From Verrucomicrobiia bacterium (GTDB lineage: Bacteria; Verrucomicrobiota; Verrucomicrobiia; Limisphaerales; UBA11358): a DNA stretch of 60,284 nt. The notes under the pieces were generated by a model. The model did not search any database. It was not told the DNA's origin and worked only from the letters and a program-made list of their open reading frames with translations. The stretch is taken from contig JANWKE010000045.1 of NCBI GenBank assembly GCA_025451535.1, forward strand, positions 1 through 60,284. Direction: 5' to 3'. Positions within the stretch are counted from its first letter, which is position 1, and each line of letters begins with the position of its first letter. Position numbers and translations under genes: made by a program. Positions 1 to 60,284 of the stretch are shown piece after piece.

Positions 1-138
1 TGCGCCTTTGATCTGGCCAACTTCACCATTGCCGTTAAATCCCCAACCGATAACCACACCAGCGGGCGGGGCAGCGTAAAGAATTGAGCAAAAGGAAATG
101 AGCGATGTTAAGACGAGGAACATTCTAAACACTTTCAT
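1..138 (-). CDS. N-terminus of a secreted RCC1-repeat-like protein (partial)
   Basis: The gene starts with ATG at 138 on the minus strand and runs off the left edge of the window, leaving 46 codons. The first 23 or so residues form a signal peptide (Met-Lys-Val start, then a hydrophobic stretch ending near LYAAPP). After it comes GVVIGWGFNGNGEVGQ, which has the W-G-x-N-x-x-G-E/Q-L/V-G shape of the first blade of RCC1-type propellers, common in secreted verrucomicrobial proteins. The assignment rests on one blade only. No clear ribosome binding site precedes the start. Confidence 0.6.
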   Translation of the reverse strand, partial: MKVFRMFLVLTSLISFCSILYAAPPAGVVIGWGFNGNGEVGQIKGA

Positions 139-186
139 TTTCCGCCTAACACTTTCTGCTCATCGGGATCAGCTGTCGGGTTTGAT

Positions 187-672
187 TTAATCCCTGAAAT
201 TCACGAATTGGACGGCGACGGGAAATTCCTTCGCGCGCAGCGCGCCGATGACGGCCTGTAATTCGTCCCGGCTCTTGCCGGTCACGCGCACGGCGTCGCC
301 CTGAATCTGCGTCGTCACCTTGAACTTGCCGTCCCGGATGAACCCGGTGATCTGTTTGGCGACCGTGGTTTCAATGCCTTGCTTGATCTTGATGAGCTGC
401 CGCGCGTGGCCGAGCGGCGAGATGTCAGGCTCGCATTGCTCCACGCTTTTCAAGCTGATGCTGCGCTTGGCGAGCTTGCCGATGACCATTTCGTTGAGCG
501 TGCGGACTTTGAAATGGTCCTCGGCGGAAAGTTTGATTTCGTTTTTCTCCAAAACGATTTCCGCCTTGCTGCCCTTGAAGTCGAACCGGTTGGCCAGTTC
601 TTTTTTGGCCTGGTTCACTGCGTTCTCGATTTCCATCGAGTTGACCTGCGAAACAATGTCGAATGAAGGCAT
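187..672 (-). CDS. yajQ: YajQ family nucleotide-binding protein
   Basis: This 161-residue protein matches the YajQ family over its full length. It opens with MPSFDIVSQVNSMEIENAV and carries the typical segments NRFDFKGSKAEI and DGKFKVTTQIQGDAVRVTGK. Family members are small cytoplasmic proteins with two RRM-like folds; some bind cyclic di-GMP and act as effectors, and older work linked them to tRNA or nucleotide binding. The gene is the last of a minus-strand series after the DUF3276 and PhoH genes (gaps of 58 and 87 bases), so co-transcription is plausible. Ligand specificity cannot be read from the sequence. Confidence 0.95.
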   Translation of the reverse strand: MPSFDIVSQVNSMEIENAVNQAKKELANRFDFKGSKAEIVLEKNEIKLSAEDHFKVRTLNEMVIGKLAKRSISLKSVEQCEPDISPLGHARQLIKIKQGIETTVAKQITGFIRDGKFKVTTQIQGDAVRVTGKSRDELQAVIGALRAKEFPVAVQFVNFRD

Positions 673-730
673 GACAAAGCGTAGAAAAGTCCCCGCCGCG
701 AGGCAAAATGAATCAGCCGGCTTTTCCGCC

Positions 731-1015
731 TTACTGAGGCTTCTGCGGCAACTCAGTCGAGGCCTTCACCATGTCGTCGAGGAGCTTTTTGAAATCCTCC
801 AGGCCAGTGGCAGGTATGATAATGGTGTCACGGCGGCCACCGACGTCTTCCGTAATGCGCAGAAAACGGCCACGGGGATTTTCCTTGAGGGTGAAAAGAA
901 AAGTTTTGCGCTCGATCTGAACCTTGTCGGATTTCAGGGTGTCTTCGTTGACTGGCGGCTTGGGTTGCCCATAAGGACGCCGCCCAAATGGCGATGGCCG
1001 TTCGTTTGAGATCAT
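731..1015 (-). CDS. DUF3276 / PUR-domain family protein
   Basis: This is a small protein of 94 residues from the ATG at 1015 (MISNERPSPFGRR). An in-frame ATG at 1051 would add 12 residues; neither has a strong ribosome binding site, and the shorter form is preferred because the extra residues are basic and unlike the family start. The core KVQIERKTFLFTLKENPRGRFLRITEDVGGRRDTIIIP is characteristic of the DUF3276 family, related to PUR-alpha single-stranded nucleic acid binding domains. The N-terminal 20 residues are basic and Pro/Arg-rich. A nucleic-acid-binding role is inferred from the family. Confidence 0.8.
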   Translation of the reverse strand: MISNERPSPFGRRPYGQPKPPVNEDTLKSDKVQIERKTFLFTLKENPRGRFLRITEDVGGRRDTIIIPATGLEDFKKLLDDMVKASTELPQKPQ

Positions 1016-1102
1016 AATTTCCCGCTGAAGGCGCCCGCGCTGGCGTTCCATCCAGCTAATGGAAAATTTCGACCGTTATGGCGGTTTGTCAACTGGTAAA
1101 AT

Positions 1103-2413
1103 CTACAAAATATTCGCCGCCCGCTCGGCCAGTTCGGAGCGTTCACCCTTCTGCAGTTCGATGTGCGCGGCGATGGCCTCGGCGCGGAACCGGCTGACGA
1201 CGTAGTTGAACCCGTTCGATGACGAGTCAACATACGGATTATCAATCTGATACGGGTCGCCGGTGAATACGATTTTTGTGCCGGTACCAACGCGGGTAAT
1301 GATGGTCTTTGCCTCGAGCGGCGTGAGGTTTTGCGCCTCGTCAATAATCATGAACTGGTTGGCAATGCTGCGCCCGCGGATGTAGCTCAGCGCCTCGACC
1401 ACGATGCTGCCCGAACGCATCAGATCGGTGCTGCGGCGATGGTCGTGACCCATGTTCAGGTCGCTCAACATTTCAAGCGCGTCGTGAATCGGCTGCATCC
1501 ACGGCGCCAGTTTTTCTTCGAGCGAACCGGGCAGGAAGCCGAGCTCCTTGCCCATGGAAATTGTCGGGCGCGCGACGACGAGCCGGCGGAACTCGCGGTC
1601 GTTCACCGTGCGTTTCAACCCCGCGGCCATGGCCAGCAATGTCTTGCCCGTGCCCGCCTTGCCCATGAGGGTGACCAGCTTGACGCGGTCGTCGAGCAGC
1701 GCGTCGAAGGCAAAATGCTGCTCGCGGTTGCGCGGTTTGATGCCCCAGACGCCTTCGCGCGAGTCAATGATGGGTACCAGTTTCGTGCCGGTCGGGTCCA
1801 CCTTGGTGAGCGCGGCTTTTTTGGAATTGGCTTCGTCCGTTAAGGTGCAGAACTCGTTCGGAAAATAGGTTTTGCCGCTGGCAAGTTCGAGTTCACCCCT
1901 GGCACGAAACGCGGCCAACTTGTCCGGACTGACGGCCATCTCCATCATGCCGGTATAGAGGTCGGTGATAAACACCCGGTCGGTTTCGTAATCTTCGGCC
2001 TGCAAACCGAGCGCATCGGCCTTGATGCGGAGGTTGATGTCCTTGCTGACGAGGATGGTCGCATTTTTCGGCTGCGACTTCTGGATGGACGCGGCGAGCG
2101 AGAGAATCCGGTTGTCCACCGTATTGCCGTTGAAATGGGCCTCGCCGTTGACGTGGCCGTTTTTCTGGAAAACGATTTTCAGTTTGCCGCCGTTGGGCAG
2201 CTTCACGCCCTCGTTCAGGCGGCCGTCGCCGCGAAAACCGTCGAGCATCCGCGACACCATGCGCGCATTCTGGCCCAATTCGGACGATTCGCGCTTGAAC
2301 CGGTCAATTTCCTCGATGACTTCGATGGGGATTAAAACGGCGTTCTCCTCGAAACTGAGCAGCGAATTGGGATCGTGCAGGAGAACGTTGGTGTCAATGA
2401 TGTAATTCTTCAC
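1103..2413 (-). CDS. PIN domain plus PhoH-type ATPase
   Basis: A 436-residue fusion of an N-terminal PIN ribonuclease-like domain (about 1-150, opening YIIDTNVLLHDP with the conserved first Asp) and a C-terminal PhoH ATPase/helicase-like domain (about 215-430). The Walker A motif GKAGTGKTLL is at about 251-260 and the Walker B FMIIDEAQN at about 354-362; GSIVVEALSYIRGRS and FTGDPYQIDNP are family signatures. PIN-PhoH proteins (PhoH2/YlaK type) couple an RNA-cleaving PIN domain to an RNA-unwinding ATPase; there is no upstream antitoxin-like gene of the kind seen with mycobacterial PhoH2. It begins a minus-strand run PhoH, DUF3276, YajQ. Confidence 0.95.
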   Translation of the reverse strand: MKNYIIDTNVLLHDPNSLLSFEENAVLIPIEVIEEIDRFKRESSELGQNARMVSRMLDGFRGDGRLNEGVKLPNGGKLKIVFQKNGHVNGEAHFNGNTVDNRILSLAASIQKSQPKNATILVSKDINLRIKADALGLQAEDYETDRVFITDLYTGMMEMAVSPDKLAAFRARGELELASGKTYFPNEFCTLTDEANSKKAALTKVDPTGTKLVPIIDSREGVWGIKPRNREQHFAFDALLDDRVKLVTLMGKAGTGKTLLAMAAGLKRTVNDREFRRLVVARPTISMGKELGFLPGSLEEKLAPWMQPIHDALEMLSDLNMGHDHRRSTDLMRSGSIVVEALSYIRGRSIANQFMIIDEAQNLTPLEAKTIITRVGTGTKIVFTGDPYQIDNPYVDSSSNGFNYVVSRFRAEAIAAHIELQKGERSELAERAANIL

Positions 2414-2519
2414 TCAGAACAAAATTAATTCTTAAACGGTTAAAAACAAGCCGCCTTGTGCAAAAAGGATGTGAATTTTTCAGGTTTTCGTCATACGTCC
2501 AATCAGAATACATCTGCCA

Positions 2520-3269
2520 TCAGATATGTTTTCGCTGCCGGGCCACAAACTGTTCCAACTTCTCAATCGAATAAATCTCAGGGCGTGACGCGGTCCACTG
2601 CCGGAACTCATCCAGAGTCACATCTATCGATCGGCTGGTGAAGGCTCCACCCAAGTCGTACTCAAACATCGTCCGTGAACCGGGCAGTTCCTTACGGGTC
2701 CCATCAGGCAACTCGATCCAATGGTCATATTGTGGTATGACCACATCCGCGTTCTTCGGAGCCGTAATTGGCGCAATTTTGACTTCAGTACGCGACTCGT
2801 CATTAACGCTGGTCTGGAAAATCACGAACAGGAGCTGGTCACCGTGATAACCGTAACGAACATCTTGAAGCGGCAAAGTCCCCGATTGGAAATGAGTTTC
2901 ATAAAAAGGCGGCCGATGGAGCATGGTTCCCCAAATGGGTACCAGACAATCGATAAACGCAATCGTAAATCCCAAGGCAAGAAAGAGGCCTAAGAAACCC
3001 GCGATTACGACGCGCTGAAGTACATCCAGCTTGGCGAATATCCGCGCCCAGTAAAATACGAAGCCAAAACCCACGATCGGCAAAATAAGTTCATAAAGGT
3101 AAGGCCAAATCCACCAGGTCGGATATGGAGTCCAGGGTTTGGGCAGCAATGCGATGGTAGCGCAGACAATCGACACGCCCACCCATCCGAAAAGAAGGCG
3201 TGCTAGACTAAATGTCCGGTCAGTTGTCATGCCACCCAACAGTAAAGGCCGCTGTAAATTTGTTGTCAA
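2520..3269 (-). CDS. membrane protein of unknown function
   Basis: I do not recognise this 249-residue protein. Its first half has three probable membrane segments (around 22-42, 52-75 and 85-108) and the second half is soluble and polar, ending with an amphipathic stretch (SIEKLEQFVARQRKHI). A second in-frame ATG 13 codons in (MTTDRTFSLARLLF) is an equally possible start. The soluble part may be extracytoplasmic. The 106-base gap to the PhoH gene downstream contains no clear terminator. Confidence 0.7.
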   Translation of the reverse strand: MTTNLQRPLLLGGMTTDRTFSLARLLFGWVGVSIVCATIALLPKPWTPYPTWWIWPYLYELILPIVGFGFVFYWARIFAKLDVLQRVVIAGFLGLFLALGFTIAFIDCLVPIWGTMLHRPPFYETHFQSGTLPLQDVRYGYHGDQLLFVIFQTSVNDESRTEVKIAPITAPKNADVVIPQYDHWIELPDGTRKELPGSRTMFEYDLGGAFTSRSIDVTLDEFRQWTASRPEIYSIEKLEQFVARQRKHI

Positions 3270-3290
3270 TCCTGGTCCAAACGAACATCG

Positions 3291-3953
3291 CTAATTATCC
3301 CGCTTTTTCAGCCGGCCCATCCGCCGATGCCAATCCTTGATTTGCGAATGTACCGACGGCAATTCGTAGTGCCCGGAGTACAGGAAGTTTTCGAGCATCC
3401 CGGACAGATCGAAGTCCACAAACCGTGGTCGCTGGCCCAGCAAAAACGGTTGGTGCGCGAGCATTTCCTCGAAGGGCAGGAGCTTTTGCTCCAGTAGTTT
3501 GAGCCAGTCGTCCCGTTGCGCATACCACTGGCCAATGCAGCCGCGGCCGAATTTACGCTCCTTGAAGCGCAGAAACTGGAGTTGCTCCGCCGCCGGAACG
3601 TTTTCCCGCCAGTAAATGTCGTTCAACCGGAACGCCGCGCCTTCGATCTCGTTCTCAATGGTGCGCCAGAGGATGGACTGGACGCCTTCGAGTTCGGACG
3701 GGAAAAGCCCCAGGCCCAGTTCTTCGTCGAGATATTTGGCGATGACCTGTGAATCGTCGTTGAGTTCAAACACCACGTTTTTGCCGTCGCGGATGATCGG
3801 CACGCCGTAATAGCGCTGCTTCGTCAATTTCCAGACCAGCGAACGGTCCTGGTTCGGGATGTTGGTGATTTTAAAAGGAGCGCCGGAAAATTCTAGGATG
3901 CGGCGTTGAACAATGCAGAACGGACTCCACGGAAACTGAATCAATTCAATCAT
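3291..3953 (-). CDS. glutathione S-transferase family protein
   Basis: The 220-residue protein has the two-domain GST layout. The N-terminal thioredoxin-like half opens MIELIQFPWSPFCIVQRRILEFSG, with a Ser-Pro-Phe-Cys active-site turn, and contains the cis-Pro loop YYGVPIIRDG and the glutathione-contacting ELNDDSQVIAKYLDEE. The C-terminal half is helical (about 85-215) and includes QPFLLGQRPRFVDFDLSGML, the usual D-x-x-L segment. Substrate is unknown. It is followed closely by the membrane protein gene on the same strand (21-base gap). Confidence 0.85.
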   Translation of the reverse strand: MIELIQFPWSPFCIVQRRILEFSGAPFKITNIPNQDRSLVWKLTKQRYYGVPIIRDGKNVVFELNDDSQVIAKYLDEELGLGLFPSELEGVQSILWRTIENEIEGAAFRLNDIYWRENVPAAEQLQFLRFKERKFGRGCIGQWYAQRDDWLKLLEQKLLPFEEMLAHQPFLLGQRPRFVDFDLSGMLENFLYSGHYELPSVHSQIKDWHRRMGRLKKRDN

Positions 3954-4060
3954 GTGAAAATCATCGCGTTTACCGGCTAAGCCAGTCTAAGACCCCGGTG
4001 GTGCCATAACAAGCCCAAACACCACTTTACACTTCTGCCGCGCGGGACTAAAGTCGCGCT

Positions 4061-4750
4061 ATGGCATCTGATTATGACGCAACGGAGTTCGTGGACACCG
4101 ACTTTCAGGCGCACAAAACACCCGGTCTGTCCGCCAGCGACCCGCTTCGCCCGCCCACGCGCGAGGAGGTGGACCGCAAAGTTGTCGAGGCCCAGCAAAA
4201 GCTCGCCGAATTGAAGCGGGCGCAGGAGGATCTGGAGCGCGAACGCGCCTCCCTGGAGGAATTGCGCCGGCGCCAGACGGAATTCCAGACTGGTCGGCAG
4301 GAAATGATCCATAGTTTGACGCGCGGACTGGGTCTGCTGGAGGAAGCCGAATTCAACACCCGCCGCGACGCCGAACAAATGGTCAAGACCATCGGTGATT
4401 TCCGCGACGCACTCACCAAAATCCAGGCCATCCACGACGAGGTGTGGACCAAGGAAAATTTCAACCTCGAACTCACCCGCGCGCTCACCACGATTGAAAA
4501 CGCGCGCATGGAATGGAACGCCGCGCGGCTGAAAGTGCCGGTCTTGTCCGGTCCGGCGCCGGAGAAGCCGCAAACCGAAAATGCGCCGGCGCCGTCCGGG
4601 TCGTCGTTGGCCGGCGCCAGCTTCGGCCAGTTGTGCAAAATCGGCCTGGCGATGACCTGGCCGCTGATTTTGGTAATTATTCTGGGCGCCATCGGAGTGG
4701 GATTGGTGATCTGGATGACGACGCCCGTGCCGATGCCGGTGCATCGTTGA
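4061..4750 (+). CDS. coiled-coil protein with C-terminal membrane anchor
   Basis: An unrecognised 229-residue protein. Residues 34-75 are a highly charged coiled coil (repeated Glu/Arg/Leu heptads, e.g. LKRAQEDLERERASLEELRRR). A Pro/Ala-rich linker follows at about 160-185, and a single hydrophobic segment (about 200-222, WPLILVIILGAIGVGLVIW) lies ten residues from the end, giving a tail-anchored topology. The next gene starts 10 bases downstream and has a similar plan (coiled coil, linker, C-terminal membrane segment), so the two are probably one operon and may act together. Confidence 0.8.
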   Translation: MASDYDATEFVDTDFQAHKTPGLSASDPLRPPTREEVDRKVVEAQQKLAELKRAQEDLERERASLEELRRRQTEFQTGRQEMIHSLTRGLGLLEEAEFNTRRDAEQMVKTIGDFRDALTKIQAIHDEVWTKENFNLELTRALTTIENARMEWNAARLKVPVLSGPAPEKPQTENAPAPSGSSLAGASFGQLCKIGLAMTWPLILVIILGAIGVGLVIWMTTPVPMPVHR

Positions 4751-4760
4751 AATCCGTCGT

Positions 4761-5282
4761 ATGGCGTCCGCGAAGAAAAAGGCAAAGAAAAGCGACCCGA
4801 TTTCCGAGCGTGCCCGCGCGTTGAACGACCAGATTGCCTCGCTCGAAGCTGAAATCAAGCGGCTCGACAACCAGTTGCAACACACGCCCGTGCCCCGGCT
4901 GCGTTCCACCGCCGTGCCGCACGGCGCGACGGTTGCCCGCGCTACGGAACCGCCCCCGCCTGCCCACGTCGCGCATGAGCCGGTTTTTGAAGAGGTAAAA
5001 CCATTGCGGCCTGCCGACGAAACCACCGCGCCCGACCAGTTCAATGAATTTGGCGTGCGCAAGTATGATTTGCCCGGACTTTTTGGCCGTCTTCGCCAGC
5101 ATTTCCGCCGCCCGACGACTTCCAATCCGCGGCTGGTCACCTATCTTGCCGCCGGTGGCGTCCAGGGGCTGCGTCCCTTGCGCTACGAAAAGCGCGTCGC
5201 CCGCAACCGGTTTATCCTGCTGGTGGTTTTTTTGTTTGCGATTCTGCTCGGCGTCATTTCCATTTTTGTCCACAACCGCTGA
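4761..5282 (+). CDS. small tail-anchored coiled-coil protein
   Basis: An unrecognised 173-residue protein that follows the previous gene by 10 bases. It begins with a Lys-rich stretch (MASAKKKAKKSD), then a predicted coiled coil at about 17-38 (RARALNDQIASLEAEIKRLD), a Pro/Ala-rich linker, and a C-terminal hydrophobic segment (RFILLVVFLFAILLGVISIFV) with only four residues after it. The body segment FNEFGVRKYDLPGLFGRLRQHFRR is polar. Its architecture parallels its neighbour. Function is unknown; an envelope or membrane-scaffold role is only a guess. Confidence 0.8.
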   Translation: MASAKKKAKKSDPISERARALNDQIASLEAEIKRLDNQLQHTPVPRLRSTAVPHGATVARATEPPPPAHVAHEPVFEEVKPLRPADETTAPDQFNEFGVRKYDLPGLFGRLRQHFRRPTTSNPRLVTYLAAGGVQGLRPLRYEKRVARNRFILLVVFLFAILLGVISIFVHNR

Positions 5283-5350
5283 ACGGGCGTGCATAATTTC
5301 CGGCTTTAGTCGGTTGACAAGCCGGCTCGGGCCATTGAAATTCCGGCCGT

Positions 5351-5953
5351 ATGAAAAATAATTTTTTGGAGCTGCCGATTCCCACGCGCGAAGGCCAGTT
5401 CATCGCGCGCTATTCCCAAAAAGGCCTCGCGCAAATGGATTTTCCCTTCCGTAGCGCAGCCTTTCCGGCTGCGGGTTCGCGCGCCGTCCCGGTGCGCGAT
5501 TCCCGGTCTGGCGGCAGGATGCCGTCATCACCCGCGGGCGTGGACGCCCGGGCTACCACAGCCCGGACGCGAGCGGTCAAAACCAATAGAGTTCCCGCTC
5601 AAATCCGCGAGTGGCACCGTACGGTTGAAGCCGCGCTGAAAAATATTCTTGCCGGACGCACCGCGAAAAACCTGCCGCCGCTCGATTTGTCCGGTGGAAC
5701 GGAATTTCAGCAGGCCGTCTGGCGCGAACTCCGGAAAATCTCCTTCGGCCAGACGAAAAGCTACGGCGAAATCGCGGAGGCGATTGGCAAAGCCAGGGCG
5801 GTCCGCGCCGTCGGCGGCGCGTGCGGGGCGAACCCGATCCCGGTTCTCGTGCCGTGCCATCGCGTTCTGGCGGCGCATGGAAAAATCGGCGGCTTTGGCG
5901 GAGGATTGGATTGGAAACGCAAATTGCTCGCGTGTGAAGGGGTTAGTTTGTAA
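5351..5953 (+). CDS. ogt: methylated-DNA--protein-cysteine methyltransferase
   Basis: A 200-residue suicide alkyltransferase that repairs O6-alkylguanine. The catalytic motif PVLVPCHRVLAAHG holds the acceptor Cys at about 169, and the DNA-binding helix region is FQQAVWRELRKISFGQTKSYGEIAEAIGKARAVRAVGGA. The N-terminal domain is interrupted at about residues 34-69 by a Ser/Arg/Ala/Pro-rich segment encoded by a palindromic repeat element (5451-5556) that stays in frame; without it the protein would be near the usual 165 residues. It is convergent with the amidase gene, with a double hairpin between them. Confidence 0.92.
   Translation: MKNNFLELPIPTREGQFIARYSQKGLAQMDFPFRSAAFPAAGSRAVPVRDSRSGGRMPSSPAGVDARATTARTRAVKTNRVPAQIREWHRTVEAALKNILAGRTAKNLPPLDLSGGTEFQQAVWRELRKISFGQTKSYGEIAEAIGKARAVRAVGGACGANPIPVLVPCHRVLAAHGKIGGFGGGLDWKRKLLACEGVSL
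5451..5556. repeat. chained-hairpin element inside ogt
   Basis: The 106-bp element starts GTAGCGCAGCC and ends GGGCTAC, so GTAGC/GCTAC form inverted ends. It contains a GCAGCC/GGCTGC hairpin followed by GGGTTC, a GCGCGCC/GGTGCGC segment, and a GGGCG tgga CGCCC hairpin. The same order of modules occurs in the elements inside the kinase gene (10191-10299) and mqnE (16840-16957). It is read in frame without a stop as part of Ogt. Confidence 0.75.
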
Positions 5954-5954
5954 C

Positions 5955-6012
5955 AGCCGGCCTCAGCCGGCTCAAATCTTGTTTGTTAGAGCGGACTTAC
6001 GTCCGCTGCTAC
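5955..6012. repeat. double-hairpin repeat between convergent genes
   Basis: Two short perfect hairpins lie between the ogt stop and the amidase stop: AGCCGGC ctca GCCGGCT (5955-5972) and AGCGGAC ttac GTCCGCT (5990-6007), followed by GCTAC. The AGCGGAC/GTCCGCT hairpin is found again at the end of the efflux-protein gene near 34081. No T-run follows, but the position between convergent genes suggests it may help end transcription. Confidence 0.7.
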
Positions 6013-6016
6013 AAAG

Positions 6017-7246
6017 CTATGGCCAGGAAAGTTTGTTCGTGCCGGACTCGGGAATGAAAGTTTCCGCCTTCTGACCGTTGTTCTCCGGCTTCTGGCTTCC
6101 GGCCTCCGGTTTCTGATTCCCGGTTTCCGGCTTTGGCCGCAGAGCGTCGGCGACGGCCTGCGCCAGTTTTTGCCGGAATGCCGGCGTCTCAATCTGCCGC
6201 GCATCACTTGGATTTGACAGGAAGCCTGCTTCAATGAGGACGGCGGGACAATGTGGTCCGTGCAGCACCCCCATGAACCGCGCCCGGCAGACGCCGCGAT
6301 CTTCCATCCCGCTTTCGTGCAGCAAGGCGCCCTGCAACCGTACGGCGAGTTGCAGATTCTGCTCGTCGAACGCGTTGTTGGGAAAACTCTCAGACCAAAA
6401 ATCACCGTAACCCCGCGTCAGCGTTGAAGGCATTCCAGTGGGCGTCACACAATACGTTTCGATCCCTGCCGGGAATTTGTCGGGCGCGAGCGAATTGAAA
6501 TGCAGGCTGATGAACAATTCCGCGTGGTGCGTTTCGGCGAACGTGACGCGGTTGGACAGCGAATCGTCCACGTCGTTCGTATGCGTGAGAAAAACCTGCC
6601 AGCCCTCCTGCGCGAGCAATGGTGCCAGCCGCAACGCCCAGTCCAGCGTGAATTCCTTCTCGAACCGTCCATCCAGGATACTGTGCGTGCCGCTGTTCAT
6701 TCCGCCGTGGCCGGGATCAATGACAATGACCGGATTGGCCGGCGGCAACGCCAACGACGGGCCGCAGAGCAACGGTTCCAGATTTTTTTGCACGTCGAGC
6801 CCGTACACGAAAAGCTGGCCGTCAATGATCTGTGGTCCAAAGCCGAGATGAATTTCGATTCCGTTCCAGGTTGCCTCCCGATTGCCAATGGCCAGAACCA
6901 TGACGCCGTTGGAAGAACCAACCGCATAAGTGGTGACCGGCATGTTTGACAGGAGGTGCGATTTGCCAACACCGTGTTGCGTCGCCCAATTGTCCAACGA
7001 AATCCACGTCGTCAGGGGCCTGACCGGCACCTGTCTCGGGGCCACGGGCGGCTGCCACTCTTCCGCCGGCGCATTCGACGGGACGACCGGCATCATCAGC
7101 TTGACCGGCGCCGGCCCGAACGGATTGTGAGCGATATTGGTGTTAACCCAGCCCAATGCCGGGAATTTGCTCCCGGCGGAGGGCCGGGCCGCACCGGCGA
7201 GACAAAAAAACGCCACGGCAAAAATGATTCCGACAAACTTGAACAC
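6017..7246 (-). CDS. N-acetylmuramoyl-L-alanine amidase (Amidase_3)
   Basis: A 409-residue exported cell-wall hydrolase that cleaves the amide bond between muramic acid and the stem peptide. A signal peptide spans about 1-20. Residues 30-165 are an uncharacterised N-terminal region. The amidase domain (about 170-375) shows the zinc-binding and catalytic pattern: His in VIVIDPGHGG, Glu in FEKEFTL, His in ISLHFNS and the catalytic Glu in VLIEAGFLSN. The last 40 residues are a Lys-Pro-Glu-rich tail of four 7-residue repeats (KPETGNQ, KPEAGSQ, KPENNGQ, KAETFIP) encoded by a 7-bp-phased DNA array. It diverges from ubiX. Confidence 0.93.
   Translation of the reverse strand: MFKFVGIIFAVAFFCLAGAARPSAGSKFPALGWVNTNIAHNPFGPAPVKLMMPVVPSNAPAEEWQPPVAPRQVPVRPLTTWISLDNWATQHGVGKSHLLSNMPVTTYAVGSSNGVMVLAIGNREATWNGIEIHLGFGPQIIDGQLFVYGLDVQKNLEPLLCGPSLALPPANPVIVIDPGHGGMNSGTHSILDGRFEKEFTLDWALRLAPLLAQEGWQVFLTHTNDVDDSLSNRVTFAETHHAELFISLHFNSLAPDKFPAGIETYCVTPTGMPSTLTRGYGDFWSESFPNNAFDEQNLQLAVRLQGALLHESGMEDRGVCRARFMGVLHGPHCPAVLIEAGFLSNPSDARQIETPAFRQKLAQAVADALRPKPETGNQKPEAGSQKPENNGQKAETFIPESGTNKLSWP
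6063..6140. repeat. 7-bp-phased array encoding the amidase tail
   Basis: Read on the minus strand the DNA splits cleanly into heptamers: gaaaccg, ggaatca, gaaaccg, gaggccg, gaagcca, gaagccg, gagaaca, acggtca, gaaggcg. Three heptamers make 21 bp, so the protein shows 7-residue repeats. The phasing matches the other 7-bp arrays in 7.3-9.5 kb. Confidence 0.7.
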
Positions 7247-7290
7247 GCCACTATTGTGCGGAAGGGAAAAGCCGACTCAAGCTGTTTCCG

Positions 7291-7325
7291 CATTTACGAT
7301 TTACGATTTACGATTTACGATTTGT
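7291..7325. repeat. (GATTTAC)n heptamer array upstream of ubiX
   Basis: Five consecutive 7-bp units lie directly before the ubiX start: catttac, gatttac, gatttac, gatttac, gatttgt. They fill most of the divergent 85-base space between the amidase and ubiX genes, where the promoter of either gene should be. Confidence 0.85.
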
Positions 7326-7330
7326 GTCCA

Positions 7331-7888
7331 TTGAAGATTCTCGTCGCCATCACCGGAGCCAGCGGCGCGCTCTACGCGCAGCGCCTGCTCGATAATCTGG
7401 ATTCGCACGCGCATGAAATCCATGTCGTGCTGAGCAACTATGCGCAACAGGTCATCGCGGAGGAATTGCCGGGCGGATTGAAACTTCCCCCCGGGGCGAG
7501 GCTGCACAATGTGAAAAGTATGAACGCGCCGTTTGCCAGCGGTTCGAACCCGCCCGACGTCATGGTCGTCATCCCCTGCACCATGGGCACGATGGGCCGC
7601 ATTGCGCACGGCTACAGCGAGGATGTCCTCCTCCGCGCCGCTGATGTGGTGCTGAAGGAGAAGAAGAAGCTGATTCTGGTACCGCGCGAAACGCCATTGA
7701 GCCTGGTTCATGTCCGGAACATGGAACTGCTGTTGCAGGCCGGCGCCACCATTTTGCCGGCGAATCCGGGATTTTATTCAAATCCAAAAACCATCCAGGA
7801 AGTCGTGGACACCGTCGTCGCGCGCGTGCTGGACCATCTGGGCCTGCCGCAAAAGCTGGTGCCGCGGTGGAGCGAAGAAAGGGAATGA
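7331..7888 (+). CDS. ubiX: UbiX-family flavin prenyltransferase
   Basis: A 185-residue protein that makes prenylated FMN, the cofactor of UbiD-type decarboxylases. It opens (L)KILVAITGASGALYAQRLLD, the FMN-binding Gly-Ala-Ser-Gly motif of the family, and has VIPCTMGTMGRIAHGYSEDVLLRAADVVLKEKKKLILVPRETPLS, the typical C-terminal signature. The reading frame is open far upstream but homology begins at the TTG at 7331 (an in-frame TTG at 7322 is the other choice), directly after the heptamer array. With the ubiA homologue downstream and mqnE and mqnA elsewhere in the window it probably serves menaquinone synthesis by the futalosine route (MqnM-like role, inferred). Confidence 0.93.
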   Translation: MKILVAITGASGALYAQRLLDNLDSHAHEIHVVLSNYAQQVIAEELPGGLKLPPGARLHNVKSMNAPFASGSNPPDVMVVIPCTMGTMGRIAHGYSEDVLLRAADVVLKEKKKLILVPRETPLSLVHVRNMELLLQAGATILPANPGFYSNPKTIQEVVDTVVARVLDHLGLPQKLVPRWSEERE

Positions 7889-7889
7889 T

Positions 7890-8393
7890 ATGGGGAAACA
7901 TCAAACATCGAACATCGCACATCGAACTTTGAATGAAACGGCGGGCGAGGTCTGGATGTTGCATGATGACAAGGCGGGCAGTCGAAAATTCGACTTGGAA
8001 AGCCGGTTGCTTGAATTTGCCTCGGCAGTAATTGATTTGACCGAGAAACTACCTTCTTCGCGCGCCGGGAACCACATTGCCGGACAGATTTTGCGCTCTG
8101 GCACATCACCCTACCCTAATCACGGCGAGGCTGAATCCGCCGAGTCACGGGAGGATTTCATCCACAAGTTGAAGATCTGCTTGAAAGAACTCCGCGAAAC
8201 GCGCCGCTGGGCACGGCTGATTCAACGTAAAGGGTGGGCAAAAGACGATCCGATGTTGCGTTTCACCTTGAGCGAATCCGACGAACTCATTCGTATTTTC
8301 ATGTCCAGCATCCGAACCGCGCAGCAGAACGCGTTAAAACAAAAGCGCAGGACGCCTGACCCGACTCAGTATCCTTACAGCAGAACCGGCTAA
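7890..8393 (+). CDS. four-helix-bundle protein (23S rRNA intervening-sequence type)
   Basis: A 167-residue protein (or 145 from the ATG at 7956). Residues about 33-150 match the small four-helix-bundle family first known from open reading frames inside 23S rRNA intervening sequences (TIGR02436/PF05635): FDLESRLLEFASAVIDLTEKLP, then IAGQILRSGTSPYPNHGEAESAESREDFIHKLKICLKELRETRRW. Molecular function of the family is unsettled; some relatives accompany reverse transcriptases (Avd). The start ATG lies two bases after the ubiX stop behind a GAAAGGG ribosome binding site. The first 15 codons are encoded by a heptamer array whose inverted counterpart follows the stop codon, so the gene sits inside a repeat-bounded cassette between ubiX and ubiA. 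Confidence 0.88.
   Translation: MGKHQTSNIAHRTLNETAGEVWMLHDDKAGSRKFDLESRLLEFASAVIDLTEKLPSSRAGNHIAGQILRSGTSPYPNHGEAESAESREDFIHKLKICLKELRETRRWARLIQRKGWAKDDPMLRFTLSESDELIRIFMSSIRTAQQNALKQKRRTPDPTQYPYSRTG
7896..7937. repeat. left heptamer arm of the four-helix-bundle cassette
   Basis: Six 7-bp units in register: aaacatc, aaacatc, gaacatc, gcacatc, gaacttt, gaatgaa. The consensus GAACATC is the reverse complement of the unit GATGTTC in the right arm at 8400-8434. Confidence 0.88.
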
Positions 8394-8399
8394 CCATTC

Positions 8400-8434
8400 G
8401 ATGTTCGGCGTTCGACGTTCATTGTTTGATGTTT
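8400..8434. repeat. right heptamer arm of the four-helix-bundle cassette
   Basis: Five 7-bp units in register: gatgttc, ggcgttc, gacgttc, attgttt, gatgttt. It starts six bases after the stop codon of the four-helix-bundle gene and is inverted relative to the left arm. The ATG of the next gene (8429) lies in its last unit. Confidence 0.88.
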
Positions 8435-9385
8435 TCTTTAATTAAAAAATGGGGTTCGTTCGTCCGTTTCCCGCACACGGTCTTCGCGCTGCCGTTCGCG
8501 CTGGCGGCGATGATGGTCGCCGCGCGTGATAACCGCGGCTGGCCGGGTTGGGAGAAATTTCTGCTGATTCTCGCGGCCATGGTTTGCGCCCGGACTTGCG
8601 CCATGGCGTTCAATCGCATCGTGGACCGCAAATTTGATGCGCTCAACCCCCGCACTGCCAACCGCCATTTGCCCACCGGACAAATCTCCCTGGCCAGCGC
8701 CATCGCACTTTGGATTCTGAGCGGCGCGGGGCTGGTCGTGGCCAGCTATTTTCTAAACCCGCTATGCTTTTACCTGTCGCCGGTTGCGCTGGTGGTGATT
8801 TGCTTTTATTCGCTGACGAAACGGTTCACGGATTACACGCACGTTTTTCTCGGGCTTTCGCTGGCGCTGGCGCCGGTTGGCGCGTGGCTGGCGGTGAAAG
8901 GTGAATTCGGGTTTCAGCCGTCTCCGGCAGATATTTTCTCTTCGTCTGAAGCCTTTTGGGCCTGGTTTGATTCGATAAGAGTTGGCTTGCAGCCGATTGT
9001 TCTCGCGCTGGCGGTCGTGCTGTGGCTGGTTGGTTTCGACATCATTTATGCGCTGCAGGATTACGAGTTCGACAAGTCGCACGGCCTGCGCTCGCTCGTG
9101 GTGGCGTGGGGTCCGAAAAACGCGCTGGCCGCCGCGTTTCTCGCGCACATGGTCATGTGCGGACTGCTGCTGGCGTTTGGGCTGCTCTGCCAATTCCGCA
9201 TCGCCTATCTCGTCGGCTGGTTTCTTATCGTCGGGTGCCTCGTGCTGGAGCACTGGATTGCCCGCCGCCGCAGTTTGAACTGGATCAACCTCGCGTTCTT
9301 CCGCCTGAACGCCGTGATCAGCACGGTTTTCCTCATCGTTACCGCCGCCGAGGTGATTTTTCAGGGCGGGTTCAGGCTGCGATGA
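8429..9385 (+). CDS. UbiA-family prenyltransferase (MqnP-like)
   Basis: A 318-residue integral membrane prenyltransferase that would attach a polyprenyl chain to an aromatic acid. Both Asp-rich motifs are present: NRIVDRKFDALNPRTANR (about 70-87) and YALQDYEFDKSHGLRSL (about 207-223). Eight or so membrane segments are visible. In genomes with the futalosine route this family member (MqnP) prenylates 1,4-dihydroxy-6-naphthoate; mqnE and mqnA in the same window support that reading, but 4-hydroxybenzoate could be the substrate in other contexts. The start ATG is inside the right heptamer arm and has no recognisable ribosome binding site; there is no earlier in-frame ATG that would keep the family N-terminus. 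Confidence 0.9.
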   Translation: MFSLIKKWGSFVRFPHTVFALPFALAAMMVAARDNRGWPGWEKFLLILAAMVCARTCAMAFNRIVDRKFDALNPRTANRHLPTGQISLASAIALWILSGAGLVVASYFLNPLCFYLSPVALVVICFYSLTKRFTDYTHVFLGLSLALAPVGAWLAVKGEFGFQPSPADIFSSSEAFWAWFDSIRVGLQPIVLALAVVLWLVGFDIIYALQDYEFDKSHGLRSLVVAWGPKNALAAAFLAHMVMCGLLLAFGLLCQFRIAYLVGWFLIVGCLVLEHWIARRRSLNWINLAFFRLNAVISTVFLIVTAAEVIFQGGFRLR

Positions 9386-9393
9386 AAATTAGG

Positions 9394-9492
9394 GAACATT
9401 CAACGCTCAACATTCAACTCCCAAAGCCCAATGGCGACTCGCGCGAAGCAGTTTGATGTTGGGAGTTGAAGGTTGAAGGTTGAGAGTTTTTC
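9394..9492. repeat. gene-less inverted heptamer element
   Basis: Left arm units in strict 7-bp register from 9394: gaacatt, caacgct, caacatt, caactcc, caaagcc, caatggc. Right arm from 9451: gtttgat, gttggga, gttgaag, gttgaag, gttgaga. TTCAACTCCCAA (9413-9424) and TTGGGAGTTGAA (9459-9470) are a perfect 12-bp inverted pair, extendable to about 26 bp with a few mismatches. It fills most of the space between ubiA and the kinase gene and would form a long hairpin. Confidence 0.85.
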
Positions 9493-9536
9493 TATCATCC
9501 AGGTAACGTCTTTCCGGTTTTGCTTCTGAAGCAGGC

Positions 9537-12500
9537 ATGGACACGGTAAAATTGAACCAGCCCATGCCCGAGGGAAACAAATGTCCGCTATGCGGCACGC
9601 CGTTGCCGGCCAACGCCCCGGCGGGCCTTTGTCCCGCCTGCCTGCTCAAACAGGGCGCGGCGGCGGACACGGTCACCGGTGCGAAGGAACCGCCGTTTCA
9701 GCCGCCGGCCGCCGCCGAACTCGCCGCCAAGTTTCCGCAGCTCGAAATCCTCGAACTCGTCGGCAAGGGCGGCATGGGCGCGGTTTACCGGGCGCGGCAA
9801 AAGGAATTGGACCGCATCATCGCGCTGAAAATTCTTCCGCCCGGCATCGGGGACGATCCCGCATTCGCCGAACGGTTCACCCGCGAAGCCCGGGCGCTGG
9901 CGAAACTCAACCATCCCGGCATCGTGACGATTTACGATTTCGGCCGGGCGGACGGCCTGTTTTATTTCCTCATGGAATTCGTGGACGGTGTGAACCTGCG
10001 GCAATTGCTCCATGCCGGGCGCGTTTCGCCGCGCGAGGCGCTGGCCATCGTGCCGCAGATTTGTGACGCCCTGCAATTTGCCCACGACCAGGGCATCGTC
10101 CACCGTGACATCAAGCCCGAGAATATTTTACTGGACCGCCGCGGGCGTGTGAAGGTGGCGGATTTCGGGCTGGCGAAATTGGTGGGCAACGTAGCGCGGA
10201 CGTCCACGTCTGCGGGTTCCGGCGGCGTCCCCGCCGCCGGTTTGGGAAACGCGGGACGAGGATGTTCCGCAAACCTGCAGGCTGGGAAGCCTGCGCTACA
10301 AGACCTGACCGAAGCCGGTAAGGTGATGGGCACGCCGAATTACATGGCGCCCGAGCAAAAGGAACACCCGGACGCCGTGGACCATCGAGCGGACATTTAT
10401 GCACTGGGCGTGGTGTTCTACCAGATGCTCACCGGCGAACTGCCCGGCAAAAAAATCGAGCCGCCGTCATCGAAAGTCCAGATTGACGTGCGCCTCGATG
10501 AAATCGTTTTGCGCGCATTGGAGAAAAAACCGGAACTCCGCTACCAGCAAGCCAGCGTGCTCAAGACGCAAGTGGAGACGATTGCGGCGACAAAACCGGA
10601 TGCAACCGCAAACCAATCCGCCATCAATGAAGCCGAATGGCATAATCCGCAGAATTGGACCAGCACGAAATGGAAATGGCCCGCGATTTATTTCAGCAAA
10701 CGCGATTCACGTATTTTGGTGCCGAAATTACTTCCAGGCTTTGGTTGGACTGTGAATTTGGGAAACCTACGCGGCGCATTCGCTTTGTTTGCAATTATCA
10801 TCACCGCAATTTTTATCATTTTTTCCGTCAAACCTGCGGGTCCGCTGATTTTCCACACCAATTCGATCAAGTCCGACTACATCGGCCAGACCTATTTCCC
10901 TCGCGGTGATTCCATTGAAATCGCCTCCGTTGAGCGAAACAAGAACCAGATGACCGTCAAAGGCCATTACAATCTCGTCAGCGCCGACGGTGCATCCCTC
11001 GCGCTTTACATCACGACGACCAACAACGTCGAGGTTCCCACGGATTCAAAGCAGGAAATGCAGATTTCCAAAGGTCGCGGCGATTTTGAATTGACCGATT
11101 CCCACTTGGTTCCCGGTCTACCGCACGTTTCGATGTATGCTGGCGGCAAATCATTCGCCGCTCTTTATTTCGGAACGAAAATCGAAGCGTTGGAAGAAAG
11201 CAAGGCTGGCTGGATCACTAATATCGAGCCTGCTTCCGCGGGGGCCAAAACCTTCACCTTTGGCCCGGTGATGGAGCGGACGCTCGTTGACAGCAAAATT
11301 CCTTTTAAAAGCGAAGCCGAAAGCACCAACGCCCTGATGATGATTGATTTCGACGCCGGGTCGCTTTTCAGCGGTCCCGCAGCCATGTGGGCGGCGGATA
11401 CAGGCGCCCAGAAACAATGGATGCTAACCAACGGCATTGATGCGCTCTGTGTTATTCCGGAAGTTGGCGGTTTGGTGGGTTTGGACATGAAGGCCCTCCC
11501 CACTTCGCCACAGGCCTGGGATGAAATTTCGCCGACGATGCTCGAACAACTGGCCCAGAGCCCCCGGGGTGAAACCGTTCTACTGAACGCCAAAGATTCC
11601 ATGCCTCCAACCTGGCTTTTCCAGACCCGCGAAGGCGGCCGTGGCATTCTGCAAATCACCGGGTTCACCGAAAACCCGCGCGGCGTGAAGATTCGCTACA
11701 AGCTGGTGCAGTCGAAGAACGAGGCCGCCGTCTTCAGCGCCGAGTTCCATCATTCATTCGCCCCGCGTCAATGGCTTGATTTGGCAACCGGCAGGGTCGT
11801 GCGGATGCCGCAAAGTGTTTCCGCCAGTGACAACCCGGCCGGACTGGATTATCTGAAGGCGGTGGGCTGGGCGGAAGGCGAGGGTGTTCAACTGACGATG
11901 GATACCGACACAAACAATCCCAGCGGCCTGCTGGGTGTCGGCGCAAAAATCATCCGGCTGGAACGCGATGATTACCGGGACCTGACCCCGGCCCAACTTC
12001 TGGACGAACTACGTCACGATGAAACCCTGGCCGGTATTTCAACCACGGCCCCCGATTTGGACAAGGCCTGTGTGCGTTTTGGCAGCACCGATCTGCCGGT
12101 CGTCTTCGGCTTTAAAACCGATCAGGGACTGCAAGGCATCCTGGAAATCACCGGCTATAGCACCAGCCCGCGCCGCGTGAACATCAGCTACAAGCTGGTG
12201 CAGTCGGAATCCACGGGTGCGGCAATTACCAACATTAACCCCGCCACACCGGTTGACCTCACAGCCTATTACACCACGCCGGCTTCCCGTTTTGACCAGA
12301 TTGCCGGCTTCTCGGGCTGGAATAGTGTTCCCCGAGGATATCAGGTGTTCGACCAGGTGCCCCTCGAGATTGGGGGCATGATCTGTCTTTGGGGCGGAGG
12401 TAATGCGCAAAAATTGAATATCATCTTTCCGGAACAGGTTCCGGGTATCCAGTTGAACCGGAAATTTGAAACCCTTTACCTTTACCACGGAGCTTTCTTC

Positions 12501-12839
12501 AAATCACCGGCCGGAACGCCGGTGTGCGAGGTGGTGTTTCATTATGAAGACGGTTCGTCCATAACCAACCTACTGCGCTACGGCGACGACATTCTCGATT
12601 GGATCGCAAAGAGCAACGCCGATGGCGTCATTGGTCCAACCGGCCCCAATTCCAGGCTGGCCTGGGTCAACGGGTCCTTCTCGCCCGACAAAAACCAGCC
12701 CTTGCGACTTTGCCTGACGGCGTTGGCGAACCCCAAACCAGACCGGCTCGTGACCGCCGTCGACTTGTATTCCTGCAAGAGCTGGACCGCCGCCTGCATC
12801 ATGGCGATGACCACCGGCCAGTCAGGATTGATGAAATGA
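9537..12839 (+). CDS. transmembrane Ser/Thr protein kinase with zinc ribbon
   Basis: An 1100-residue receptor-like kinase. A Cys4 zinc ribbon (C16, C19, C32, C35) precedes a Hanks-type kinase domain (about 68-345): glycine loop VGKGGMGAVYRA, ATP Lys in IIALKIL, catalytic HRDIKPENILL near 190 and DFG near 210. Between DFG and the P+1 loop GTPNYMAPEQ a palindromic element adds about 36 residues (218-254) to the activation segment. One membrane helix (about 408-428) leads to a large extracytoplasmic part of about 670 residues that contains an internal duplication (GILQITGFTENPRGVKIRY near 695 and GILEITGYSTSPRRVNISY near 855). Ligand unknown. A sigma-factor gene follows, a common pairing in Verrucomicrobia and Planctomycetes. 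Confidence 0.93.
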   Translation: MDTVKLNQPMPEGNKCPLCGTPLPANAPAGLCPACLLKQGAAADTVTGAKEPPFQPPAAAELAAKFPQLEILELVGKGGMGAVYRARQKELDRIIALKILPPGIGDDPAFAERFTREARALAKLNHPGIVTIYDFGRADGLFYFLMEFVDGVNLRQLLHAGRVSPREALAIVPQICDALQFAHDQGIVHRDIKPENILLDRRGRVKVADFGLAKLVGNVARTSTSAGSGGVPAAGLGNAGRGCSANLQAGKPALQDLTEAGKVMGTPNYMAPEQKEHPDAVDHRADIYALGVVFYQMLTGELPGKKIEPPSSKVQIDVRLDEIVLRALEKKPELRYQQASVLKTQVETIAATKPDATANQSAINEAEWHNPQNWTSTKWKWPAIYFSKRDSRILVPKLLPGFGWTVNLGNLRGAFALFAIIITAIFIIFSVKPAGPLIFHTNSIKSDYIGQTYFPRGDSIEIASVERNKNQMTVKGHYNLVSADGASLALYITTTNNVEVPTDSKQEMQISKGRGDFELTDSHLVPGLPHVSMYAGGKSFAALYFGTKIEALEESKAGWITNIEPASAGAKTFTFGPVMERTLVDSKIPFKSEAESTNALMMIDFDAGSLFSGPAAMWAADTGAQKQWMLTNGIDALCVIPEVGGLVGLDMKALPTSPQAWDEISPTMLEQLAQSPRGETVLLNAKDSMPPTWLFQTREGGRGILQITGFTENPRGVKIRYKLVQSKNEAAVFSAEFHHSFAPRQWLDLATGRVVRMPQSVSASDNPAGLDYLKAVGWAEGEGVQLTMDTDTNNPSGLLGVGAKIIRLERDDYRDLTPAQLLDELRHDETLAGISTTAPDLDKACVRFGSTDLPVVFGFKTDQGLQGILEITGYSTSPRRVNISYKLVQSESTGAAITNINPATPVDLTAYYTTPASRFDQIAGFSGWNSVPRGYQVFDQVPLEIGGMICLWGGGNAQKLNIIFPEQVPGIQLNRKFETLYLYHGAFFKSPAGTPVCEVVFHYEDGSSITNLLRYGDDILDWIAKSNADGVIGPTGPNSRLAWVNGSFSPDKNQPLRLCLTALANPKPDRLVTAVDLYSCKSWTAACIMAMTTGQSGLMK
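10191..10299. repeat. chained-hairpin element inside the kinase gene
   Basis: A 109-bp element bounded by perfect 7-bp inverted ends GTAGCGC (10191-10197) and GCGCTAC (10293-10299). Inside are a GACG tcca CGTC hairpin, GGGTTC, a CGGCGGCG/CGCCGCCG hairpin and a GCAGGC tggga AGCCTGC hairpin next to the right end. It is translated in frame as a Gly/Ala/Ser-rich insert in the kinase activation segment. Confidence 0.82.
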
Positions 12840-12884
12840 CTGCAAAGAGAAATGGGAAGCGAAAGGGCAGGAGCGGATGACATC

Positions 12885-13115
12885 ATGAGCATGGCCTTGT
12901 TCCAAAAAGAAATCCTCGCCGCGGCCAGAATTGCCGTAAAAAACCCGGACCTGAAAATGAGGGATATCCTGGAATGGTCAATCGGCGAGGTGAAACCGTG
13001 CGCCGGCGAGATGGTTATCGGTCTGGACCGTGTTGGCTGCAACATCTGTATACTCAAAATCAATGACCGGCGTGTGAAGAAGACGGAGCTTTGCCCCCAA
13101 ACATCACCGACTTGA
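12885..13115 (+). CDS. small protein of unknown function
   Basis: A possible 76-residue gene between the kinase and sigma-factor genes. From the ATG at 12885 it reads MSMALFQKEILAAARIAVKNPDLKMRDILEWSIGE, then a C-terminal half with two Cys (GCNICILK). A GGAG sequence lies 12 bases upstream of the start. The amphipathic helix pattern and the lack of a better frame in this 340-base interval favour a real gene, but I do not recognise a family. Upstream ATG at 12852 is unlikely, as it adds unstructured residues. Confidence 0.5.
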   Translation: MSMALFQKEILAAARIAVKNPDLKMRDILEWSIGEVKPCAGEMVIGLDRVGCNICILKINDRRVKKTELCPQTSPT

Positions 13116-13179
13116 AACGAGCGGCCCGCCTCAAGGAAAGTAGTCGGCGGCTGCCCGGATCGTCTTTACCATTTCAAAA

Positions 13180-13929
13180 ATGACCTCTGAACATACCAAC
13201 CAGTCTACGAGCGCGCCGGGTGACGTGTTCGCCACGACGCATTGGACGGTCGTGCTCGCGGCAGGCAATCGGTCCACGCCGCAATCCGATTCGGCACTGG
13301 AACAGTTGTGCCAATCCTATTGGTTCCCGCTTTACGCCTACGTCCGCCGCCGCGGCCACACGAAGGAGGACGCCGAAGATTTGACCCAGGCGTTTTTTGC
13401 GCGGTTCCTCGCCAAAAATTATCTCGACGGCCTGAGTGCCGAACGAGGACGGTTCCGGGCGTTTCTATTGGCGTCGTTGAAACACTTTTTGGCCAATGAA
13501 TGGGACAAATCGCAACGCCAGAAACGCGGCGGCGGCACGACACACCTCTCGCTCGACTGGCAGACCGCCGACACGCAATTTCAGGTCGCCGTGGCCGGGG
13601 AGCCAGGTCCCGACCGGGCGTTCGACCGCGAATGGGCCGTGACCCTGCTGGCCAGGGTCATCGAACGGTTGCAGGCGGAGTGCGCCGCCGACGGGAAGGC
13701 GAAACTGTTCGAGCAGTTGAAAATCTTCCTGACGGCGGGCAAGGACGAATTGTCCCACGCTGAAGCCGCGAAGTCGCTCGGCATGGACGAGACCGCCGTG
13801 CGGGTGGCTGTGCACCGGTTGCGGAAGCGCTATCGGCAACTGCTCCGCGATGAAATTGCGCAAACCCTGGCAGATTCGGCGGATGTGGACGAGGAGATGC
13901 GTGCGTTATTCGGCGCCTTCAGCGGGTGA
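13180..13929 (+). CDS. ECF-type RNA polymerase sigma factor
   Basis: A 249-residue sigma-70-family protein. Region 2 is visible as LEQLCQSYWFPLYAYVRRRGHTKEDAEDLTQAFFARFL (about 43-80, with the typical E-D-L-T-Q-x-F-F), followed by RFRAFLLASLKHFLANEWDK. Region 4 (about 170-225) contains a helix-turn-helix DELSHAEAAKSLGMDETAVRVAVHRLRKRYRQLL. It is longer than classical ECF factors because of a linker of about 50 residues. It lies downstream of the zinc-ribbon kinase, so its activity may be linked to that kinase (inference). It is convergent with rnr. Confidence 0.9.
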   Translation: MTSEHTNQSTSAPGDVFATTHWTVVLAAGNRSTPQSDSALEQLCQSYWFPLYAYVRRRGHTKEDAEDLTQAFFARFLAKNYLDGLSAERGRFRAFLLASLKHFLANEWDKSQRQKRGGGTTHLSLDWQTADTQFQVAVAGEPGPDRAFDREWAVTLLARVIERLQAECAADGKAKLFEQLKIFLTAGKDELSHAEAAKSLGMDETAVRVAVHRLRKRYRQLLRDEIAQTLADSADVDEEMRALFGAFSG

Positions 13930-14025
13930 TGGAACGCCGGTCGCCGGCCCGGCCCCGGGACAACGACCAGTGGTAACAAGCCGGTTCGGGGACCGGCGCA
14001 CCACCGCAAAAGTTCTCCCAAATCT

Positions 14026-14076
14026 GTAGCCGCTCTAAAAAACGCGGGTTGACCGCTGATCCACATCGGCGGCTAC
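14026..14076. repeat. inverted repeat between sigma factor and rnr
   Basis: A 51-bp element with 8-bp inverted ends GTAGCCGC (14026-14033) and GCGGCTAC (14069-14076). It lies between two convergent genes and shares the GTAGC/GCTAC termini of the larger chained-hairpin elements. Confidence 0.75.
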
Positions 14077-14082
14077 AATGGT

Positions 14083-16287
14083 TTATCGCCATTTCCGATG
14101 CGAACGAGCCACCGGTTGCCGTGGGCGCTTTAAGTCCGATTCACGACCTTTCGCGGAACGTCCTGGCACAGTTCCGCCCTCCTGGGCCAGCCGGAAATCC
14201 ACCTGCTTTTTGAAACTGTCCACCCTGGCCACCTGCACGCGCACCTTGTCGCCCAACCGGATCATCCGGCGGGTGCGCCGGCCGATCAGCTGGCTCCGTT
14301 CTGAATCGAACAGATAAAAGTCATCCTCCAGAAAGGAAAGGTGTACCAGCCCGCTCATCGCCAGCCCCGGCACATCCACAAAGAAACCAAAATTGCGCAC
14401 GTCCGTGACCAGCGCCGGATAAGTTATCGGTTTCGCCGACTTGAGCTGCGCCTTCAGAAAGGCATACAGCTTTACGTCCTTGCTGTCCCGCTCGGCGTCG
14501 GCGGAATTCCGTTCGGTGTCCGAAATATGTTCGGCGGTTTCCTTGAGGGAATGCGTCGGGCCGTGGCTCTTCTGGAACAACGCGCGATGCACCACCAGGT
14601 CGGCATACCGCCGGATGGGCGACGTGAAATGCGTGTACTTGGCCTTGGCCAGGCCATAGTGACCGAGCGGCTCGATCGCGTAACGAGCACGCATGAGCGA
14701 CCGGAGAAACCCGATCTTGAGCGCCGCGCCGATGGGCATCGTGTCCAGCTTTTGCAGCAACTTCTGGACTTCCTGCCGCCTCGTCAGACTGGCGCAAGGC
14801 ACATGGTGGCTGAGCACCTCCTCGCGATATTCCTGCAACCGCCGTTCGTCCGGTTCCTCGTGCACCCGGTAAATCGCCGGCACATTCCGGCTCATCAACC
14901 GGCCCGCCACTGCCTCGTTGGCCAGCAACATGAATTCCTCGATCAACTGGTGGGAAACGTCATTCTCCACTTTCTCGATGCGTGTCACGCGGCCGCGGTC
15001 ATCCAGCCGGATTTTCATTTCGGGAAAATCCAGGTCCAATGAACCGGCCTTGAACCGCGACCGCCGGATCCGCTGGGCCAGCATGTTCGCGTCGTGCAAC
15101 ATCTGCTCAATCCGGTCATTTGGTTTCCGCTGTAAAATCGCCAGCACCTCCCGGTAGGTAAACCGGCGCTGCGAATGAATCACCGCCGGGTAAAATTCTG
15201 TCCGCAACACCCGGCCCTCATTCGATACCAGGAACTCCACGCATTTGGTCAGGCGATCCACGTCCGGTTTCAACGAGCACAACTCGTTGCTCAACGCTTC
15301 CGGCAGCATCGGGATCACCCGGTCCACCAGGTAGGTTGAATTGCCCCGTCGGCGCGCTTCGTTGTCCAGGGCCGTGCCCGGTTTCACGTAATGCGACACG
15401 TCCGCAATGTGTACCCACAACTTCCATTGGCCCGGCGAAACCTGTTGCAGGCAGATCGCGTCGTCAAAATCCTTCGCGTCGTCCGGATCAATGGTGATAA
15501 CCGGTTGCCGTCGACAATCCTCGCGCCCGGCCAGTTCGTGTGGCGAAACGGCCGTCCCGATGGCCCGCGCTTCGTGCAGCACCTCCTTCGGAAAATGCAG
15601 CGGCAGGTTGTACTGGCGCAGCACCGACAGCATGTCCACCCCTTCATCGTCCGGAGCACCGAGCACCTCGATGATTTCGCCTTCCGGGTTGGTGTGACGC
15701 GATTCCCATTCGCGCAACTCCACCACGACCTTGTCGCCGACACGCGCGGGCCGGCCGACGTCGCGGGCCGGCGGCACATAAATGTCGTGCGGCGTGCGCG
15801 GGTCGTCGGGAATCACGTAGAGAAACTTGCGGCCCTGCTGCAATGTGCCGACAATTTGTGTCCGCATCCGTTCCAGGATGCGGATCACCGCGCCCGTTTC
15901 CTGCGCGAGCTGGCCGGAACGCAGACCTTTCGGCCGGACATCGCGGCGTACGAGCACGCGATCTTCGTGGAGTGCGGTGGACGTTGCCTCTTCCGGGATC
16001 ATGATTTCCTGCAACGCCGGGTCGTCCGGCTGCAAAAAGCCTTTCCCCTGGCGGTTGATGCGAATCCGACCCGGAACGAGGTCCGCCTCGCGCGCCTGGA
16101 TGTAACGATTCCCCTTCGTGCGGGCGATCCGGCCGGACTGTTCCAGCCGGCGCAACACCCCTTGCAATTCCTGCTGGCGCTGGGGTGCCAGTCGGAGATG
16201 CCGGAGCAATTCCGGCACATTGGCCGGCGCGTAATCCCGCCGGCCCAGTAATCTTAAAATCTGCTCTTCCATAAATTCATCCCGCAT
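14083..16287 (-). CDS. rnr: ribonuclease R
   Basis: A 734-residue 3'-5' exoribonuclease. In order: an N-terminal winged-helix domain (about 8-65), two OB/cold-shock domains (about 75-245), the RNB catalytic domain (about 250-590) with the Mg-binding signature ITIDPDDAKDFDDAICL near 262 and HYGLAKAKYTHFTSPIRRYADLVVHR, and a C-terminal S1 domain (about 625-710). The protein ends in a basic tail (KGRESDLKRPRQPVARSHRKWR), usual for RNase R and thought to help with structured RNA. It is transcribed away from mqnE, with a 130-base divergent promoter region. Confidence 0.96.
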   Translation of the reverse strand: MRDEFMEEQILRLLGRRDYAPANVPELLRHLRLAPQRQQELQGVLRRLEQSGRIARTKGNRYIQAREADLVPGRIRINRQGKGFLQPDDPALQEIMIPEEATSTALHEDRVLVRRDVRPKGLRSGQLAQETGAVIRILERMRTQIVGTLQQGRKFLYVIPDDPRTPHDIYVPPARDVGRPARVGDKVVVELREWESRHTNPEGEIIEVLGAPDDEGVDMLSVLRQYNLPLHFPKEVLHEARAIGTAVSPHELAGREDCRRQPVITIDPDDAKDFDDAICLQQVSPGQWKLWVHIADVSHYVKPGTALDNEARRRGNSTYLVDRVIPMLPEALSNELCSLKPDVDRLTKCVEFLVSNEGRVLRTEFYPAVIHSQRRFTYREVLAILQRKPNDRIEQMLHDANMLAQRIRRSRFKAGSLDLDFPEMKIRLDDRGRVTRIEKVENDVSHQLIEEFMLLANEAVAGRLMSRNVPAIYRVHEEPDERRLQEYREEVLSHHVPCASLTRRQEVQKLLQKLDTMPIGAALKIGFLRSLMRARYAIEPLGHYGLAKAKYTHFTSPIRRYADLVVHRALFQKSHGPTHSLKETAEHISDTERNSADAERDSKDVKLYAFLKAQLKSAKPITYPALVTDVRNFGFFVDVPGLAMSGLVHLSFLEDDFYLFDSERSQLIGRRTRRMIRLGDKVRVQVARVDSFKKQVDFRLAQEGGTVPGRSAKGRESDLKRPRQPVARSHRKWR

Positions 16288-16418
16288 CTGGTGAAAATCT
16301 TTTGTCTAACTATGGATGATTTTGGTTCCATTACCAGCGCCGACTCAAACAGATTGTTGATTCGCGATTGCATTCCCGCGCAACAAACTCACTTTCCCAA
16401 ATGCGCAATTGCTGCTAA

Positions 16419-17717
16419 ATGTTGTGGGTGAACTTTTTTGTTCAACACAGCCGATTGCGCGACATTTATGACAAAGTCGCCGCCGGCGAGCGTATCTCCG
16501 AAGCCGACGCGCTGCGGCTGTTTGAATCCAGGGACCTCAACGCTGTCGGCGCCATTGCGGATTTTGCGCGGCAAAAAAAAGTCGGCAACCGCGCCAGCTA
16601 CATCATCAACCGCTACGTCAACTATTCGAACTATTGCATCCTGTCGTGCCAGTTCTGCTCGTTCGCGCGCAAGAAACGCGACGCCGACGGTTTCCAGTTT
16701 TCCATCGAGGAGATAGTCCAGAAAGCGCGCGAAGCGTTGAGGCTCGGCGTCACCGAACTGCATATCGTCGGCGGGCTGCATCCCTCGCTGCCGTTCAGCT
16801 ATTACACCGACATGCTCAAGGCGCTCAAGGCGCTGTCAGGTGGCGCAGCCGTCCCGGCGGCGGGTTCCGGCGGCGTCGCGCCGCCAGACAACAGTAAGAC
16901 GCGCCCCCCCGGCACCGGGACGGTGCCGGAACCCGCAGGCGAGGCCGCCCGCGCTACGCCAAAGCTGCATCTCAAATGCTTTACCGCCATCGAGATTCTG
17001 CACCTCGCCTGGCTCGCCAAAAAATCCGTCGAGGAAACGTTGCGCGAACTGAAGGCCGCCGGATTGGATTCGCTTACGGGCGGCGGCGCGGAAATTTTCC
17101 GCAAGGAAGTCCGTTCGGCCATCGCCAAGGGCAAGGAATCCGCCGAGGAATATCTGGACGTGCATCGCACCTGGCATCGCATGAGTGGGCGCAGCACCTG
17201 CACCATGCTGTACGGCCACGTCGAATCCCTCGCCGACCGCGTGGACCATCTGCGGCAATTGCGCGCGTTGCAGGACGAGACGCACGGTTTTGTCGGCTTC
17301 GTGCCGCTGGCATATCAACCGCAGGACAACGACATCCCCGTCGATAATCCGCCGACCGGATTCGATTCGCTGCGCACCATCGCCGTCAGCCGCACCTACC
17401 TCGATAACTTCGACCACATTACCGCCTACTGGGTTGGTCTCGGCTTGAAACTGGCGCAGGTGGCGTTGAGTTACGGCGCAGACGATTTGCACGGCACCAT
17501 CGTCGAGGAACACATCTTCCACATGGCCGGCGCCGCCTCGCCGCAATTGCAGACCGAGGCGGACATGGTCAAAGCCATCCGCGAAACCGGCCGTACGCCG
17601 GTTCAACGCAACACCTTTTACGAACCGATCAAAGTCCTGGCGGACGGTCACCCGGCCGAATCAACGGAAAATGCCGCTCGCTCAAAAGTGCTGGAAGATA
17701 ATTTGGCGACGGCGTGA
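16419..17717 (+). CDS. mqnE: aminofutalosine synthase
   Basis: A radical-SAM enzyme of the futalosine route that joins the chorismate-derived enolpyruvyl benzoate from MqnA with SAM to give aminofutalosine. The cluster motif CILSCQFC (C-x3-C-x2-C, about 73-80) is preceded by NRYVNYSNY; the family signatures ELHIVGGLHPSLPFSYYTDML, AAGLDSLTGGGAEIF, TMLYGHVESLADRVDHL and LQDETHGFVGFVPLAYQP follow. It is 432 residues, about 40 longer than expected, because a palindromic element encodes a Gly/Ala/Pro-rich insert at about 141-180, just before the LHLKCFTAIEI strand. The start at 16419 has no strong ribosome binding site; a later ATG would cut into the conserved region. Confidence 0.94.
   Translation: MLWVNFFVQHSRLRDIYDKVAAGERISEADALRLFESRDLNAVGAIADFARQKKVGNRASYIINRYVNYSNYCILSCQFCSFARKKRDADGFQFSIEEIVQKAREALRLGVTELHIVGGLHPSLPFSYYTDMLKALKALSGGAAVPAAGSGGVAPPDNSKTRPPGTGTVPEPAGEAARATPKLHLKCFTAIEILHLAWLAKKSVEETLRELKAAGLDSLTGGGAEIFRKEVRSAIAKGKESAEEYLDVHRTWHRMSGRSTCTMLYGHVESLADRVDHLRQLRALQDETHGFVGFVPLAYQPQDNDIPVDNPPTGFDSLRTIAVSRTYLDNFDHITAYWVGLGLKLAQVALSYGADDLHGTIVEEHIFHMAGAASPQLQTEADMVKAIRETGRTPVQRNTFYEPIKVLADGHPAESTENAARSKVLEDNLATA
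16840..16957. repeat. chained-hairpin element inside mqnE
   Basis: A 118-bp element that starts GTGGCGCAGCC and ends GCGCTAC. Internal modules match those in the kinase and ogt elements: a G/C hairpin, GCGGGTTCCGGCGGCGTC, a CACCGGGACGGTG hairpin and a right-end GCAGGC...GCC module. It is read in frame through the enzyme. Confidence 0.78.
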
Positions 17718-17806
17718 GCAGCGCCGCTGAAAATGTTTGCCGTCCGTGCTGACCTCTTGCGAATGTCCGTTGGATATACTCATCTAACAAGCTGCGGGAC
17801 GGGTGG

Positions 17807-20800
17807 TCAGGGTGACGTGGATCGTCTCGCGCGAAAGAAACCCTGCTGTTGGAGCGGGCCGGCGATCGGTAAAGTCACGATTTGAGGACTATTCGTAAGC
17901 AAAATGTCGGGCCACACGGGAAACCACATTTCGGGATTCGACAAACTGTCCCCTGACTCAATGACGTAATGAAAACCGGGAGTTCCAGTGACGGTCAACT
18001 GGATAACCTTCGTGGGCGAGGGATTATTTGTAACGACAATTTGAATACCAAGAGAAAGCGCAATGAAGCCATCCGATTGAAGGATCGTTCCGTAATCACC
18101 CACGGTTACGAAGGAGTTTCCGAAGGGGGTCACGCCGTACAGAGGGTTGTAGCTCGGTGTGGAGCGATTGATCCAAGTCTGGCCGTCCTCCGATGATGCG
18201 ATGACCGAGGGAAAGGTTGATGAAAGGTAGCCCAATGAGTCTACTCCCACAGCCACGAACTCTCCGTTACCATAAGTCACATCAAAAAAGCATTCGGGAA
18301 AACCAATTTGCGGCACCGTTGACCAAAAAGGTGTCCCGAAGAAAGGGGCTGAGGCTCGCTCAATCGTGTTCCCGTCGCCAACAGCGACAAACTGATTATT
18401 GCCATAGGTGACGCCGTAGAGTGAATCAGAAGTTGAAACCAGGTTCGTCTGCCACTGTGCCAGGTTCGTGGAACTGATGATCAATCCGTTATCCCCCACC
18501 GCAACGAACAGGTTCGTGCCGAAAGTGACGGCGTTCAGCCAATTTCCTTCCCGAACGACACTCCAGTTGGTGGCGTCAGCCGAACTGAGAATCACCCCAC
18601 TTCCCACGGCGACATACGAGTCGTTGCCATAGGTGATCCCGTTGAGGCCGGCGACTGTGCCTGAATTGCGAGTGACCCAATTTACTCCGTTTGTCGAAGT
18701 CAGTATCGCGCCCTCGCCCCCGACGGTTACGAAACGCCCGTTCGCATAGATCACCTTATTTAAAGGCTCGAAGGTTCCGGAGTTCTGGTTGGACCAGGAC
18801 ACTCCATTCGCCGACGTCAGGACGGTGCCGAAGTATCCAACGGAAACCAACGTGCCGCCTCCCGCTGTGCAAGAGTTGAGGGGTTGTGGCGTGACACTGC
18901 TGCTGATGGCCGTCCATGTTGTCGCGTTGGAGGATCCCAGGATCAGACCGCCTTCTCCCACGGCAACGAATCGTCCGCCGCCGCCCGCTACGCTCGTCAA
19001 GGTGTAGCCACTGAACGCAGCCGTGTTGGCGGGTGACCAGTTGATTCCGTCCCCTGAGGTAATAATTGTTCCCCCTTCGCCAACGGCCACAAATCGGTTG
19101 TTGCCAAAGGTGATCTTCCACAGAAAGTTTTGCGTGGTCGAATTGCGCAGTGTCCAATGAATGCCATCGGGCGAAGTGAATATATCGCCTTGATCTCCTG
19201 CGATGACAAACAATTGATTCCCATAAGCGATGGACTGGAAGAACCTTCCAACATAGTAACCGCGTGAGGTCCAATTGATTCCATCAACTGAGGTAAATAT
19301 TTCTGAACCGGGGTTGTTGTAGGTGTAGCCCGCCGCCACGAAAACTCCATTGGCGAAGACCAGATGCCCGACACTGAAGGATAGATTGACGTTGCTGTTA
19401 GTCCAGTTGACGCCATCGGTGGAGTAAATGGCGCCATAAGCCGGGTCGGTGCACACGTAAACCCCATTACCATATGCAACCGAGGTAACCCCTGCGAATG
19501 AATTTGAGCCGCTCCAAGTGATGCCGCTTGCAGACGAGAGAACACTGCTGCCGCCCGCAAAGAACTGGCCGTTGGCAAAACTTAGCGACTGTAAAAAATT
19601 GAATGGCAAATCAACTGGCAAGCGGGAGACACCGCCAGGGGAATACCCGTCGAATGAAACGTCCACGGTTCCATCGACGGTTGCTCTAACAAACCTGCCG
19701 TTGCCGTAAACCACATCAACGATGTCATTACCCTGGGGAAGCGGATTGCGCCAGTGCCAGAAATCGAGTGGGAAAGCAGTTTCCACCGTCAGTGTCGCAA
19801 CGGCGCTGGAATCAAAACCGAAAGCATTGATGACTTTGACCGTGTAGTCTCCGGCATCTGATGGCTGAACATTCGTCACCGACAAAATCGAATTGGTGGC
19901 GCCGGGCACGTTCGTACCGTTCTTGGACCATTGGTATTGCAGCGGGGCAACGCCAATCGCCGACACACCCAGACTGATAAATGCCCCGGGCGGCGCGGTT
20001 AAACTCTGTGGCTGTTGCAGGATCTCGGGCCGGCCGTTGAGCGCGCCCGATTGGAGAATCGTGGAAAAATCCCCCACGACCACAAAACTGCCGTTGCCGT
20101 AAGCGACGTTATTGAGATTCGGCGGCATAAACAGCCCCGAATTACGCTGAATCCAACTGGCGCCGTCCGTTGATGTGTAAATCGCTCCATTCCACCCCAC
20201 GGTTACGAACACCCCCTCTCCAAAACCGATCCCGCGAAACTCAGAAAACGCACCGGGGGAATAATCCGTCCAGTTCAGTCCATCACTGGAGCGCCAAACG
20301 GCACCCGACATGCCAACCGCCACGTAATAACCATTCCCGTAAGCGACAGCGTTGAGGTAGGGTGATGGGAACGGAAGCGTATTCGTTTGCCACGTTTGGC
20401 CATTCGTGGAAACCATTACTCTGCCCATGTTACCCACCGCAACGAATCGTCCTGCCCCAAAGGTGATTCCCTTCAACGAGTCCAATGTGGGAGGCGGATA
20501 ACTCGCGCCATTGAATTGTGTATCCATTATAAAGACTGCTCCGAAATCGCCCACCGCAACATACTTCCCGTTTCCATAAGCAACCGCCCTGAGTCCGGCT
20601 GGAGCAAGCAAACCGGTCCAATTCGTTCCCGTCGCTGAATGTCCCAAGAATCCCAAGTTGGGGTAGCCCGCAACGCTACCGACGGCCACATACGAGCCGC
20701 TGCCGTAAGTGATGCTTTCCACACCGGTCAAATCGGGGATCGCAAAGCCCGTCCACTGGCTCCCATCCGATGACGTCCAAACGTTGGATGATGCAATGCC

Positions 20801-20998
20801 TGGCCCCGAAGCCAGGGCCACGAACGCTTGATCGCCGCGTGCCAGACATCCAAAAGAAAAGGAAGGTCCTGACCAGTTCGTAATTGATCGTGAAGTCCAA
20901 CGATCCAACGGTCCTGCCTGCAAATCCGGAACCACCCCGGAAGCTAGACAGCAAATCAAAAAATAAACACCGCGGAGGGAATGTTTTTTTGCATACAT
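17807..20998 (-). CDS. giant secreted beta-propeller / Ig-domain protein
   Basis: A 1063-residue exported protein. A signal peptide covers about 1-28. Two runs of BNR-like propeller repeats (about 55-325 and 415-985) repeat the pattern 'I-x-Y-G-N-G-x-F-V-A-V-G ... S-x-D-G-x-x-W'. Between them is one Ig-like domain (about 328-408) with LQYQWSKNGTNVPG and PSDAGDYTVKV. The C-terminal 75 residues (PGFHYVIESGDSLSNPEMW ... QGFFRARR) form the short beta domain that ends many verrucomicrobial secreted proteins. Likely cell-surface or extracellular; ligand unknown. Unusual paired hairpins lie upstream of the start. Confidence 0.9.
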   Translation of the reverse strand: MYAKKHSLRGVYFLICCLASGVVPDLQAGPLDRWTSRSITNWSGPSFSFGCLARGDQAFVALASGPGIASSNVWTSSDGSQWTGFAIPDLTGVESITYGSGSYVAVGSVAGYPNLGFLGHSATGTNWTGLLAPAGLRAVAYGNGKYVAVGDFGAVFIMDTQFNGASYPPPTLDSLKGITFGAGRFVAVGNMGRVMVSTNGQTWQTNTLPFPSPYLNAVAYGNGYYVAVGMSGAVWRSSDGLNWTDYSPGAFSEFRGIGFGEGVFVTVGWNGAIYTSTDGASWIQRNSGLFMPPNLNNVAYGNGSFVVVGDFSTILQSGALNGRPEILQQPQSLTAPPGAFISLGVSAIGVAPLQYQWSKNGTNVPGATNSILSVTNVQPSDAGDYTVKVINAFGFDSSAVATLTVETAFPLDFWHWRNPLPQGNDIVDVVYGNGRFVRATVDGTVDVSFDGYSPGGVSRLPVDLPFNFLQSLSFANGQFFAGGSSVLSSASGITWSGSNSFAGVTSVAYGNGVYVCTDPAYGAIYSTDGVNWTNSNVNLSFSVGHLVFANGVFVAAGYTYNNPGSEIFTSVDGINWTSRGYYVGRFFQSIAYGNQLFVIAGDQGDIFTSPDGIHWTLRNSTTQNFLWKITFGNNRFVAVGEGGTIITSGDGINWSPANTAAFSGYTLTSVAGGGGRFVAVGEGGLILGSSNATTWTAISSSVTPQPLNSCTAGGGTLVSVGYFGTVLTSANGVSWSNQNSGTFEPLNKVIYANGRFVTVGGEGAILTSTNGVNWVTRNSGTVAGLNGITYGNDSYVAVGSGVILSSADATNWSVVREGNWLNAVTFGTNLFVAVGDNGLIISSTNLAQWQTNLVSTSDSLYGVTYGNNQFVAVGDGNTIERASAPFFGTPFWSTVPQIGFPECFFDVTYGNGEFVAVGVDSLGYLSSTFPSVIASSEDGQTWINRSTPSYNPLYGVTPFGNSFVTVGDYGTILQSDGFIALSLGIQIVVTNNPSPTKVIQLTVTGTPGFHYVIESGDSLSNPEMWFPVWPDILLTNSPQIVTLPIAGPLQQQGFFRARRSTSP

Positions 20999-21041
20999 AA
21001 GGGAGCCTCTGAAAACTGCTCTTCGGGATTGGGTTGATGGT

Positions 21042-21219
21042 AAACCATCAGGTTTCAGGTATCGCTGGGTTCATAGCGGTTCCCCTGGTCGGTGTTTCCC
21101 CGGTGGGCAATTTTCCATGGTTGATTGGTTTTTGGTCGTCTCGGGTTTTAATTTCTTTTTGCCACGTCAGTTGTGTTTTGGTTAGCTTGTTGCACCGGAA
21201 AACCGTCAGGTTTCCCGGT
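21042..21219 (-). promoter_or_regulatory. paired hairpins in the leader of the propeller gene
   Basis: Two hairpins share the same core. The upstream one (21194-21219) has 11-bp arms ACCGGAAAACC and GGTTTCCCGGT around a gtca loop; the other (21042-21055) has arms AAACC and GGTTT around atca. Read on the gene's strand both give AAACCTGAyGGTTT. No T-run follows either, so these are not typical terminators. They may be a leader or operator motif. Confidence 0.45.
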
Positions 21220-21344
21220 CGCAGATGTCTGACTTCAACCCCAAGTATGAACCAATCTGAATGTTTGTCTAGGATGCAACAGTTTTAATTATTCTTCGTT
21301 TCTTTGGGGTTTGGGCGTTAAAAAGCGACAGCCTGAACATTTCA

Positions 21345-21380
21345 ACCACGGATGCACACCGATGGACACGGACGCCAGTC
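21345..21380. repeat. 10-bp-phased array (GATGGACACG type)
   Basis: Consecutive decamers gatgcacacc (21351), gatggacacg (21361) and gacgccagtc (21371), preceded by ccacg. Related units occur at 24071-24100 and, in complement, at 32681-32710 and 54411-54440. Confidence 0.7.
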
Positions 21381-21674
21381 AATGGAAATATCAATTAACC
21401 CCTTGTGTCCGAAAATTGGAAGCGTCGGCACATCCCGATTTTTCGAGCCGCCAAGACAGTTCGCACTGAGAAGATTCGTCGGGGTTTTCCATTTTTGCGG
21501 GTCACGTTCGAGAACTACTATGCCGCGCCTCCGGCGCTTTGTTGCCTCCCGTAAACCTGCGCCCGGAGGACGATGTCTTTTCGTTTCTCTTTGAAATAAC
21601 TCGCTCAGCGGACACCCGCAGAGCAAACTACCAGCACCATGTCATTCCATGACACAACATTTCATATCGGCCCG

Positions 21675-22433
21675 ATGAAATACCCCGAGGCCGCCCCCGT
21701 TCGCCATCTGGCAGCGTTTCTTTTTTCAGCGTTGCTGCTGACCGGTTGTTCGACCACGGTGACGTATCACGCCAACCTGCCCCCCGGGCCGGCCAAACCG
21801 ACCGGTTTTCCCATCCATGTTTACACCGAGAACATGACGGTTCCCCGGCCGTGCGTGGTGATTGGAACCGTCGCAGTCGGCGGCGGTCATTTCACGATGC
21901 GTGGTGGATCGGCTGAGGACGAAACAAAAAAAATAATAAAAACGGCGTGGGAAAAGGGCGCCGATGCCGTGCAGGTCAGGTCAGTCGAGGAGCCCGGTTA
22001 TACCAGCGGAAATTACAGCATGGTGGCCGACCTGCTGCGCTACACGGATGTCTGGGAAACCATTCCCATAACGAGGCAGGGATTCGGCAATTATCTCGAA
22101 ACGCGCCGGCAAAGTCTCGACCCGATTGAAGGCGTCTGGGACGGGACTGGAACGATTCCGCATCGCATCGGCATCATGCGGGACAACTCCAGACCGGGCC
22201 GGGAATTTGTCGGGTTCATTCTCAACACGCCGGACCCCACCTGGCACGAAGGCTACAAGAAAATTGACATCCGACGCGGGGTACAACCCGGCAGTTACAT
22301 CCTGGATTATTACCTCGACGATTTCAGCGGAAAGGAAATCACGGTTATCCTGGGGCAAAATGTGAGGTTCACGTTGAACATGCCGATCTCCGACGAGGAT
22401 GCCGACACCATCACCTATACCAAACGGCGGTAA
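21675..22433 (+). CDS. lipoprotein of unknown function
   Basis: A 252-residue predicted lipoprotein. From the ATG at 21675 (MKYPEAAPVRHLAAFLF) the hydrophobic stretch ends in the lipobox LLLTGC, with the lipidated Cys at about 23; the upstream ATG at 21639 would lengthen the signal peptide without gain. The mature protein has a domain at about 45-130 (VIGTVAVGGGHFTMRGGSAEDETKKIIKTAWEKGADAVQV) that resembles small lipoproteins with a repeated beta-alpha fold, then a second domain beginning PIEGVWDGTGTIPHRIGIMRD. No family recognised. mqnA begins 17 bases after its stop, so the two probably share a transcript. Confidence 0.8.
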   Translation: MKYPEAAPVRHLAAFLFSALLLTGCSTTVTYHANLPPGPAKPTGFPIHVYTENMTVPRPCVVIGTVAVGGGHFTMRGGSAEDETKKIIKTAWEKGADAVQVRSVEEPGYTSGNYSMVADLLRYTDVWETIPITRQGFGNYLETRRQSLDPIEGVWDGTGTIPHRIGIMRDNSRPGREFVGFILNTPDPTWHEGYKKIDIRRGVQPGSYILDYYLDDFSGKEITVILGQNVRFTLNMPISDEDADTITYTKRR

Positions 22434-22450
22434 CACCCTTAAGCTTTTCA

Positions 22451-23233
22451 ATGATTGACATGCGTGCAGCCGAGCCCGCCAAATTCCGCATCGGCTCGGT
22501 GAAATACCTGAATGCCGTGCCGCTCACACGCGGCATTGAGGAGGAGGTGTTTTTCGCCACGCCCGCCCAGCTGGCCGAACTGCTCCGGCGCGACGAGCTC
22601 GATGCCGCGCTCGTCAGCCTCACCGAGGTGCTGTTCCATGACCGTTACGATATCCTCGACGGCGTGGCTGTCGCATCCCTGGGCGAGGTTTACAGCGTGT
22701 TGCTGGCGCATTGCGTGCCGCTGGAGAAAATCACGGAGGTTTTCTGCGACCCGGCTTCGCTGACCAGCGTCAACCTGCTGAAAGTCCTGTTGGCGGAACG
22801 CGGCCTGAAGCCGGAATTCAAGCCGCTGCCTGATTATGCGTCCGCCCCGGAGCGTGATGCGGTGCTGCTGATCGGCGACCCGGCGATTGATTTTCAGCGC
22901 GCCACGCATGTGCATGACATTTTCGATCTTGGCACGGCGTGGTATGAGTTGACCAACCTGCCGTTTGTTTTTGCCGTGTGGGCGCTGCGGCGCGGCATTA
23001 ACAACAAGGAATTGCGCCGCGAATTGGTACAGGCGAAGAATTTTGGCCTCGACACGCTGGATTACCTTATTGAGACGCGCGAGGAATACGACGAGGATTT
23101 CCGCCGGGATTATCTCGGCTGGCACGTGCATTACCACCTGGCCATGGACGAAAAGCGCGGTATCGCAAAATTCGTCGAATTACTCCGCAAACACGGCCTC
23201 GGTCCGGTGTACGAACCGAAATTTATCTCCTGA
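22451..23233 (+). CDS. mqnA: chorismate dehydratase
   Basis: A 260-residue enzyme for the first futalosine-route step, dehydration of chorismate to 3-enolpyruvyl benzoate. It has the periplasmic-binding-protein fold signature of the family: FRIGSVKYLNAVPLTRGIEE, LRRDELDAALVSLTEVLFHDRYDILDGVAVASLGEVYSVLL, TSVNLLKVLLAERG and ERDAVLLIGDPAIDF. The product feeds MqnE (16419-17717), which is encoded 5 kb away rather than next door. A start three codons later (MRAAEPAKF) is possible. Confidence 0.94.
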   Translation: MIDMRAAEPAKFRIGSVKYLNAVPLTRGIEEEVFFATPAQLAELLRRDELDAALVSLTEVLFHDRYDILDGVAVASLGEVYSVLLAHCVPLEKITEVFCDPASLTSVNLLKVLLAERGLKPEFKPLPDYASAPERDAVLLIGDPAIDFQRATHVHDIFDLGTAWYELTNLPFVFAVWALRRGINNKELRRELVQAKNFGLDTLDYLIETREEYDEDFRRDYLGWHVHYHLAMDEKRGIAKFVELLRKHGLGPVYEPKFIS

Positions 23234-23235
23234 TT

Positions 23236-23310
23236 CACCGCAGGGACGCCGAGGCCCGGAGAAATGTTTTTCATTTTTTCACCCTCCGCGTCTTTGCGCC
23301 CCCGCGGTTC
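23236..23310. repeat. inverted 10-bp-phased repeat between convergent genes
   Basis: Left decamers caccg cagggacgcc gaggcccgga and right decamers accctccgcg tctttgcgcc cccgcggttc form an imperfect inverted pair around an AT-rich centre (aaatgtttttcatttttt). It occupies the whole space between the mqnA stop and the nucleotidyltransferase stop, so it may act as a bidirectional terminator. Confidence 0.7.
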
Positions 23311-24058
23311 ACTTTTCCTTTTCCAGCTTTGCCAACGTTTCCGGGTCACGCACGTCCACCCAGCGGCCCGGAATTTCCAGTCCGGCCAGCTTTTGCCCGG
23401 CGACAATCATCGCGCTGATGGCGTCGGTCAGTTCGTATTCGCCGCGGGAGGATTTTTGCAGACCCGCCGTAAAACCGAATAACGCCGGACGGAAAATGTA
23501 GATGCCGGCGTTATACCACGCCGGCGCGCCCGGCTCGAGCCAGCCGTCCCGGCGCAATTGTTCCAATTGTTCCGGTGACGGTTTTTCCACGAGCTGTTTC
23601 AGACAAAATTGTTCGTCGAAGAAGTCCAGCCCACCCTTGGTCACGTCTTCGCCGCGCGTGACGGTGATGACGCCCGCAAAATCGCCTTCACCAAAACGCT
23701 GAATCATCTGCGGGTAGGTTTCGGGCGGTACCAGAATATCGCCGTACGTCAGTAGAAACGGCGAATGGCCAACGAATTCCCTGGCCGTTTCCGGCGCTTT
23801 GCCCGTACCGTCTGGCACGACCTGTCGGCCAAACGTAATGTGCGCTCCGAATTTCCCGCCGTCGCCAAAATGTTTTTCGATGACGTCCGCGCGCCAGCCG
23901 GTAATGATGAAAATGTCACGAATGCCCGCCGCCACAATTCCGGCGACGATGTGTTCAAGGATGGGCTTGCCCTGTACCCGGAGCATCGGTTTGGGCAAGT
24001 CGTTGGTGAGTTCCCGCATGCGGGTGCCCTTACCGGCGGCGAGAATGACGGCTTTCAC
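23309..24058 (-). CDS. sugar-phosphate nucleotidyltransferase
   Basis: A 249-residue NTP-transferase of the GlmU/RmlA fold. It opens MKAVILAAGKGTRMRELTNDLPKPMLRVQGKPILEHI with the nucleotide-binding G-x-G-T-R-M and the conserved Lys-Pro. FLLTYGDILV is the metal-binding Asp segment and LKQLVEKPSPEQL is the usual 'EKP' motif. It lacks the left-handed beta-helix acetyltransferase domain of GlmU, so it is a stand-alone glucose- or mannose-1-phosphate type enzyme; the exact sugar is not determinable. A 10-bp-phased repeat lies immediately upstream. Confidence 0.9.
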   Translation of the reverse strand: MKAVILAAGKGTRMRELTNDLPKPMLRVQGKPILEHIVAGIVAAGIRDIFIITGWRADVIEKHFGDGGKFGAHITFGRQVVPDGTGKAPETAREFVGHSPFLLTYGDILVPPETYPQMIQRFGEGDFAGVITVTRGEDVTKGGLDFFDEQFCLKQLVEKPSPEQLEQLRRDGWLEPGAPAWYNAGIYIFRPALFGFTAGLQKSSRGEYELTDAISAMIVAGQKLAGLEIPGRWVDVRDPETLAKLEKEK

Positions 24059-24070
24059 GAGAAAATGTTA

Positions 24071-24100
24071 ACCATAGATGGACCCGGATGAACACGGATA
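24071..24100. repeat. 10-bp-phased array (GATGAACACG type)
   Basis: Three decamers in register, accatagatg, gacccggatg and aacacggata, lie between the nucleotidyltransferase start and the end of the upstream sigma-factor gene, where the promoter would be expected. Confidence 0.65.
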
Positions 24101-24112
24101 AAAACAAAAATT

Positions 24113-24718
24113 TCACGCGTCCCACTCGCCGGTGCGTAAATACGGCTTGAGTTTTTCCTTGAGTGTTTCGCGCCCGCGATGGATGAGCGATTTGGTAGCG
24201 GAAAGCGAACAGCCCAGGACCTCCGCGATTTCCTCGTAACTCAATTCCTCCTGCCGGCAAAGCAAAATGGCGGTGCGCTGGTTTTCCGGCAATTCGGCCA
24301 GCGCTTCCTCGATTTTTTGCGCCAGTTCGCTGTGCAGCAATTTCTCCGGCGGCGGGATGCTGCTTTTGTCCTCGAATTGCTGGCGCGGCTGATCTTCGTG
24401 TTCAACATGGGCTTCCTCGATGGAATCAGCGGGATGACGTGAGCGACGGCGGATTTCGTTCAGGCACAGGTTGCGAGCGATGGTGAACAGCCAGGTGGAA
24501 AACTTGGCGCGTGATTCATAGCGTTTGGCGGATTTGTAAACCTGCAGAAAGACATTTTGCGCGAGGTCCTCGGCCTCGGTTTCGTCGTGCAGGGTTCGAT
24601 AAACGAGGTTCATCACCGGTTGCTTGTATTTTTCGACCAGTGCCACGAAGGCTGCCCGATCGCCGCGCTTGACACGGAGCATCAGAACGGCATCGGAGTC
24701 GGGATTGGCCGGCATCAA
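24113..24718 (-). CDS. ECF RNA polymerase sigma factor (RpoE-like)
   Basis: A 201-residue sigma factor. Region 2 (about 12-80) contains FVALVEKYKQPVMNLVYRTLHDETEAEDLAQNVFLQVYKSA and FSTWLFTIARNLCLNEIRRR; region 4 (about 135-185) contains LAELPENQRTAILLCRQEELSYEEIAEVLGCSLSATKSLIHRGRE. The linker is acidic. No anti-sigma gene is adjacent, so the control partner is unknown. It is transcribed toward the nucleotidyltransferase gene (54-base gap) and divergently from glnD. Confidence 0.92.
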   Translation of the reverse strand: MMPANPDSDAVLMLRVKRGDRAAFVALVEKYKQPVMNLVYRTLHDETEAEDLAQNVFLQVYKSAKRYESRAKFSTWLFTIARNLCLNEIRRRSRHPADSIEEAHVEHEDQPRQQFEDKSSIPPPEKLLHSELAQKIEEALAELPENQRTAILLCRQEELSYEEIAEVLGCSLSATKSLIHRGRETLKEKLKPYLRTGEWDA

Positions 24719-24830
24719 CGAACTTTAGAATAGACAGGTGGCAGGCGACAAGGTTTTCGCTGGCGGGTGGGGCTGAACTTAATCTCTTTTTATCCGGATA
24801 CGCTCTGGATCGCAATCGTTTCGGCCAGCG

Positions 24831-24862
24831 GATTAAGATTGGGTTGACGATTAAGATTAAGA
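24831..24862. repeat. short GATTAA repeats upstream of glnD
   Basis: GATTAAGATT occurs twice around a short interruption (24831 and about 24849), giving tandem GATTAA hexamers. It lies in the 183-base divergent space between the sigma-factor gene and glnD. Confidence 0.5.
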
Positions 24863-24901
24863 GGTTGTCCGACCGGCGGCTGCGCTTGCTTTCAGGCCGT
24901 T

Positions 24902-27700
24902 TTGTTCGCAACTTGTGCGCCCGTGCAGGACTTAATCGGAAAAATCGAAGGAGATGCGGAGGCGCGTTTGACATTTCCGGCCGATGCCAGCGCGGCGGAA
25001 CGGCTTTCGCGCTACAAGGGCTTCCTCAAGGTGGAAACGCACCGGCTCAAGCTGTGGCATCGCGGTGGCGCGGAGGGACAGGAAATCTGCGGGGCCCGTG
25101 CGGCGATGCTTGACGCACTCTTAAGGCATCTTTGGAACACCGCGCGCCGCAGCCTGTCGCCCCAGGCGCAGAAGGAGTTTCCGCCGCTCGCGTTGGCGGC
25201 GATCGGCGGTTATGGCCGGGCGGAACTGAATCCGTACAGCGACATTGATTTCATGTTTTTGCACGACGGCCAGGTCGCTGCGGGCAAGCCGCTTCCCTAC
25301 CTGTCCAGGCTGATTGACGGTGTGCTCTATCCGCTCTGGGACATTGGTCTGAAGATCGGCTACGCTGTCCGTAGCATTAACGATTGCGTGAAAGTGGCCA
25401 ATACTGACATGCAATCCAAGACCTCGCTCATCGAATCGCGGTTGATCATCGGCGACGAGAAGCTGTTCAAGAAATTCCAGCGGGCACTCATTGCCAGGTG
25501 CGTTGACGGTTTTGAGGAGAAATACATTGCCCTGCGCGTCGAAGACCAGCAGGCGCGCCACAGCAAATTCGGCAATTCCGCCTGCATGCAGGAACCGAAC
25601 ATCAAAAACGGCTGCGGCGGTTTGCGCGATTTTCAGAACCTGCTCTGGATGGCGTTTTTCAAATACCGCGCGCGTTCGCTGGACGATCTCGAGCAACAGG
25701 AATTCGTCAGCCCCTTCGAGCACCGGCAGCTGGATGCCGCCTACGATTTTCTGCTGCGGGCGCGGACGGAATTGCATTATCAAACCAACCGCGCGGTGGA
25801 TGTGCTCGGCAAAAATCTGCAACCGGCCGTGGCGCTCGGCCTCGGCTATGGTGATCGCTCGCCGAGCAAACGCATCGAAAAATTCATGCGCGACCTTTAC
25901 ACGCACATGCGCAACATCTTCCTCATCACGCGCACGCTGGAACAGCGCATGGCCTTGCTGGCTCCCGCTCAGGGGAAACTTTCGCTGCGCGCGTGGCTGC
26001 CCAAACGCAAGACGCCGGAACCGGTGGATGGCTTTCTGTTTGTGAACGGCGAAATCCGCGCGGTGTCCCGGCGCATTTTCCGGGAACAGCCCCAGCGCCT
26101 GATGCGCGTTTTTCTGCAAGCCCAACACCGGCGGCTGAAATTGCATCCCGACCTGGAGCAGCTAATCCGCAACGAGCTTTCCCTGGTGGACCGGGCTTTC
26201 TTGAATGATGCCCATGTGCGGGAGACATTTCTGACCATTCTCGAACAGCGCGGCAACGTTTCGGCCGTTTTACGCGCCATGCACGAGGTCAATTTTCTCG
26301 GCAAATATATCCCCGAATTCGGGAAACTCACCTGCCTCGTGCAGCACGAATTCTATCATCAATATGCCGCCGACGAGCACACGCTGGTCTGCCTTGAGCA
26401 ACTCGACCGCGTCTGGGAAGCCGGGGAATTGCCGTATAAAAACTATGCGCCGCTTTTCCAGAACCTCGAACGTCCCGGCCTGCTTTATCTGGCCTTGTTG
26501 TTGCATGATGTCGGCAAAGCCGGACACCACAAGCGGGGCGACCACCCGGAGGTCAGCGCCGATATGGCCATGCGCGTCGCCCGGCGGCTGCGGCTCGACG
26601 GCACGATGGCACACACGTTGCGGGTCATCATCGAAAACCACCTGCTCATGGCGAGCATTTCTCAACGGCGCGATCTGGATGATGCTGCGGTCATTCGCAA
26701 TTTCGCGCGAAAAGTTGAGACGACCGAAGCGCTCGACCTGCTCACGCTGCTGACGTTCGCTGATTCGCAGGGCACCAGTGACAAACTTTGGAACGGCTTT
26801 AAAGATACGCTGTTGTGGCAGTTGCACACGCGCGCATTGGTTTTACTCACGGGCGGCACGGAATTCATCCGCGCCGAGGCCGAACAACGGGAATCCCTGC
26901 TGTTGGAAGTCCGCCAACTGGCCGCCAAATCGTTGAGCGCCGAGGAGATCAACACGCATTTTGCCACGCTGCCGGTGCGCTATTTTCAGGTCCGTACCGC
27001 ACGGGAAATTATCGACGATCTGGAACTGGCACATCGATTTATGCAGCGGCTCATGCTCGAAGACAGTCGCGTGCTCTCACCGATTATTGCCTGGCGGGAC
27101 GAGGCCGACCGCGGTTACAACGCCGTCAAAATCTGCACCTGGGACCGCGCCGGGCTGTTCAGCAAAATCGCCGGTTCGCTCAGCGCCGTGGGATTAAATA
27201 TTCTCGGCGCGCAAATATTCACCCGCGCGGACAGCATTGTGCTCGACACTTTCTACGTGACTGACGGGCGCACCGGCAATCTCGCCACGCGCCAGCAGCA
27301 TGACCAGTTTGCCGAGTTGCTGGAAAAAGTCCTGACGGACGAAGCCATCGACCTGCCTGCGCTCATCGCCCGCCAGATTATTCAACGGCCGGTTTACCAA
27401 CCCTACACGGGCGAACGGATACAAACGCAAATCCACATTGACAACGAGGTGTCGGAGACGCGCACGCTCATCGAAATCGAAACCGAGGATCATCTCGGCC
27501 TGCTCTACATGATTTCCCAGACCCTTTCCAAGCTGGCGGTGGATATTATCGGCGCGCGCATCGTGACCGAGCGCGGCGCAGCCATTGACAGTTTTTACGT
27601 TTGTGAAGTGGATGGCAGCAAAATCATTTCGCCGGAACGGCAGCTTCGGATCGAAGACCAGTTGCGTAACGCGATCAACCACCTTCGCATCGCGTCGTAA
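24902..27700 (+). CDS. glnD: [protein-PII] uridylyltransferase
   Basis: A 932-residue bifunctional sensor of glutamine that uridylylates and de-uridylylates PII. The nucleotidyltransferase domain has GGYGRAELNPYSDIDFMFLH (about 101-120, with the catalytic G-S/A-x9-D-x-D pattern). The HD domain (about 520-620) contains LALLLHDVGKAGHHKRGDHPEVSADMA. Two ACT domains follow (about 740-805 and 855-930), beginning VKICTWDRAGLFSKIAGSLS and IEIETEDHLGLLYMISQTLS. There is no early ATG: TTG at 24902 or GTG at 24923 must start it. No glnB, glnA or amtB is in the window. Confidence 0.95.
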   Translation: MFATCAPVQDLIGKIEGDAEARLTFPADASAAERLSRYKGFLKVETHRLKLWHRGGAEGQEICGARAAMLDALLRHLWNTARRSLSPQAQKEFPPLALAAIGGYGRAELNPYSDIDFMFLHDGQVAAGKPLPYLSRLIDGVLYPLWDIGLKIGYAVRSINDCVKVANTDMQSKTSLIESRLIIGDEKLFKKFQRALIARCVDGFEEKYIALRVEDQQARHSKFGNSACMQEPNIKNGCGGLRDFQNLLWMAFFKYRARSLDDLEQQEFVSPFEHRQLDAAYDFLLRARTELHYQTNRAVDVLGKNLQPAVALGLGYGDRSPSKRIEKFMRDLYTHMRNIFLITRTLEQRMALLAPAQGKLSLRAWLPKRKTPEPVDGFLFVNGEIRAVSRRIFREQPQRLMRVFLQAQHRRLKLHPDLEQLIRNELSLVDRAFLNDAHVRETFLTILEQRGNVSAVLRAMHEVNFLGKYIPEFGKLTCLVQHEFYHQYAADEHTLVCLEQLDRVWEAGELPYKNYAPLFQNLERPGLLYLALLLHDVGKAGHHKRGDHPEVSADMAMRVARRLRLDGTMAHTLRVIIENHLLMASISQRRDLDDAAVIRNFARKVETTEALDLLTLLTFADSQGTSDKLWNGFKDTLLWQLHTRALVLLTGGTEFIRAEAEQRESLLLEVRQLAAKSLSAEEINTHFATLPVRYFQVRTAREIIDDLELAHRFMQRLMLEDSRVLSPIIAWRDEADRGYNAVKICTWDRAGLFSKIAGSLSAVGLNILGAQIFTRADSIVLDTFYVTDGRTGNLATRQQHDQFAELLEKVLTDEAIDLPALIARQIIQRPVYQPYTGERIQTQIHIDNEVSETRTLIEIETEDHLGLLYMISQTLSKLAVDIIGARIVTERGAAIDSFYVCEVDGSKIISPERQLRIEDQLRNAINHLRIAS

Positions 27701-27833
27701 CGCTGCGCAAAGCTGTTGCCACCCGGCGGCCAGTCTGGTAAAAACAGAAAGGCAAGGCAGGCCAGTGGCGTACCGTATCAGTGGTATGCGGTAGCGGGCA
27801 GGCCGCGATCCCGTTCCGCGAAGCGGAATGCAG

Positions 27834-27907
27834 GCGGGTGTGGTTCAGTGGTAGAATGCGGGCTTCCCAAGCCTGAGATGAGGGTTCGATTCCCTTCACC
27901 CGCTCCA
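27834..27907 (+). tRNA. tRNA-Gly(CCC)
   Basis: The 74-base sequence folds as a cloverleaf. The acceptor GCGGGTG pairs with CACCCGC. The anticodon stem CGGGC/GCCTG encloses loop TTCCCAA with anticodon CCC. The T-arm has GGTTCGATTCC, and the 3' CCA is encoded. It reads GGG codons. A small TTCCGC gaa GCGGAA hairpin lies just upstream. Confidence 0.97.
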
Positions 27908-28052
27908 AGCTTCAGCACACGGTTTGGCTTCCGGTTGCACCTTTCATACCGTTTTATATTGACATCACCGTGCCGGTATGGCTTAATCGTGGCCAGTCAG
28001 CCGATACATCCCTTTGCCACATCAGAATGACGTAACGATAGTCAGGTGCCCC

Positions 28053-28367
28053 ATGAACGAGTTATTACGTGAGCACATTGAAGCGAAAATCATCAATTTT
28101 CTTCACGATACCAAAACCCCTCATCACGCAAGCCGGATTGCGGTTCACATTCGTGAAAAGAGAGAAGACACCCTCCAGGCAATCCAAAAATTGGTAAAGA
28201 ACCAGACCATCAAAGGCGTCCAGGATTTGGCCCTCTTTGGTTCCACCGGTGAAATCATCGCTTACACCCTGGCCAACGCCGCACCGGGGCCAACCCCCGG
28301 CATGCCAGCGGTTCCGCCTTCGCGTTCGACGCCACCGGCGCCTCGCCGCCCGGTTTTGGGTGGTTAA
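28053..28367 (+). CDS. small winged-helix-like protein with Pro-rich tail
   Basis: A 104-residue protein starting at the ATG at 28053, with AGGTG upstream as ribosome binding site. Residues 1-78 look like a winged helix: HIEAKIINFLHDTKTPHHASRIAVHI then EDTLQAIQKLVKNQTIKGVQD and a beta wing. The last 25 residues are Pro/Ala-rich (PTPGMPAVPPSRSTPPAPRRP). A nucleic-acid-binding role is inferred from this pattern; no family recognised. It follows the tRNA by 145 bases. Confidence 0.75.
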   Translation: MNELLREHIEAKIINFLHDTKTPHHASRIAVHIREKREDTLQAIQKLVKNQTIKGVQDLALFGSTGEIIAYTLANAAPGPTPGMPAVPPSRSTPPAPRRPVLGG

Positions 28368-28416
28368 GAAAGCACCGGCAGGCGATTTTGTCCCCTGGTT
28401 GAAGCGGAACTAAGAT

Positions 28417-29076
28417 TCAGGCTGCGTTCACCATCCCGGCAAATTTTCTTCGTTCGGCGAAGTGCCCGCGCAAGTCGAGCACGATTTTGAGCGCGACGAG
28501 CAGCAGCAACCCCCACACCGGTGAATGCAACGCCAACATCAGAAACCCGCCGAACAGGATTGCCAGATGCAATACCACGATGCGTCCGTATGGCTGTTGC
28601 ATGAGCTGTTGCAGGCTGGCGCGCCGGTATTCACCGTTGCCAAGGTAATTGGTGGCAAAAGAAATGCCGCGGCTGATGGCCAGCCCGAGGATCGCCCAAC
28701 CCAGATAGTTTTCCTGTGCGATTCGCCAGAAGGTATCCGGGGTGGGAAATCCGGGGCCGGGTTTGAATCCGCCGCCAAACAGTCCAATCACAAAAACACC
28801 GTGGATGAACGTGAACATCCCGTAGTGCACGCAGAAAAACGGGATGACAAACAACTTGCCGGCCCAGCTCAGCGGTGATCCGGGATTGGCGGTGAGCATC
28901 TTGAGCACGTTGATTAACCCGATGATGACATTTTCGCTCCAGAACAGGAACATGAGCGGAAATATTTCCCAACCCAGTAGAAAAACGCCGGCCACCGGAA
29001 CGAGATTGGCGGACACGAGCGCGATGACGGAGGGCCGCCACCAGTCCGCCGGAGAGGTCTCGCCAAAAAATTTCAT
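28417..29076 (-). CDS. DUF6498-like membrane protein
   Basis: A 219-residue integral membrane protein with about five hydrophobic segments. The early segment LFWSENVIIGLINVLKML and the central FFCVHYGMFTFIHGVFVIGLFGG are typical of a family of uncharacterised membrane proteins (DUF6498) with conserved Trp-Glu and His residues in membrane helices. Function unknown. It lies downstream of the cnrYXH-like genes on the same strand, 100 bases after the sigma-factor stop, and could be read through from them. Confidence 0.85.
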   Translation of the reverse strand: MKFFGETSPADWWRPSVIALVSANLVPVAGVFLLGWEIFPLMFLFWSENVIIGLINVLKMLTANPGSPLSWAGKLFVIPFFCVHYGMFTFIHGVFVIGLFGGGFKPGPGFPTPDTFWRIAQENYLGWAILGLAISRGISFATNYLGNGEYRRASLQQLMQQPYGRIVVLHLAILFGGFLMLALHSPVWGLLLLVALKIVLDLRGHFAERRKFAGMVNAA

Positions 29077-29175
29077 ACGGAAGGATTAACGATGAGCAGA
29101 CCAAATGCCAACAATCTGCGGCTGCGAACAGTCAGAGCCGCCTGCTGCCAGCGGAGCGGCAGTCAACCCCCGGGT

Positions 29176-29793
29176 TCACAACCACGACTTCAATCGTTCG
29201 CGCAAAATCTGGCGGGCGCGATACAACCGGGATTCCACCGCCTTCGAGGTCGCCCCCAGAATCAAGGCGGCTTCGGCCGCAGAACGTTCTTCCCATTCGC
29301 ACAGGATGATCGCTTCGCGCAAATCTGCGGGCAACCGATCGACGGCGGCGCGTACGGCGGCGGCGCGTTCGGCCGCCAGCGCCTGTTCATTCGGCGTCGG
29401 ATCATTGGCCGGCAAGATGCTGCCGAGCGTTTGTTCGGATTCGCCGGTTTCGGCTTCAAGCGAGACGTTCAGATGCCGCGACCGCCAGCGGAAATGGTTG
29501 CGCGCCAGGTTTGCCGCGATGGTGTAGAGCCAGGTGGAAAACTTTTCGCTTGTCCGAAAGCTGGCGCATGAGCGAAAAACACGGACAAAGGTTTCCTGCG
29601 CCAGATCGTTCGCGTCGTCTTCGTTACCCAGCATCCGGCAGAGAAAATGAAACACCGGTGTCGCGTGCCGTTCCATCAAATCGTTGAGCGCCGCATCATC
29701 CCCTGCGGCCAGCCGTCCCATATCCGCGCAGTCGCGGGCATTGGCTTGTCGCGCCGAAGCCTCCGGCGAAGGCGGGCTGTCAGTTTGTTCCAT
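29176..29793 (-). CDS. ECF sigma factor, CnrH-like position
   Basis: A 205-residue ECF sigma factor. Region 2: LNDLMERHATPVFHFLCRMLGNEDDANDLAQETFVRVFRSCASF and FSTWLYTIAANLARNHFRWRSRH. Region 4: VDRLPADLREAIILCEWEERSAAEAALILGATSKAVESRLYRARQILRERL. Its start overlaps the end of the sensor gene by 14 bases, indicating translational coupling. The gene order anti-sigma-like, sensor, sigma is that of cnrYXH in Cupriavidus metallidurans, where the sigma factor switches on RND metal efflux. The efflux genes 3 kb away are a plausible target (inference). Confidence 0.9.
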   Translation of the reverse strand: MEQTDSPPSPEASARQANARDCADMGRLAAGDDAALNDLMERHATPVFHFLCRMLGNEDDANDLAQETFVRVFRSCASFRTSEKFSTWLYTIAANLARNHFRWRSRHLNVSLEAETGESEQTLGSILPANDPTPNEQALAAERAAAVRAAVDRLPADLREAIILCEWEERSAAEAALILGATSKAVESRLYRARQILRERLKSWL

Positions 29794-30274
29794 GTTCGTG
29801 GCCGGGGTGGTCAGACATGGACTGCTCGATTTCTTCGTGCGAACCGAGCGTGATTTTTTCCATCGCGGCCAGATACCGGCGGCCTTGCTCCGGCGGCATG
29901 GCCTGGCTGACGGTGATAAAGTGACGGAGCATCTGCCCCTGGCATTGGGCGCGGAATTCGCCCAGTTCAGTCAATTTCCTCTGGGCGTCGGCGGTGACAT
30001 TGGTTCCGTTGGCCAGCGCGGCCTGGATTTCGGCTTTCTTGGCCGCGATGAGCGTGCACATTCTGGCGCATTGCGGCAGATAACTCTCGTGCAATTGCCG
30101 GACCCGCGCCATCTCCGCGTCATTCAAATGAAATTCCGTGCGCAACCAGCTCAAATCGTCCGCCGGGTTGGCGCAATAAAGGACGCCGGCGCGCTGGCCG
30201 ATGAAATAGGAACCGGCAAAAACTGCCGCGCTCAAGGCCAGCGCGCCGAGAACGACAATCAGCGAGCGGTTCAT
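29780..30274 (-). CDS. periplasmic heavy-metal sensor (CnrX/Spy-like)
   Basis: A 164-residue protein with one N-terminal membrane anchor (about 5-24) and a helical periplasmic domain. The domain has the pattern of metal-sensing CnrX/ZraP/Spy relatives: WLRTEFHLNDAEMARVRQLHESYLPQCARMCTLIAAKKAEI and later AMPPEQGRRYLAAM. Candidate ligands are His in EFHL and LHES, the Cys-x3-Cys of QCARMC, and the C-terminal HPGHEHG. Placed between an anti-sigma-like and a sigma-factor gene, it probably relays periplasmic metal to the anti-sigma protein. Confidence 0.85.
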   Translation of the reverse strand: MNRSLIVVLGALALSAAVFAGSYFIGQRAGVLYCANPADDLSWLRTEFHLNDAEMARVRQLHESYLPQCARMCTLIAAKKAEIQAALANGTNVTADAQRKLTELGEFRAQCQGQMLRHFITVSQAMPPEQGRRYLAAMEKITLGSHEEIEQSMSDHPGHEHGTN

Positions 30275-30280
30275 GCGATT

Positions 30281-30583
30281 TCAGCGCAGCGCATTTGGCG
30301 CCACCATCGCAACGTAACGCGCCTGCGCGTCCTGTTTGGCCAGTTGCGCGCCTTGATGCGCACCCAGCAGAGCACCGGCCAGCACCAGCGCGACGACCGT
30401 GGCGTAAGCGAATCGCGGACGCAGCACCAGCGCGGCCAGCGCGTCCAGCCACGAGTCGGATTTCGCCGGAACTGCGGTGGCCTCAATCCGCCGCCAGACG
30501 TTTTCCTGAAAGCGCGGCGGCAGCGGCGGCGATACGCGCTCCTGGCGCAACAGCGTGGATAGTTTTGTGTCGTCGGGATTCAT
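30281..30583 (-). CDS. short single-pass anti-sigma-like protein (CnrY position)
   Basis: A 100-residue protein. The cytoplasmic N-terminal part (about 1-55) contains LSTLLRQERVSPPLPPRFQENVWRRIEA; one membrane helix follows (about 58-77, FAYATVVALVLAGALLGA) and a short periplasmic end. Size, topology and position immediately before the sensor gene (6-base gap) and sigma gene fit a CnrY-like anti-sigma factor. Sequence similarity alone would not show this, so the call leans on context. Confidence 0.7.
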   Translation of the reverse strand: MNPDDTKLSTLLRQERVSPPLPPRFQENVWRRIEATAVPAKSDSWLDALAALVLRPRFAYATVVALVLAGALLGAHQGAQLAKQDAQARYVAMVAPNALR

Positions 30584-30605
30584 TTGTTCTCTTTATCGGT
30601 TCAAT

Positions 30606-30633
30606 GGGCGGCGGAGATTCTCTTCCGCCGCCC
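30606..30633. terminator. strong hairpin between the small secreted gene and cnrYXH-like genes
   Basis: A perfect 10-bp stem, GGGCGGCGGA (30606-30615) and TCCGCCGCCC (30624-30633), with an 8-base loop. It lies downstream of the minus-strand gene ending at 30686 and upstream of the anti-sigma-like start. No T-run follows on the minus strand, so it may attenuate rather than terminate fully. Confidence 0.5.
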
Positions 30634-30685
30634 GCAGGATACAGTTTCAATCGTGCCGGGACAACCCGGCGAATGATGGGTGCCC

Positions 30686-31027
30686 TTAGTTGGCCACGGC
30701 GACCGTTTTGGCGCAGCCGGGCATGGTCGTCTGTTGAACGCACGCTTGGATCGTCTTGGGGGTGCCGTTCATGGTTTTGGCGCAGGCCAGGACGGGATTC
30801 ACGCTGCCGTTCGTGCCGGCCGTGGTGGCAATCTGGTTGCCGGCCGCGCGTGGCGGAAGGGCCAGGCCTTGATCCACCGCCACGAGGTCCGGATCGTTCG
30901 CTGTGCCGGAGATGGTTTTGATCTGGTTGTCCATGGCACGCGGTGAGAGCAATGCGCCATTGGTATTGAAGGTGATCGCGGTCAGGGCGGCCACGCTGAT
31001 AGTGGTGAGCAGGATTCGTGTATTCAT
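30686..31027 (-). CDS. small secreted protein of unknown function
   Basis: A 113-residue protein with a signal peptide (about 1-24, MNTRILLTTISVAALTAITFNTNG). The mature part is Thr/Ala/Asn-rich with two internal near-repeats (LLSPRAMDNQIKTISGTAN and LPPRAAGNQIATTAGTNG) and three Cys near the C-terminus (LACAKTM, QACVQQ, PGCAKT) that could form disulfides or bind metal. It sits between the cnrYXH-like genes and the DUF3347 gene in the metal island. No family recognised. Confidence 0.7.
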   Translation of the reverse strand: MNTRILLTTISVAALTAITFNTNGALLSPRAMDNQIKTISGTANDPDLVAVDQGLALPPRAAGNQIATTAGTNGSVNPVLACAKTMNGTPKTIQACVQQTTMPGCAKTVAVAN

Positions 31028-31257
31028 TTTTCTTTCTTATTTTCAGGCAGCGCTTCATTGCGTCGCCGAATATTTGTATCTGCAATACACCGCTCCCCCG
31101 GAAACCCCGCAGATTTTTTTACGTGGCTATATTCCCCCTGGAATGCAAAAATTCTTGAGTGATTTCGCCGGCAATGGTGTAGAATAGAAAATGGCGCCCG
31201 GGTTGGACGCCCAGATCAACCAATAAAATCAACAGCAACCGAAGAAATAATCCATTC

Positions 31258-31716
31258 ATGAAAAAGGTGAAGACCATCCTGTTGGCCGCCGCCATCGGGC
31301 TTTTAGGGAGCGCCGGAGCGCACGCGGACAACCCTGCTTTGACGGCGCCGGTGAAATCCGTCTATGCCCATTATCTGACCATTCAAGCCAGCCTGGCGAA
31401 AGACTCGCTGTCCGGCGTGGCTGGCAACGCGGATGCCATTGCCAAAGCCGTCCAGGCCGACGCGAAATCGCTGCCGGCGGCGGTCGCCACCGAAGCGGAA
31501 ACCCTCGCCAAGGCTTCAGACTTGAAGTCGGCGCGCGCCGCGTTCAAACCGTTGAGTGATTCGCTCATTCAATATCTCACCGATCACAAAGCCAGGGGCG
31601 CTTACGTGCAAGTCTATTGTCCAATGGCCAATGCCAGTTGGCTGCAGGCAGGCAAAAACGTGAGCAATCCGTATATGGGGCGAGCCATGGCCGAGTGCGG
31701 GGAAATTCAGAATTAA
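31258..31716 (+). CDS. DUF3347 periplasmic protein
   Basis: A 152-residue exported protein with a signal peptide (about 1-23, ending GAHA). The domain is DUF3347: VKSVYAHYLTIQASLAKDSLSGVAGNADAIAKA at the start and the hallmark VYCPMANASWLQAGKNVSNPYMGRAMAECGE at the end, with Cys/Met residues suited to soft metals. The family occurs with CusB-type efflux components and copper tolerance. It begins a plus-strand run leading to the efflux genes. Confidence 0.87.
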   Translation: MKKVKTILLAAAIGLLGSAGAHADNPALTAPVKSVYAHYLTIQASLAKDSLSGVAGNADAIAKAVQADAKSLPAAVATEAETLAKASDLKSARAAFKPLSDSLIQYLTDHKARGAYVQVYCPMANASWLQAGKNVSNPYMGRAMAECGEIQN

Positions 31717-31738
31717 ACCCGGTAACCTCAAATCCGGC

Positions 31739-32197
31739 ATGACAATCATTGACCCCATTTTCGGCGCCGGAATGCTTCCGGCACTCAAGCAATTTGTCAT
31801 GGCGACCAAGTTGCACCCGATTCTGGTCAACTTCACCGCGGCGCTGGTGCCGGTGTCGCTGGCCAGCGACTGCATCGGGCGCTTCATCAAGAGCGAGTCG
31901 TTTCGCCACACAGCCTGGTGGACGTTGTTCTACGCGACTGCCATCACGCCGTTCACGGCCATTACCGGCTGGCTGTTCTGGATGTCTGACGACAACGGCG
32001 CCACCGGCATGACCATTCATAAATGGCTGGGAAGCGGTTTGGCCGTGCTTTTGTTCGTTCTGTTTATCTGGCGGTGGAAACTGCGTCGTCAGGCCCGTTG
32101 GGCCACGACGTCTTACCTGTTGGTGGCCGCCATTTTCGTCGTTGCCCTGGCGTATCAAGGTCATCTGGGGGGCGAGCAGGTTTTTAGTAGCATGTGA
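31739..32197 (+). CDS. DUF2231 membrane protein
   Basis: A 152-residue integral membrane protein with four hydrophobic segments. KLHPILVNFTAALVPVSLASDCIG is the DUF2231 signature (His-Pro near a helix start), and HKWLGSGLAVLLFVLFIWRW follows. The family is uncharacterised but often found in metal-resistance and heme-related loci. It starts 22 bases after the DUF3347 gene, so the two are probably co-transcribed. Confidence 0.85.
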   Translation: MTIIDPIFGAGMLPALKQFVMATKLHPILVNFTAALVPVSLASDCIGRFIKSESFRHTAWWTLFYATAITPFTAITGWLFWMSDDNGATGMTIHKWLGSGLAVLLFVLFIWRWKLRRQARWATTSYLLVAAIFVVALAYQGHLGGEQVFSSM

Positions 32198-32282
32198 TCG
32201 GCCGTAGTAACGTGCCAAAAATTGACAAGAAGAAGCCAAAAGCGGTTGAGCTTCTATCGAGTGATTGACTGATATTCAAAAC

Positions 32283-32615
32283 GTGAAAACGACATTGGCC
32301 ATTGTTTGCAGCCTGTTGCTGGCCTGGACACCCGTCTTGGTCCCGGCATCGGCGGCTGGTGTCGTTCGCGTCGCACATGTCTGTTGCCACTGCGGCAAGC
32401 CATGCTGCGTCGCAGCTCCCTCCCCGGAGTCGCGGCCTGTCCCTGCGGCTCCGGTTTCTATTTCGGCTCCCGGTCAGTTTTTAACCCTGGCGCCTGCCGG
32501 GTTGTCCTGGACGATGCCTGACGCGCTGGCGCCTGGATTTTCCAACACCGTTTCTTCGCCCCAGAAGGGGAGTGGCACTCCGCTTTACGCGCGGAATTGC
32601 ACCTTTCTGATCTGA
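32283..32615 (+). CDS. small Cys-rich exported protein
   Basis: A 110-residue protein starting with GTG at 32283 (VKTTLAIVCSLLLAWTPVLVPASA, a signal peptide). Just after the cleavage region comes HVCCHCGKPCCVAAP, with five Cys in ten residues, likely a metal-binding patch; the rest is Pro/Ser-rich and low complexity. It lies directly upstream of the efflux operon. No family recognised. The upstream TTG start would only add residues before the signal peptide. Confidence 0.6.
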   Translation: MKTTLAIVCSLLLAWTPVLVPASAAGVVRVAHVCCHCGKPCCVAAPSPESRPVPAAPVSISAPGQFLTLAPAGLSWTMPDALAPGFSNTVSSPQKGSGTPLYARNCTFLI

Positions 32616-32680
32616 CTTTTTCCCTCTACGCCCGTAGTGTGCCCCATTGCCGGCATGCTGTACCCCGTTATTTTTTGTAC

Positions 32681-32720
32681 CTGTAAATCTCTGTGTCCGT
32701 GAATTGTGCTTGTGGTCGTT
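32681..32720. repeat. 10-bp-phased array upstream of the efflux operon
   Basis: Decamers ctgtaaatct, ctgtgtccgt, gaattgtgct and tgtggtcgtt are in register. They resemble the complement of the GATGGACACG units and run up to the start of the outer-membrane efflux gene. Confidence 0.5.
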
Positions 32721-32725
32721 AATTT

Positions 32726-34156
32726 ATGAAATCGGTTTCAATTTTATTCGTGCTCGCCGCCAGTGGGCTGATACTCGCCGGTTGCCGGGGAATCTCCGCC
32801 CAGGGCGAAAAGCAGGCGTGCCAAAATTTCGGCGCGGTTGCCGGTCAATACCGGCCCGGCGATCAACATCCGGCACTGCCCGGATTGACGCCGGATTCGA
32901 GCCTCAGCAATTTTCTCGCCTATGCGCTGCTGAACTCGCCGACCGTCGAGGCGGCGTTCTATGACTGGTCGGCGTCGGTTGAGAACATCACGGTGTCGCG
33001 CTCGCTGCCGGACCCGCAGTTGACCTTCCAGGCTTACATCTTGGATACCATCACTTCTCTCATGCCGGGGCTTTTCCAGGGCATTCCCGGCCCCGGCAAA
33101 CTCAAGGCGCGCGCGGCCGTTGCCGTCGCTGAAAGCCGGGGCAAATACTTCACGTTTGAGAGTGCCGTGCTCCAGGCCGCATTCAATTTGAAAAATGCGT
33201 ATTACAAACTCGGCTTGTGGGACGAACAACTTCGCCTCAAACGCGAATCGCTTTCGTTGCTGGAAAACCAGGAACGCGCCGTTCGTGCACAAAACGTGTC
33301 GGGCACATCATCGCTGGCGGATTTGTTGCGCCTTCAAAGCGAACGCGACCGTGTCCGCACGGAACTCATCAGCTTGGAAGATTCGCGCCGTTCGCTGGTG
33401 GAAAATTTCAAGGCGGCGCTGGGTTTGACGCCGGAGCAGGCTGATCCACCCGCGCCGGCGCATTTTGAAATGAGCCGGGACAATCCCGAGGCTGACGAAT
33501 TGTTCCGGGTCGCGTTCGCGCACAATCCGCAACTCAAGGCAATGGCAGCCGACGTGCGTGCCGCCGAAGCCGGGATCAGGGTGGCTTACAAGGAACGCGT
33601 GCCGGATTTCAACGCGGGCCTGTCCGCCGACGTTTACGCCCCGCCGTTCTACTGGCCACAAGTCGGCATGACGCTGCCAATTTGGCGCGACAAACTCACG
33701 ACGGAAATCGCCCAGGCCAAGGCGAATGAACTGGCGGCAAAGTCACGGCTGAAGGCAGAGCAAATTGACCTGGCCGTGAATTTCGCCGAAAAATCGTTTA
33801 CGTATCGCGAGACCAGCCGCAATCTTGTGCTGATCGAGGATGAGCTCATTCCCAAGGCGCGCCAATCGGTGGAAATCGTCCGGGCCGGTTATCGCACCGG
33901 CACAACCGATTTTTCCACCATGACGGACGCAGAACGAGCGCTGCTCGATTTGCAACTCGAAGCCGCCGAAGCCCGGGCGGACCGCGAAATCGCTCTGGCG
34001 GACCTGTCCCTGATGGTTGCCGGCGTGCCGCCGGCCAACGCGCCGCTTTTGTCGAACAATCCTCTTGATAAACCCCGCAGCAGCGGACGTCAGTCCGCTC
34101 CATCTTCCCGAAATGAAGGTCAGAGCCGACTCACGTCGGCTGCTGCAAAAAATTGA
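32726..34156 (+). CDS. outer-membrane efflux protein (CusC/TolC family)
   Basis: A 476-residue TolC-like protein. The signal peptide ends in a lipobox (ILAGC, Cys about 19), so it is likely a lipoprotein. Two outer-membrane-efflux repeats are visible, the first around 55-250 (SVENITVSRSLPDPQLTFQAYI ... LKNAYYKLGLWDEQLRLKRESLSLLE) and the second around 255-440 (EAGIRVAYKERVPDFNAGLSADVYAPPFYWPQVGMTLPI). The last 25 residues come from a palindromic repeat element that supplies the stop region. The adaptor gene starts 4 bases later. It forms the outer-membrane duct of the RND system. Confidence 0.93.
   Translation: MKSVSILFVLAASGLILAGCRGISAQGEKQACQNFGAVAGQYRPGDQHPALPGLTPDSSLSNFLAYALLNSPTVEAAFYDWSASVENITVSRSLPDPQLTFQAYILDTITSLMPGLFQGIPGPGKLKARAAVAVAESRGKYFTFESAVLQAAFNLKNAYYKLGLWDEQLRLKRESLSLLENQERAVRAQNVSGTSSLADLLRLQSERDRVRTELISLEDSRRSLVENFKAALGLTPEQADPPAPAHFEMSRDNPEADELFRVAFAHNPQLKAMAADVRAAEAGIRVAYKERVPDFNAGLSADVYAPPFYWPQVGMTLPIWRDKLTTEIAQAKANELAAKSRLKAEQIDLAVNFAEKSFTYRETSRNLVLIEDELIPKARQSVEIVRAGYRTGTTDFSTMTDAERALLDLQLEAAEARADREIALADLSLMVAGVPPANAPLLSNNPLDKPRSSGRQSAPSSRNEGQSRLTSAAAKN
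34077..34146. repeat. double-hairpin element at the end of the efflux-protein gene
   Basis: A 70-bp element with 8-bp inverted ends GCAGCAGC (34077-34084) and GCTGCTGC (34139-34146). It contains two hairpins, AGCGGAC gtca GTCCGCT and AGCCGAC tcac GTCGGCT. The first is the same hairpin as at 5990-6007. It is translated as the C-terminal tail. Confidence 0.75.
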
Positions 34157-34160
34157 TTTT

Positions 34161-35891
34161 ATGAGCTCGAAATGGAAACTGGTCTTAGCCGGAACGCTGC
34201 TCCTCGCGGCAATGGGTTGGGGCATCTTCAGCGCCGGTTGCTCGCGTCAGCCAACTTCGGCCGATACTACGGCCGCGTCATCGGAGAAAACACTCTACAC
34301 CTGCGGGATGCATCCATGGATCATTCAGGATCTTCCGGGCAACTGCCCGATTTGCGGCATGAAACTGGAGCCAGTTCACAAGTTGGCCAAGGCGGCCACC
34401 CCGGCGGCGGTTGCATCCGGCATCGTGATTGATCCGGCGACGATGCAGATGATGAATATTCAGACGACAGAGGTCGCGCGCGGCCCATTACGCCGGACCA
34501 TCCGCACGGTTGGCACCATTGATTACAACGAAACCGCGCTGACGGACGTGACCACCAAGTTCAAGGGCTGGATTGAGAAACTGGACGTGGACGCCACGGG
34601 TCAATTGGTGCATCGCGGTGCGCCATTGTTTGAAATTTATTCGCCGGAGCTTTACAGCGCCGAGGCCGAGTATCTGGCTGTTTTGAATTCGACGAACGAT
34701 TCCGGCGGGAAGATGCTGCGCGACGCGGCGCTGGATAAATTAAAATTCTTCGACATCTCGGACGCGCAGATCGCCGGGTTGGATAAAAGCGGCGTGGCCA
34801 GGAAGACGCTGGAAATTCTCGCGCCCGCGGACGGGTTCGTGATTGAGAAAGACGTTGTGCAGGGTCAGATGGTGGACGCGGGCATGAAACTCTATCGGCT
34901 GGCTGACCTCGGTATCGTCTGGGTTTTCGCGCAGGTTTACGAACAGGATTTGCCTTACGTCCAGCTCGGCCAGGAGGCAACGGTCAAACTTTCCTCGTTG
35001 CCCGACCGCGAATTCCGCGGCCGCGTCACCTATATTTATCCGAACGTGGATGAAAAGACGCGCACGGCCAGGGTGCGGCTGGAATTTGAGAACCCCGGTT
35101 ATTTCCTCAAGCCCGGCATGTTCGTCTCGGCGCAAATCACTGCTGAATTGGAACCTTCCGCGTCGCTGGTTCCGGATTCAGCCGTACTGCGCAGCGGCGA
35201 GAAGAACACCGTTTTCGTTGCGTTGCCCGGTGGCAAATTCGATTCGCGAACCGTCGTACTCGGTCCGGCAGCGGAGGGCGGCATGGTGGAAGTCATCAGC
35301 GGTTTGCAGGAAGGCGAGCGCGTCGTCGCCTCCGGGCAGTTCATGCTTGATTCGGAAAGCCAGTTACGGGAAGCCATCCAGAAAATGAGCGGTTCCACGG
35401 GCGAGGCGGCCGAATCGGCTCCTGTCATCAGCACCAATCAGCACGAACCGGTTTCGTCCACCAACACCGCCAGGGAGGGCGTGGTCTATGTCTGCCCGAT
35501 GCCCGAACACATTTCAATTGTTTATGATCATCCGGGCAAATGCCCGATTTGCGGCATGACGCTCGTGCCAGTGACACCGAATGAACTCAAAGAAATTCAG
35601 CCGGGTGGCAAGGTGCTTTACTACACCTGCCCGATGCCGGAGCACAATTACATCCATGAAGATAAACCCGGCAAATGTCCCGTTTGCGGCATGACGCTCA
35701 TTCCCGTGATGGCGTCACCGGACACGGCGACGAATTCACCACCGGTGAATCCCCGTTCATCATCCACCACCCAACCGGCGGTGAAGCAACTTTACACCTG
35801 CCCGATGCATCCGGACGTGATTTCCGACCAGCCGGGCAAATGTCCGAAGTGCGGAATGACTCTTGTACCGGTGAACAGCGAAACAAAATAG
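34161..35891 (+). CDS. RND periplasmic adaptor with four heavy-metal-binding domains (CusB-like)
   Basis: A 576-residue membrane-fusion protein. The start at 34161 (MSSKWKLVLAGTLLL) gives a lipobox SAGC near 27; earlier in-frame ATGs lie in the repeat. A heavy-metal-binding domain with Cys-Gly-Met-His and Cys-Pro-Ile-Cys-Gly-Met is at about 45-72. The adaptor core (about 85-400) has IVIDPATMQMMNIQTTEV, a barrel-sandwich hybrid, hairpin, and the beta-barrel segment LGIVWVFAQVYEQDLPYV. Three further domains of the same kind sit at about 440-470, 486-515 and 542-572, each with CPM and CP(I/V/K)CGMTL(V/I)PV. One copy is usual in CusB relatives; four is rare. It should collect Cu(I)/Ag(I)-type metals in the periplasm. 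Confidence 0.93.
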   Translation: MSSKWKLVLAGTLLLAAMGWGIFSAGCSRQPTSADTTAASSEKTLYTCGMHPWIIQDLPGNCPICGMKLEPVHKLAKAATPAAVASGIVIDPATMQMMNIQTTEVARGPLRRTIRTVGTIDYNETALTDVTTKFKGWIEKLDVDATGQLVHRGAPLFEIYSPELYSAEAEYLAVLNSTNDSGGKMLRDAALDKLKFFDISDAQIAGLDKSGVARKTLEILAPADGFVIEKDVVQGQMVDAGMKLYRLADLGIVWVFAQVYEQDLPYVQLGQEATVKLSSLPDREFRGRVTYIYPNVDEKTRTARVRLEFENPGYFLKPGMFVSAQITAELEPSASLVPDSAVLRSGEKNTVFVALPGGKFDSRTVVLGPAAEGGMVEVISGLQEGERVVASGQFMLDSESQLREAIQKMSGSTGEAAESAPVISTNQHEPVSSTNTAREGVVYVCPMPEHISIVYDHPGKCPICGMTLVPVTPNELKEIQPGGKVLYYTCPMPEHNYIHEDKPGKCPVCGMTLIPVMASPDTATNSPPVNPRSSSTTQPAVKQLYTCPMHPDVISDQPGKCPKCGMTLVPVNSETK

Positions 35892-35899
35892 CAAACATG

Positions 35900-36060
35900 T
35901 CACTCGTAAATTCAATCCCTTCAGGGTCCCAAGGGGACCGGATGATAATAGCCCGGCGTTTCAACGCCGGGAACGTGCGATGGGTGTGTCGAGTCCCGGA
36001 GGGACGGTTGAATACCCGTGCCCGATTCCAATTCGGTCGTCCCTCCGGGACGAAACGCAT
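35900..36060. repeat. multi-palindrome block between cusB-like and cusA-like genes
   Basis: Three palindromes occur in a row: GGGTCCC aa GGGGACC-like (about 35920), CCCGGCGTT tc AACGCCGGG (35952-35971), and a perfect 14-bp inverted pair GTCCCGGAGGGACG (35993-36006) / CGTCCCTCCGGGAC (36038-36051). No gene fits here. It splits the adaptor from the pump gene by 217 bases. Confidence 0.8.
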
Positions 36061-36108
36061 TGAGTCTCAGAAAATTTCGAAGAACACCGGAATTAACAAG
36101 ACACGCCC

Positions 36109-39100
36109 ATGCTCACGCGCATCATAGATTTTTCGCTCAAGAACAAATTTATCGTCCTGCTGGCGACGGTGGCGCTGGTCCTGGGCGGTCTTTACGACAT
36201 CAAAAGCATTCCCCTCGACGCCATCCCCGACCTTTCCGACACGCAAGTCATCATTTACACGCCCTGGGAAGGCCAGGCACCGAACATCGTTGAGGACCAG
36301 GTCACCTATCCGATCACGACCAAGATGCTTTCCGTGCCGCGCGCCAAAGTCGTGCGCGGTTATTCTTTCTACGGCTACTCGTTCGTCTATGTCATTTTTG
36401 ACGACGGCACCGATCCTTACTGGGCGCGCAGCCGCGTGCTTGAATACTTGAGCAGCCTCGGCGGGCAATTGCCGCGCGGGGTCACGCCCACGCTCGGCCC
36501 GGACGCGACCGGTGTCGGCTGGGCGTTCATGTATTCCATCAACTCGACCAACCGCAACCTGGCCGATCTCCGCTCGATTCAGGACTGGTATTTAAAATAC
36601 CAGCTCACCGCGGTGCCAGGCGTCTCGGAAGTCGCGTCCATCGGCGGTTTCGTAAAGCAATATCAAGTGACGGTGGACCCGACGAAACTGCGCGCCTACA
36701 ACCTTTCGTTAAGCGACGTGAGCCAGGCCATCGAACGCAGCAACGGTGAAGTCGGCGGGCGTTCGATTGAACTGTCCGAACGTGAATTCATCCTGCGGGT
36801 CAAGGGTTACATCACCGATTTGGATGACTTGAAACAAGTCGCCGTCGGTGTCGGCGCAAACGGTGTGCCGATTTTATTGCGCGACGTGGCGAACGTCCAA
36901 TTCGGTCCCGACGAACGCCGTGGCATTGCCGATTTGAACGGCGACGGCGAAACCGTCGGCGGCATTGTCGTCGTGCGTTACGGCGCGAATGCGCGCCAGG
37001 TCATCCTGGACGTTAAGCAGAAACTGGCCCAGGCGATGAAGACGCTGCCGCCGGACGTGAAAGCCACCGTCGTTTATGACCGCACCGCGTTGATTGACCG
37101 CGCGGTGTCCAGGCTGGAAGAAAAGCTCATCGAAGAAAGCGTCGTGGTGGCGGCGGTGTGCCTCGTGTTCCTGCTGCATTTTCGCAGCGCTTTGGTGGCA
37201 ATTGTGATTCTCCCGGTGGCCGTATTGATTTCATTTCTGATCAGGTATGTGCAGGGCATCAGTTCGAACATCATGTCGCTGGGCGGTATTGCCATCGCCA
37301 TCGGCGCGATGGTGGACGCGGTCATCATCATGATTGAGAACGCCCACAAACACATTGAACAGGACAATGGCCAACGGGATCGCTGGGACGTTATTCGCGA
37401 GGCCGCCATCGAAGTCGGGCCGGCGTTGTTTTATTCGCTGCTGGTCATCACGGTTTCGTTCCTGCCGGTGTTTACGTTGCAGGAGCAGGAAGGGCGGCTG
37501 TTCAAACCGCTGGCATTCACCAAAACCTATTCGATGGCGGCGGCCGCGCTGCTGTCCATCACCCTGGCGCCGGTATTGATGGGTTATCTCATCCGCGGCC
37601 GCATCGCGCCGGAGACGAAAAACCCCATCAACCGGTTCCTGATTTGGATTTATCATCCGCTCATTGACCGGGTCATCCGCTGGCGCTGGTGGATCGTCAC
37701 CGCATCGGCCATCACGGTGCTTTGGGTGTTTCTGCCTTGGAATCAACTGGCGGCGCATGTCTTGCCGAACGGCCCGGTCAAGGAACTGGCTTTCAAGGCC
37801 GGGAAACTTTTCCCGTTCCAGAACCTCGGCTCGGAATTCATGCCGCCGCTTTACGAAGGCGATTTGCTCTATATGCCGACGACCTTTCCGGGAATTTCCG
37901 TCACCAAGGCGCGTCAATTGATTCAAGTGACCGACCACCTCATCAAATCGTTTCCCGAAGTGCAAACGGTTTTCGGCAAGGCCGGCCGCGCCGAAACCGC
38001 CACCGCTCCCGCGCCGATGGACATGATGGACACGACCATTCAACTGCAGCCGGAAGGCCAATGGCCGGTGGTGGATATCCAGGACGACAACGGAAAAGTC
38101 ATCGCGCATCGCCGCCGCACGCCGGACGAACTGGTCAGCGCGATGAACGCGGCCGTGCAAATTCCCGGTTTGAACAATGCCTGGACCATGCCGATCCGGA
38201 CGCGCATCGACATGCTTTCCACCGGCATCAAAACGCCCGTCGGCATCAAAATCGCCGGGCCGGATTTGAACGAACTGGAACGCATCGGCACGGAGGTCGA
38301 AGCCGTCGTCCGCCAGGTGCCGGGCACCGCCAGCGCCTTTGCCGAACGCGTCACCGGCGGGCGTTACATTGAATTTGAAATCAATCGCGAAGCCATTGCG
38401 CGTTACGGCCTGACCGTCGCTGACGTACAGGACGTGTTGTCCGTTGCGCTCGGGGGCATGCCGTTGACAACGACCGTTGAAGGTTTGCAGCGTTACACCG
38501 TGAATCTTCGATACGACCGCGATTTCCGTTCCGATTTGCATGCGCTCAAGCATGACATTGTCATTCCCACACCTACCGGCGCGCAAATTCCGCTGGGTGA
38601 ACTCGCCACCATCAAGGTCGTGGACGCGCCGATGGAAATCAAAACCGAAGGCGCCGTGCCCAACGATTGGGTTTATGTGGACATCCATGACATTGACGTA
38701 GGCACCTACGTCCAGACCGCCATGCACACGGTGGACCAGGCCATTACGGATGGCCGGATCAAACTGCCACCCGGCTACAACCTGTTCTGGAGCGGCCAGT
38801 ATGAATATATGCTTCGTGCCCAACACCGGCTGATGGTGGTAGTGCCCCTGACGCTGCTCATCATCACGTTGATCATCTTCCTGAACACGCAGTCGGGAGT
38901 TAAAACCGCCATCGTCCTGCTGGCGGTCCCGTTCGCACTGGTCGGTTCCATCTGGATGCTTTACTGGCTCCACTACAATTTAAGCGTGGCCGTCTGGATC
39001 GGGTTGATTGCGCTGGCCGGCATCAGTGCCGAGACCGGTGTCGTAATGTTGCTTTACCTCGACCTTGCCTACGCGGACTGGATCAAAACCGGCCGGATGC

Positions 39101-39378
39101 GGAATCTGACCGACCTGCGCGATGCCATTTATCACGGCGCGGTCCGGCGGGTGCGCCCCAAAGCCATGACGGCGGCGGTAATCATCGCCGGCCTGCTGCC
39201 CATCATGTGGAGTAACGGTTCGGGCGCCGACGTGATGAAACGCATCGCCACGCCGATGATTGGCGGCGTTGTGACCTCGGTCATCATGGAACTGGTTGTT
39301 TTCCCGGCCGTATATTATCTATGGCGCTCACGCAGTTTGAAGATGCTTTCAAACAAAACCGCCGGCAGCAAAGAATGA
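36109..39378 (+). CDS. heavy-metal efflux RND pump (CusA-like)
   Basis: A 1089-residue proton-driven pump with 12 membrane segments and two large periplasmic loops. It follows CusA closely: VEDQVTYPITTKMLSVPRAK, LGPDATGVGWAFMYSIN, IMSLGGIAIAIGAMVDAVIIMIENAHK, and GIALAGISAETGVVMLLYL in the second half. The Met residues in EFMPPLYEGDLLYMP, APMDMMDTTIQL and RTRIDMLSTGIK correspond to the three-methionine copper/silver site known in CusA, so monovalent soft metals are the likely substrates, more than Zn/Co/Ni. The order of genes is outer-membrane protein, adaptor, pump. Confidence 0.96.
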   Translation: MLTRIIDFSLKNKFIVLLATVALVLGGLYDIKSIPLDAIPDLSDTQVIIYTPWEGQAPNIVEDQVTYPITTKMLSVPRAKVVRGYSFYGYSFVYVIFDDGTDPYWARSRVLEYLSSLGGQLPRGVTPTLGPDATGVGWAFMYSINSTNRNLADLRSIQDWYLKYQLTAVPGVSEVASIGGFVKQYQVTVDPTKLRAYNLSLSDVSQAIERSNGEVGGRSIELSEREFILRVKGYITDLDDLKQVAVGVGANGVPILLRDVANVQFGPDERRGIADLNGDGETVGGIVVVRYGANARQVILDVKQKLAQAMKTLPPDVKATVVYDRTALIDRAVSRLEEKLIEESVVVAAVCLVFLLHFRSALVAIVILPVAVLISFLIRYVQGISSNIMSLGGIAIAIGAMVDAVIIMIENAHKHIEQDNGQRDRWDVIREAAIEVGPALFYSLLVITVSFLPVFTLQEQEGRLFKPLAFTKTYSMAAAALLSITLAPVLMGYLIRGRIAPETKNPINRFLIWIYHPLIDRVIRWRWWIVTASAITVLWVFLPWNQLAAHVLPNGPVKELAFKAGKLFPFQNLGSEFMPPLYEGDLLYMPTTFPGISVTKARQLIQVTDHLIKSFPEVQTVFGKAGRAETATAPAPMDMMDTTIQLQPEGQWPVVDIQDDNGKVIAHRRRTPDELVSAMNAAVQIPGLNNAWTMPIRTRIDMLSTGIKTPVGIKIAGPDLNELERIGTEVEAVVRQVPGTASAFAERVTGGRYIEFEINREAIARYGLTVADVQDVLSVALGGMPLTTTVEGLQRYTVNLRYDRDFRSDLHALKHDIVIPTPTGAQIPLGELATIKVVDAPMEIKTEGAVPNDWVYVDIHDIDVGTYVQTAMHTVDQAITDGRIKLPPGYNLFWSGQYEYMLRAQHRLMVVVPLTLLIITLIIFLNTQSGVKTAIVLLAVPFALVGSIWMLYWLHYNLSVAVWIGLIALAGISAETGVVMLLYLDLAYADWIKTGRMRNLTDLRDAIYHGAVRRVRPKAMTAAVIIAGLLPIMWSNGSGADVMKRIATPMIGGVVTSVIMELVVFPAVYYLWRSRSLKMLSNKTAGSKE

Positions 39379-39458
39379 AAGCCCGACGCGTGATGTTTGA
39401 GTATTCCACCAGTCAAACGGCTGTTGAACGCTGACGGTGAAATCCATATTGTCCGCGC

Positions 39459-39675
39459 ATGGGCACGCTTTACTACGGCGACAACCTCGAAATTCTCCAG
39501 CGTTACCTCAAGGACGAATCCATTGACCTCGTTTATTTGGATCCGCCCTTCAATTCCGCCCAAAACTCCAACGCCTTTTTCCACGAAAAGGATGGCACCG
39601 ACGCCGCCAGCCAGATTCACGCCTTTGAAGACACCTGGCATTGGGACATCGAAACCAAGAAAGCCTACGATGCTG
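39459..39675 (+). pseudogene. truncated site-specific DNA methyltransferase
   Basis: The first 72 codons match the N-terminus of an adenine-type DNA methyltransferase: MGTLYYGDNLEILQRYLKDESIDLVYLDPPFNS, with the catalytic DPP(F), then EKDGTDAASQIHAFEDTWHWD. Similarity stops at about 39675 and the frame continues into sequence that overlaps the promoter and coding region of the CDF transporter. No C-terminal methyltransferase part is found before the next gene. It is a remnant left by a deletion or insertion at this junction. Confidence 0.85.
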
Positions 39676-39688
39676 ACCAAGGCATCGG

Positions 39689-39717
39689 TTGCTTTAATAC
39701 GACACGGCTGTTAAAGT
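39689..39717 (+). promoter_or_regulatory. putative promoter with operator dyad for the CDF gene
   Basis: TTGCTT (39689-39694) and TAAAGT (39712-39717) are spaced 17 bases as possible -35 and -10 boxes. CTTTAA (39692-39697) and TTAAAG (39711-39716) form a 6-bp dyad with a 13-base centre that overlaps both boxes, a layout suited to a metal-responsive repressor. Transcription would begin a few bases before the ATG at 39728. Confidence 0.35.
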
Positions 39718-39727
39718 CCATGCTACG

Positions 39728-40372
39728 ATGCAAGACGAATGCACTTCTGACTGCTGCAAGTCCGCGACCCCGGCCAAAGAGTCAGCCTCCGACCTCCATG
39801 CTGGACGGCGGATTGAATATATCAGCCTCGCATGGACTTCGTTTGAAGCATTGGCGGCCATTGCGGCGGGTATGCTGGCGGGCAGCATCGCCCTCATCGG
39901 ATTCGGAGCGGATTCCGTGATTGAGGTGGGCTCAAGCGCGATTTTGCTTTGGCGACTGAATCACGAGTTTGGCGAAAAACGCGAGCGCACTGCGCTCCGG
40001 CTCGTGGGCGTGAGTTTTCTTTTGCTCGCGGTCTATGTAGGTTGGGAAGCCGTTGAATCATTGGTGAAACGTCAGCCGCCAAGTGTTAGTTACTTCGGCA
40101 TCGCCTTTTCGGTGCTCTGCCTGATCATCATGCCGTTGCTCGCCCGCGCCAAGCGGCGGGTCGCCGCGCGCTTGAACAGCCGCGCAATGGAAGCGGATTC
40201 AAAGCAGAGTTCAATTTGTGGTTATCTGGCGGCAATTCTGCTTTGCGGCCTGGCGCTCAACGCGCTGTTTGGCTGGTGGTGGGCCGACCCCATGGCCGCG
40301 CTTGTTATGCTGCCAATTATCATCAAAGAGGGTGTTGAAGGGTTGCGTGGTGAAACTTGCGGCTGTCATTGA
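39728..40372 (+). CDS. CDF-family cation transporter
   Basis: A 214-residue cation diffusion facilitator of the short type. Membrane helices run from about 28; the second has LIGFGADSVIEVGSSAIL, with Asp at the usual metal-binding place, and the fifth follows AMEADSKQSSICGYLAAILL with the matching Asp. There is no C-terminal cytoplasmic domain. Both ends are Cys-rich (MQDECTSDCCKS and GETCGCH), which may help deliver or sense metal. The gene abuts the methyltransferase remnant and ends the metal island. Confidence 0.88.
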   Translation: MQDECTSDCCKSATPAKESASDLHAGRRIEYISLAWTSFEALAAIAAGMLAGSIALIGFGADSVIEVGSSAILLWRLNHEFGEKRERTALRLVGVSFLLLAVYVGWEAVESLVKRQPPSVSYFGIAFSVLCLIIMPLLARAKRRVAARLNSRAMEADSKQSSICGYLAAILLCGLALNALFGWWWADPMAALVMLPIIIKEGVEGLRGETCGCH

Positions 40373-40416
40373 AAACGCAATCTACCGGCCATTTACTGCC
40401 TGTGGCGCTCGCGCGT

Positions 40417-41568
40417 TTACAATAATTCCAGCATCCGCTGCAATTCCTTGTCCGTGTTGTAATAATGCGGCGAAAGCCGGATGTAATTTTTTCCCGCGCG
40501 GTCCGTCCGCAGTGACGCGACAATGCCCGCATCCGCCAGTTTTTTGTGCAACGCCGCGAGGTCTTTACCGGGTTGGTGAAAGGAAACGATGGCGCCGGCG
40601 TTTTCCGATTTTACGTCTGCGTTCAAAACCGTGAAACCTTTGGCCTGCAACGCCGGTCCGAGCAGGCCGCGCTTGCGCATCAACTCGGCGGCAATATTTT
40701 CCACGCCGATTTCCAAAGCCAGTTCCATGGCGGCAACCAGGCCGGCCAGCCCCACCAGATTGTGCGTCCCGGCTTCGTACTTGGTCGCCCCACTGCGGAA
40801 AACGATCTTTTCCTGCGCGACAAAATTCGGGTTATGGACGTTGTGCCAGCCGTAAATCGGCGGAGTCAAACGGTCCTGAACTTCCTGCCGGACATAAAAC
40901 ACACCCGCACCGCAGGGGCCGAGCAGCCATTTGTGCGCGTCGGCAGCCAGAAAATCCACATGTTCAACCATGACCGGAAATGCGCCGAGGGTCTGAATGG
41001 CGTCGAGGCAAAAAAGAATTCCGCGTTCGCGCAAATATTTTCCGATGGCCTCAAATTCAATCCGGAAACCGCTGATGAAATGGCAGGAGGCGAGTGCAAC
41101 GAGCCGCGTATTTTCGTCCACCTGTCCGGTCACTTCCGCCGGGCGAATCACACCGAGACCGCGCGTGTTCAGCAGGCGAACTTCCACACCGCGTTCAGCC
41201 AGCGCCGTCCACGGATAGACATTGGACGGGTAATCGTCGTGGTAAATAAGAATGTTGTCGCCCCGGCGCAGATTCAGTCCGGCGGCGACGAAGCTCAAGG
41301 CGAGCGACGTCGGACCGACGAAGGCGATTTCATCCGGCCGGCAGTGCAACAATTGCGCCGCGAGCTTGCGCCCTTCGTTCACACGCCGGGGGAAAACCAG
41401 CGTTTCCTGATCATTGGTGGTGCCGCTTTGCGCACAATCGGAAATGGCCTGCGCCACGCGCCGCGGCAACGGGCAGACGCCCGCGTGCGCCAGAAAAATC
41501 TTATCGCGCACGACGGGAAATTCCTGCCGGCGCAATTCCTCGTTGGCGAACAATTCAGTCAACGTCAT
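40417..41568 (-). CDS. class V aminotransferase / cysteine desulfurase-like
   Basis: A 383-residue PLP enzyme of the class V fold. The cofactor Lys is in FLAADAHKWLLGPCGAGVFYVR (near 215); CLDAIQTLGAFP carries the Asp that contacts the PLP ring. YEAGTHNLVGLAGLVAAM follows. The absence of the flexible Cys-containing loop of NifS/IscS makes desulfurase activity uncertain; isopenicillin N epimerase-like or kynureninase-like relatives are alternatives. It is the last of a minus-strand series (RRM protein, small protein, thioredoxin, GspF). Confidence 0.88.
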   Translation of the reverse strand: MTLTELFANEELRRQEFPVVRDKIFLAHAGVCPLPRRVAQAISDCAQSGTTNDQETLVFPRRVNEGRKLAAQLLHCRPDEIAFVGPTSLALSFVAAGLNLRRGDNILIYHDDYPSNVYPWTALAERGVEVRLLNTRGLGVIRPAEVTGQVDENTRLVALASCHFISGFRIEFEAIGKYLRERGILFCLDAIQTLGAFPVMVEHVDFLAADAHKWLLGPCGAGVFYVRQEVQDRLTPPIYGWHNVHNPNFVAQEKIVFRSGATKYEAGTHNLVGLAGLVAAMELALEIGVENIAAELMRKRGLLGPALQAKGFTVLNADVKSENAGAIVSFHQPGKDLAALHKKLADAGIVASLRTDRAGKNYIRLSPHYYNTDKELQRMLELL

Positions 41569-41610
41569 GGAGCGAAATTAATGCGTGGACGTCGGGTGCG
41601 CAAAGCGGAA

Positions 41611-42600
41611 CTAGAAGTGGCTCATCTGATTGATCTGATTGAAATAATTTGTCCAAAAGCGGATTACAATGTAACCGACGAAAAGGGCCACCATGAAATA
41701 AATGAAACGTGGGACCCACCTCGAAACGAGGTGGAGTTTGCGCGAGCCTTCCTCGTTATAAAGCTGGTTCAAATGACGGAGCGATTCGTCGAGTTTGCCG
41801 CTGACTTCGCCGCTGGCATAGAAATTGGCAAACATTTCAGGAAACAACCGGCAGGCGCGCACGGCTTCGGACGGCATTTGACCGGCCGTTACTTTCGGCC
41901 TCCAGTCGGCCACGGCACGGCGCAAGGCGGGCGAACCGCTTGCGGTCGCCGCCAATTCCCAGGCTTCAAAGATGTTGACGCCGGCGCTGATGAGGGCTTC
42001 GAGCGCCGCCGCGAGCCGTGCCAACGCCAGATAATGCCGCGCTGTTCCCAAAACCGGAATAAAACGCACAACCGATTCCAGCTTCGCCCGCCAGGCCTCA
42101 TTGTGCCGGTCCTGTCCGGCATAAATCAGAAAAACGGTGGTGGCGTATAGCGGAACCAATCCACCCAACAAGACGAGGAGCCAGGGACCGGACCAGAGGA
42201 ACTCGAGGAGGGTGGAGACGAAAATGGCGAGATGAAAGACAAACACCGGATACATCAAATCGGCGACCGTCTGGCGGATGAGACGGGCACGGTCGTTGTA
42301 GTAACCGGCGAGCAGATGGAAGCAGGCGTCAATCCGGCCGCTGCGTTCGCCGGCTTCAATCAACGCCAGATCGAACGCGGGCAGCCAGCCGAGCCGTTGC
42401 AAGGCATCGGTCACCGTCGCGCCAGCGGCCAGTTCATTCAAAAGATGTTGCAAAGGCTCGCGGTAGGAGCGTGAGGGCGGGCTGCGCTTGATTTGTTCCA
42501 GTGCGGGAATGATGCCGATCCCGGCGGACGTGAGCTGGGCGAGTTGATGGAACAATTCGGCGCGTTGATCCAATTGCCGGGGCGTGACGAGGAACGGCAT
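41611..42600 (-). CDS. type II secretion / type IV pilus inner-membrane protein F
   Basis: A 329-residue GspF/PilC-family protein with two related cytoplasmic domains (about 8-125 and 195-290) and three membrane segments (about 135-160, 165-180, 300-322). FHQLAQLTSAGIGIIPALEQI and LIEAGERSGRIDACFHLLAGYYNDRARL are typical of the first domain; NIFEAWELAATASGSPALRRAV and GEVSGKLDESLRHL of the second. It is somewhat shorter than usual (about 400). No other gsp or pil gene is nearby, so it may be an orphan. Confidence 0.88.
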   Translation of the reverse strand: MPFLVTPRQLDQRAELFHQLAQLTSAGIGIIPALEQIKRSPPSRSYREPLQHLLNELAAGATVTDALQRLGWLPAFDLALIEAGERSGRIDACFHLLAGYYNDRARLIRQTVADLMYPVFVFHLAIFVSTLLEFLWSGPWLLVLLGGLVPLYATTVFLIYAGQDRHNEAWRAKLESVVRFIPVLGTARHYLALARLAAALEALISAGVNIFEAWELAATASGSPALRRAVADWRPKVTAGQMPSEAVRACRLFPEMFANFYASGEVSGKLDESLRHLNQLYNEEGSRKLHLVSRWVPRFIYFMVALFVGYIVIRFWTNYFNQINQMSHF

Positions 42601-42615
42601 ACGCCCGGGCAGGGC

Positions 42616-42948
42616 TCAGGCCGCAACGCGGTCGAGGCTGGCCTTGAAGTCGCGCTTGCTGCGCGCGCCAACAATCTGGTCGGCCACCTGGCCATTTTGA
42701 AAAACGAGCAACGTGGGAATGGCCCGGACACCGTATTCGGCGGCCAGCGATTGCTGTTCGTCCACATTGACCTTGCCGATTTTCACCTTGCCATCATATT
42801 CGTCGGCGAGTTCATCCAGCAACGGTGCGATCATCTTGCAGGGGCCGCACCATTCGGCCCAGAAATCCACGAGCACGGGCGCGGGCGACTGCAAAACCTG
42901 CTGGGCAAAATTTTCCTGCGTAAGCTTAAGAATGAGAGGAGAGGCCAT
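42616..42948 (-). CDS. trxA: thioredoxin
   Basis: A 110-residue thioredoxin. The redox motif is in [24 protein letters not shown] (Cys-Gly-Pro-Cys, about 33-36), and the cis-Pro loop is [15 protein letters not shown]. Length and all key residues match canonical TrxA. It lies 15 bases upstream of the gspF-like gene and 42 bases downstream of the Pro-rich protein, all on the minus strand. Confidence 0.97.
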
Positions 42949-42990
42949 ACGTCAAAAACACATTCAGGGTTTGAACGACTTCTGAAAACT

Positions 42991-43389
42991 TCAAGCCGTC
43001 GGGATGAGCATCATCCAGATCACCGTGACCAGGGCAAACAGCCCGGCGGCGGCCGCGATCACCACGAGCATCTGGTCCAGTCCGCTCATCGCCGGGGCCG
43101 CTGCGGCCATGGGCCGTTGCATCGCCGGGGCGGGGCGCGCCTGGGTGACGGGAGCGGCCGCCGCTGCGCGCGGAGCCGCCACCTGCGGAGGCGGCGTGGA
43201 AGCCGCGATGGCGCTTGGCGCACCAGTTGGGCCACCGGGCGGCAGGGTCGGCAATTTAATGGTCGGCGCGGCGGACGGCTTGGGCGGCAAATTAATGCGG
43301 ACGGTTTCTTTCTTGGGCTGAACTTGGCCGGTTTCTTTTTTCGGCGGCAGCACAGCACCCGGGGAAATGTTCGGAGGTGTCTCAGCCAT
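42991..43389 (-). CDS. Pro/Ala-rich tail-anchored protein
   Basis: An unrecognised 132-residue protein. Residues 1-100 are a low-complexity Pro/Ala/Lys-rich region (KKETGQVQPKKETVRINLPPKP, then many Ala-Pro). One hydrophobic segment near the end (about 108-128, MLVVIAAAAGLFALVTVIWMM) suggests a tail anchor. Upstream of trxA and on the same strand. Similar tail-anchored proteins sit at 4061-5282. Confidence 0.75.
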   Translation of the reverse strand: MAETPPNISPGAVLPPKKETGQVQPKKETVRINLPPKPSAAPTIKLPTLPPGGPTGAPSAIAASTPPPQVAAPRAAAAAPVTQARPAPAMQRPMAAAAPAMSGLDQMLVVIAAAAGLFALVTVIWMMLIPTA

Positions 43390-43496
43390 AGTCTTTGTTG
43401 GTTAAAGATAAACGGCATCCTGCGGGTGTCAAACCCTTATTCAAAAAACCGGGCGGGCAAAACAGCCCATCCGGCCGCAGGAGCAATTGCCTGAAA

Positions 43497-43802
43497 TTAT
43501 TGACGCTCGCGGCGTTCACCGCGTTCGTTTCCCCAGGGTGGCGGCCGCTCCTCCCGCGGGCGGGCGACGTTGATGGTAAGCTGGCGGCCCTGGAATTCCT
43601 TGTTATGGAGCTGGTCAATGGCGCGCTGCGCGGCTTCGGCTTCGGCGAATTCCACAAACGCAAAGCCCCGGGATTTGCCCGTGGTTTTGTCGAGCATGAG
43701 ATTGACCGAGGTCACCGGACCGGCCTGGGCAAAATAGTCCTGCAAGTCGTTTTCCCCCGTTTGGCATGAGAGGTTGCCTACAAACAATCTGGTCGGGTTC
43801 AT
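43497..43802 (-). CDS. RRM-domain RNA-binding protein
   Basis: A 101-residue single-RRM protein. RNP-2 is RLFVGNL (about 5-11) and RNP-1 is KSRGFAFVEF (about 43-52), with the aromatic residues for RNA stacking. The last 15 residues are Arg/Glu/Gly-rich (REERPPPWGNERGERRERQ). Such proteins act as RNA chaperones or cold-shock factors in cyanobacteria and Verrucomicrobia. A 107-base gap separates it from the Pro/Ala-rich gene. Confidence 0.93.
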   Translation of the reverse strand: MNPTRLFVGNLSCQTGENDLQDYFAQAGPVTSVNLMLDKTTGKSRGFAFVEFAEAEAAQRAIDQLHNKEFQGRQLTINVARPREERPPPWGNERGERRERQ

Positions 43803-43984
43803 AATGCACTGGGCCTGTTCAAGGAAACACGTGGGAGGACTGCACCGGCAGGTTCACTGAATGTCACTTTCTTCTAATTCTGTTACGGACAATCTGTCTG
43901 GTTGACACCAACAACGTTCATTCTTTGAATGAGCGCCATCGTTTTAGCATAAATACCAATGAAGTCAACAAAAAGTGTCGAGGC

Positions 43985-45367
43985 CTAAGCCTTTTCGTCA
44001 ATCAATTCCCGCCGGGCGCCGCCAAGCAATTGCTCGATGAAACCGGTTGAATAAACCCCGCGCCGGAAATTCGGATCCTGCATGATGGCCTGCTGGAAGG
44101 AGACATTCGACTTAATGCCGGTAATCATATACTCCGACAGCGCGCGATTCATACGGTCCATGGCCTCCCGCCGATCATTGCCGGTCGTGATCAGTTTGCC
44201 GATCATTGAATCGTATGTCGGCGGAATGGTGTATCCGGCGTAAGCATGGGTGTCCACGCGCACCCCGCGGCCGCCCGGTTGAAAATACATCTCAATGCGT
44301 CCGGGGCTGGGACGAAAATCGTCAAAGGGATCTTCGGCGTTAATGCGACATTCGATGGCGTGACCCTTGATTTGGATGTCCCCCTGCGAATGGCGCAACG
44401 TCTCTCCCATGGCCAGCAGGATCTGATAACGCACCAAATCAATGCCGGTGACTTCTTCGGTGACCGGGTGCTCAACCTGAATCCGTTTGTTGAACTCCAG
44501 GAAGTAATAATTGCCAAGGTTGTCCACGATGAATTCAACCGTGCCGGCACTGGTGTAGTGCGCCGCTTCGGCAATCTTGACGGCCGCCTTGCCGATTTTC
44601 TCCCGCAACTTGCGGAACTTGTGTTCCAGCAATGGCGACGGCGCTTCTTCGACCACCTTTTGATTCCGGCGTTGAATGGAACAATCCCGCTCACCCAAAT
44701 GAATGATGTGGCCCTTATGATCGCCGAGAACCTGAATTTCTATGTGATGCGGATTCTCAATGTATTTTTCAATGTAAACACCGGAATTGCCAAACGCCTT
44801 TTCGGCTTCAGAACGGGCGGTATGGTAACCCTTCACCAGAGAAATATCATTGTGCGCCACGCGCATGCCTCTCCCGCCGCCGCCCGCCACCGCTTTGATC
44901 ATCACCGGATAACCGATGCGTTTGGCGATGATCAATGCGTCCTGTTCCTTTTCCACCGCGCCATCCGACCCCGGCGGCGTGGGCACTCCGACCTTTTTGG
45001 CGAGCATCCGGCTCACGGCCTTGTCCCCTAATAATTGCATGGCGCGGGGGCTGGGACCGATGAAACGGATGTTGCAACTGTCACAGACCTCGGCAAAGTG
45101 CGCGTTTTCGGCAAGAAATCCATAGCCCGGATGAATTGCGTCCACGTCCGTGATTTCGGCCGCGCTGATGATTCGGTCAATGCGCAGGTAACTTTCCGCC
45201 GCGGGCGGCCCGCCGATGCAGATGGCTTCATCGGCCATTTGCACGTGCATTGAATTGGCATCCGCCTCGGAATAAACGGCCACGGTCCGGATATTCAACT
45301 CCTTGCAGGCGCGAATAATCCGAACCGCGATTTCACCGCGATTAGCGACCAGAATCTTCTCGAACAT
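43985..45367 (-). CDS. accC: acetyl-CoA carboxylase biotin carboxylase
   Basis: A 460-residue ATP-grasp enzyme that carboxylates biotin on AccB. It starts [24 protein letters not shown] and carries the ATP-grasp Gly-rich loop [15 protein letters not shown], the catalytic [15 protein letters not shown] and [13 protein letters not shown]. Length is normal. It follows accB by 39 bases in a minus-strand pair. The accA/accD carboxyltransferase genes are not in the window. Confidence 0.97.
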
Positions 45368-45406
45368 GGATTTACAGTGAAGGTGAAAGGATTGAATGGC
45401 GCGTCA

Positions 45407-45874
45407 TTAAGTCGGACGCACTTTAAACAAGGGCTGGCCGAATTCCACCGGCTTGGCGTTTTCGACCAGAACCTGTGTGATAACACCCTTGGCCTCCGCT
45501 TTGATTTCATTCATCACTTTCATTGCTTCAATGATGCAGACTACCGTATCGGGATTGACTTCAGAACCAACCTCAATATAACTGGCAGCTTCAGGGGATG
45601 GCGCCCGATAAAACGTGCCAATCATCGGAGACTTGATTTCAACTTCGCCAGTTGCCGCCGCCGGCATGTTCCCAACTGGAACTGCTGGCGGAACAGAAAT
45701 CACCGGCTGAATTGGCGGAAGCGTCAACGTATCCTCATAGGAAGCTGCGGGGGACGTAGAACCATTAAATCCACGCTTCAACCTGATCTTGGAATCCTGC
45801 CTTTCCAGTTCGAACTCCGTAATGGAGTTCTTCTTCATCAGGTCTATTATGGCCTTAATATCTTTAAGATCCAC
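45407..45874 (-). CDS. accB: biotin carboxyl carrier protein
   Basis: A 155-residue BCCP. It starts MDLKDIKAIIDLMKKNSITEFELE, the normal family N-terminus; a Pro/Ala-rich linker follows, and the C-terminal biotinyl domain carries CIIEAMKVMNEIKAE with the biotinylated Lys in Glu-Ala-Met-Lys-Val. First of the accB-accC pair. The 187 bases upstream are AT-rich and contain three copies of ATTTTAG/GTTTTAG-like sequence and a near-palindrome centred on TTGCAA. Confidence 0.96.
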   Translation of the reverse strand: MDLKDIKAIIDLMKKNSITEFELERQDSKIRLKRGFNGSTSPAASYEDTLTLPPIQPVISVPPAVPVGNMPAAATGEVEIKSPMIGTFYRAPSPEAASYIEVGSEVNPDTVVCIIEAMKVMNEIKAEAKGVITQVLVENAKPVEFGQPLFKVRPT

Positions 45875-46061
45875 GTTTCGGTTTCGTTAAAGTTGTTAAA
45901 AGTCCTGGCTTTGCCTATAAGTAAAAAAGCAGCAGCCGTGTTACGACTCTGCCTTGATCCGTTACGAATTTGAAACATTTTATTACTCAAAGGTGCCGAC
46001 GTCAAGAGCTAAAACAAGATATGATTTTAGTCAAAAAAACCTAAAAATTGCAATTTTAGCC

Positions 46062-46502
46062 TCAATTTGTTTTAGCTTTAACGTCAACTGAAGCTTCAAG
46101 CGCCAATAAATAGGATTTCGGGCCGAATCCCGTGATTTGTCCACAACAAACCGGTGCGATGAGGGACTTTTGTCTGAATTTTTCGCGGGCGTGAATATTT
46201 GAAAGGTGGATTTCAATCGTTGGGACTTCAACCGCTGCAATGGCATCCCGCAACGCGATACTCGTATGAGTGTAAGCAGCGGCGTTGAGAACGATGACGT
46301 CAAATTTTCCTTTTGCCTGTTGAACCCAATCGACCAATTCACCCTCCAGATTGGATTGGCGAAAGTCCACCGCGAGTTTGAGAGCAGCGGCGCGTTGGCG
46401 GACTTTGGCCTCGATGTCGGCCAGGGTCTCATGGCCATAAACCTCCGGCTCACGCTGTCCCAGCAAATTCAAGTTCGGCCCGTTCAAAAACAGAACTTTC
46501 AT
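46062..46502 (-). CDS. aroQ: type II 3-dehydroquinate dehydratase
   Basis: A 146-residue enzyme of the shikimate pathway. From the ATG at 46502 (MKVLFLNGPNLNLLGQREPEVYG) the family signature with the catalytic Tyr follows, then NAAAYTHTSIALRDAIAA and EIHLSNIHAREKFRQKS with the active-site His. An upstream ATG at 46511 adds three residues. The order aroQ, accB, accC is frequent in bacteria. It supplies the chorismate that mqnA uses. Confidence 0.95.
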   Translation of the reverse strand: MKVLFLNGPNLNLLGQREPEVYGHETLADIEAKVRQRAAALKLAVDFRQSNLEGELVDWVQQAKGKFDVIVLNAAAYTHTSIALRDAIAAVEVPTIEIHLSNIHAREKFRQKSLIAPVCCGQITGFGPKSYLLALEASVDVKAKTN

Positions 46503-46602
46503 GCTTTGCATGGAGATTAACCTGAGCTGGTTTTACTGTCGAACGGATTTCCGGACGAATTTGAAGGTTATGCAAAGAACTCAAACGCAGTGCTCCGGCA
46601 TT

Positions 46603-46687
46603 TGGTGCCCGCGACAGGACTTGAACCTGTACGATGTTACTCACTAGAACCTGAATCTAGCGCGTCTGCCAATTCCGCCACGCGGGC
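46603..46687 (-). tRNA. tRNA-Leu(CAG)
   Basis: An 85-base class II tRNA. The acceptor GCCCGCG pairs with CGCGGGC and an A discriminator precedes the encoded CCA. The anticodon stem CTAGA/TCTAG encloses TTCAGGT with anticodon CAG. A long variable arm (TGAGTAACATCGTA region) and T-arm GGTTCAAGTCC follow. It lies about 100 bases upstream of aroQ. Confidence 0.97.
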
Positions 46688-46849
46688 ATGTCTCCGATTG
46701 CCCTTTTAATACGCGTCAAAACCGGTGCGGGCAAGCCAAATTGTCACAACCAATTGTCACGGGCCAGCTTGCCTTTTTCGTCGAAGGAAATTACATTCAA
46801 TAAAGTGTCTCATCGAAGTGCTTAATCTACCTGTCAAGAGCAGGTTTAC

Positions 46850-48967
46850 ATGAAGGCCTCTGTCGAAAATAAAATTCTGGTCGGATTCGTTGCGTCGGTG
46901 GTGGCGCTGGTGGTGATAGGCTGGCTGGCTTATCGCACCACGATCCGGTTTATCACGACGGACAGGCTCGTGGTGCACACGCACGAAGTCATTGCCACAC
47001 TCGAATCCGGCCTGGCGACGATTACCGATGCCGAAGCCAGGCAACGTGCCTTTTTATTGACCGGCGACGAACAGTTTTTGAAGGATTCTCAAACCGCCCA
47101 GGCGCAAGTCAGTGCGTGGCTCGAAAGGCTTCGGAAACTGACTGCGGACAATCCCGAACAGCAGCAGCGGTTGAACAAATTGCAGTCAGTCATCTCGCAA
47201 CGGCTGGCCGTGTTGAACGACCGGATCAAATTACGACAAGAGGGCGGCCTTCAAGCGGTTACGAGTGATGTCGCCACTTTGCGCCAGGGGAGGGATTTGA
47301 TGGATCAGGTCTGGCGGGACATCACAGAAATGCGTGACACCGAAAACAGTTTGCTCTCGCAACGTCAACAAATGGCCCGGACGAGCGCGGAAACCAGTCT
47401 GATCGTCATTTTTATTGGCAGCGCGCTGGCGTGTATTATCGGCCTGGCAGCGATTCTGTTGATCCACCGCGATTTGAAATTGCGCTCGCTGGCGGAAAGA
47501 GAGGTCCAGACGACGCGGACAACGCTTGAATCCATCCTGAATAATTCTCCCACCGTCGTCTTCCTCAAGGACGAGGAAGGACGCTATTTGTTCGTCAACC
47601 GCCGATTTGCCCGGATTGTTGGCTCCGCTCCCGAACAGATCGTGGGCAAGACCGGGTTTGATCTTTTTTCAAAGGAAATCGCGCAGGCTGCCCGCGAGCA
47701 CGACCTGAAAATACTTCGTTCCGAGGAGCCCCTGGAATTTGAGGAAACCGTCCAATATGCCGATGGGCTGCACACGCATCTGGCTGTCAAATTTCTCTTG
47801 CGTGGCCTGCCGGGTAAACCGGTTGCCATCTGTGGCATTTCCACGGACATCACGGAGCGCAAACGGGCGGAAGAAGAACGCGACCGCTTCTTTGATTTGT
47901 CGCGAGACTTGATCTGTATCGCCACTTTCGACGGCTACTTCAAGGCGTTGAATCCCGCGTGGGAACGCACTTTGGGGTTCAGCCGCGAAGAACTGATGGC
48001 CAAACCATTCATCGAGTCTATCCATCCCGACGACGTCCCCGCGTCGCAGACGGAGGTGGAAAAACTGGCGGGCGGCATGGAAACCGTCAATTTCGAAAAC
48101 CGTTTCCGCTGCCGGGACGGTTCCTGGCGCTGGTTCTCCTGGAATGCGCGTGCCGCCGTGCCGCAACGTTTAATTTACGCCGCCGGCCGTGACATTACGG
48201 AACGAAAACGGGCACAGGCACAAATCACCCAACTCAATGCCGATTTGCAAAACCGTGCCACGCAGTTGGAAACCGCCAACAAGGAACTGGAAGCGTTTTC
48301 GTATTCTGTCTCGCACGACCTGCGCGCGCCGCTGCGTCATATTGACGGGTTCGTGAAATTGCTCAACAAGCAGGCAAGCGAAAAGCTGGATGAGCGCGGG
48401 CGGCGGTATCTGGACATCATCGCCGATTCCGCCCGGCAAATGGGGTCGTTGATTGACGATTTGCTGGTCTTCTCGCGCATGAGCCGCTCCGAATTGAGGC
48501 AGGCAAAGGTGTCCACCGATTCGCTGGTTCACGAAGCCATCAGCGGTCTGCAAAGCGAAATCCATGGCCGGCAAATCAACTGGAAAATTGCCCCGCTGCC
48601 GGAAGTCACCGCCGACGCCGCCATGTTGCGCCAGGTCTGGGTGAACCTGATTGCCAACGCGGTCAAATACTCCCGCACCCGGCAGGAGGCGGAAATCGAG
48701 ATCGGCTGTAACTCGGACAACGGGGAACTCGTCTTTTTTGTGCGGGACAACGGCGTCGGGTTCGACATGCAATACGCGCATAAATTGTTCGGTGTTTTCC
48801 AGCGCCTGCACCGCGCGGAGGAATTTGAAGGCACCGGCATCGGATTGGCCAACGTCCGTCGCATCATTCACCGCCACGGCGGCCGCACCTGGGCGGATGG
48901 AAAACTTGAGGGCGGCGCGACTTTTTTCTTTTCCCTGCCGAAAACCCCAACTGAAACAAAAGGATAA
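46850..48967 (+). CDS. sensor histidine kinase (CHASE3, two PAS)
   Basis: A 705-residue membrane sensor kinase. Helix at about 8-28, CHASE3-type periplasmic domain (about 35-175, with ITDAEARQRAFLLTGDEQFL), second helix (about 183-206), PAS 1 (about 225-345), PAS 2 (about 350-460), then HisKA with phospho-His in YSVSHDLRAPLRHIDGF (about 488) and an HATPase domain with N-box LIANAVKYS, NGVGFDM and EGTGIGLANVRRIIHRHGG. This is the bacteriophytochrome-like kinase family. The response regulator starts 3 bases later. Confidence 0.93.
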   Translation: MKASVENKILVGFVASVVALVVIGWLAYRTTIRFITTDRLVVHTHEVIATLESGLATITDAEARQRAFLLTGDEQFLKDSQTAQAQVSAWLERLRKLTADNPEQQQRLNKLQSVISQRLAVLNDRIKLRQEGGLQAVTSDVATLRQGRDLMDQVWRDITEMRDTENSLLSQRQQMARTSAETSLIVIFIGSALACIIGLAAILLIHRDLKLRSLAEREVQTTRTTLESILNNSPTVVFLKDEEGRYLFVNRRFARIVGSAPEQIVGKTGFDLFSKEIAQAAREHDLKILRSEEPLEFEETVQYADGLHTHLAVKFLLRGLPGKPVAICGISTDITERKRAEEERDRFFDLSRDLICIATFDGYFKALNPAWERTLGFSREELMAKPFIESIHPDDVPASQTEVEKLAGGMETVNFENRFRCRDGSWRWFSWNARAAVPQRLIYAAGRDITERKRAQAQITQLNADLQNRATQLETANKELEAFSYSVSHDLRAPLRHIDGFVKLLNKQASEKLDERGRRYLDIIADSARQMGSLIDDLLVFSRMSRSELRQAKVSTDSLVHEAISGLQSEIHGRQINWKIAPLPEVTADAAMLRQVWVNLIANAVKYSRTRQEAEIEIGCNSDNGELVFFVRDNGVGFDMQYAHKLFGVFQRLHRAEEFEGTGIGLANVRRIIHRHGGRTWADGKLEGGATFFFSLPKTPTETKG

Positions 48968-48970
48968 CTC

Positions 48971-49426
48971 ATGGCTCCGTTAAAACGCATTCTGCTGGTG
49001 GAAGACAACGAGCGCGACGTGGAACTAACCCTGGCGGCGTTGGAAGAACATAACCTCGCCAACGAGGTCATCACGGCTCGCGACGGCGCCGAAGCGTTGG
49101 ACTATCTCTACCATCGCGGCAAATTCGCCGGCCACGCCAACAGCCTGCCGGTGGTGGTATTGCTGGATCTGAAAATGCCCAAGGTGGATGGCCTCGAAGT
49201 GCTGCGCCAGATGCGGGAGGACCCTGCGCTCAAGCACGTGCCGGTAGTGATGATCACCTCGTCGCGGGAAGAACAGGACCTGGTGAACAGCTATCAACTG
49301 GGCGTCAATGCTTATGTCGTCAAGCCGGTGGACTTCCAGAAATTCGTGGACTCGGTGAAGCAAATCGGCTTTTTCTGGGCCATTATCAACGAACCGCCGC
49401 CCGGTACGGTCAAACGCACCAATTGA
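48971..49426 (+). CDS. CheY-like response regulator (Rcp1 type)
   Basis: A 151-residue single-domain response regulator. It has ILLVEDNERDVELTLAAL (acidic pocket), LLDLKMPKVDGLEVLRQM with the phospho-Asp near 65, VVMITSSREEQDLVNSYQLGVNAYVVKPVDFQKF with the Thr/Ser and Lys switch residues. The small-domain, no-output architecture is that of Rcp1/phytochrome partners. Its stop overlaps the start of the next gene by one base, so the three genes are translationally coupled. Confidence 0.95.
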   Translation: MAPLKRILLVEDNERDVELTLAALEEHNLANEVITARDGAEALDYLYHRGKFAGHANSLPVVVLLDLKMPKVDGLEVLRQMREDPALKHVPVVMITSSREEQDLVNSYQLGVNAYVVKPVDFQKFVDSVKQIGFFWAIINEPPPGTVKRTN

Positions 49427-51729
49427 TGGCTACTGATTTCATCCAGCGTCCGGTGCGTATCTTGCATCTGGAAGACAACGAGAACGACCATGTTCTCGTT
49501 CGCGAGATGCTGCTCGCCGAGGGGCTGGCCTGTGAACTGGTCGCGGTGAAGACACGTGAGGATTTCGACTCTGCCCTGCGACTAAACAAATACGATCTGA
49601 TCATTTCCGACTACACCCTGCCGTCGTTCGACGGTTTGCGCGCGCTTTCACTGGCGCGCGAAGTGTGCCCGGAAACTCCGTTTATCTTTTTCTCCGGCAC
49701 CATTGGCGAGGAAGCTGCCGTGGAAAGTCTCCGAAACGGCGCGGTGGATTACGTCCTCAAACAGCGGCCCAGCCGGCTGGCGCCGGCCGTTCGCCGTGCC
49801 TTGCGCAGCCGGCAGGAGCGGACCTTGCGTAAGCAGGCGGAAAGGGCGTTGCAGCAAAGCGAGGAACGTTTTCGCATTGTTGCCCGCGCCACCAACGACG
49901 TCGTCTGGGAATGGGATATCAAAACCAACCAGGTCTGGTTCAGTGAGAATTTTCAGGCTGTTTTCGGCCATTCCCGGGAAGACATCGACGTCACCCTGGA
50001 ATGGTGGCTGGATTTGATTCATCCCGATGACAAAGGTCGTGTTACCACGGGCATCACCACGTTATTGGCCAGCGGTGGACGCGTTTGGTGGGATGAACAT
50101 CGCATCCGCCGCGCCAACGGCTTCTACGCACAGGTTTTAGAGCGCGCCTCGGTCATGTACGACCCCGCCCGCAAACCGCAACGCATGGTCGGTGTCACAA
50201 TTGACATGAGCGAGCGCAAACAGGCCGAGGAGAAAATCCGCGAACAGGCCGCGTTGTTGGATAAGGCCCGCGACGCCATTATTGTGGCCGATCTGGATGA
50301 ACGGATTGTTTACTGGAACCAAAGCGCCGAACGGATTTATGGCTGGGGCGCTGCCGAAGTCATGGGGAAACCGCTTGTGGAAGTGCTCTTTCATGGAAAA
50401 CCGCCACCGGAACTCCAGGAAACCATTACCAGTGTCAGGGAACGCGGCGAATGGGCCGGTGAATTGCATGAACTCGCCAAGGATGGCAGGCCCGTCATCG
50501 TTCAAGGCCGTTCCACCCTCATCCGGGATGAACAAGGCCGGCCCAAGTCCCTGCTCATCATCAATACCGACATCACCGAACGCAAATTGCTGGAGGAGCA
50601 ATTTCTCCGCGCGCAACGGTTGGAAAGCCTGGGTGTCCTGGTCAGCGGCATTGCCCATGATTTGAACAACACCCTCTCACCGATCCTCATGGGCGTGGAA
50701 ATTGTGCGTGAAGAAGTCGTCTCGCCGGAAACCGCGAGTGTTCTGGACACCATGCAAACCAGCGCCCGGCGCAGCGCCGATATGGTCAGGCAAATGCTCA
50801 CCTTTGTCCGCGGCGGCGAGGCCAAAAAACACCTCATCCACCCCGCCCAATTGGCCAAGGAAATGGGCCGGATCATCACCGATACTTTTCCCAAATCCAT
50901 CCATTGCCGGGTGGCCGTGGACAGGTCATCGTGGCCGGTTCGCGGTTTGCCCACTCAATTGCACCAGGTGTTGCTCAACCTCTGTGTCAACGCCCGCGAC
51001 GCGATGCCCCGGGGCGGAACGCTCACGTTGTCCGTGAAGAACACGCAATTGGGACCGGCAGACGTTGCGCTGCATCCCGATGCCAGACCGGGAAATTATC
51101 TCTGCCTCAGCGTGGCCGATACCGGCTCGGGAATTCCTGCCGAACAGCTGGGAAAAATTTTTGAACCCTTCTTTACCACCAAGGCGCCCGGCAAAGGCAC
51201 AGGCCTCGGATTGTCCACTTCGCTCAGCATCATCAAAAGCCACAATGGTTTCATCACCGTTCACAGTGAAGTGGGCCGCGGCACGGAATTCAAATGCTAC
51301 TTCCCGGCCGCCACCGAGGTGCCTGAGGAAGCCGTGGTCGAGCCAATTTCACTGCCGCCCGGCAACGGCGAGTGCATCCTGATCGTGGATGATGAGGAGG
51401 CCATTCTGGCCATCATGCGCTCGACGCTGGAAAATTACGGGTACCAGGTTTTGACCGCCGGCAGCGGCCTGGAAGCCATCGCCCGGTTTACCCGGAATTC
51501 CGATGCCGTCCATCTCATCATCACCGACCTGGCCATGCCATTCATGGACGGCCGCGCCGCCATCCAGGCGCTTCGCAAAATCCGGTCGGACGTCAAAATC
51601 ATCGTGGCCAGCGGGTCGGAAAAGGAGGTCGAGGACTTGCGAAAAGACATTCAAACCGATGCCTTTATCCCCAAGCCGTTTACGAATGAAGTTCTTCTCA
51701 AAGCTGTCCACCTGGTGCTGGCGGACTGA
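49426..51729 (+). CDS. hybrid histidine kinase (REC-PAS-PAS-HK-REC)
   Basis: A 767-residue soluble hybrid kinase; no membrane helix. Order: receiver (about 8-125, [14 protein letters not shown], phospho-Asp in [13 protein letters not shown]), PAS 1 (about 145-265), PAS 2 (about 275-395), HisKA with His in [18 protein letters not shown] (about 409), HATPase with [21 protein letters not shown] and [18 protein letters not shown], and a second receiver (about 645-765) with [11 protein letters not shown] and phospho-Asp in [12 protein letters not shown]. The ATG at 49426 overlaps the preceding stop. It could form a phosphorelay with its neighbours. Confidence 0.94.
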
Positions 51730-51746
51730 AAAACGGCCCGCGTGTT

Positions 51747-52886
51747 TTACAATTTCACCCAGCGCCCTTTTTGATTGGATTCCTCGACCGCCGCCAGCAC
51801 GCGTTGATTTTTTAAACCGTCTTCGAATGTCGGCTGCACCGGCTTGCCTTCCACGCAGGCGTTCACAAAATCTGCGACCGTGTGCACGAACGTGTGTTCG
51901 TAGCCGATCAGGTGGCCCGGCGGCCACCAGTTGCCCGCATACGGCTGCACCCCGCGCTCGGTGACGAGGATGTCCCGGAAACCCTGCCGGTCCTTCGGAT
52001 CGTCGCCGTTGAAAAATTTCAACCGGTTCATGTCTTCGAAATCAAAATAGAGCGAGCCCTTGCTGCCGTTGATTTCAATTTCAATGTGATTCTTGCGCCC
52101 GGCGGCAAAGCGCGTGGCCTCCAGGTTCGCCAGGACGCCGTTTTCCATCCGGCCGATGAACATCGCCGCGTCGTCCACGGTCACCTTGCCCATTTTCCGC
52201 GCGCCCCTGGCCAGCGCCTCGGCGAGCGGTCGTTCCAATACAAACGTATTGAGCAAACCGCAGACTTCCTTGAACTCACCGACCAGATAACGTCCCAGAT
52301 CAATGATGTGCGCGTTGATGTCACCGTTGGCGCCGCTGCCGCTGGTTTCTTTCTGCAGGCGCCAGTTGATGGGAAATTCCGGGTCCACCAGCCAGTCCTG
52401 GGCATAGCGCGCGTGAAAATGGAAAATTTTCCCCAGGGCACCTTCGCCGATCATTTTCTTCGCCAGCGCCATCGCCGGAATGCGCCGGTAATTGTGGCAG
52501 ACCATGTGGACGACTTTGGCCTTTTGCGCGGCGGCCAGCATGGCCTCGGCCTGCTTCACATTCAGCGCGAGCGGCTTTTCGCACAAAATGTGCTTTCCGT
52601 TCCGCGCCGCGGCGATGGCAATCTCCGCGTGCAAATCATTCGGCGCGCCGATGTCCACGATGTCAATCAACGGCGACTCGACAACTTCCTGCCAGTCCGT
52701 CGCGGCGTTTTGCCAGCCGAGCTGCGCCCGGGCTGCCTGCACGCTCGCGGCGTGGCGGCCGCAGAGGGTGTGCAGTTCCACATTGGCCTTGAGATTGAAG
52801 AAACGGGGCGCCTGCCGCCAGGCATTCGAGTGCGCCTTGCCCATGAAGCGGTAGCCGATCAGCCCGACGCGAAAAGTTCTCGCCAT
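51747..52886 (-). CDS. Gfo/Idh/MocA family oxidoreductase
   Basis: A 379-residue NAD(P)-dependent sugar-type dehydrogenase. From the ATG at 52886 ([23 protein letters not shown]) the Rossmann motif Gly-x-x-x-x-Gly is at the N-terminus. [28 protein letters not shown] carries the Glu-Lys-Pro motif, and the C-terminal domain has [22 protein letters not shown]. The upstream start at 52946 is rejected because it overlaps lpxD and adds a non-family leader. Substrate unknown; such enzymes often act on sugars or inositol derivatives. Confidence 0.93.
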
Positions 52887-52950
52887 AAAAGTTGGGGTTG
52901 AACTGGATACGCGCGTCTTTATAGTGAGCCGCGACAGACAAGTCAATCAA

Positions 52951-53988
52951 ATGGCTTTTACAACAGCAGAAATTGCAAAACATCTTGATGGCGAAGTGCT
53001 TGGCGATGCCGCGGCGACGCTGAAAGGCTTTGCCCCGGCTGATTCCGCCAGGGCGGGCGACCTCACTTTTGCCGAAAATGACGACTTTTTCGTGCGCGCG
53101 GAGAAAAGCGCCGCTACTGCCATCATTGCGGACAAACGCTTTGCCTCGACCACAAAAATCGTGATTCGCGTGGCCAACGCGCGGGTCGCCTTCGCCAAAG
53201 CCATGGCGCTTTTTTTTCCGGAACGGACTTTTATGGCGGGCGTTCATCCGACCGCCGTTGTCGCGCCCGGCGCACAAATTGATTCCACCGCGCACGTCGG
53301 CCCGCACTGCGTTATCGGCGAGCGCGTGCGCATCGGCGCACGGACCGTTTTGCAGGGCGGCAATTTCATCGGCGACGACTCCAAACTCGGCGACGACGTA
53401 AATTTGTTCCCGAACGTTGTGGTTTATCCGCGTGCGCAAATCGGCCGGGGCGTCCGCATTCACGCCAACACGGTGATCGGGTCGGATGGTTTTGGTTACG
53501 TGCAGGACGGCGGCATCCATCGCAAAGTGCCGCAGATTGGCAACGTCGTTATCGGCGACGACGTGGAAATCGGCGCGGGCGTGACGATCGACCGCGGCGC
53601 ACTCGGCTCGACACTCATCGGCAAGGGCACGAAGATTGACAACCTTGTGCAAATCGCGCACAACGTCGAAATTGGTGAGGGCTGCCTGCTGGTTTCACAG
53701 GCGGGCATCGCCGGCAGTTCGAAACTGGGAAATTACGTCGTGCTCGCCGGTCAGGTGGGAATTGCCGGACACTTGAAAATTGGGAATCAAGTTATCGTCG
53801 CCGCGCGGGCCGGGGTGATGAACGACATACCTGATGGTGAAAAGTGGCTCGGCACGCCGGCCCAGCCGGACCGGGAGATGAAACGACAGTTCATCGCCAT
53901 CCGGCATCTTCCCGATTTGCTCAAGCGGGTCGCCGATTTGGAAAGGAAACGCGGCGCGAAAACGAAACCACGCGGCGCGCAAAAGTGA
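52951..53988 (+). CDS. lpxD: UDP-3-O-(3-hydroxyacyl)glucosamine N-acyltransferase
   Basis: A 345-residue left-handed beta-helix acyltransferase of lipid A synthesis. From [20 protein letters not shown], the N-terminal LpxD domain has [15 protein letters not shown]; the hexapeptide repeats run from about 105 to 290 (e.g. [21 protein letters not shown]). The catalytic His lies in [30 protein letters not shown]. The earlier in-frame ATG at 52924 lacks family residues. It diverges from the oxidoreductase gene and converges with the YHS-like gene. Its presence supports an LPS-containing outer membrane. Confidence 0.95.
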
Positions 53989-53991
53989 CGT

Positions 53992-54294
53992 TTATTTTTG
54001 CGCTTTTGCCGCAGCTTCCTGGATTTTCTTCAAATATTTCGCCGGGTCTTTGTCGAAGTCCTTTTTGCAATTCGGGCAGCAAAGTTTGACCTCCTGGCCT
54101 TTATAAACAAAAACGTAAGGAGCACCCATCTCGCCAAGCTTATCGCCGGACACCGGGCAGGTCTTCAGCATATCCGGCCTGGGCTTCGCGTCGGCGGAAG
54201 CGGTGGAACTCGCGTCGTCCGCGCGGATGGACAGTGGAAGGAAGGCGAACGCCGCCGCCAAAATGATTCCCGTAATCAATGTAGAATTTTTCAT
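53992..54294 (-). CDS. exported YHS/TRASH-like metal-binding protein
   Basis: A 100-residue exported protein with a signal peptide (from MKNSTLITGIILAAAFAFLP). The domain at about 40-90 contains KTCPVSGDKLGEMGAPYVFVYKGQEVKLCCPNCKKDF, with the pattern Cys-Pro-x-Ser-Gly and Cys-Cys-Pro-x-Cys of small metal-binding YHS/TRASH-type proteins. It ends 3 bases from the lpxD stop, tail to tail. A role in periplasmic metal handling is inferred. Confidence 0.85.
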   Translation of the reverse strand: MKNSTLITGIILAAAFAFLPLSIRADDASSTASADAKPRPDMLKTCPVSGDKLGEMGAPYVFVYKGQEVKLCCPNCKKDFDKDPAKYLKKIQEAAAKAQK

Positions 54295-54410
54295 GCGGCG
54301 CATAATGACGCATTAAATCAGCCGTGTGTCAAATCATCCACCTCGTTGGGTGGCATCGCCCTGCTGCGGTCAGGTTCAGCGACGCTTCCACCGGGACGCC
54401 GGGACTATCG

Positions 54411-54440
54411 TTTCATTCGTGCGAATCCGTGAAATCCATG
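54411..54440. repeat. 10-bp-phased array (ATCCGTG type)
   Basis: Decamers tttcattcgt, gcgaatccgt and gaaatccatg in register; complement of the GATGGACACG-type arrays elsewhere. Confidence 0.6.
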
Positions 54441-54599
54441 TCTTGCTGCGGCGGCAACGCAGAAACCGAATCGTGATACGCCGTTAATCGGCCCCGCCGA
54501 CGCCAAAAGAACAGTAGTTTTAAAAATGTTGTTCATTTTTAGAAAAAGGATTGCGAATGATGGAGGGCATGTTAGGATACGGTTGAATTTCAGGAAGAT

Positions 54600-54861
54600 A
54601 AGTGTCTGGCAGTTATTGCCGCGCGAGCAGACCCCGAAGGTGTGCAGGAGCCTACCCCACGACAAGCCCGGTTCATTTGCAGGTTGTGACTGTCCCGCAA
54701 CAGTCGGCGGTGACAACTGAAAAGTCGGTATGAGACTAAACCAATTCTGGCGGGAAATTGCGAACGGAGGACCCGGGGAAGCCACTGTAAGTGAGTATCG
54801 GAACGAATGGGTCCCAAGCGTATCTGGAATTCTGGCGTGGCTTGCCAGCGCCCTGTTTTTT
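54600..54861 (+). ncRNA. structured 5' leader of the C10 peptidase gene (riboswitch-like)
   Basis: Nested pairings are visible. GGTTGT/ACAACT (about 54682 and 54713) enclose the perfect hairpin GACTGT cccgca ACAGTC; GGACCC (54769-54774) pairs with GGGTCC (54809-54814) around a CACT gta AGTG hairpin; the terminator follows. Segments such as CCCGCAAC, GAAAAGTC and GCCACTGT recall cobalamin riboswitches, but they are not in the canonical order, so the class is left open. The GGAGGT site and the ATG come 85 bases after the terminator. Confidence 0.4.
54834..54861 (+). terminator. intrinsic terminator upstream of the C10 peptidase start
   Basis: GGCG-TGG cttg CCA-g-CGCC forms a GC-rich stem with one bulged base, followed by ctgTTTTTT. 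An alternative pairing CTGGC/GCCAG uses the same bases. Being upstream of the gene it points to attenuation control. Confidence 0.6.
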
Positions 54862-54946
54862 CGTTGGAGCTGTGCCATTCACGGACGGAAGGATGCCTCC
54901 GTACAAACAGCCCGCTAAACCATGCAAACATGATCGGAGGTCAAGT

Positions 54947-57900
54947 ATGAACAAGACTCGAATTGGCTTGGATAACCCTTCGCCTTCAGCGCTGACCGGA
55001 AACCGGCCGAACGCCAATCTGCGCGTTTCCCGTTTGTACCGGGACGGAGCCGGTAACCCGATCTTTCATGCCCTCAAAGTTCTCTCCCTTGTGCTGCTGC
55101 TGTTTATGTGGCCACAGGGTGTATGGGGTGGCCCGGTGAGCGCGCAGCAGGCGAAGGACGCGGTTGTCAGCTGGCTGAGAGCAGACCAATCCCCTCTCCA
55201 GGCGACCATGGGACAACAGGTAAAACAGGTGGAGTCATTTGCTGATGCCCGCGGAACGCCGCTTTATTTTGTGGTCTATCTGGATCCAGACGGTTTTGTC
55301 ATCGTTGCGGCGGACGACCTTGTCGAGCCGATCATCGGCTTCGCTCCCAGTGGCCGGTTCGATCCTTCCACCGACAATCCTTTGGGCGCGCTGGTCAGCA
55401 ATGATCTGCCCGGCCGGATTGCAGGGGCGAATGGTATCGAGGCCGCCAGAGCACAAGGTCCATTCCTGGCTGCGCGCAACAAATGGGAACGGCTCAAAAG
55501 CGCCAAACCAATTGCTGCCGGGATTGATCTCGGTCTTCCAAGCGTTTCAGATGTCCGGGTTGCGCCGTTGACCCAAACCACCTGGGACCAATCCACGGTG
55601 GGCGGGAACGCCTGCTACAATTACTACACACCTCCATATGGGGCAGGGTCTTCTGCGAACTATGTTTGCGGCTGTGTGGCCACGGCCATGGCGCAACTCA
55701 TGCGGTACTGGCAGTATCCCGTCAATGGTGTCGGCACGGCCTCCTTCACCATCTATGTGACTGACGTGCAGCAAAGCCGGAGCCTGCTGGGAGGCAATGG
55801 CGCGGGAGGTCCCTATAATTGGGGCAATATGGTTCTGTCCCCGAATGGTTCCAGCACACTTGCACAACGCCAGGCCATCGGGGCGTTGTGCGCTGATGCC
55901 GGCGTTTCCGTCAGCATGCAATATAACATGCAAGGGAGCGGGGAATCCGGTGCGTACATGGAAGATGTGCCAGGCGCTTTGGTCCGGACTTTTGGATTTG
56001 CCAATGTTGTCTGCGGGGATAACAACACCGCTGATATCGGGCCCGGATTGATTGGCATGGTGAATCCCAACCTGGATGCCGGCTGTCCGGTATTGTTGGG
56101 CATCAGTGGTGATGGTGGTCATGCCATCGTCTGTGATGGTTACGGCTATAATTTGTCCACGCTCTATCATCACTTGAACCTCGGCTGGTCCGGCTCTGAC
56201 ACCGCCTGGTATAATCTGCCGAATATTGATGCCGGAGGCTATGCTTTCAATTCGGTGGATGCGTGCGTTTACAATGCCTGGACCAATGGCACCGGCGAAA
56301 TCATCAGCGGACGGATTACCGATGACAGTGGAACTCCCGTCGCCGGGGTCCTCGTAACCGCCGCGCGGACCGGCGGTGGAACCTATACGACGACGAGCAA
56401 AGCCAACGGAATCTACGCCCTGGCAAAAATCCCTGCCGCCTCGACTTATACGGTAAGCGCGAGCAAAGCCGGCTACGTCTTCGTCAACCAGATCGCCACC
56501 ACGGGCCAGTCCACGGACAATTCCCCGACTTCCGGAAACCAATGGGCAGTTGATTTTGTCCAGACTGACTCCAACAATCCGACCAGTTTTTTGGCGGCCC
56601 CGGTCAACGCTTCCCGCATTGACCTGTCCTGGGGAAAAAATCCATCCGGCGACAATGTCATGGTGGCCTGGAATACCAGCGCCACGTTCGGGACGCCCTC
56701 CGGGACCTACTCCACCGGTGACCCGATCGCCGGCGGCGGCACCGTGCTCTATAACGGCAGTGCGACCTCCGTGTCCCACGTCGGACTGTCCGCCGGGACC
56801 ACGTATTTTTACAGGGCGTGGTCCGTGCGCAACGGCCCCGGCTATTCAACGGGTGTGGCGGGCTCGGCCACCACCGTCCACGGCGTACCCTTCACGGAGG
56901 GTTTTGAAAACGCGGGTTCGATTCCCAATGGCTGGACGCAGGAATACGTCACCGGCACCGTGGACTGGAGCTTCCAGAACGGCGACGGCTTCGGCTATCC
57001 GGCCAGCGCTCGTGGAGGCAGTTACAACGCGCTCCTTTATTACAGTGACGAATCGGACCACAAGACAAAATTGGTTACGCCGATGATTGACTTGGGTACG
57101 GCCGCCACCAATGCGCAACTGACTTTCTGGCATTTCATGGGAGGGTGGCCGCCCGACCAGGATGAACTCAGGGTTTACTCCAGGACATCCTCCGGCGGGT
57201 CGTGGACTCTGCTGGCAACCTATACCACGAGTGTGGCCTCGTGGACCCAATGGACAATTTCCCTGCCGAATCCGAACAGCACCTATTTCGTCGCCTTTGA
57301 AGGCAATGCCAGGTTTGGCTATGGCGTCTGCATTGACGACGTGGCCATTACGGCTCAGAACCCGGTAATCGTGCCGTGCCTCTATTCCTTCTCTCTGGAC
57401 ACCGACCCCGGATGGACGCGGCAGGGCCAGTGGGCGTTTGGCCATCCCACGGGCCAGGGTGGGACGACTTATGGCTATCCTGACCCGGCCAGCGGGGCCA
57501 CGGGCGCCAACGTTTTTGGGGTGAATCTCTCCGGCGATTATTCGACTGCGGCGGGTGGCCCCTATTACCTCACCGCCGGCCCGCTAAACTTTACCGGCTA
57601 CACGAATGTCATCCTGCAGTTCCAACGCTGGCTCAATTCGGATTATCAGCCTTACGCTTACGCCACGGTTGACGTTTCCAGCAATGGCACCACGTGGATG
57701 CCAGTCTTCAACAATGGTACCAGTGCCATCACCGACTCCGCCTGGACCGGTTGCCAGTACGACATTACTGCCACCGCGAAGAACCAGGCCAGCGTCTACG
57801 TTCGTTGGGGTTACCAGATTGCTGTCGGGGCCTACGCTTACTCCGGCTGGAACATTGATGACATCGGATTTTTAGGGTTACCAGCGCGTGTGCCGCGCAT

Positions 57901-58117
57901 GGGCCTCGTGCTGTCGGACACCAATCTGGTAATCAATTGTGCGAATGGGACACCAAACGGAACCTATTACATGTTGATGTCCACCAACCTGGCGTTGCCG
58001 CGTACGAACTGGACGGTGATGCGGACCAATATTTTTGACGGAAGCGGCTGCTGTGCGATTACGAACCGGCTGGGTTCCGGTTTCCCACAGCAGTTCTTCC
58101 TCCTTCGGTCGCCGTAG
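54947..58117 (+). CDS. secreted C10-family (streptopain-like) cysteine protease
   Basis: A 1056-residue exported protease. The ATG at 54947 has a perfect GGAGGT five bases upstream. The signal segment is at about 44-63 after a long basic N-terminus. An inhibitory prodomain follows (about 65-175, VSAQQAKDAVVSWLR and GFVIVAADDLVEPIIGF). The C10 peptidase domain (about 200-445) has the catalytic Cys in SANYVCGCVATAMAQLM and His in GDGGHAIVCDGYG. Next come a carboxypeptidase-regulatory-like domain (about 450-530), a fibronectin III-like region (about 545-640) and two beta-sandwich domains (about 645-985). The last 70 residues (YYMLMSTNLALPRTNW ... QQFFLLRSP) are the verrucomicrobial C-terminal domain also seen in the propeller protein. 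Confidence 0.9.
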   Translation: MNKTRIGLDNPSPSALTGNRPNANLRVSRLYRDGAGNPIFHALKVLSLVLLLFMWPQGVWGGPVSAQQAKDAVVSWLRADQSPLQATMGQQVKQVESFADARGTPLYFVVYLDPDGFVIVAADDLVEPIIGFAPSGRFDPSTDNPLGALVSNDLPGRIAGANGIEAARAQGPFLAARNKWERLKSAKPIAAGIDLGLPSVSDVRVAPLTQTTWDQSTVGGNACYNYYTPPYGAGSSANYVCGCVATAMAQLMRYWQYPVNGVGTASFTIYVTDVQQSRSLLGGNGAGGPYNWGNMVLSPNGSSTLAQRQAIGALCADAGVSVSMQYNMQGSGESGAYMEDVPGALVRTFGFANVVCGDNNTADIGPGLIGMVNPNLDAGCPVLLGISGDGGHAIVCDGYGYNLSTLYHHLNLGWSGSDTAWYNLPNIDAGGYAFNSVDACVYNAWTNGTGEIISGRITDDSGTPVAGVLVTAARTGGGTYTTTSKANGIYALAKIPAASTYTVSASKAGYVFVNQIATTGQSTDNSPTSGNQWAVDFVQTDSNNPTSFLAAPVNASRIDLSWGKNPSGDNVMVAWNTSATFGTPSGTYSTGDPIAGGGTVLYNGSATSVSHVGLSAGTTYFYRAWSVRNGPGYSTGVAGSATTVHGVPFTEGFENAGSIPNGWTQEYVTGTVDWSFQNGDGFGYPASARGGSYNALLYYSDESDHKTKLVTPMIDLGTAATNAQLTFWHFMGGWPPDQDELRVYSRTSSGGSWTLLATYTTSVASWTQWTISLPNPNSTYFVAFEGNARFGYGVCIDDVAITAQNPVIVPCLYSFSLDTDPGWTRQGQWAFGHPTGQGGTTYGYPDPASGATGANVFGVNLSGDYSTAAGGPYYLTAGPLNFTGYTNVILQFQRWLNSDYQPYAYATVDVSSNGTTWMPVFNNGTSAITDSAWTGCQYDITATAKNQASVYVRWGYQIAVGAYAYSGWNIDDIGFLGLPARVPRMGLVLSDTNLVINCANGTPNGTYYMLMSTNLALPRTNWTVMRTNIFDGSGCCAITNRLGSGFPQQFFLLRSP

Positions 58118-58231
58118 GCAAAACGTGGTCCGCTGGTGGCAACAACGACGCGAGGGTGCAGGCAAGAATTCTGCGCCGTCGCGGTTTGCCTAACTTAAAA
58201 CCTCATTTCGGCTTTAACTCAGGAAACAGAA

Positions 58232-60241
58232 TCACGGCGCAGAGGCTTCCGCCTCAAATCGGGCCAGCTCGGTTCCCGCTTTTTCCCATTCCGCATTCGC
58301 CGCGGCCAGGTGGCTATGAACTTCCATCAATTCGCGGTTGATGGGCATCACGCGCCCGCCTGCGTAGTTTTCCGGCTTCTCCAGTTCCGCCGTCAGTTCC
58401 TGCTCACGCGCTTCCAGTTCCGCGATTTCCTTTTCGAGCGCGGCAATGCGTTGCTGGATTTCACGTTTCTGGCGTGAACGCGCCTGCCGTTGCTCGGCCT
58501 CCGCGCGACGCTGTTCCTTGCGGTCACTCGCAGTCGGCCTGATATCGGTGGGCGGAGTTACCCGATGCCCTGACGGATTATTGGGACTCGTGGAACTCGT
58601 CCCTCCGGAACTGGAGGTCAGCGCCGCGCGGGCGGATTGCGAGGTCTTGTCGAGGTAATACTGGTAGCCGCCGGTGAAATGCCGGAGCCGGCCGTTCTCG
58701 ACGCGCACGACGTGGTTTGCCAGCACGCGGATGAAATGCACGTCGTGGCTGATGAAAATCAACGTGCCTTCGTAGGGCTGCAACGCCTCGATGAGCGCGT
58801 CCACGCTCGCAAGGTCGAGATGCGTCGTCGGCTCATCCATCAACAACAGGTTCGGCGGATCGAGCAACAGTTTCACGAGCGCCAGCCGGCTTTTCTCACC
58901 GCCGCTCAGTACGCTCACCGGCTTGAACACGTCGTCGCCGCGAAACAGGAAACTGCCGAGCACGGTGCGCACGAATTGTTCCGTCACCCGTTGCGGGGTT
59001 TCCATCGCCTCCTGCAAAACGGTGTGTTTCGGATTGAGCATCTGCGCGCGATGCTGGGCGAAGTAACCGGATTTTGCGTTGTGCCCGAGCCGGTGTTCGC
59101 CCGCCAGCGGGTGCAACACACCGGCCAGGAGTTTCAGTAAAGTGGATTTCCCTGCGCCGTTCGGCCCGACCAGCACGATGCGCTGTCCGCGCTCAGCCTC
59201 GAAATTCAAGTTTTCGTAGATGAGTTTGGTGCTTGGATGGAGCGCGGCTGTCTCAGCCGCAGCGCCTGCCAACGCCGAGGATGCCGGTGAATTCCCGGCT
59301 TCTCCTGCATTCGGGTGTGCTGCGGCTGGGACAGCCGCGCTCCGGCTTTCAGGATACCCAAACTTCACATGCTTCAGCGTGATGACACGATGGCCGCTGC
59401 GCTGCGGTTGTGGGAAACGGAAACCCACCGTCGGGCCCGGTCCGTCGGGCGTCTCCACCATGTCCTCCTTGAGCCGCTCAATCTGCTTCAGCTTGCTCTG
59501 CGCCTGCGCGGCCTTGGTGTTCTTGGCGCGGAACCGGTCCACGAACAGTTGCATCCGGTCAATCTCGCGCTGTTGCGCCTTGGCCGTGGCGGCCATCGTC
59601 ACTTCCGCGGCGGCGCGTTGTTCGAGGTATTCGTCGTAATTGCCGGTGTAACGCAGCACGCGCGAGGAGCGCAACTCGGCGACATGCGTGCAGAGGCGGT
59701 TGAGAAATTCGCGGTCGTGCGAGATGAGCAGGATGGCGCCGGGATAATGCCGCAGGTAATCCTGGAACCACAGGAGTGTTTCGAGGTCGAGATGGTTCGT
59801 CGGCTCATCGAGCATCAGCACGTCCGGCTCCTGCACCAGCAGCCGCGCCAGGTGCACGCGCATTACCCAGCCGCCGCTCAATTCACGCGCCGGACGCATG
59901 AAATCCGTCTGTTTGAAGCCGAGATGGGCGAGAATCTGTTTCGCCCTGGCGACGAACTGGCCGTCGTGTTCATGGTCGTGCGGCACGGCAATGTCGAGGA
60001 CGGCCTCGTTGTCGGCGGGTTCGCTCTCCTGCGGCAGGTAACCGAACCGCGTGCCGCGGATGAATGTGACCTCGCCTGCGTCCGGCGATTCCTGGCCGAG
60101 AATGATCTTGAGCAACGTGGATTTGCCGGCGCCGTTCGGCCCAACCAGCCCGACGCGTTCGCCGGACTGGAGCGTGAGCGAGACGTCGTCAAACAATTCG
60201 CGTCCGCCAAATGATTTGGAAAGTCCGGCTACGGTAAGCAT
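58232..60241 (-). CDS. ABC-F family ATPase
   Basis: A 669-residue protein with two ABC ATPase domains and no membrane segment, as in ribosome-associated ABC-F factors (Uup/EttA/YbiT types). Walker A GPNGAGKSTLLK occurs at about 34 and about 360, the signatures are LSGGWVMRV and LSGGEKSRLAL, and Walker B segments DVLMLDEPTNHLDLETL and LLLMDEPTTHLDLASV. The linker between the domains contains KAAQAQSKLKQIERLKEDM. A palindromic element adds about 35 Ala-rich residues (about 300-334) at the start of the second domain. A basic coiled coil (about 565-665) ends the protein, as in Uup. Confidence 0.93.
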   Translation of the reverse strand: MLTVAGLSKSFGGRELFDDVSLTLQSGERVGLVGPNGAGKSTLLKIILGQESPDAGEVTFIRGTRFGYLPQESEPADNEAVLDIAVPHDHEHDGQFVARAKQILAHLGFKQTDFMRPARELSGGWVMRVHLARLLVQEPDVLMLDEPTNHLDLETLLWFQDYLRHYPGAILLISHDREFLNRLCTHVAELRSSRVLRYTGNYDEYLEQRAAAEVTMAATAKAQQREIDRMQLFVDRFRAKNTKAAQAQSKLKQIERLKEDMVETPDGPGPTVGFRFPQPQRSGHRVITLKHVKFGYPESRSAAVPAAAHPNAGEAGNSPASSALAGAAAETAALHPSTKLIYENLNFEAERGQRIVLVGPNGAGKSTLLKLLAGVLHPLAGEHRLGHNAKSGYFAQHRAQMLNPKHTVLQEAMETPQRVTEQFVRTVLGSFLFRGDDVFKPVSVLSGGEKSRLALVKLLLDPPNLLLMDEPTTHLDLASVDALIEALQPYEGTLIFISHDVHFIRVLANHVVRVENGRLRHFTGGYQYYLDKTSQSARAALTSSSGGTSSTSPNNPSGHRVTPPTDIRPTASDRKEQRRAEAEQRQARSRQKREIQQRIAALEKEIAELEAREQELTAELEKPENYAGGRVMPINRELMEVHSHLAAANAEWEKAGTELARFEAEASAP
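59239..59343. repeat. chained-hairpin element inside the ABC-F gene
   Basis: A 105-bp element with perfect 14-bp inverted ends GGAGCGCGGCTGTC (59239-59252) and GACAGCCGCGCTCC (59330-59343). GCGGCTG tct CAGCCGC forms a hairpin inside the left end. Read in frame as an Ala-rich insert. Confidence 0.85.
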
Positions 60242-60246
60242 TTTGT

Positions 60247-60270
60247 GTAGGACAGGCGTCGCGCCTGTCT
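60247..60270. repeat. palindrome upstream of the ABC-F gene
   Basis: GACAGGCG tcg CGCCTGTC (60251-60269) is a perfect 8-bp hairpin preceded by GTAG. It lies just upstream of the ABC-F start and belongs to the same family of GTAG-bounded palindromes. Confidence 0.7.
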
Positions 60271-60284
60271 CAAATTATTTTGAA

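Follow-up and report, generated by a model that had tools for sequence, protein, structure and literature searches.

The spacer between ubiX and ubiA in a verrucomicrobial genome raises the question of what a small four-helix-bundle gene, bordered by inverted arrays of 7-bp units, is doing between these two genes. The window analysed here is the whole 60,284-nucleotide stretch, contig C45 of the genome designated G000. Taken together, the evidence makes it probable that gene and arms represent a single member of a widespread group of small selfish cassettes. These cassettes would be intercistronic relatives of the intervening sequences (IVSs) of 23S rRNA, accompanied by gene-less satellites that resemble REP elements.

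Anatomy of the ubiX-ubiA locus

The bundle protein scores 45.6 bits against PF05635 (23S rRNA-intervening sequence protein; cut-off 33.8) and 78.1 bits against TIGR02436 (four helix bundle protein; cut-off 24), and PF05635 is its only Pfam domain. The first-pass annotation had placed such a gene between ubiX and ubiA, and the domain matches of gene and neighbours, all on the + strand, bear this out (Table 1). Gene and arms together fill the spacer. The left arm covers codons 3 to about 15 of the bundle gene, and the right arm reaches into the ubiA start codon (8429). The two arms form a gap-free 40-bp inverted pair with a score of 24, the best inverted match of these flanks; the 95th percentile for mismatched flank pairs is 18. 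Tandem Repeats Finder (TRF) reports one period-7 array at 7897-7927, with 87% matches, and another at 8397-8420, with 82%. The 7-bp register noted earlier is thus kept, and the units are degenerate. The onset of the right array six bases past the bundle-gene stop had been given correctly.

Table 1. Features of the ubiX-ubiA locus, in positions of the window
Feature	Position	Strand	Evidence
Solo (ATTTACG)n array just 5' of the ubiX start	7289-7327		TRF, period-7 array scan, match to L007 arm
ubiX, flavin prenyltransferase-type flavoprotein	7331-7888	+	PF02441 (155 bits), translation; stop codon 7886-7888
Four-helix-bundle (23S rRNA IVP) gene, 167 aa	7890-8393	+	PF05635, TIGR02436; TAA 8391-8393
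Left arm, about 5-6 heptamers AAACATC/GAACATC	7896-7935	+	Inverted match, TRF period 7
Right arm, about 5 heptamers GATGTTC on the + strand	8395-8434	-	Inverted match, TRF, RNA fold
ubiA, downstream neighbour	8429-9385	+	PF01040 (171 bits)
Gene-less heptamer hairpin, satellite-type, directly 3' of ubiA	9389-9490		TRF 9395-9418 and 9465-9483, fold

A gene-less relative of the arms had been reported about 1 kb away, and it is recovered as the hairpin 3' of ubiA. Its units are AACATTC/AACTCCC on the left and GTTGAAG on the right. The sequence 9385-9500 folds into a hairpin of -43.6 kcal/mol (z -5.5), and its left array finds its best match among the cassette arms of the genome in L001, with a score of 16. 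The solo ATTTACG array before ubiX shares its unit with the arms of L007, the cassette at the lpxA site of the same genome (score 26). A further 7/21-bp array of TCCGGCT type (6083-6137) lies within the 3' coding end of an amidase gene (6017-7246, minus strand). It translates as repeated KPE-like peptides and appears to be a heptamer array captured by the coding end.

Inverted arms around bundle genes in other loci and genomes

The arm score was defined as the best local match between the 330 bp upstream of a gene and the reverse complement of the 330 bp downstream, with a threshold of at least 18. The genome and its relatives supplied a first set of 94 distinct bundle entries, 90 of them with 250-bp flanks. 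Inverted arms were found at 70 of these 90 (69/89 as genes, the frameshifted L009 being counted twice). Mismatched flank pairs reached the threshold in 60 of 1075 cases, and other genes of the same stretches in 5 of 135, these being the 135 of 201 control genes that lie more than 700 bp from any bundle gene. In direct orientation, 17/90 reach a score of 18. The remaining 20/90 fall below the arm threshold, and L022, L026, and L027 show no inverted match of any kind.

A second set was drawn from named genomes of many phyla, as the best 80 of at least 580 loci, of which 77 remained after removal of short flanks. Arms were present at 64/77 of these best-matching loci, against 73/1147 mismatched pairs. 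With phylum labels taken from record titles, the counts among the same best 80 of at least 580 loci were 9/9 for Planctomycetes, 23/31 for Bacteroidota, 9/11 for Verrucomicrobia, and 3/4 for Acidobacteria. Armatimonadetes, Cyanobacteria, Omnitrophota, Proteobacteria, and candidate phyla were represented in smaller numbers. A third set of 41 loci was reduced to 38 by leaving out L364 (internal stop), L370 (frame lost at a contig edge), and L376 (short flank); 32/38 were armed, compared with 36/443 mismatched pairs. Of this set, 28 loci come from the order to which the L180 genome belongs (record title Lysobacterales), and 25 of them have arms. The expectation of the first-pass annotation that other copies would carry arms is thus borne out in all three sets. 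At least one bundle gene occurs in 35 of the 40 genomes around and including that of the window, and in 74 of 200 genomes of another order. One locus of a metagenome-assembled genome titled Klebsiella pneumoniae (L125, CALQJI020000002.1) holds a bundle cassette with GTTGAGAG arms. Its protein shares 69% identity with the verrucomicrobial query, and the record title may reflect a mistake in binning or naming.

Within the genome of the window, 14 PF05635 matches correspond to 13 genes, one of them frameshifted. Nearly all of the 13 entries whose flanks were inspected lie between inverted arrays whose units vary by locus; at L014, arms are not clearly visible. Broken bundle genes also occur in this genome, namely L008 (internal TAG) and L009/L013 (frameshift), and their arms persist.

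Units differ between cassettes, and within a cassette the left arm matches the right. About 79/90 and 63/85 periodic flanks have 7 or twice 7 as their best period; a period of 8 comes next, and others are rare. Arms contain a median of 4.3 units, and 99 of 116 fall between 2.5 and 5.5. A strict search (19/21 lag matches) of 369 kb, made up of the window and 20 stretches from contigs without a bundle gene, returned six arrays at period 7 and none at any other period from 4 to 14. The same 369 kb after block shuffling returned none.

Filled, empty, and altered sites

One and the same site can be found filled, empty, occupied by another insert, or with an internally deleted cassette. The survey of ubiX covered 30 loci in the genome and its relatives, its own included. 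The orthologous cassette is present at seven (own, G034, G001, G017, G010, G008, and G021), and a different bundle cassette with GAGGATT-type arms occupies two (G005 and G019). Short spacers of -4 to 56 bp occur at eight (L047, L050, L059, L066, L067, L069, L071, and L073) and gene-less spacers of 79-112 bp at six (L048, L054, L056, L057, L062, and L068). In L055 (G007) and L072 (G004), the spacer holds a different small frame that looks ankyrin-like by eye, and L061 has an unclassified 88-bp spacer. ubiA is out of reach at the other four (L045, which is cut off within a heptamer array, L053, L063, and L070). This variety answers the earlier doubt whether the site might always be filled, since it includes empty, other-cassette, and gene-less versions.

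Three of the six gene-less spacers form clear hairpins (L048, L056, and L068; 0/500 shuffles as good), and L054 forms a weak one (16/500). A hairpin was not supported for L057 and L062, with 115/500 and 152/500 shuffles as good. L053, where ubiA is out of reach, passes the same shuffle check clearly. By eye, L056 is the only heptamer-type hairpin among the gene-less ubiX spacers, and the others resemble another kind of repeat. Spacers of that other kind, inverted and without a gene, follow ubiX in L048, L053, and L068; they read GCCACAGAG / CCAAGACACC, with a period of about 8 by eye. Inverted spacers of the same kind, again by eye only, precede def in L249, L251, L256, and L257. Their period of 8 equals the second period of bundle-gene arms.

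The lpxA site was surveyed at 30 loci as well. Besides the cassette of the window's genome, related inserts occur in G014, G026, and G001. G022 and G024 carry shortened inserts of 173 and 151 bp with both arms retained; the shortened versions at this site (L216 and L217) are internal-deletion derivatives. G016 has a 255-bp insert with other units; the insert of G008, also 255 bp, is a different one and contains an inverted pair. The other 22 loci comprise 19 spacers of -4 to 71 bp and three of 115-141 bp. The inserts of G000, G026, and G001 have intact genes that form one clade and different heptamers. In G005:C24, a PF05635 match (4975-5271) places another bundle gene directly before lpxA (4139-4903). 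At the def site, the insert is common to G024 only, and this site tells little because many relatives have another upstream gene. Inspection by eye at ubiX-ubiA and lpxA revealed no evident target-site duplication; the nearest empty sites are diverged.

Joint inheritance of gene and arms

The 70 armed cassettes of the first set, which include the armed copies of G000 and only some of the copies in other genomes, yielded 2340 different-site pairs after 75 same-site pairs had been removed by blastp of flanking frames. Arms were called alike at a score of 16 in the same orientation relative to the gene. They are alike in 14 of 33 different-site pairs with protein identity of at least 60% and not in the other 19, one of the 33 being counted twice. 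The share is 13.5% of 37 pairs at 50-60% identity and about 1.5% below 50%. Likeness in opposite orientation was seen in none of the 70 different-site pairs with at least 50% identity. The Mantel test gave 1 of 999. Different-site cassettes with similar proteins thus often share arms in a fixed orientation, which shows that arms and gene travel together and are co-inherited at different sites.

The flanking genes differ in the five similar different-site pairs that were examined. In one of them, L018 and L079, the proteins are 77% identical and both have AGTGACGAG-type arms beside unrelated neighbours. From the translations, we take the neighbours of L018 to be DUF1800/DUF1501-like and those of L079 to be semialdehyde dehydrogenase/dihydropyrimidinase-like. 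Armed copies, varied site states, and arms shared between sites support the repeat-bounded cassette of gene and arms that the first-pass annotation had proposed.

Movement appears to be rare. At each of three sites tested, the copies form a single clade, and the 70 armed cassettes include no near-identical different-site copies, the highest protein identity being 80%. Both observations suggest movement over evolutionary time rather than recent movement in this sample. Same-site monophyly would also be expected from long vertical inheritance with loss. On a tree of ubiX and ubiA, cassette presence requires six changes, compared with a shuffled mean of 6.2. Horizontal homing into ubiX-ubiA is suggested by this scattered presence, and we do not claim it, as the conflict between host and cassette trees is weak (best AU p = 0.029, one among several tests). 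Several losses, or transfer, may account for the scattered presence.

Concerted change of the two arms was considered and set aside. For the seven lpxA inserts, the mean arm match is 20.9 within a locus and 12.9 across loci, which favours it; an arm finds its best match in the partner arm of its own locus in only 3/7 rows, and three of the seven are close relatives. At ubiX-ubiA, the corresponding values are 26.7 and 23.4, the units there being too alike between species.

Gene-less arrays as satellites of resident cassettes

Arrays far from any bundle gene were sampled in 20 stretches of G000 (309 kb) on contigs without a bundle match, with C13, C16, and C21 skipped. These stretches contain no bundle frames. 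At a level of at least 17/21, they contain 16 period-7 arrays; for 11 of these, no inverted partner reaches a score of 17 inside a distance of 1 kb. In G001, where C2, C9, and C17 were likewise skipped, 12 arrays occur in 311 kb (plus one masked-run hit). The corresponding figures for genomes without bundle genes are 0 in 240 kb for G011, 1 in 200 for G031, 2 in 182 for G032, and 8 in 334 for G035. These densities support a dependence on bundle genes, with G035 as a partial exception. G035, which has no PF05635 match, harbors a multi-copy period-7 family CTTTGCA/CTTTGCAT in stretches L297, L303, L305, and L310. Its arrays have no inverted partners within 1 kb and represent either an exception to the link between bundle genes and arrays or a relic.

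The gene-less arrays sampled in G000 consist of the same heptamers as the cassettes resident there. For this comparison, arms needed a score of only 16, and the 16 sampled arrays were joined by two from the window, one of which (9389-9421) was added by hand since the array scan had not listed it. Own-genome arms match 17 of the 18 arrays at a score of at least 15. Equal-sized arm sets from other genomes match a mean of 7.0 and a maximum of 13, and the mean match of the own arms was reached in 0/300 random draws. In G001, where six of 14 bundle matches were available as arms, 6/12 gene-less arrays match own arms, with 5/300 draws as good.

Six genomes are too few for array density alone, so unit counts over 40 genomes (G000-G039) were added, in which triplets of ATTTACG and GTCAGTA were counted with at most three mismatches. 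The genome of the window has 223 overlapping places with ATTTACG triplets and none with the reversed pattern. Across the 40 genomes, counts of the two units rise with bundle-gene number (Spearman 0.49 and 0.50, uncorrected for relatedness). Five bundle-less genomes give 2, 0, 0, 13, and 0 for ATTTACG and 0, 0, 0, 3, and 0 for GTCAGTA. Several bundle-bearing genomes lack either unit, for example, G012 and G028, which have many bundle genes. Four genomes in which a GTCAGTA-armed cassette was seen have 38, 36, 66, and 5 GTCAGTA hits; the others have a median of 1, four of them with 33, 20, 18, and 12. Among neighbouring opposite-strand ATTTACG arrays in four genomes, counted with overlapping registers of one array partly left out, 16/17 pairs show the polarity of the cassettes. 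The picture is that of a resident cassette with many gene-less relatives, which may be comparable to REP elements beside RAYT genes.

The frequency of solo arrays invites the explanation that heptamer microsatellites arise by slippage and collect in spacers where bundle genes happen to lie too, the two being unrelated. We find this scarcely credible. Inverted matching within a locus exceeds that of mismatched pairs and control genes, a single period is involved, and the arm unit tracks protein similarity and polarity. Period specificity and the mismatched-pair controls rule out slippage by chance.

RNA folding, strand polarity, and the role of the arms

In an RNA fold of 7880-8450, the arms pair across the whole insert of about 500 nt (z -2.45, 1/100 shuffles as good). 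Four gene-less hairpins give stable folds as well; together with this insert they span z -2.45 to -7.6. Such pairing, together with an anatomy like that of the Coxiella IVS, would fit an RNA-level intervening sequence whose arms form a stem cleaved by RNase III. The insert would then be removed from the mRNA and would otherwise be passive and vertically inherited. Selection on an RNA stem should produce an excess of sense-strand G-U pairs among arm mismatches. The counts ran in the opposite direction (130 vs 172 in the first count; 330 vs 418, p = 0.0015), which speaks against such selection. Without an enrichment of wobble pairs on the sense strand, there is no need to assume that the stem acts as RNA. 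A passive insert would also leave unexplained why satellites follow the resident units and why single unpaired arrays exist, and we judge this explanation quite improbable.

Over three sets with 166 armed cassettes, left arms are G-rich in 138/161 loci, other upstream sequence is unskewed, and right arms are C-rich in most armed cassettes. The G-rich left arms point to a fixed polarity and do not tell which molecule is involved. The AACATC family of the window has the reversed, minority polarity. With crude ORF calls, the left arm starts -12 to +13 bp from the upstream stop in 33/53 cassettes, and the right arm ends -8 to +9 bp from the next ATG in 28/48. Both neighbours are on the same strand in 38/70.

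This placement could also suit a regulator that serves the host. The protein would bind the arms in its own polycistronic mRNA and adjust how the next gene, ubiA in this case, is translated or its message processed, with the arms acting as an operator and not as mobile ends. Purifying selection on the protein core, the pairing of arms in the folded transcript, and the G-rich left arms are compatible with this role. Against it stand the patchy presence, unrelated cassettes at the same site, one cassette lineage beside unrelated genes, dispersed gene-less arrays of the same unit, and the lack of a sense-strand G-U excess. A regulatory role is therefore considered unlikely, and a mobile cassette remains the preferred reading.

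The bundle protein

The AlphaFold2 model of the protein of the window has a pLDDT of 87 (59-row alignment), with block values of 45-59 in residues 1-30 and above 95 in residues 41-150. The left arm encodes part of the N terminus, which is predicted to be disordered. The solved structures nearest to the model are 2rld (E 2e-6) and 2gsc (E 8e-4), both of the S23/IVP family and with five chains per entry each. Across seven ubiX-ubiA orthologs, pN/pS is 0.22 in the core, 0.63 in the arm-coded N terminus, and 0.68 in the tail, with synonymous sites near saturation. Selection thus maintains the protein in the lineage of the window, with purifying selection on its core. Anti-phage defence was dismissed as a function, as PADLOC defence models returned no match for five bundle proteins.

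One poor match apart, the next structural neighbour is Avd of the Bordetella phage diversity-generating retroelement (DGR; 4dwl, E 0.046, TM 0.80 by target length). PF05635 is described as Avd-like in part of the literature (PMC10053308), and two of five copies give weak NCBIfam Avd hits below the cut-off. The protein could accordingly be an Avd accessory part of a DGR or of another known retroelement. This assignment is very improbable. The fold is like that of Avd (PDB 4dwl and 8ub7), but the protein of the window has no Avd-model hit, and no linked DGR reverse transcriptase was found. Only one reverse transcriptase was found in the genome; it is encoded on a different contig and is group II intron-like by eye. 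At that locus (L114, G000:C101), the group II intron-like protein is followed by a domain-V-like tail, also by eye.

Relation to known systems and a proposed mechanism

The closest described counterpart is the 23S rRNA IVS of Coxiella burnetii. The published account describes an S23p ORF flanked by terminal inverted repeats that pair into a stem, inserted at helix 45 of 23S rRNA. It further describes tandem GACAGAT heptamers just before the ORF, with a copy number that varies between strains, and calls the IVS selfish (PMC4990558). The cassettes share with it the PF05635 protein, terminal inverted repeats (40 bp and gap-free here), and heptamers at the gene. Unlike it, they lie between protein genes, occur several times per genome, vary in their heptamers, and have dispersed gene-less relatives. 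The cassette of the window lies between ubiX and ubiA and not in the 23S rRNA gene by which IVSs are located. An rRNA location was rejected for ten further bundle loci too, as none of those scanned had rRNA nearby. The cassette can be read as a variant of the IVS kind outside its defining location; it may also represent a wholly new class.

RAYT is an HUH-type transposase. REP/REPIN systems with TnpA-REP (RAYT) combine a gene with many short, palindromic, gene-less relatives per genome, as described in parts of PMC8266576 and PMC3116915. The likeness consists in a gene-bearing element accompanied, within one genome, by dispersed gene-less relatives that share its unit (17/18 arrays). In contrast, the cassettes have no HUH (Y1) transposase, their sole gene encodes a four-helix bundle for which no catalytic site is known, and they end in tandem 7-bp arrays that vary in sequence. 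With insertion sequences and MITEs, they share inverted terminal repeats, but near-identical copies were not found among the 70 armed cassettes.

In the mechanism we propose, the bundle protein, a putative pentamer, would recognize the repeated heptamer of the arms, possibly with one unit per subunit. We infer binding of the protein to the heptamer, and a pentamer is suggested by the chain number in the solved relatives; the four to five units per arm fit this number and prove nothing. The arms may be recognized as RNA or as single-stranded DNA. The protein could help to copy or insert the cassette, as well as gene-less arm pairs, into intercistronic sites. No transposase is encoded in the cassette, so enzymes of the host or of a helper would have to carry out the strand chemistry. 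By pairing into a hairpin, the arms may loop the insert out of the operon transcript, between ubiX and ubiA, which may explain why the host tolerates it. A 23S rRNA IVS would be the same kind of element lodged in rRNA.

Heptamer arrays in other bacteria

Heptamer repeats are over-represented in bacteria and, according to the part of the source that treats them, lack a detailed literature (PMC4692102). A broader reading, held tentatively and with somewhat less than even confidence, is that PF05635 proteins form the coding part of a large, bacteria-wide mobile class. Its ends would be a fixed rhythm of about four to five inverted heptamers read by a pentameric ring. The ends would drift, with each protein pacing its own unit and satellites, and the class would include rRNA IVSs as well as the arrays of Xanthomonas, Nostoc, Beggiatoa, and others. 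If true, this would give a common protein family a genetic role tied to over-represented heptamer repeats. Many genes annotated as "four helix bundle protein" inside operons would be reclassified as insertions. The origin of rRNA IVSs and the spread of heptamer arrays would become directly testable questions, through binding and mobility. If ends drift while the 7-bp rhythm stays, the recognition mode would be unusual for mobile DNA.

Among the top-ranked papers listed from open PubMed Central full text, none ties PF05635 genes to heptamer arrays. For Beggiatoaceae, part of MacGregor 2015 (PMC4679880) describes abundant intergenic heptamer arrays of one unit, TAACTGA. Unlike the arms of cassettes, these are direct repeats, mostly before start codons, with one inverted pair. 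The terms "S23", "23S", and "four helix" do not occur in the text of that source. Xanthomonas GGGAATC and Nostoc GGGGA(C/T)T arrays are described as G-quadruplexes in part of Rehm 2015 (PMC4692102), with 70-75 convergent (inverted) array pairs per Xanthomonas genome. That portion makes no link to a bundle gene, and "four-helix" and "XCC0516" do not occur in the text. In the order-level search, arms of the GGGAATC/GGGATTC type, alike to the Xanthomonas arrays, were recognized by eye in L383, L385, L386, L393, and L394.
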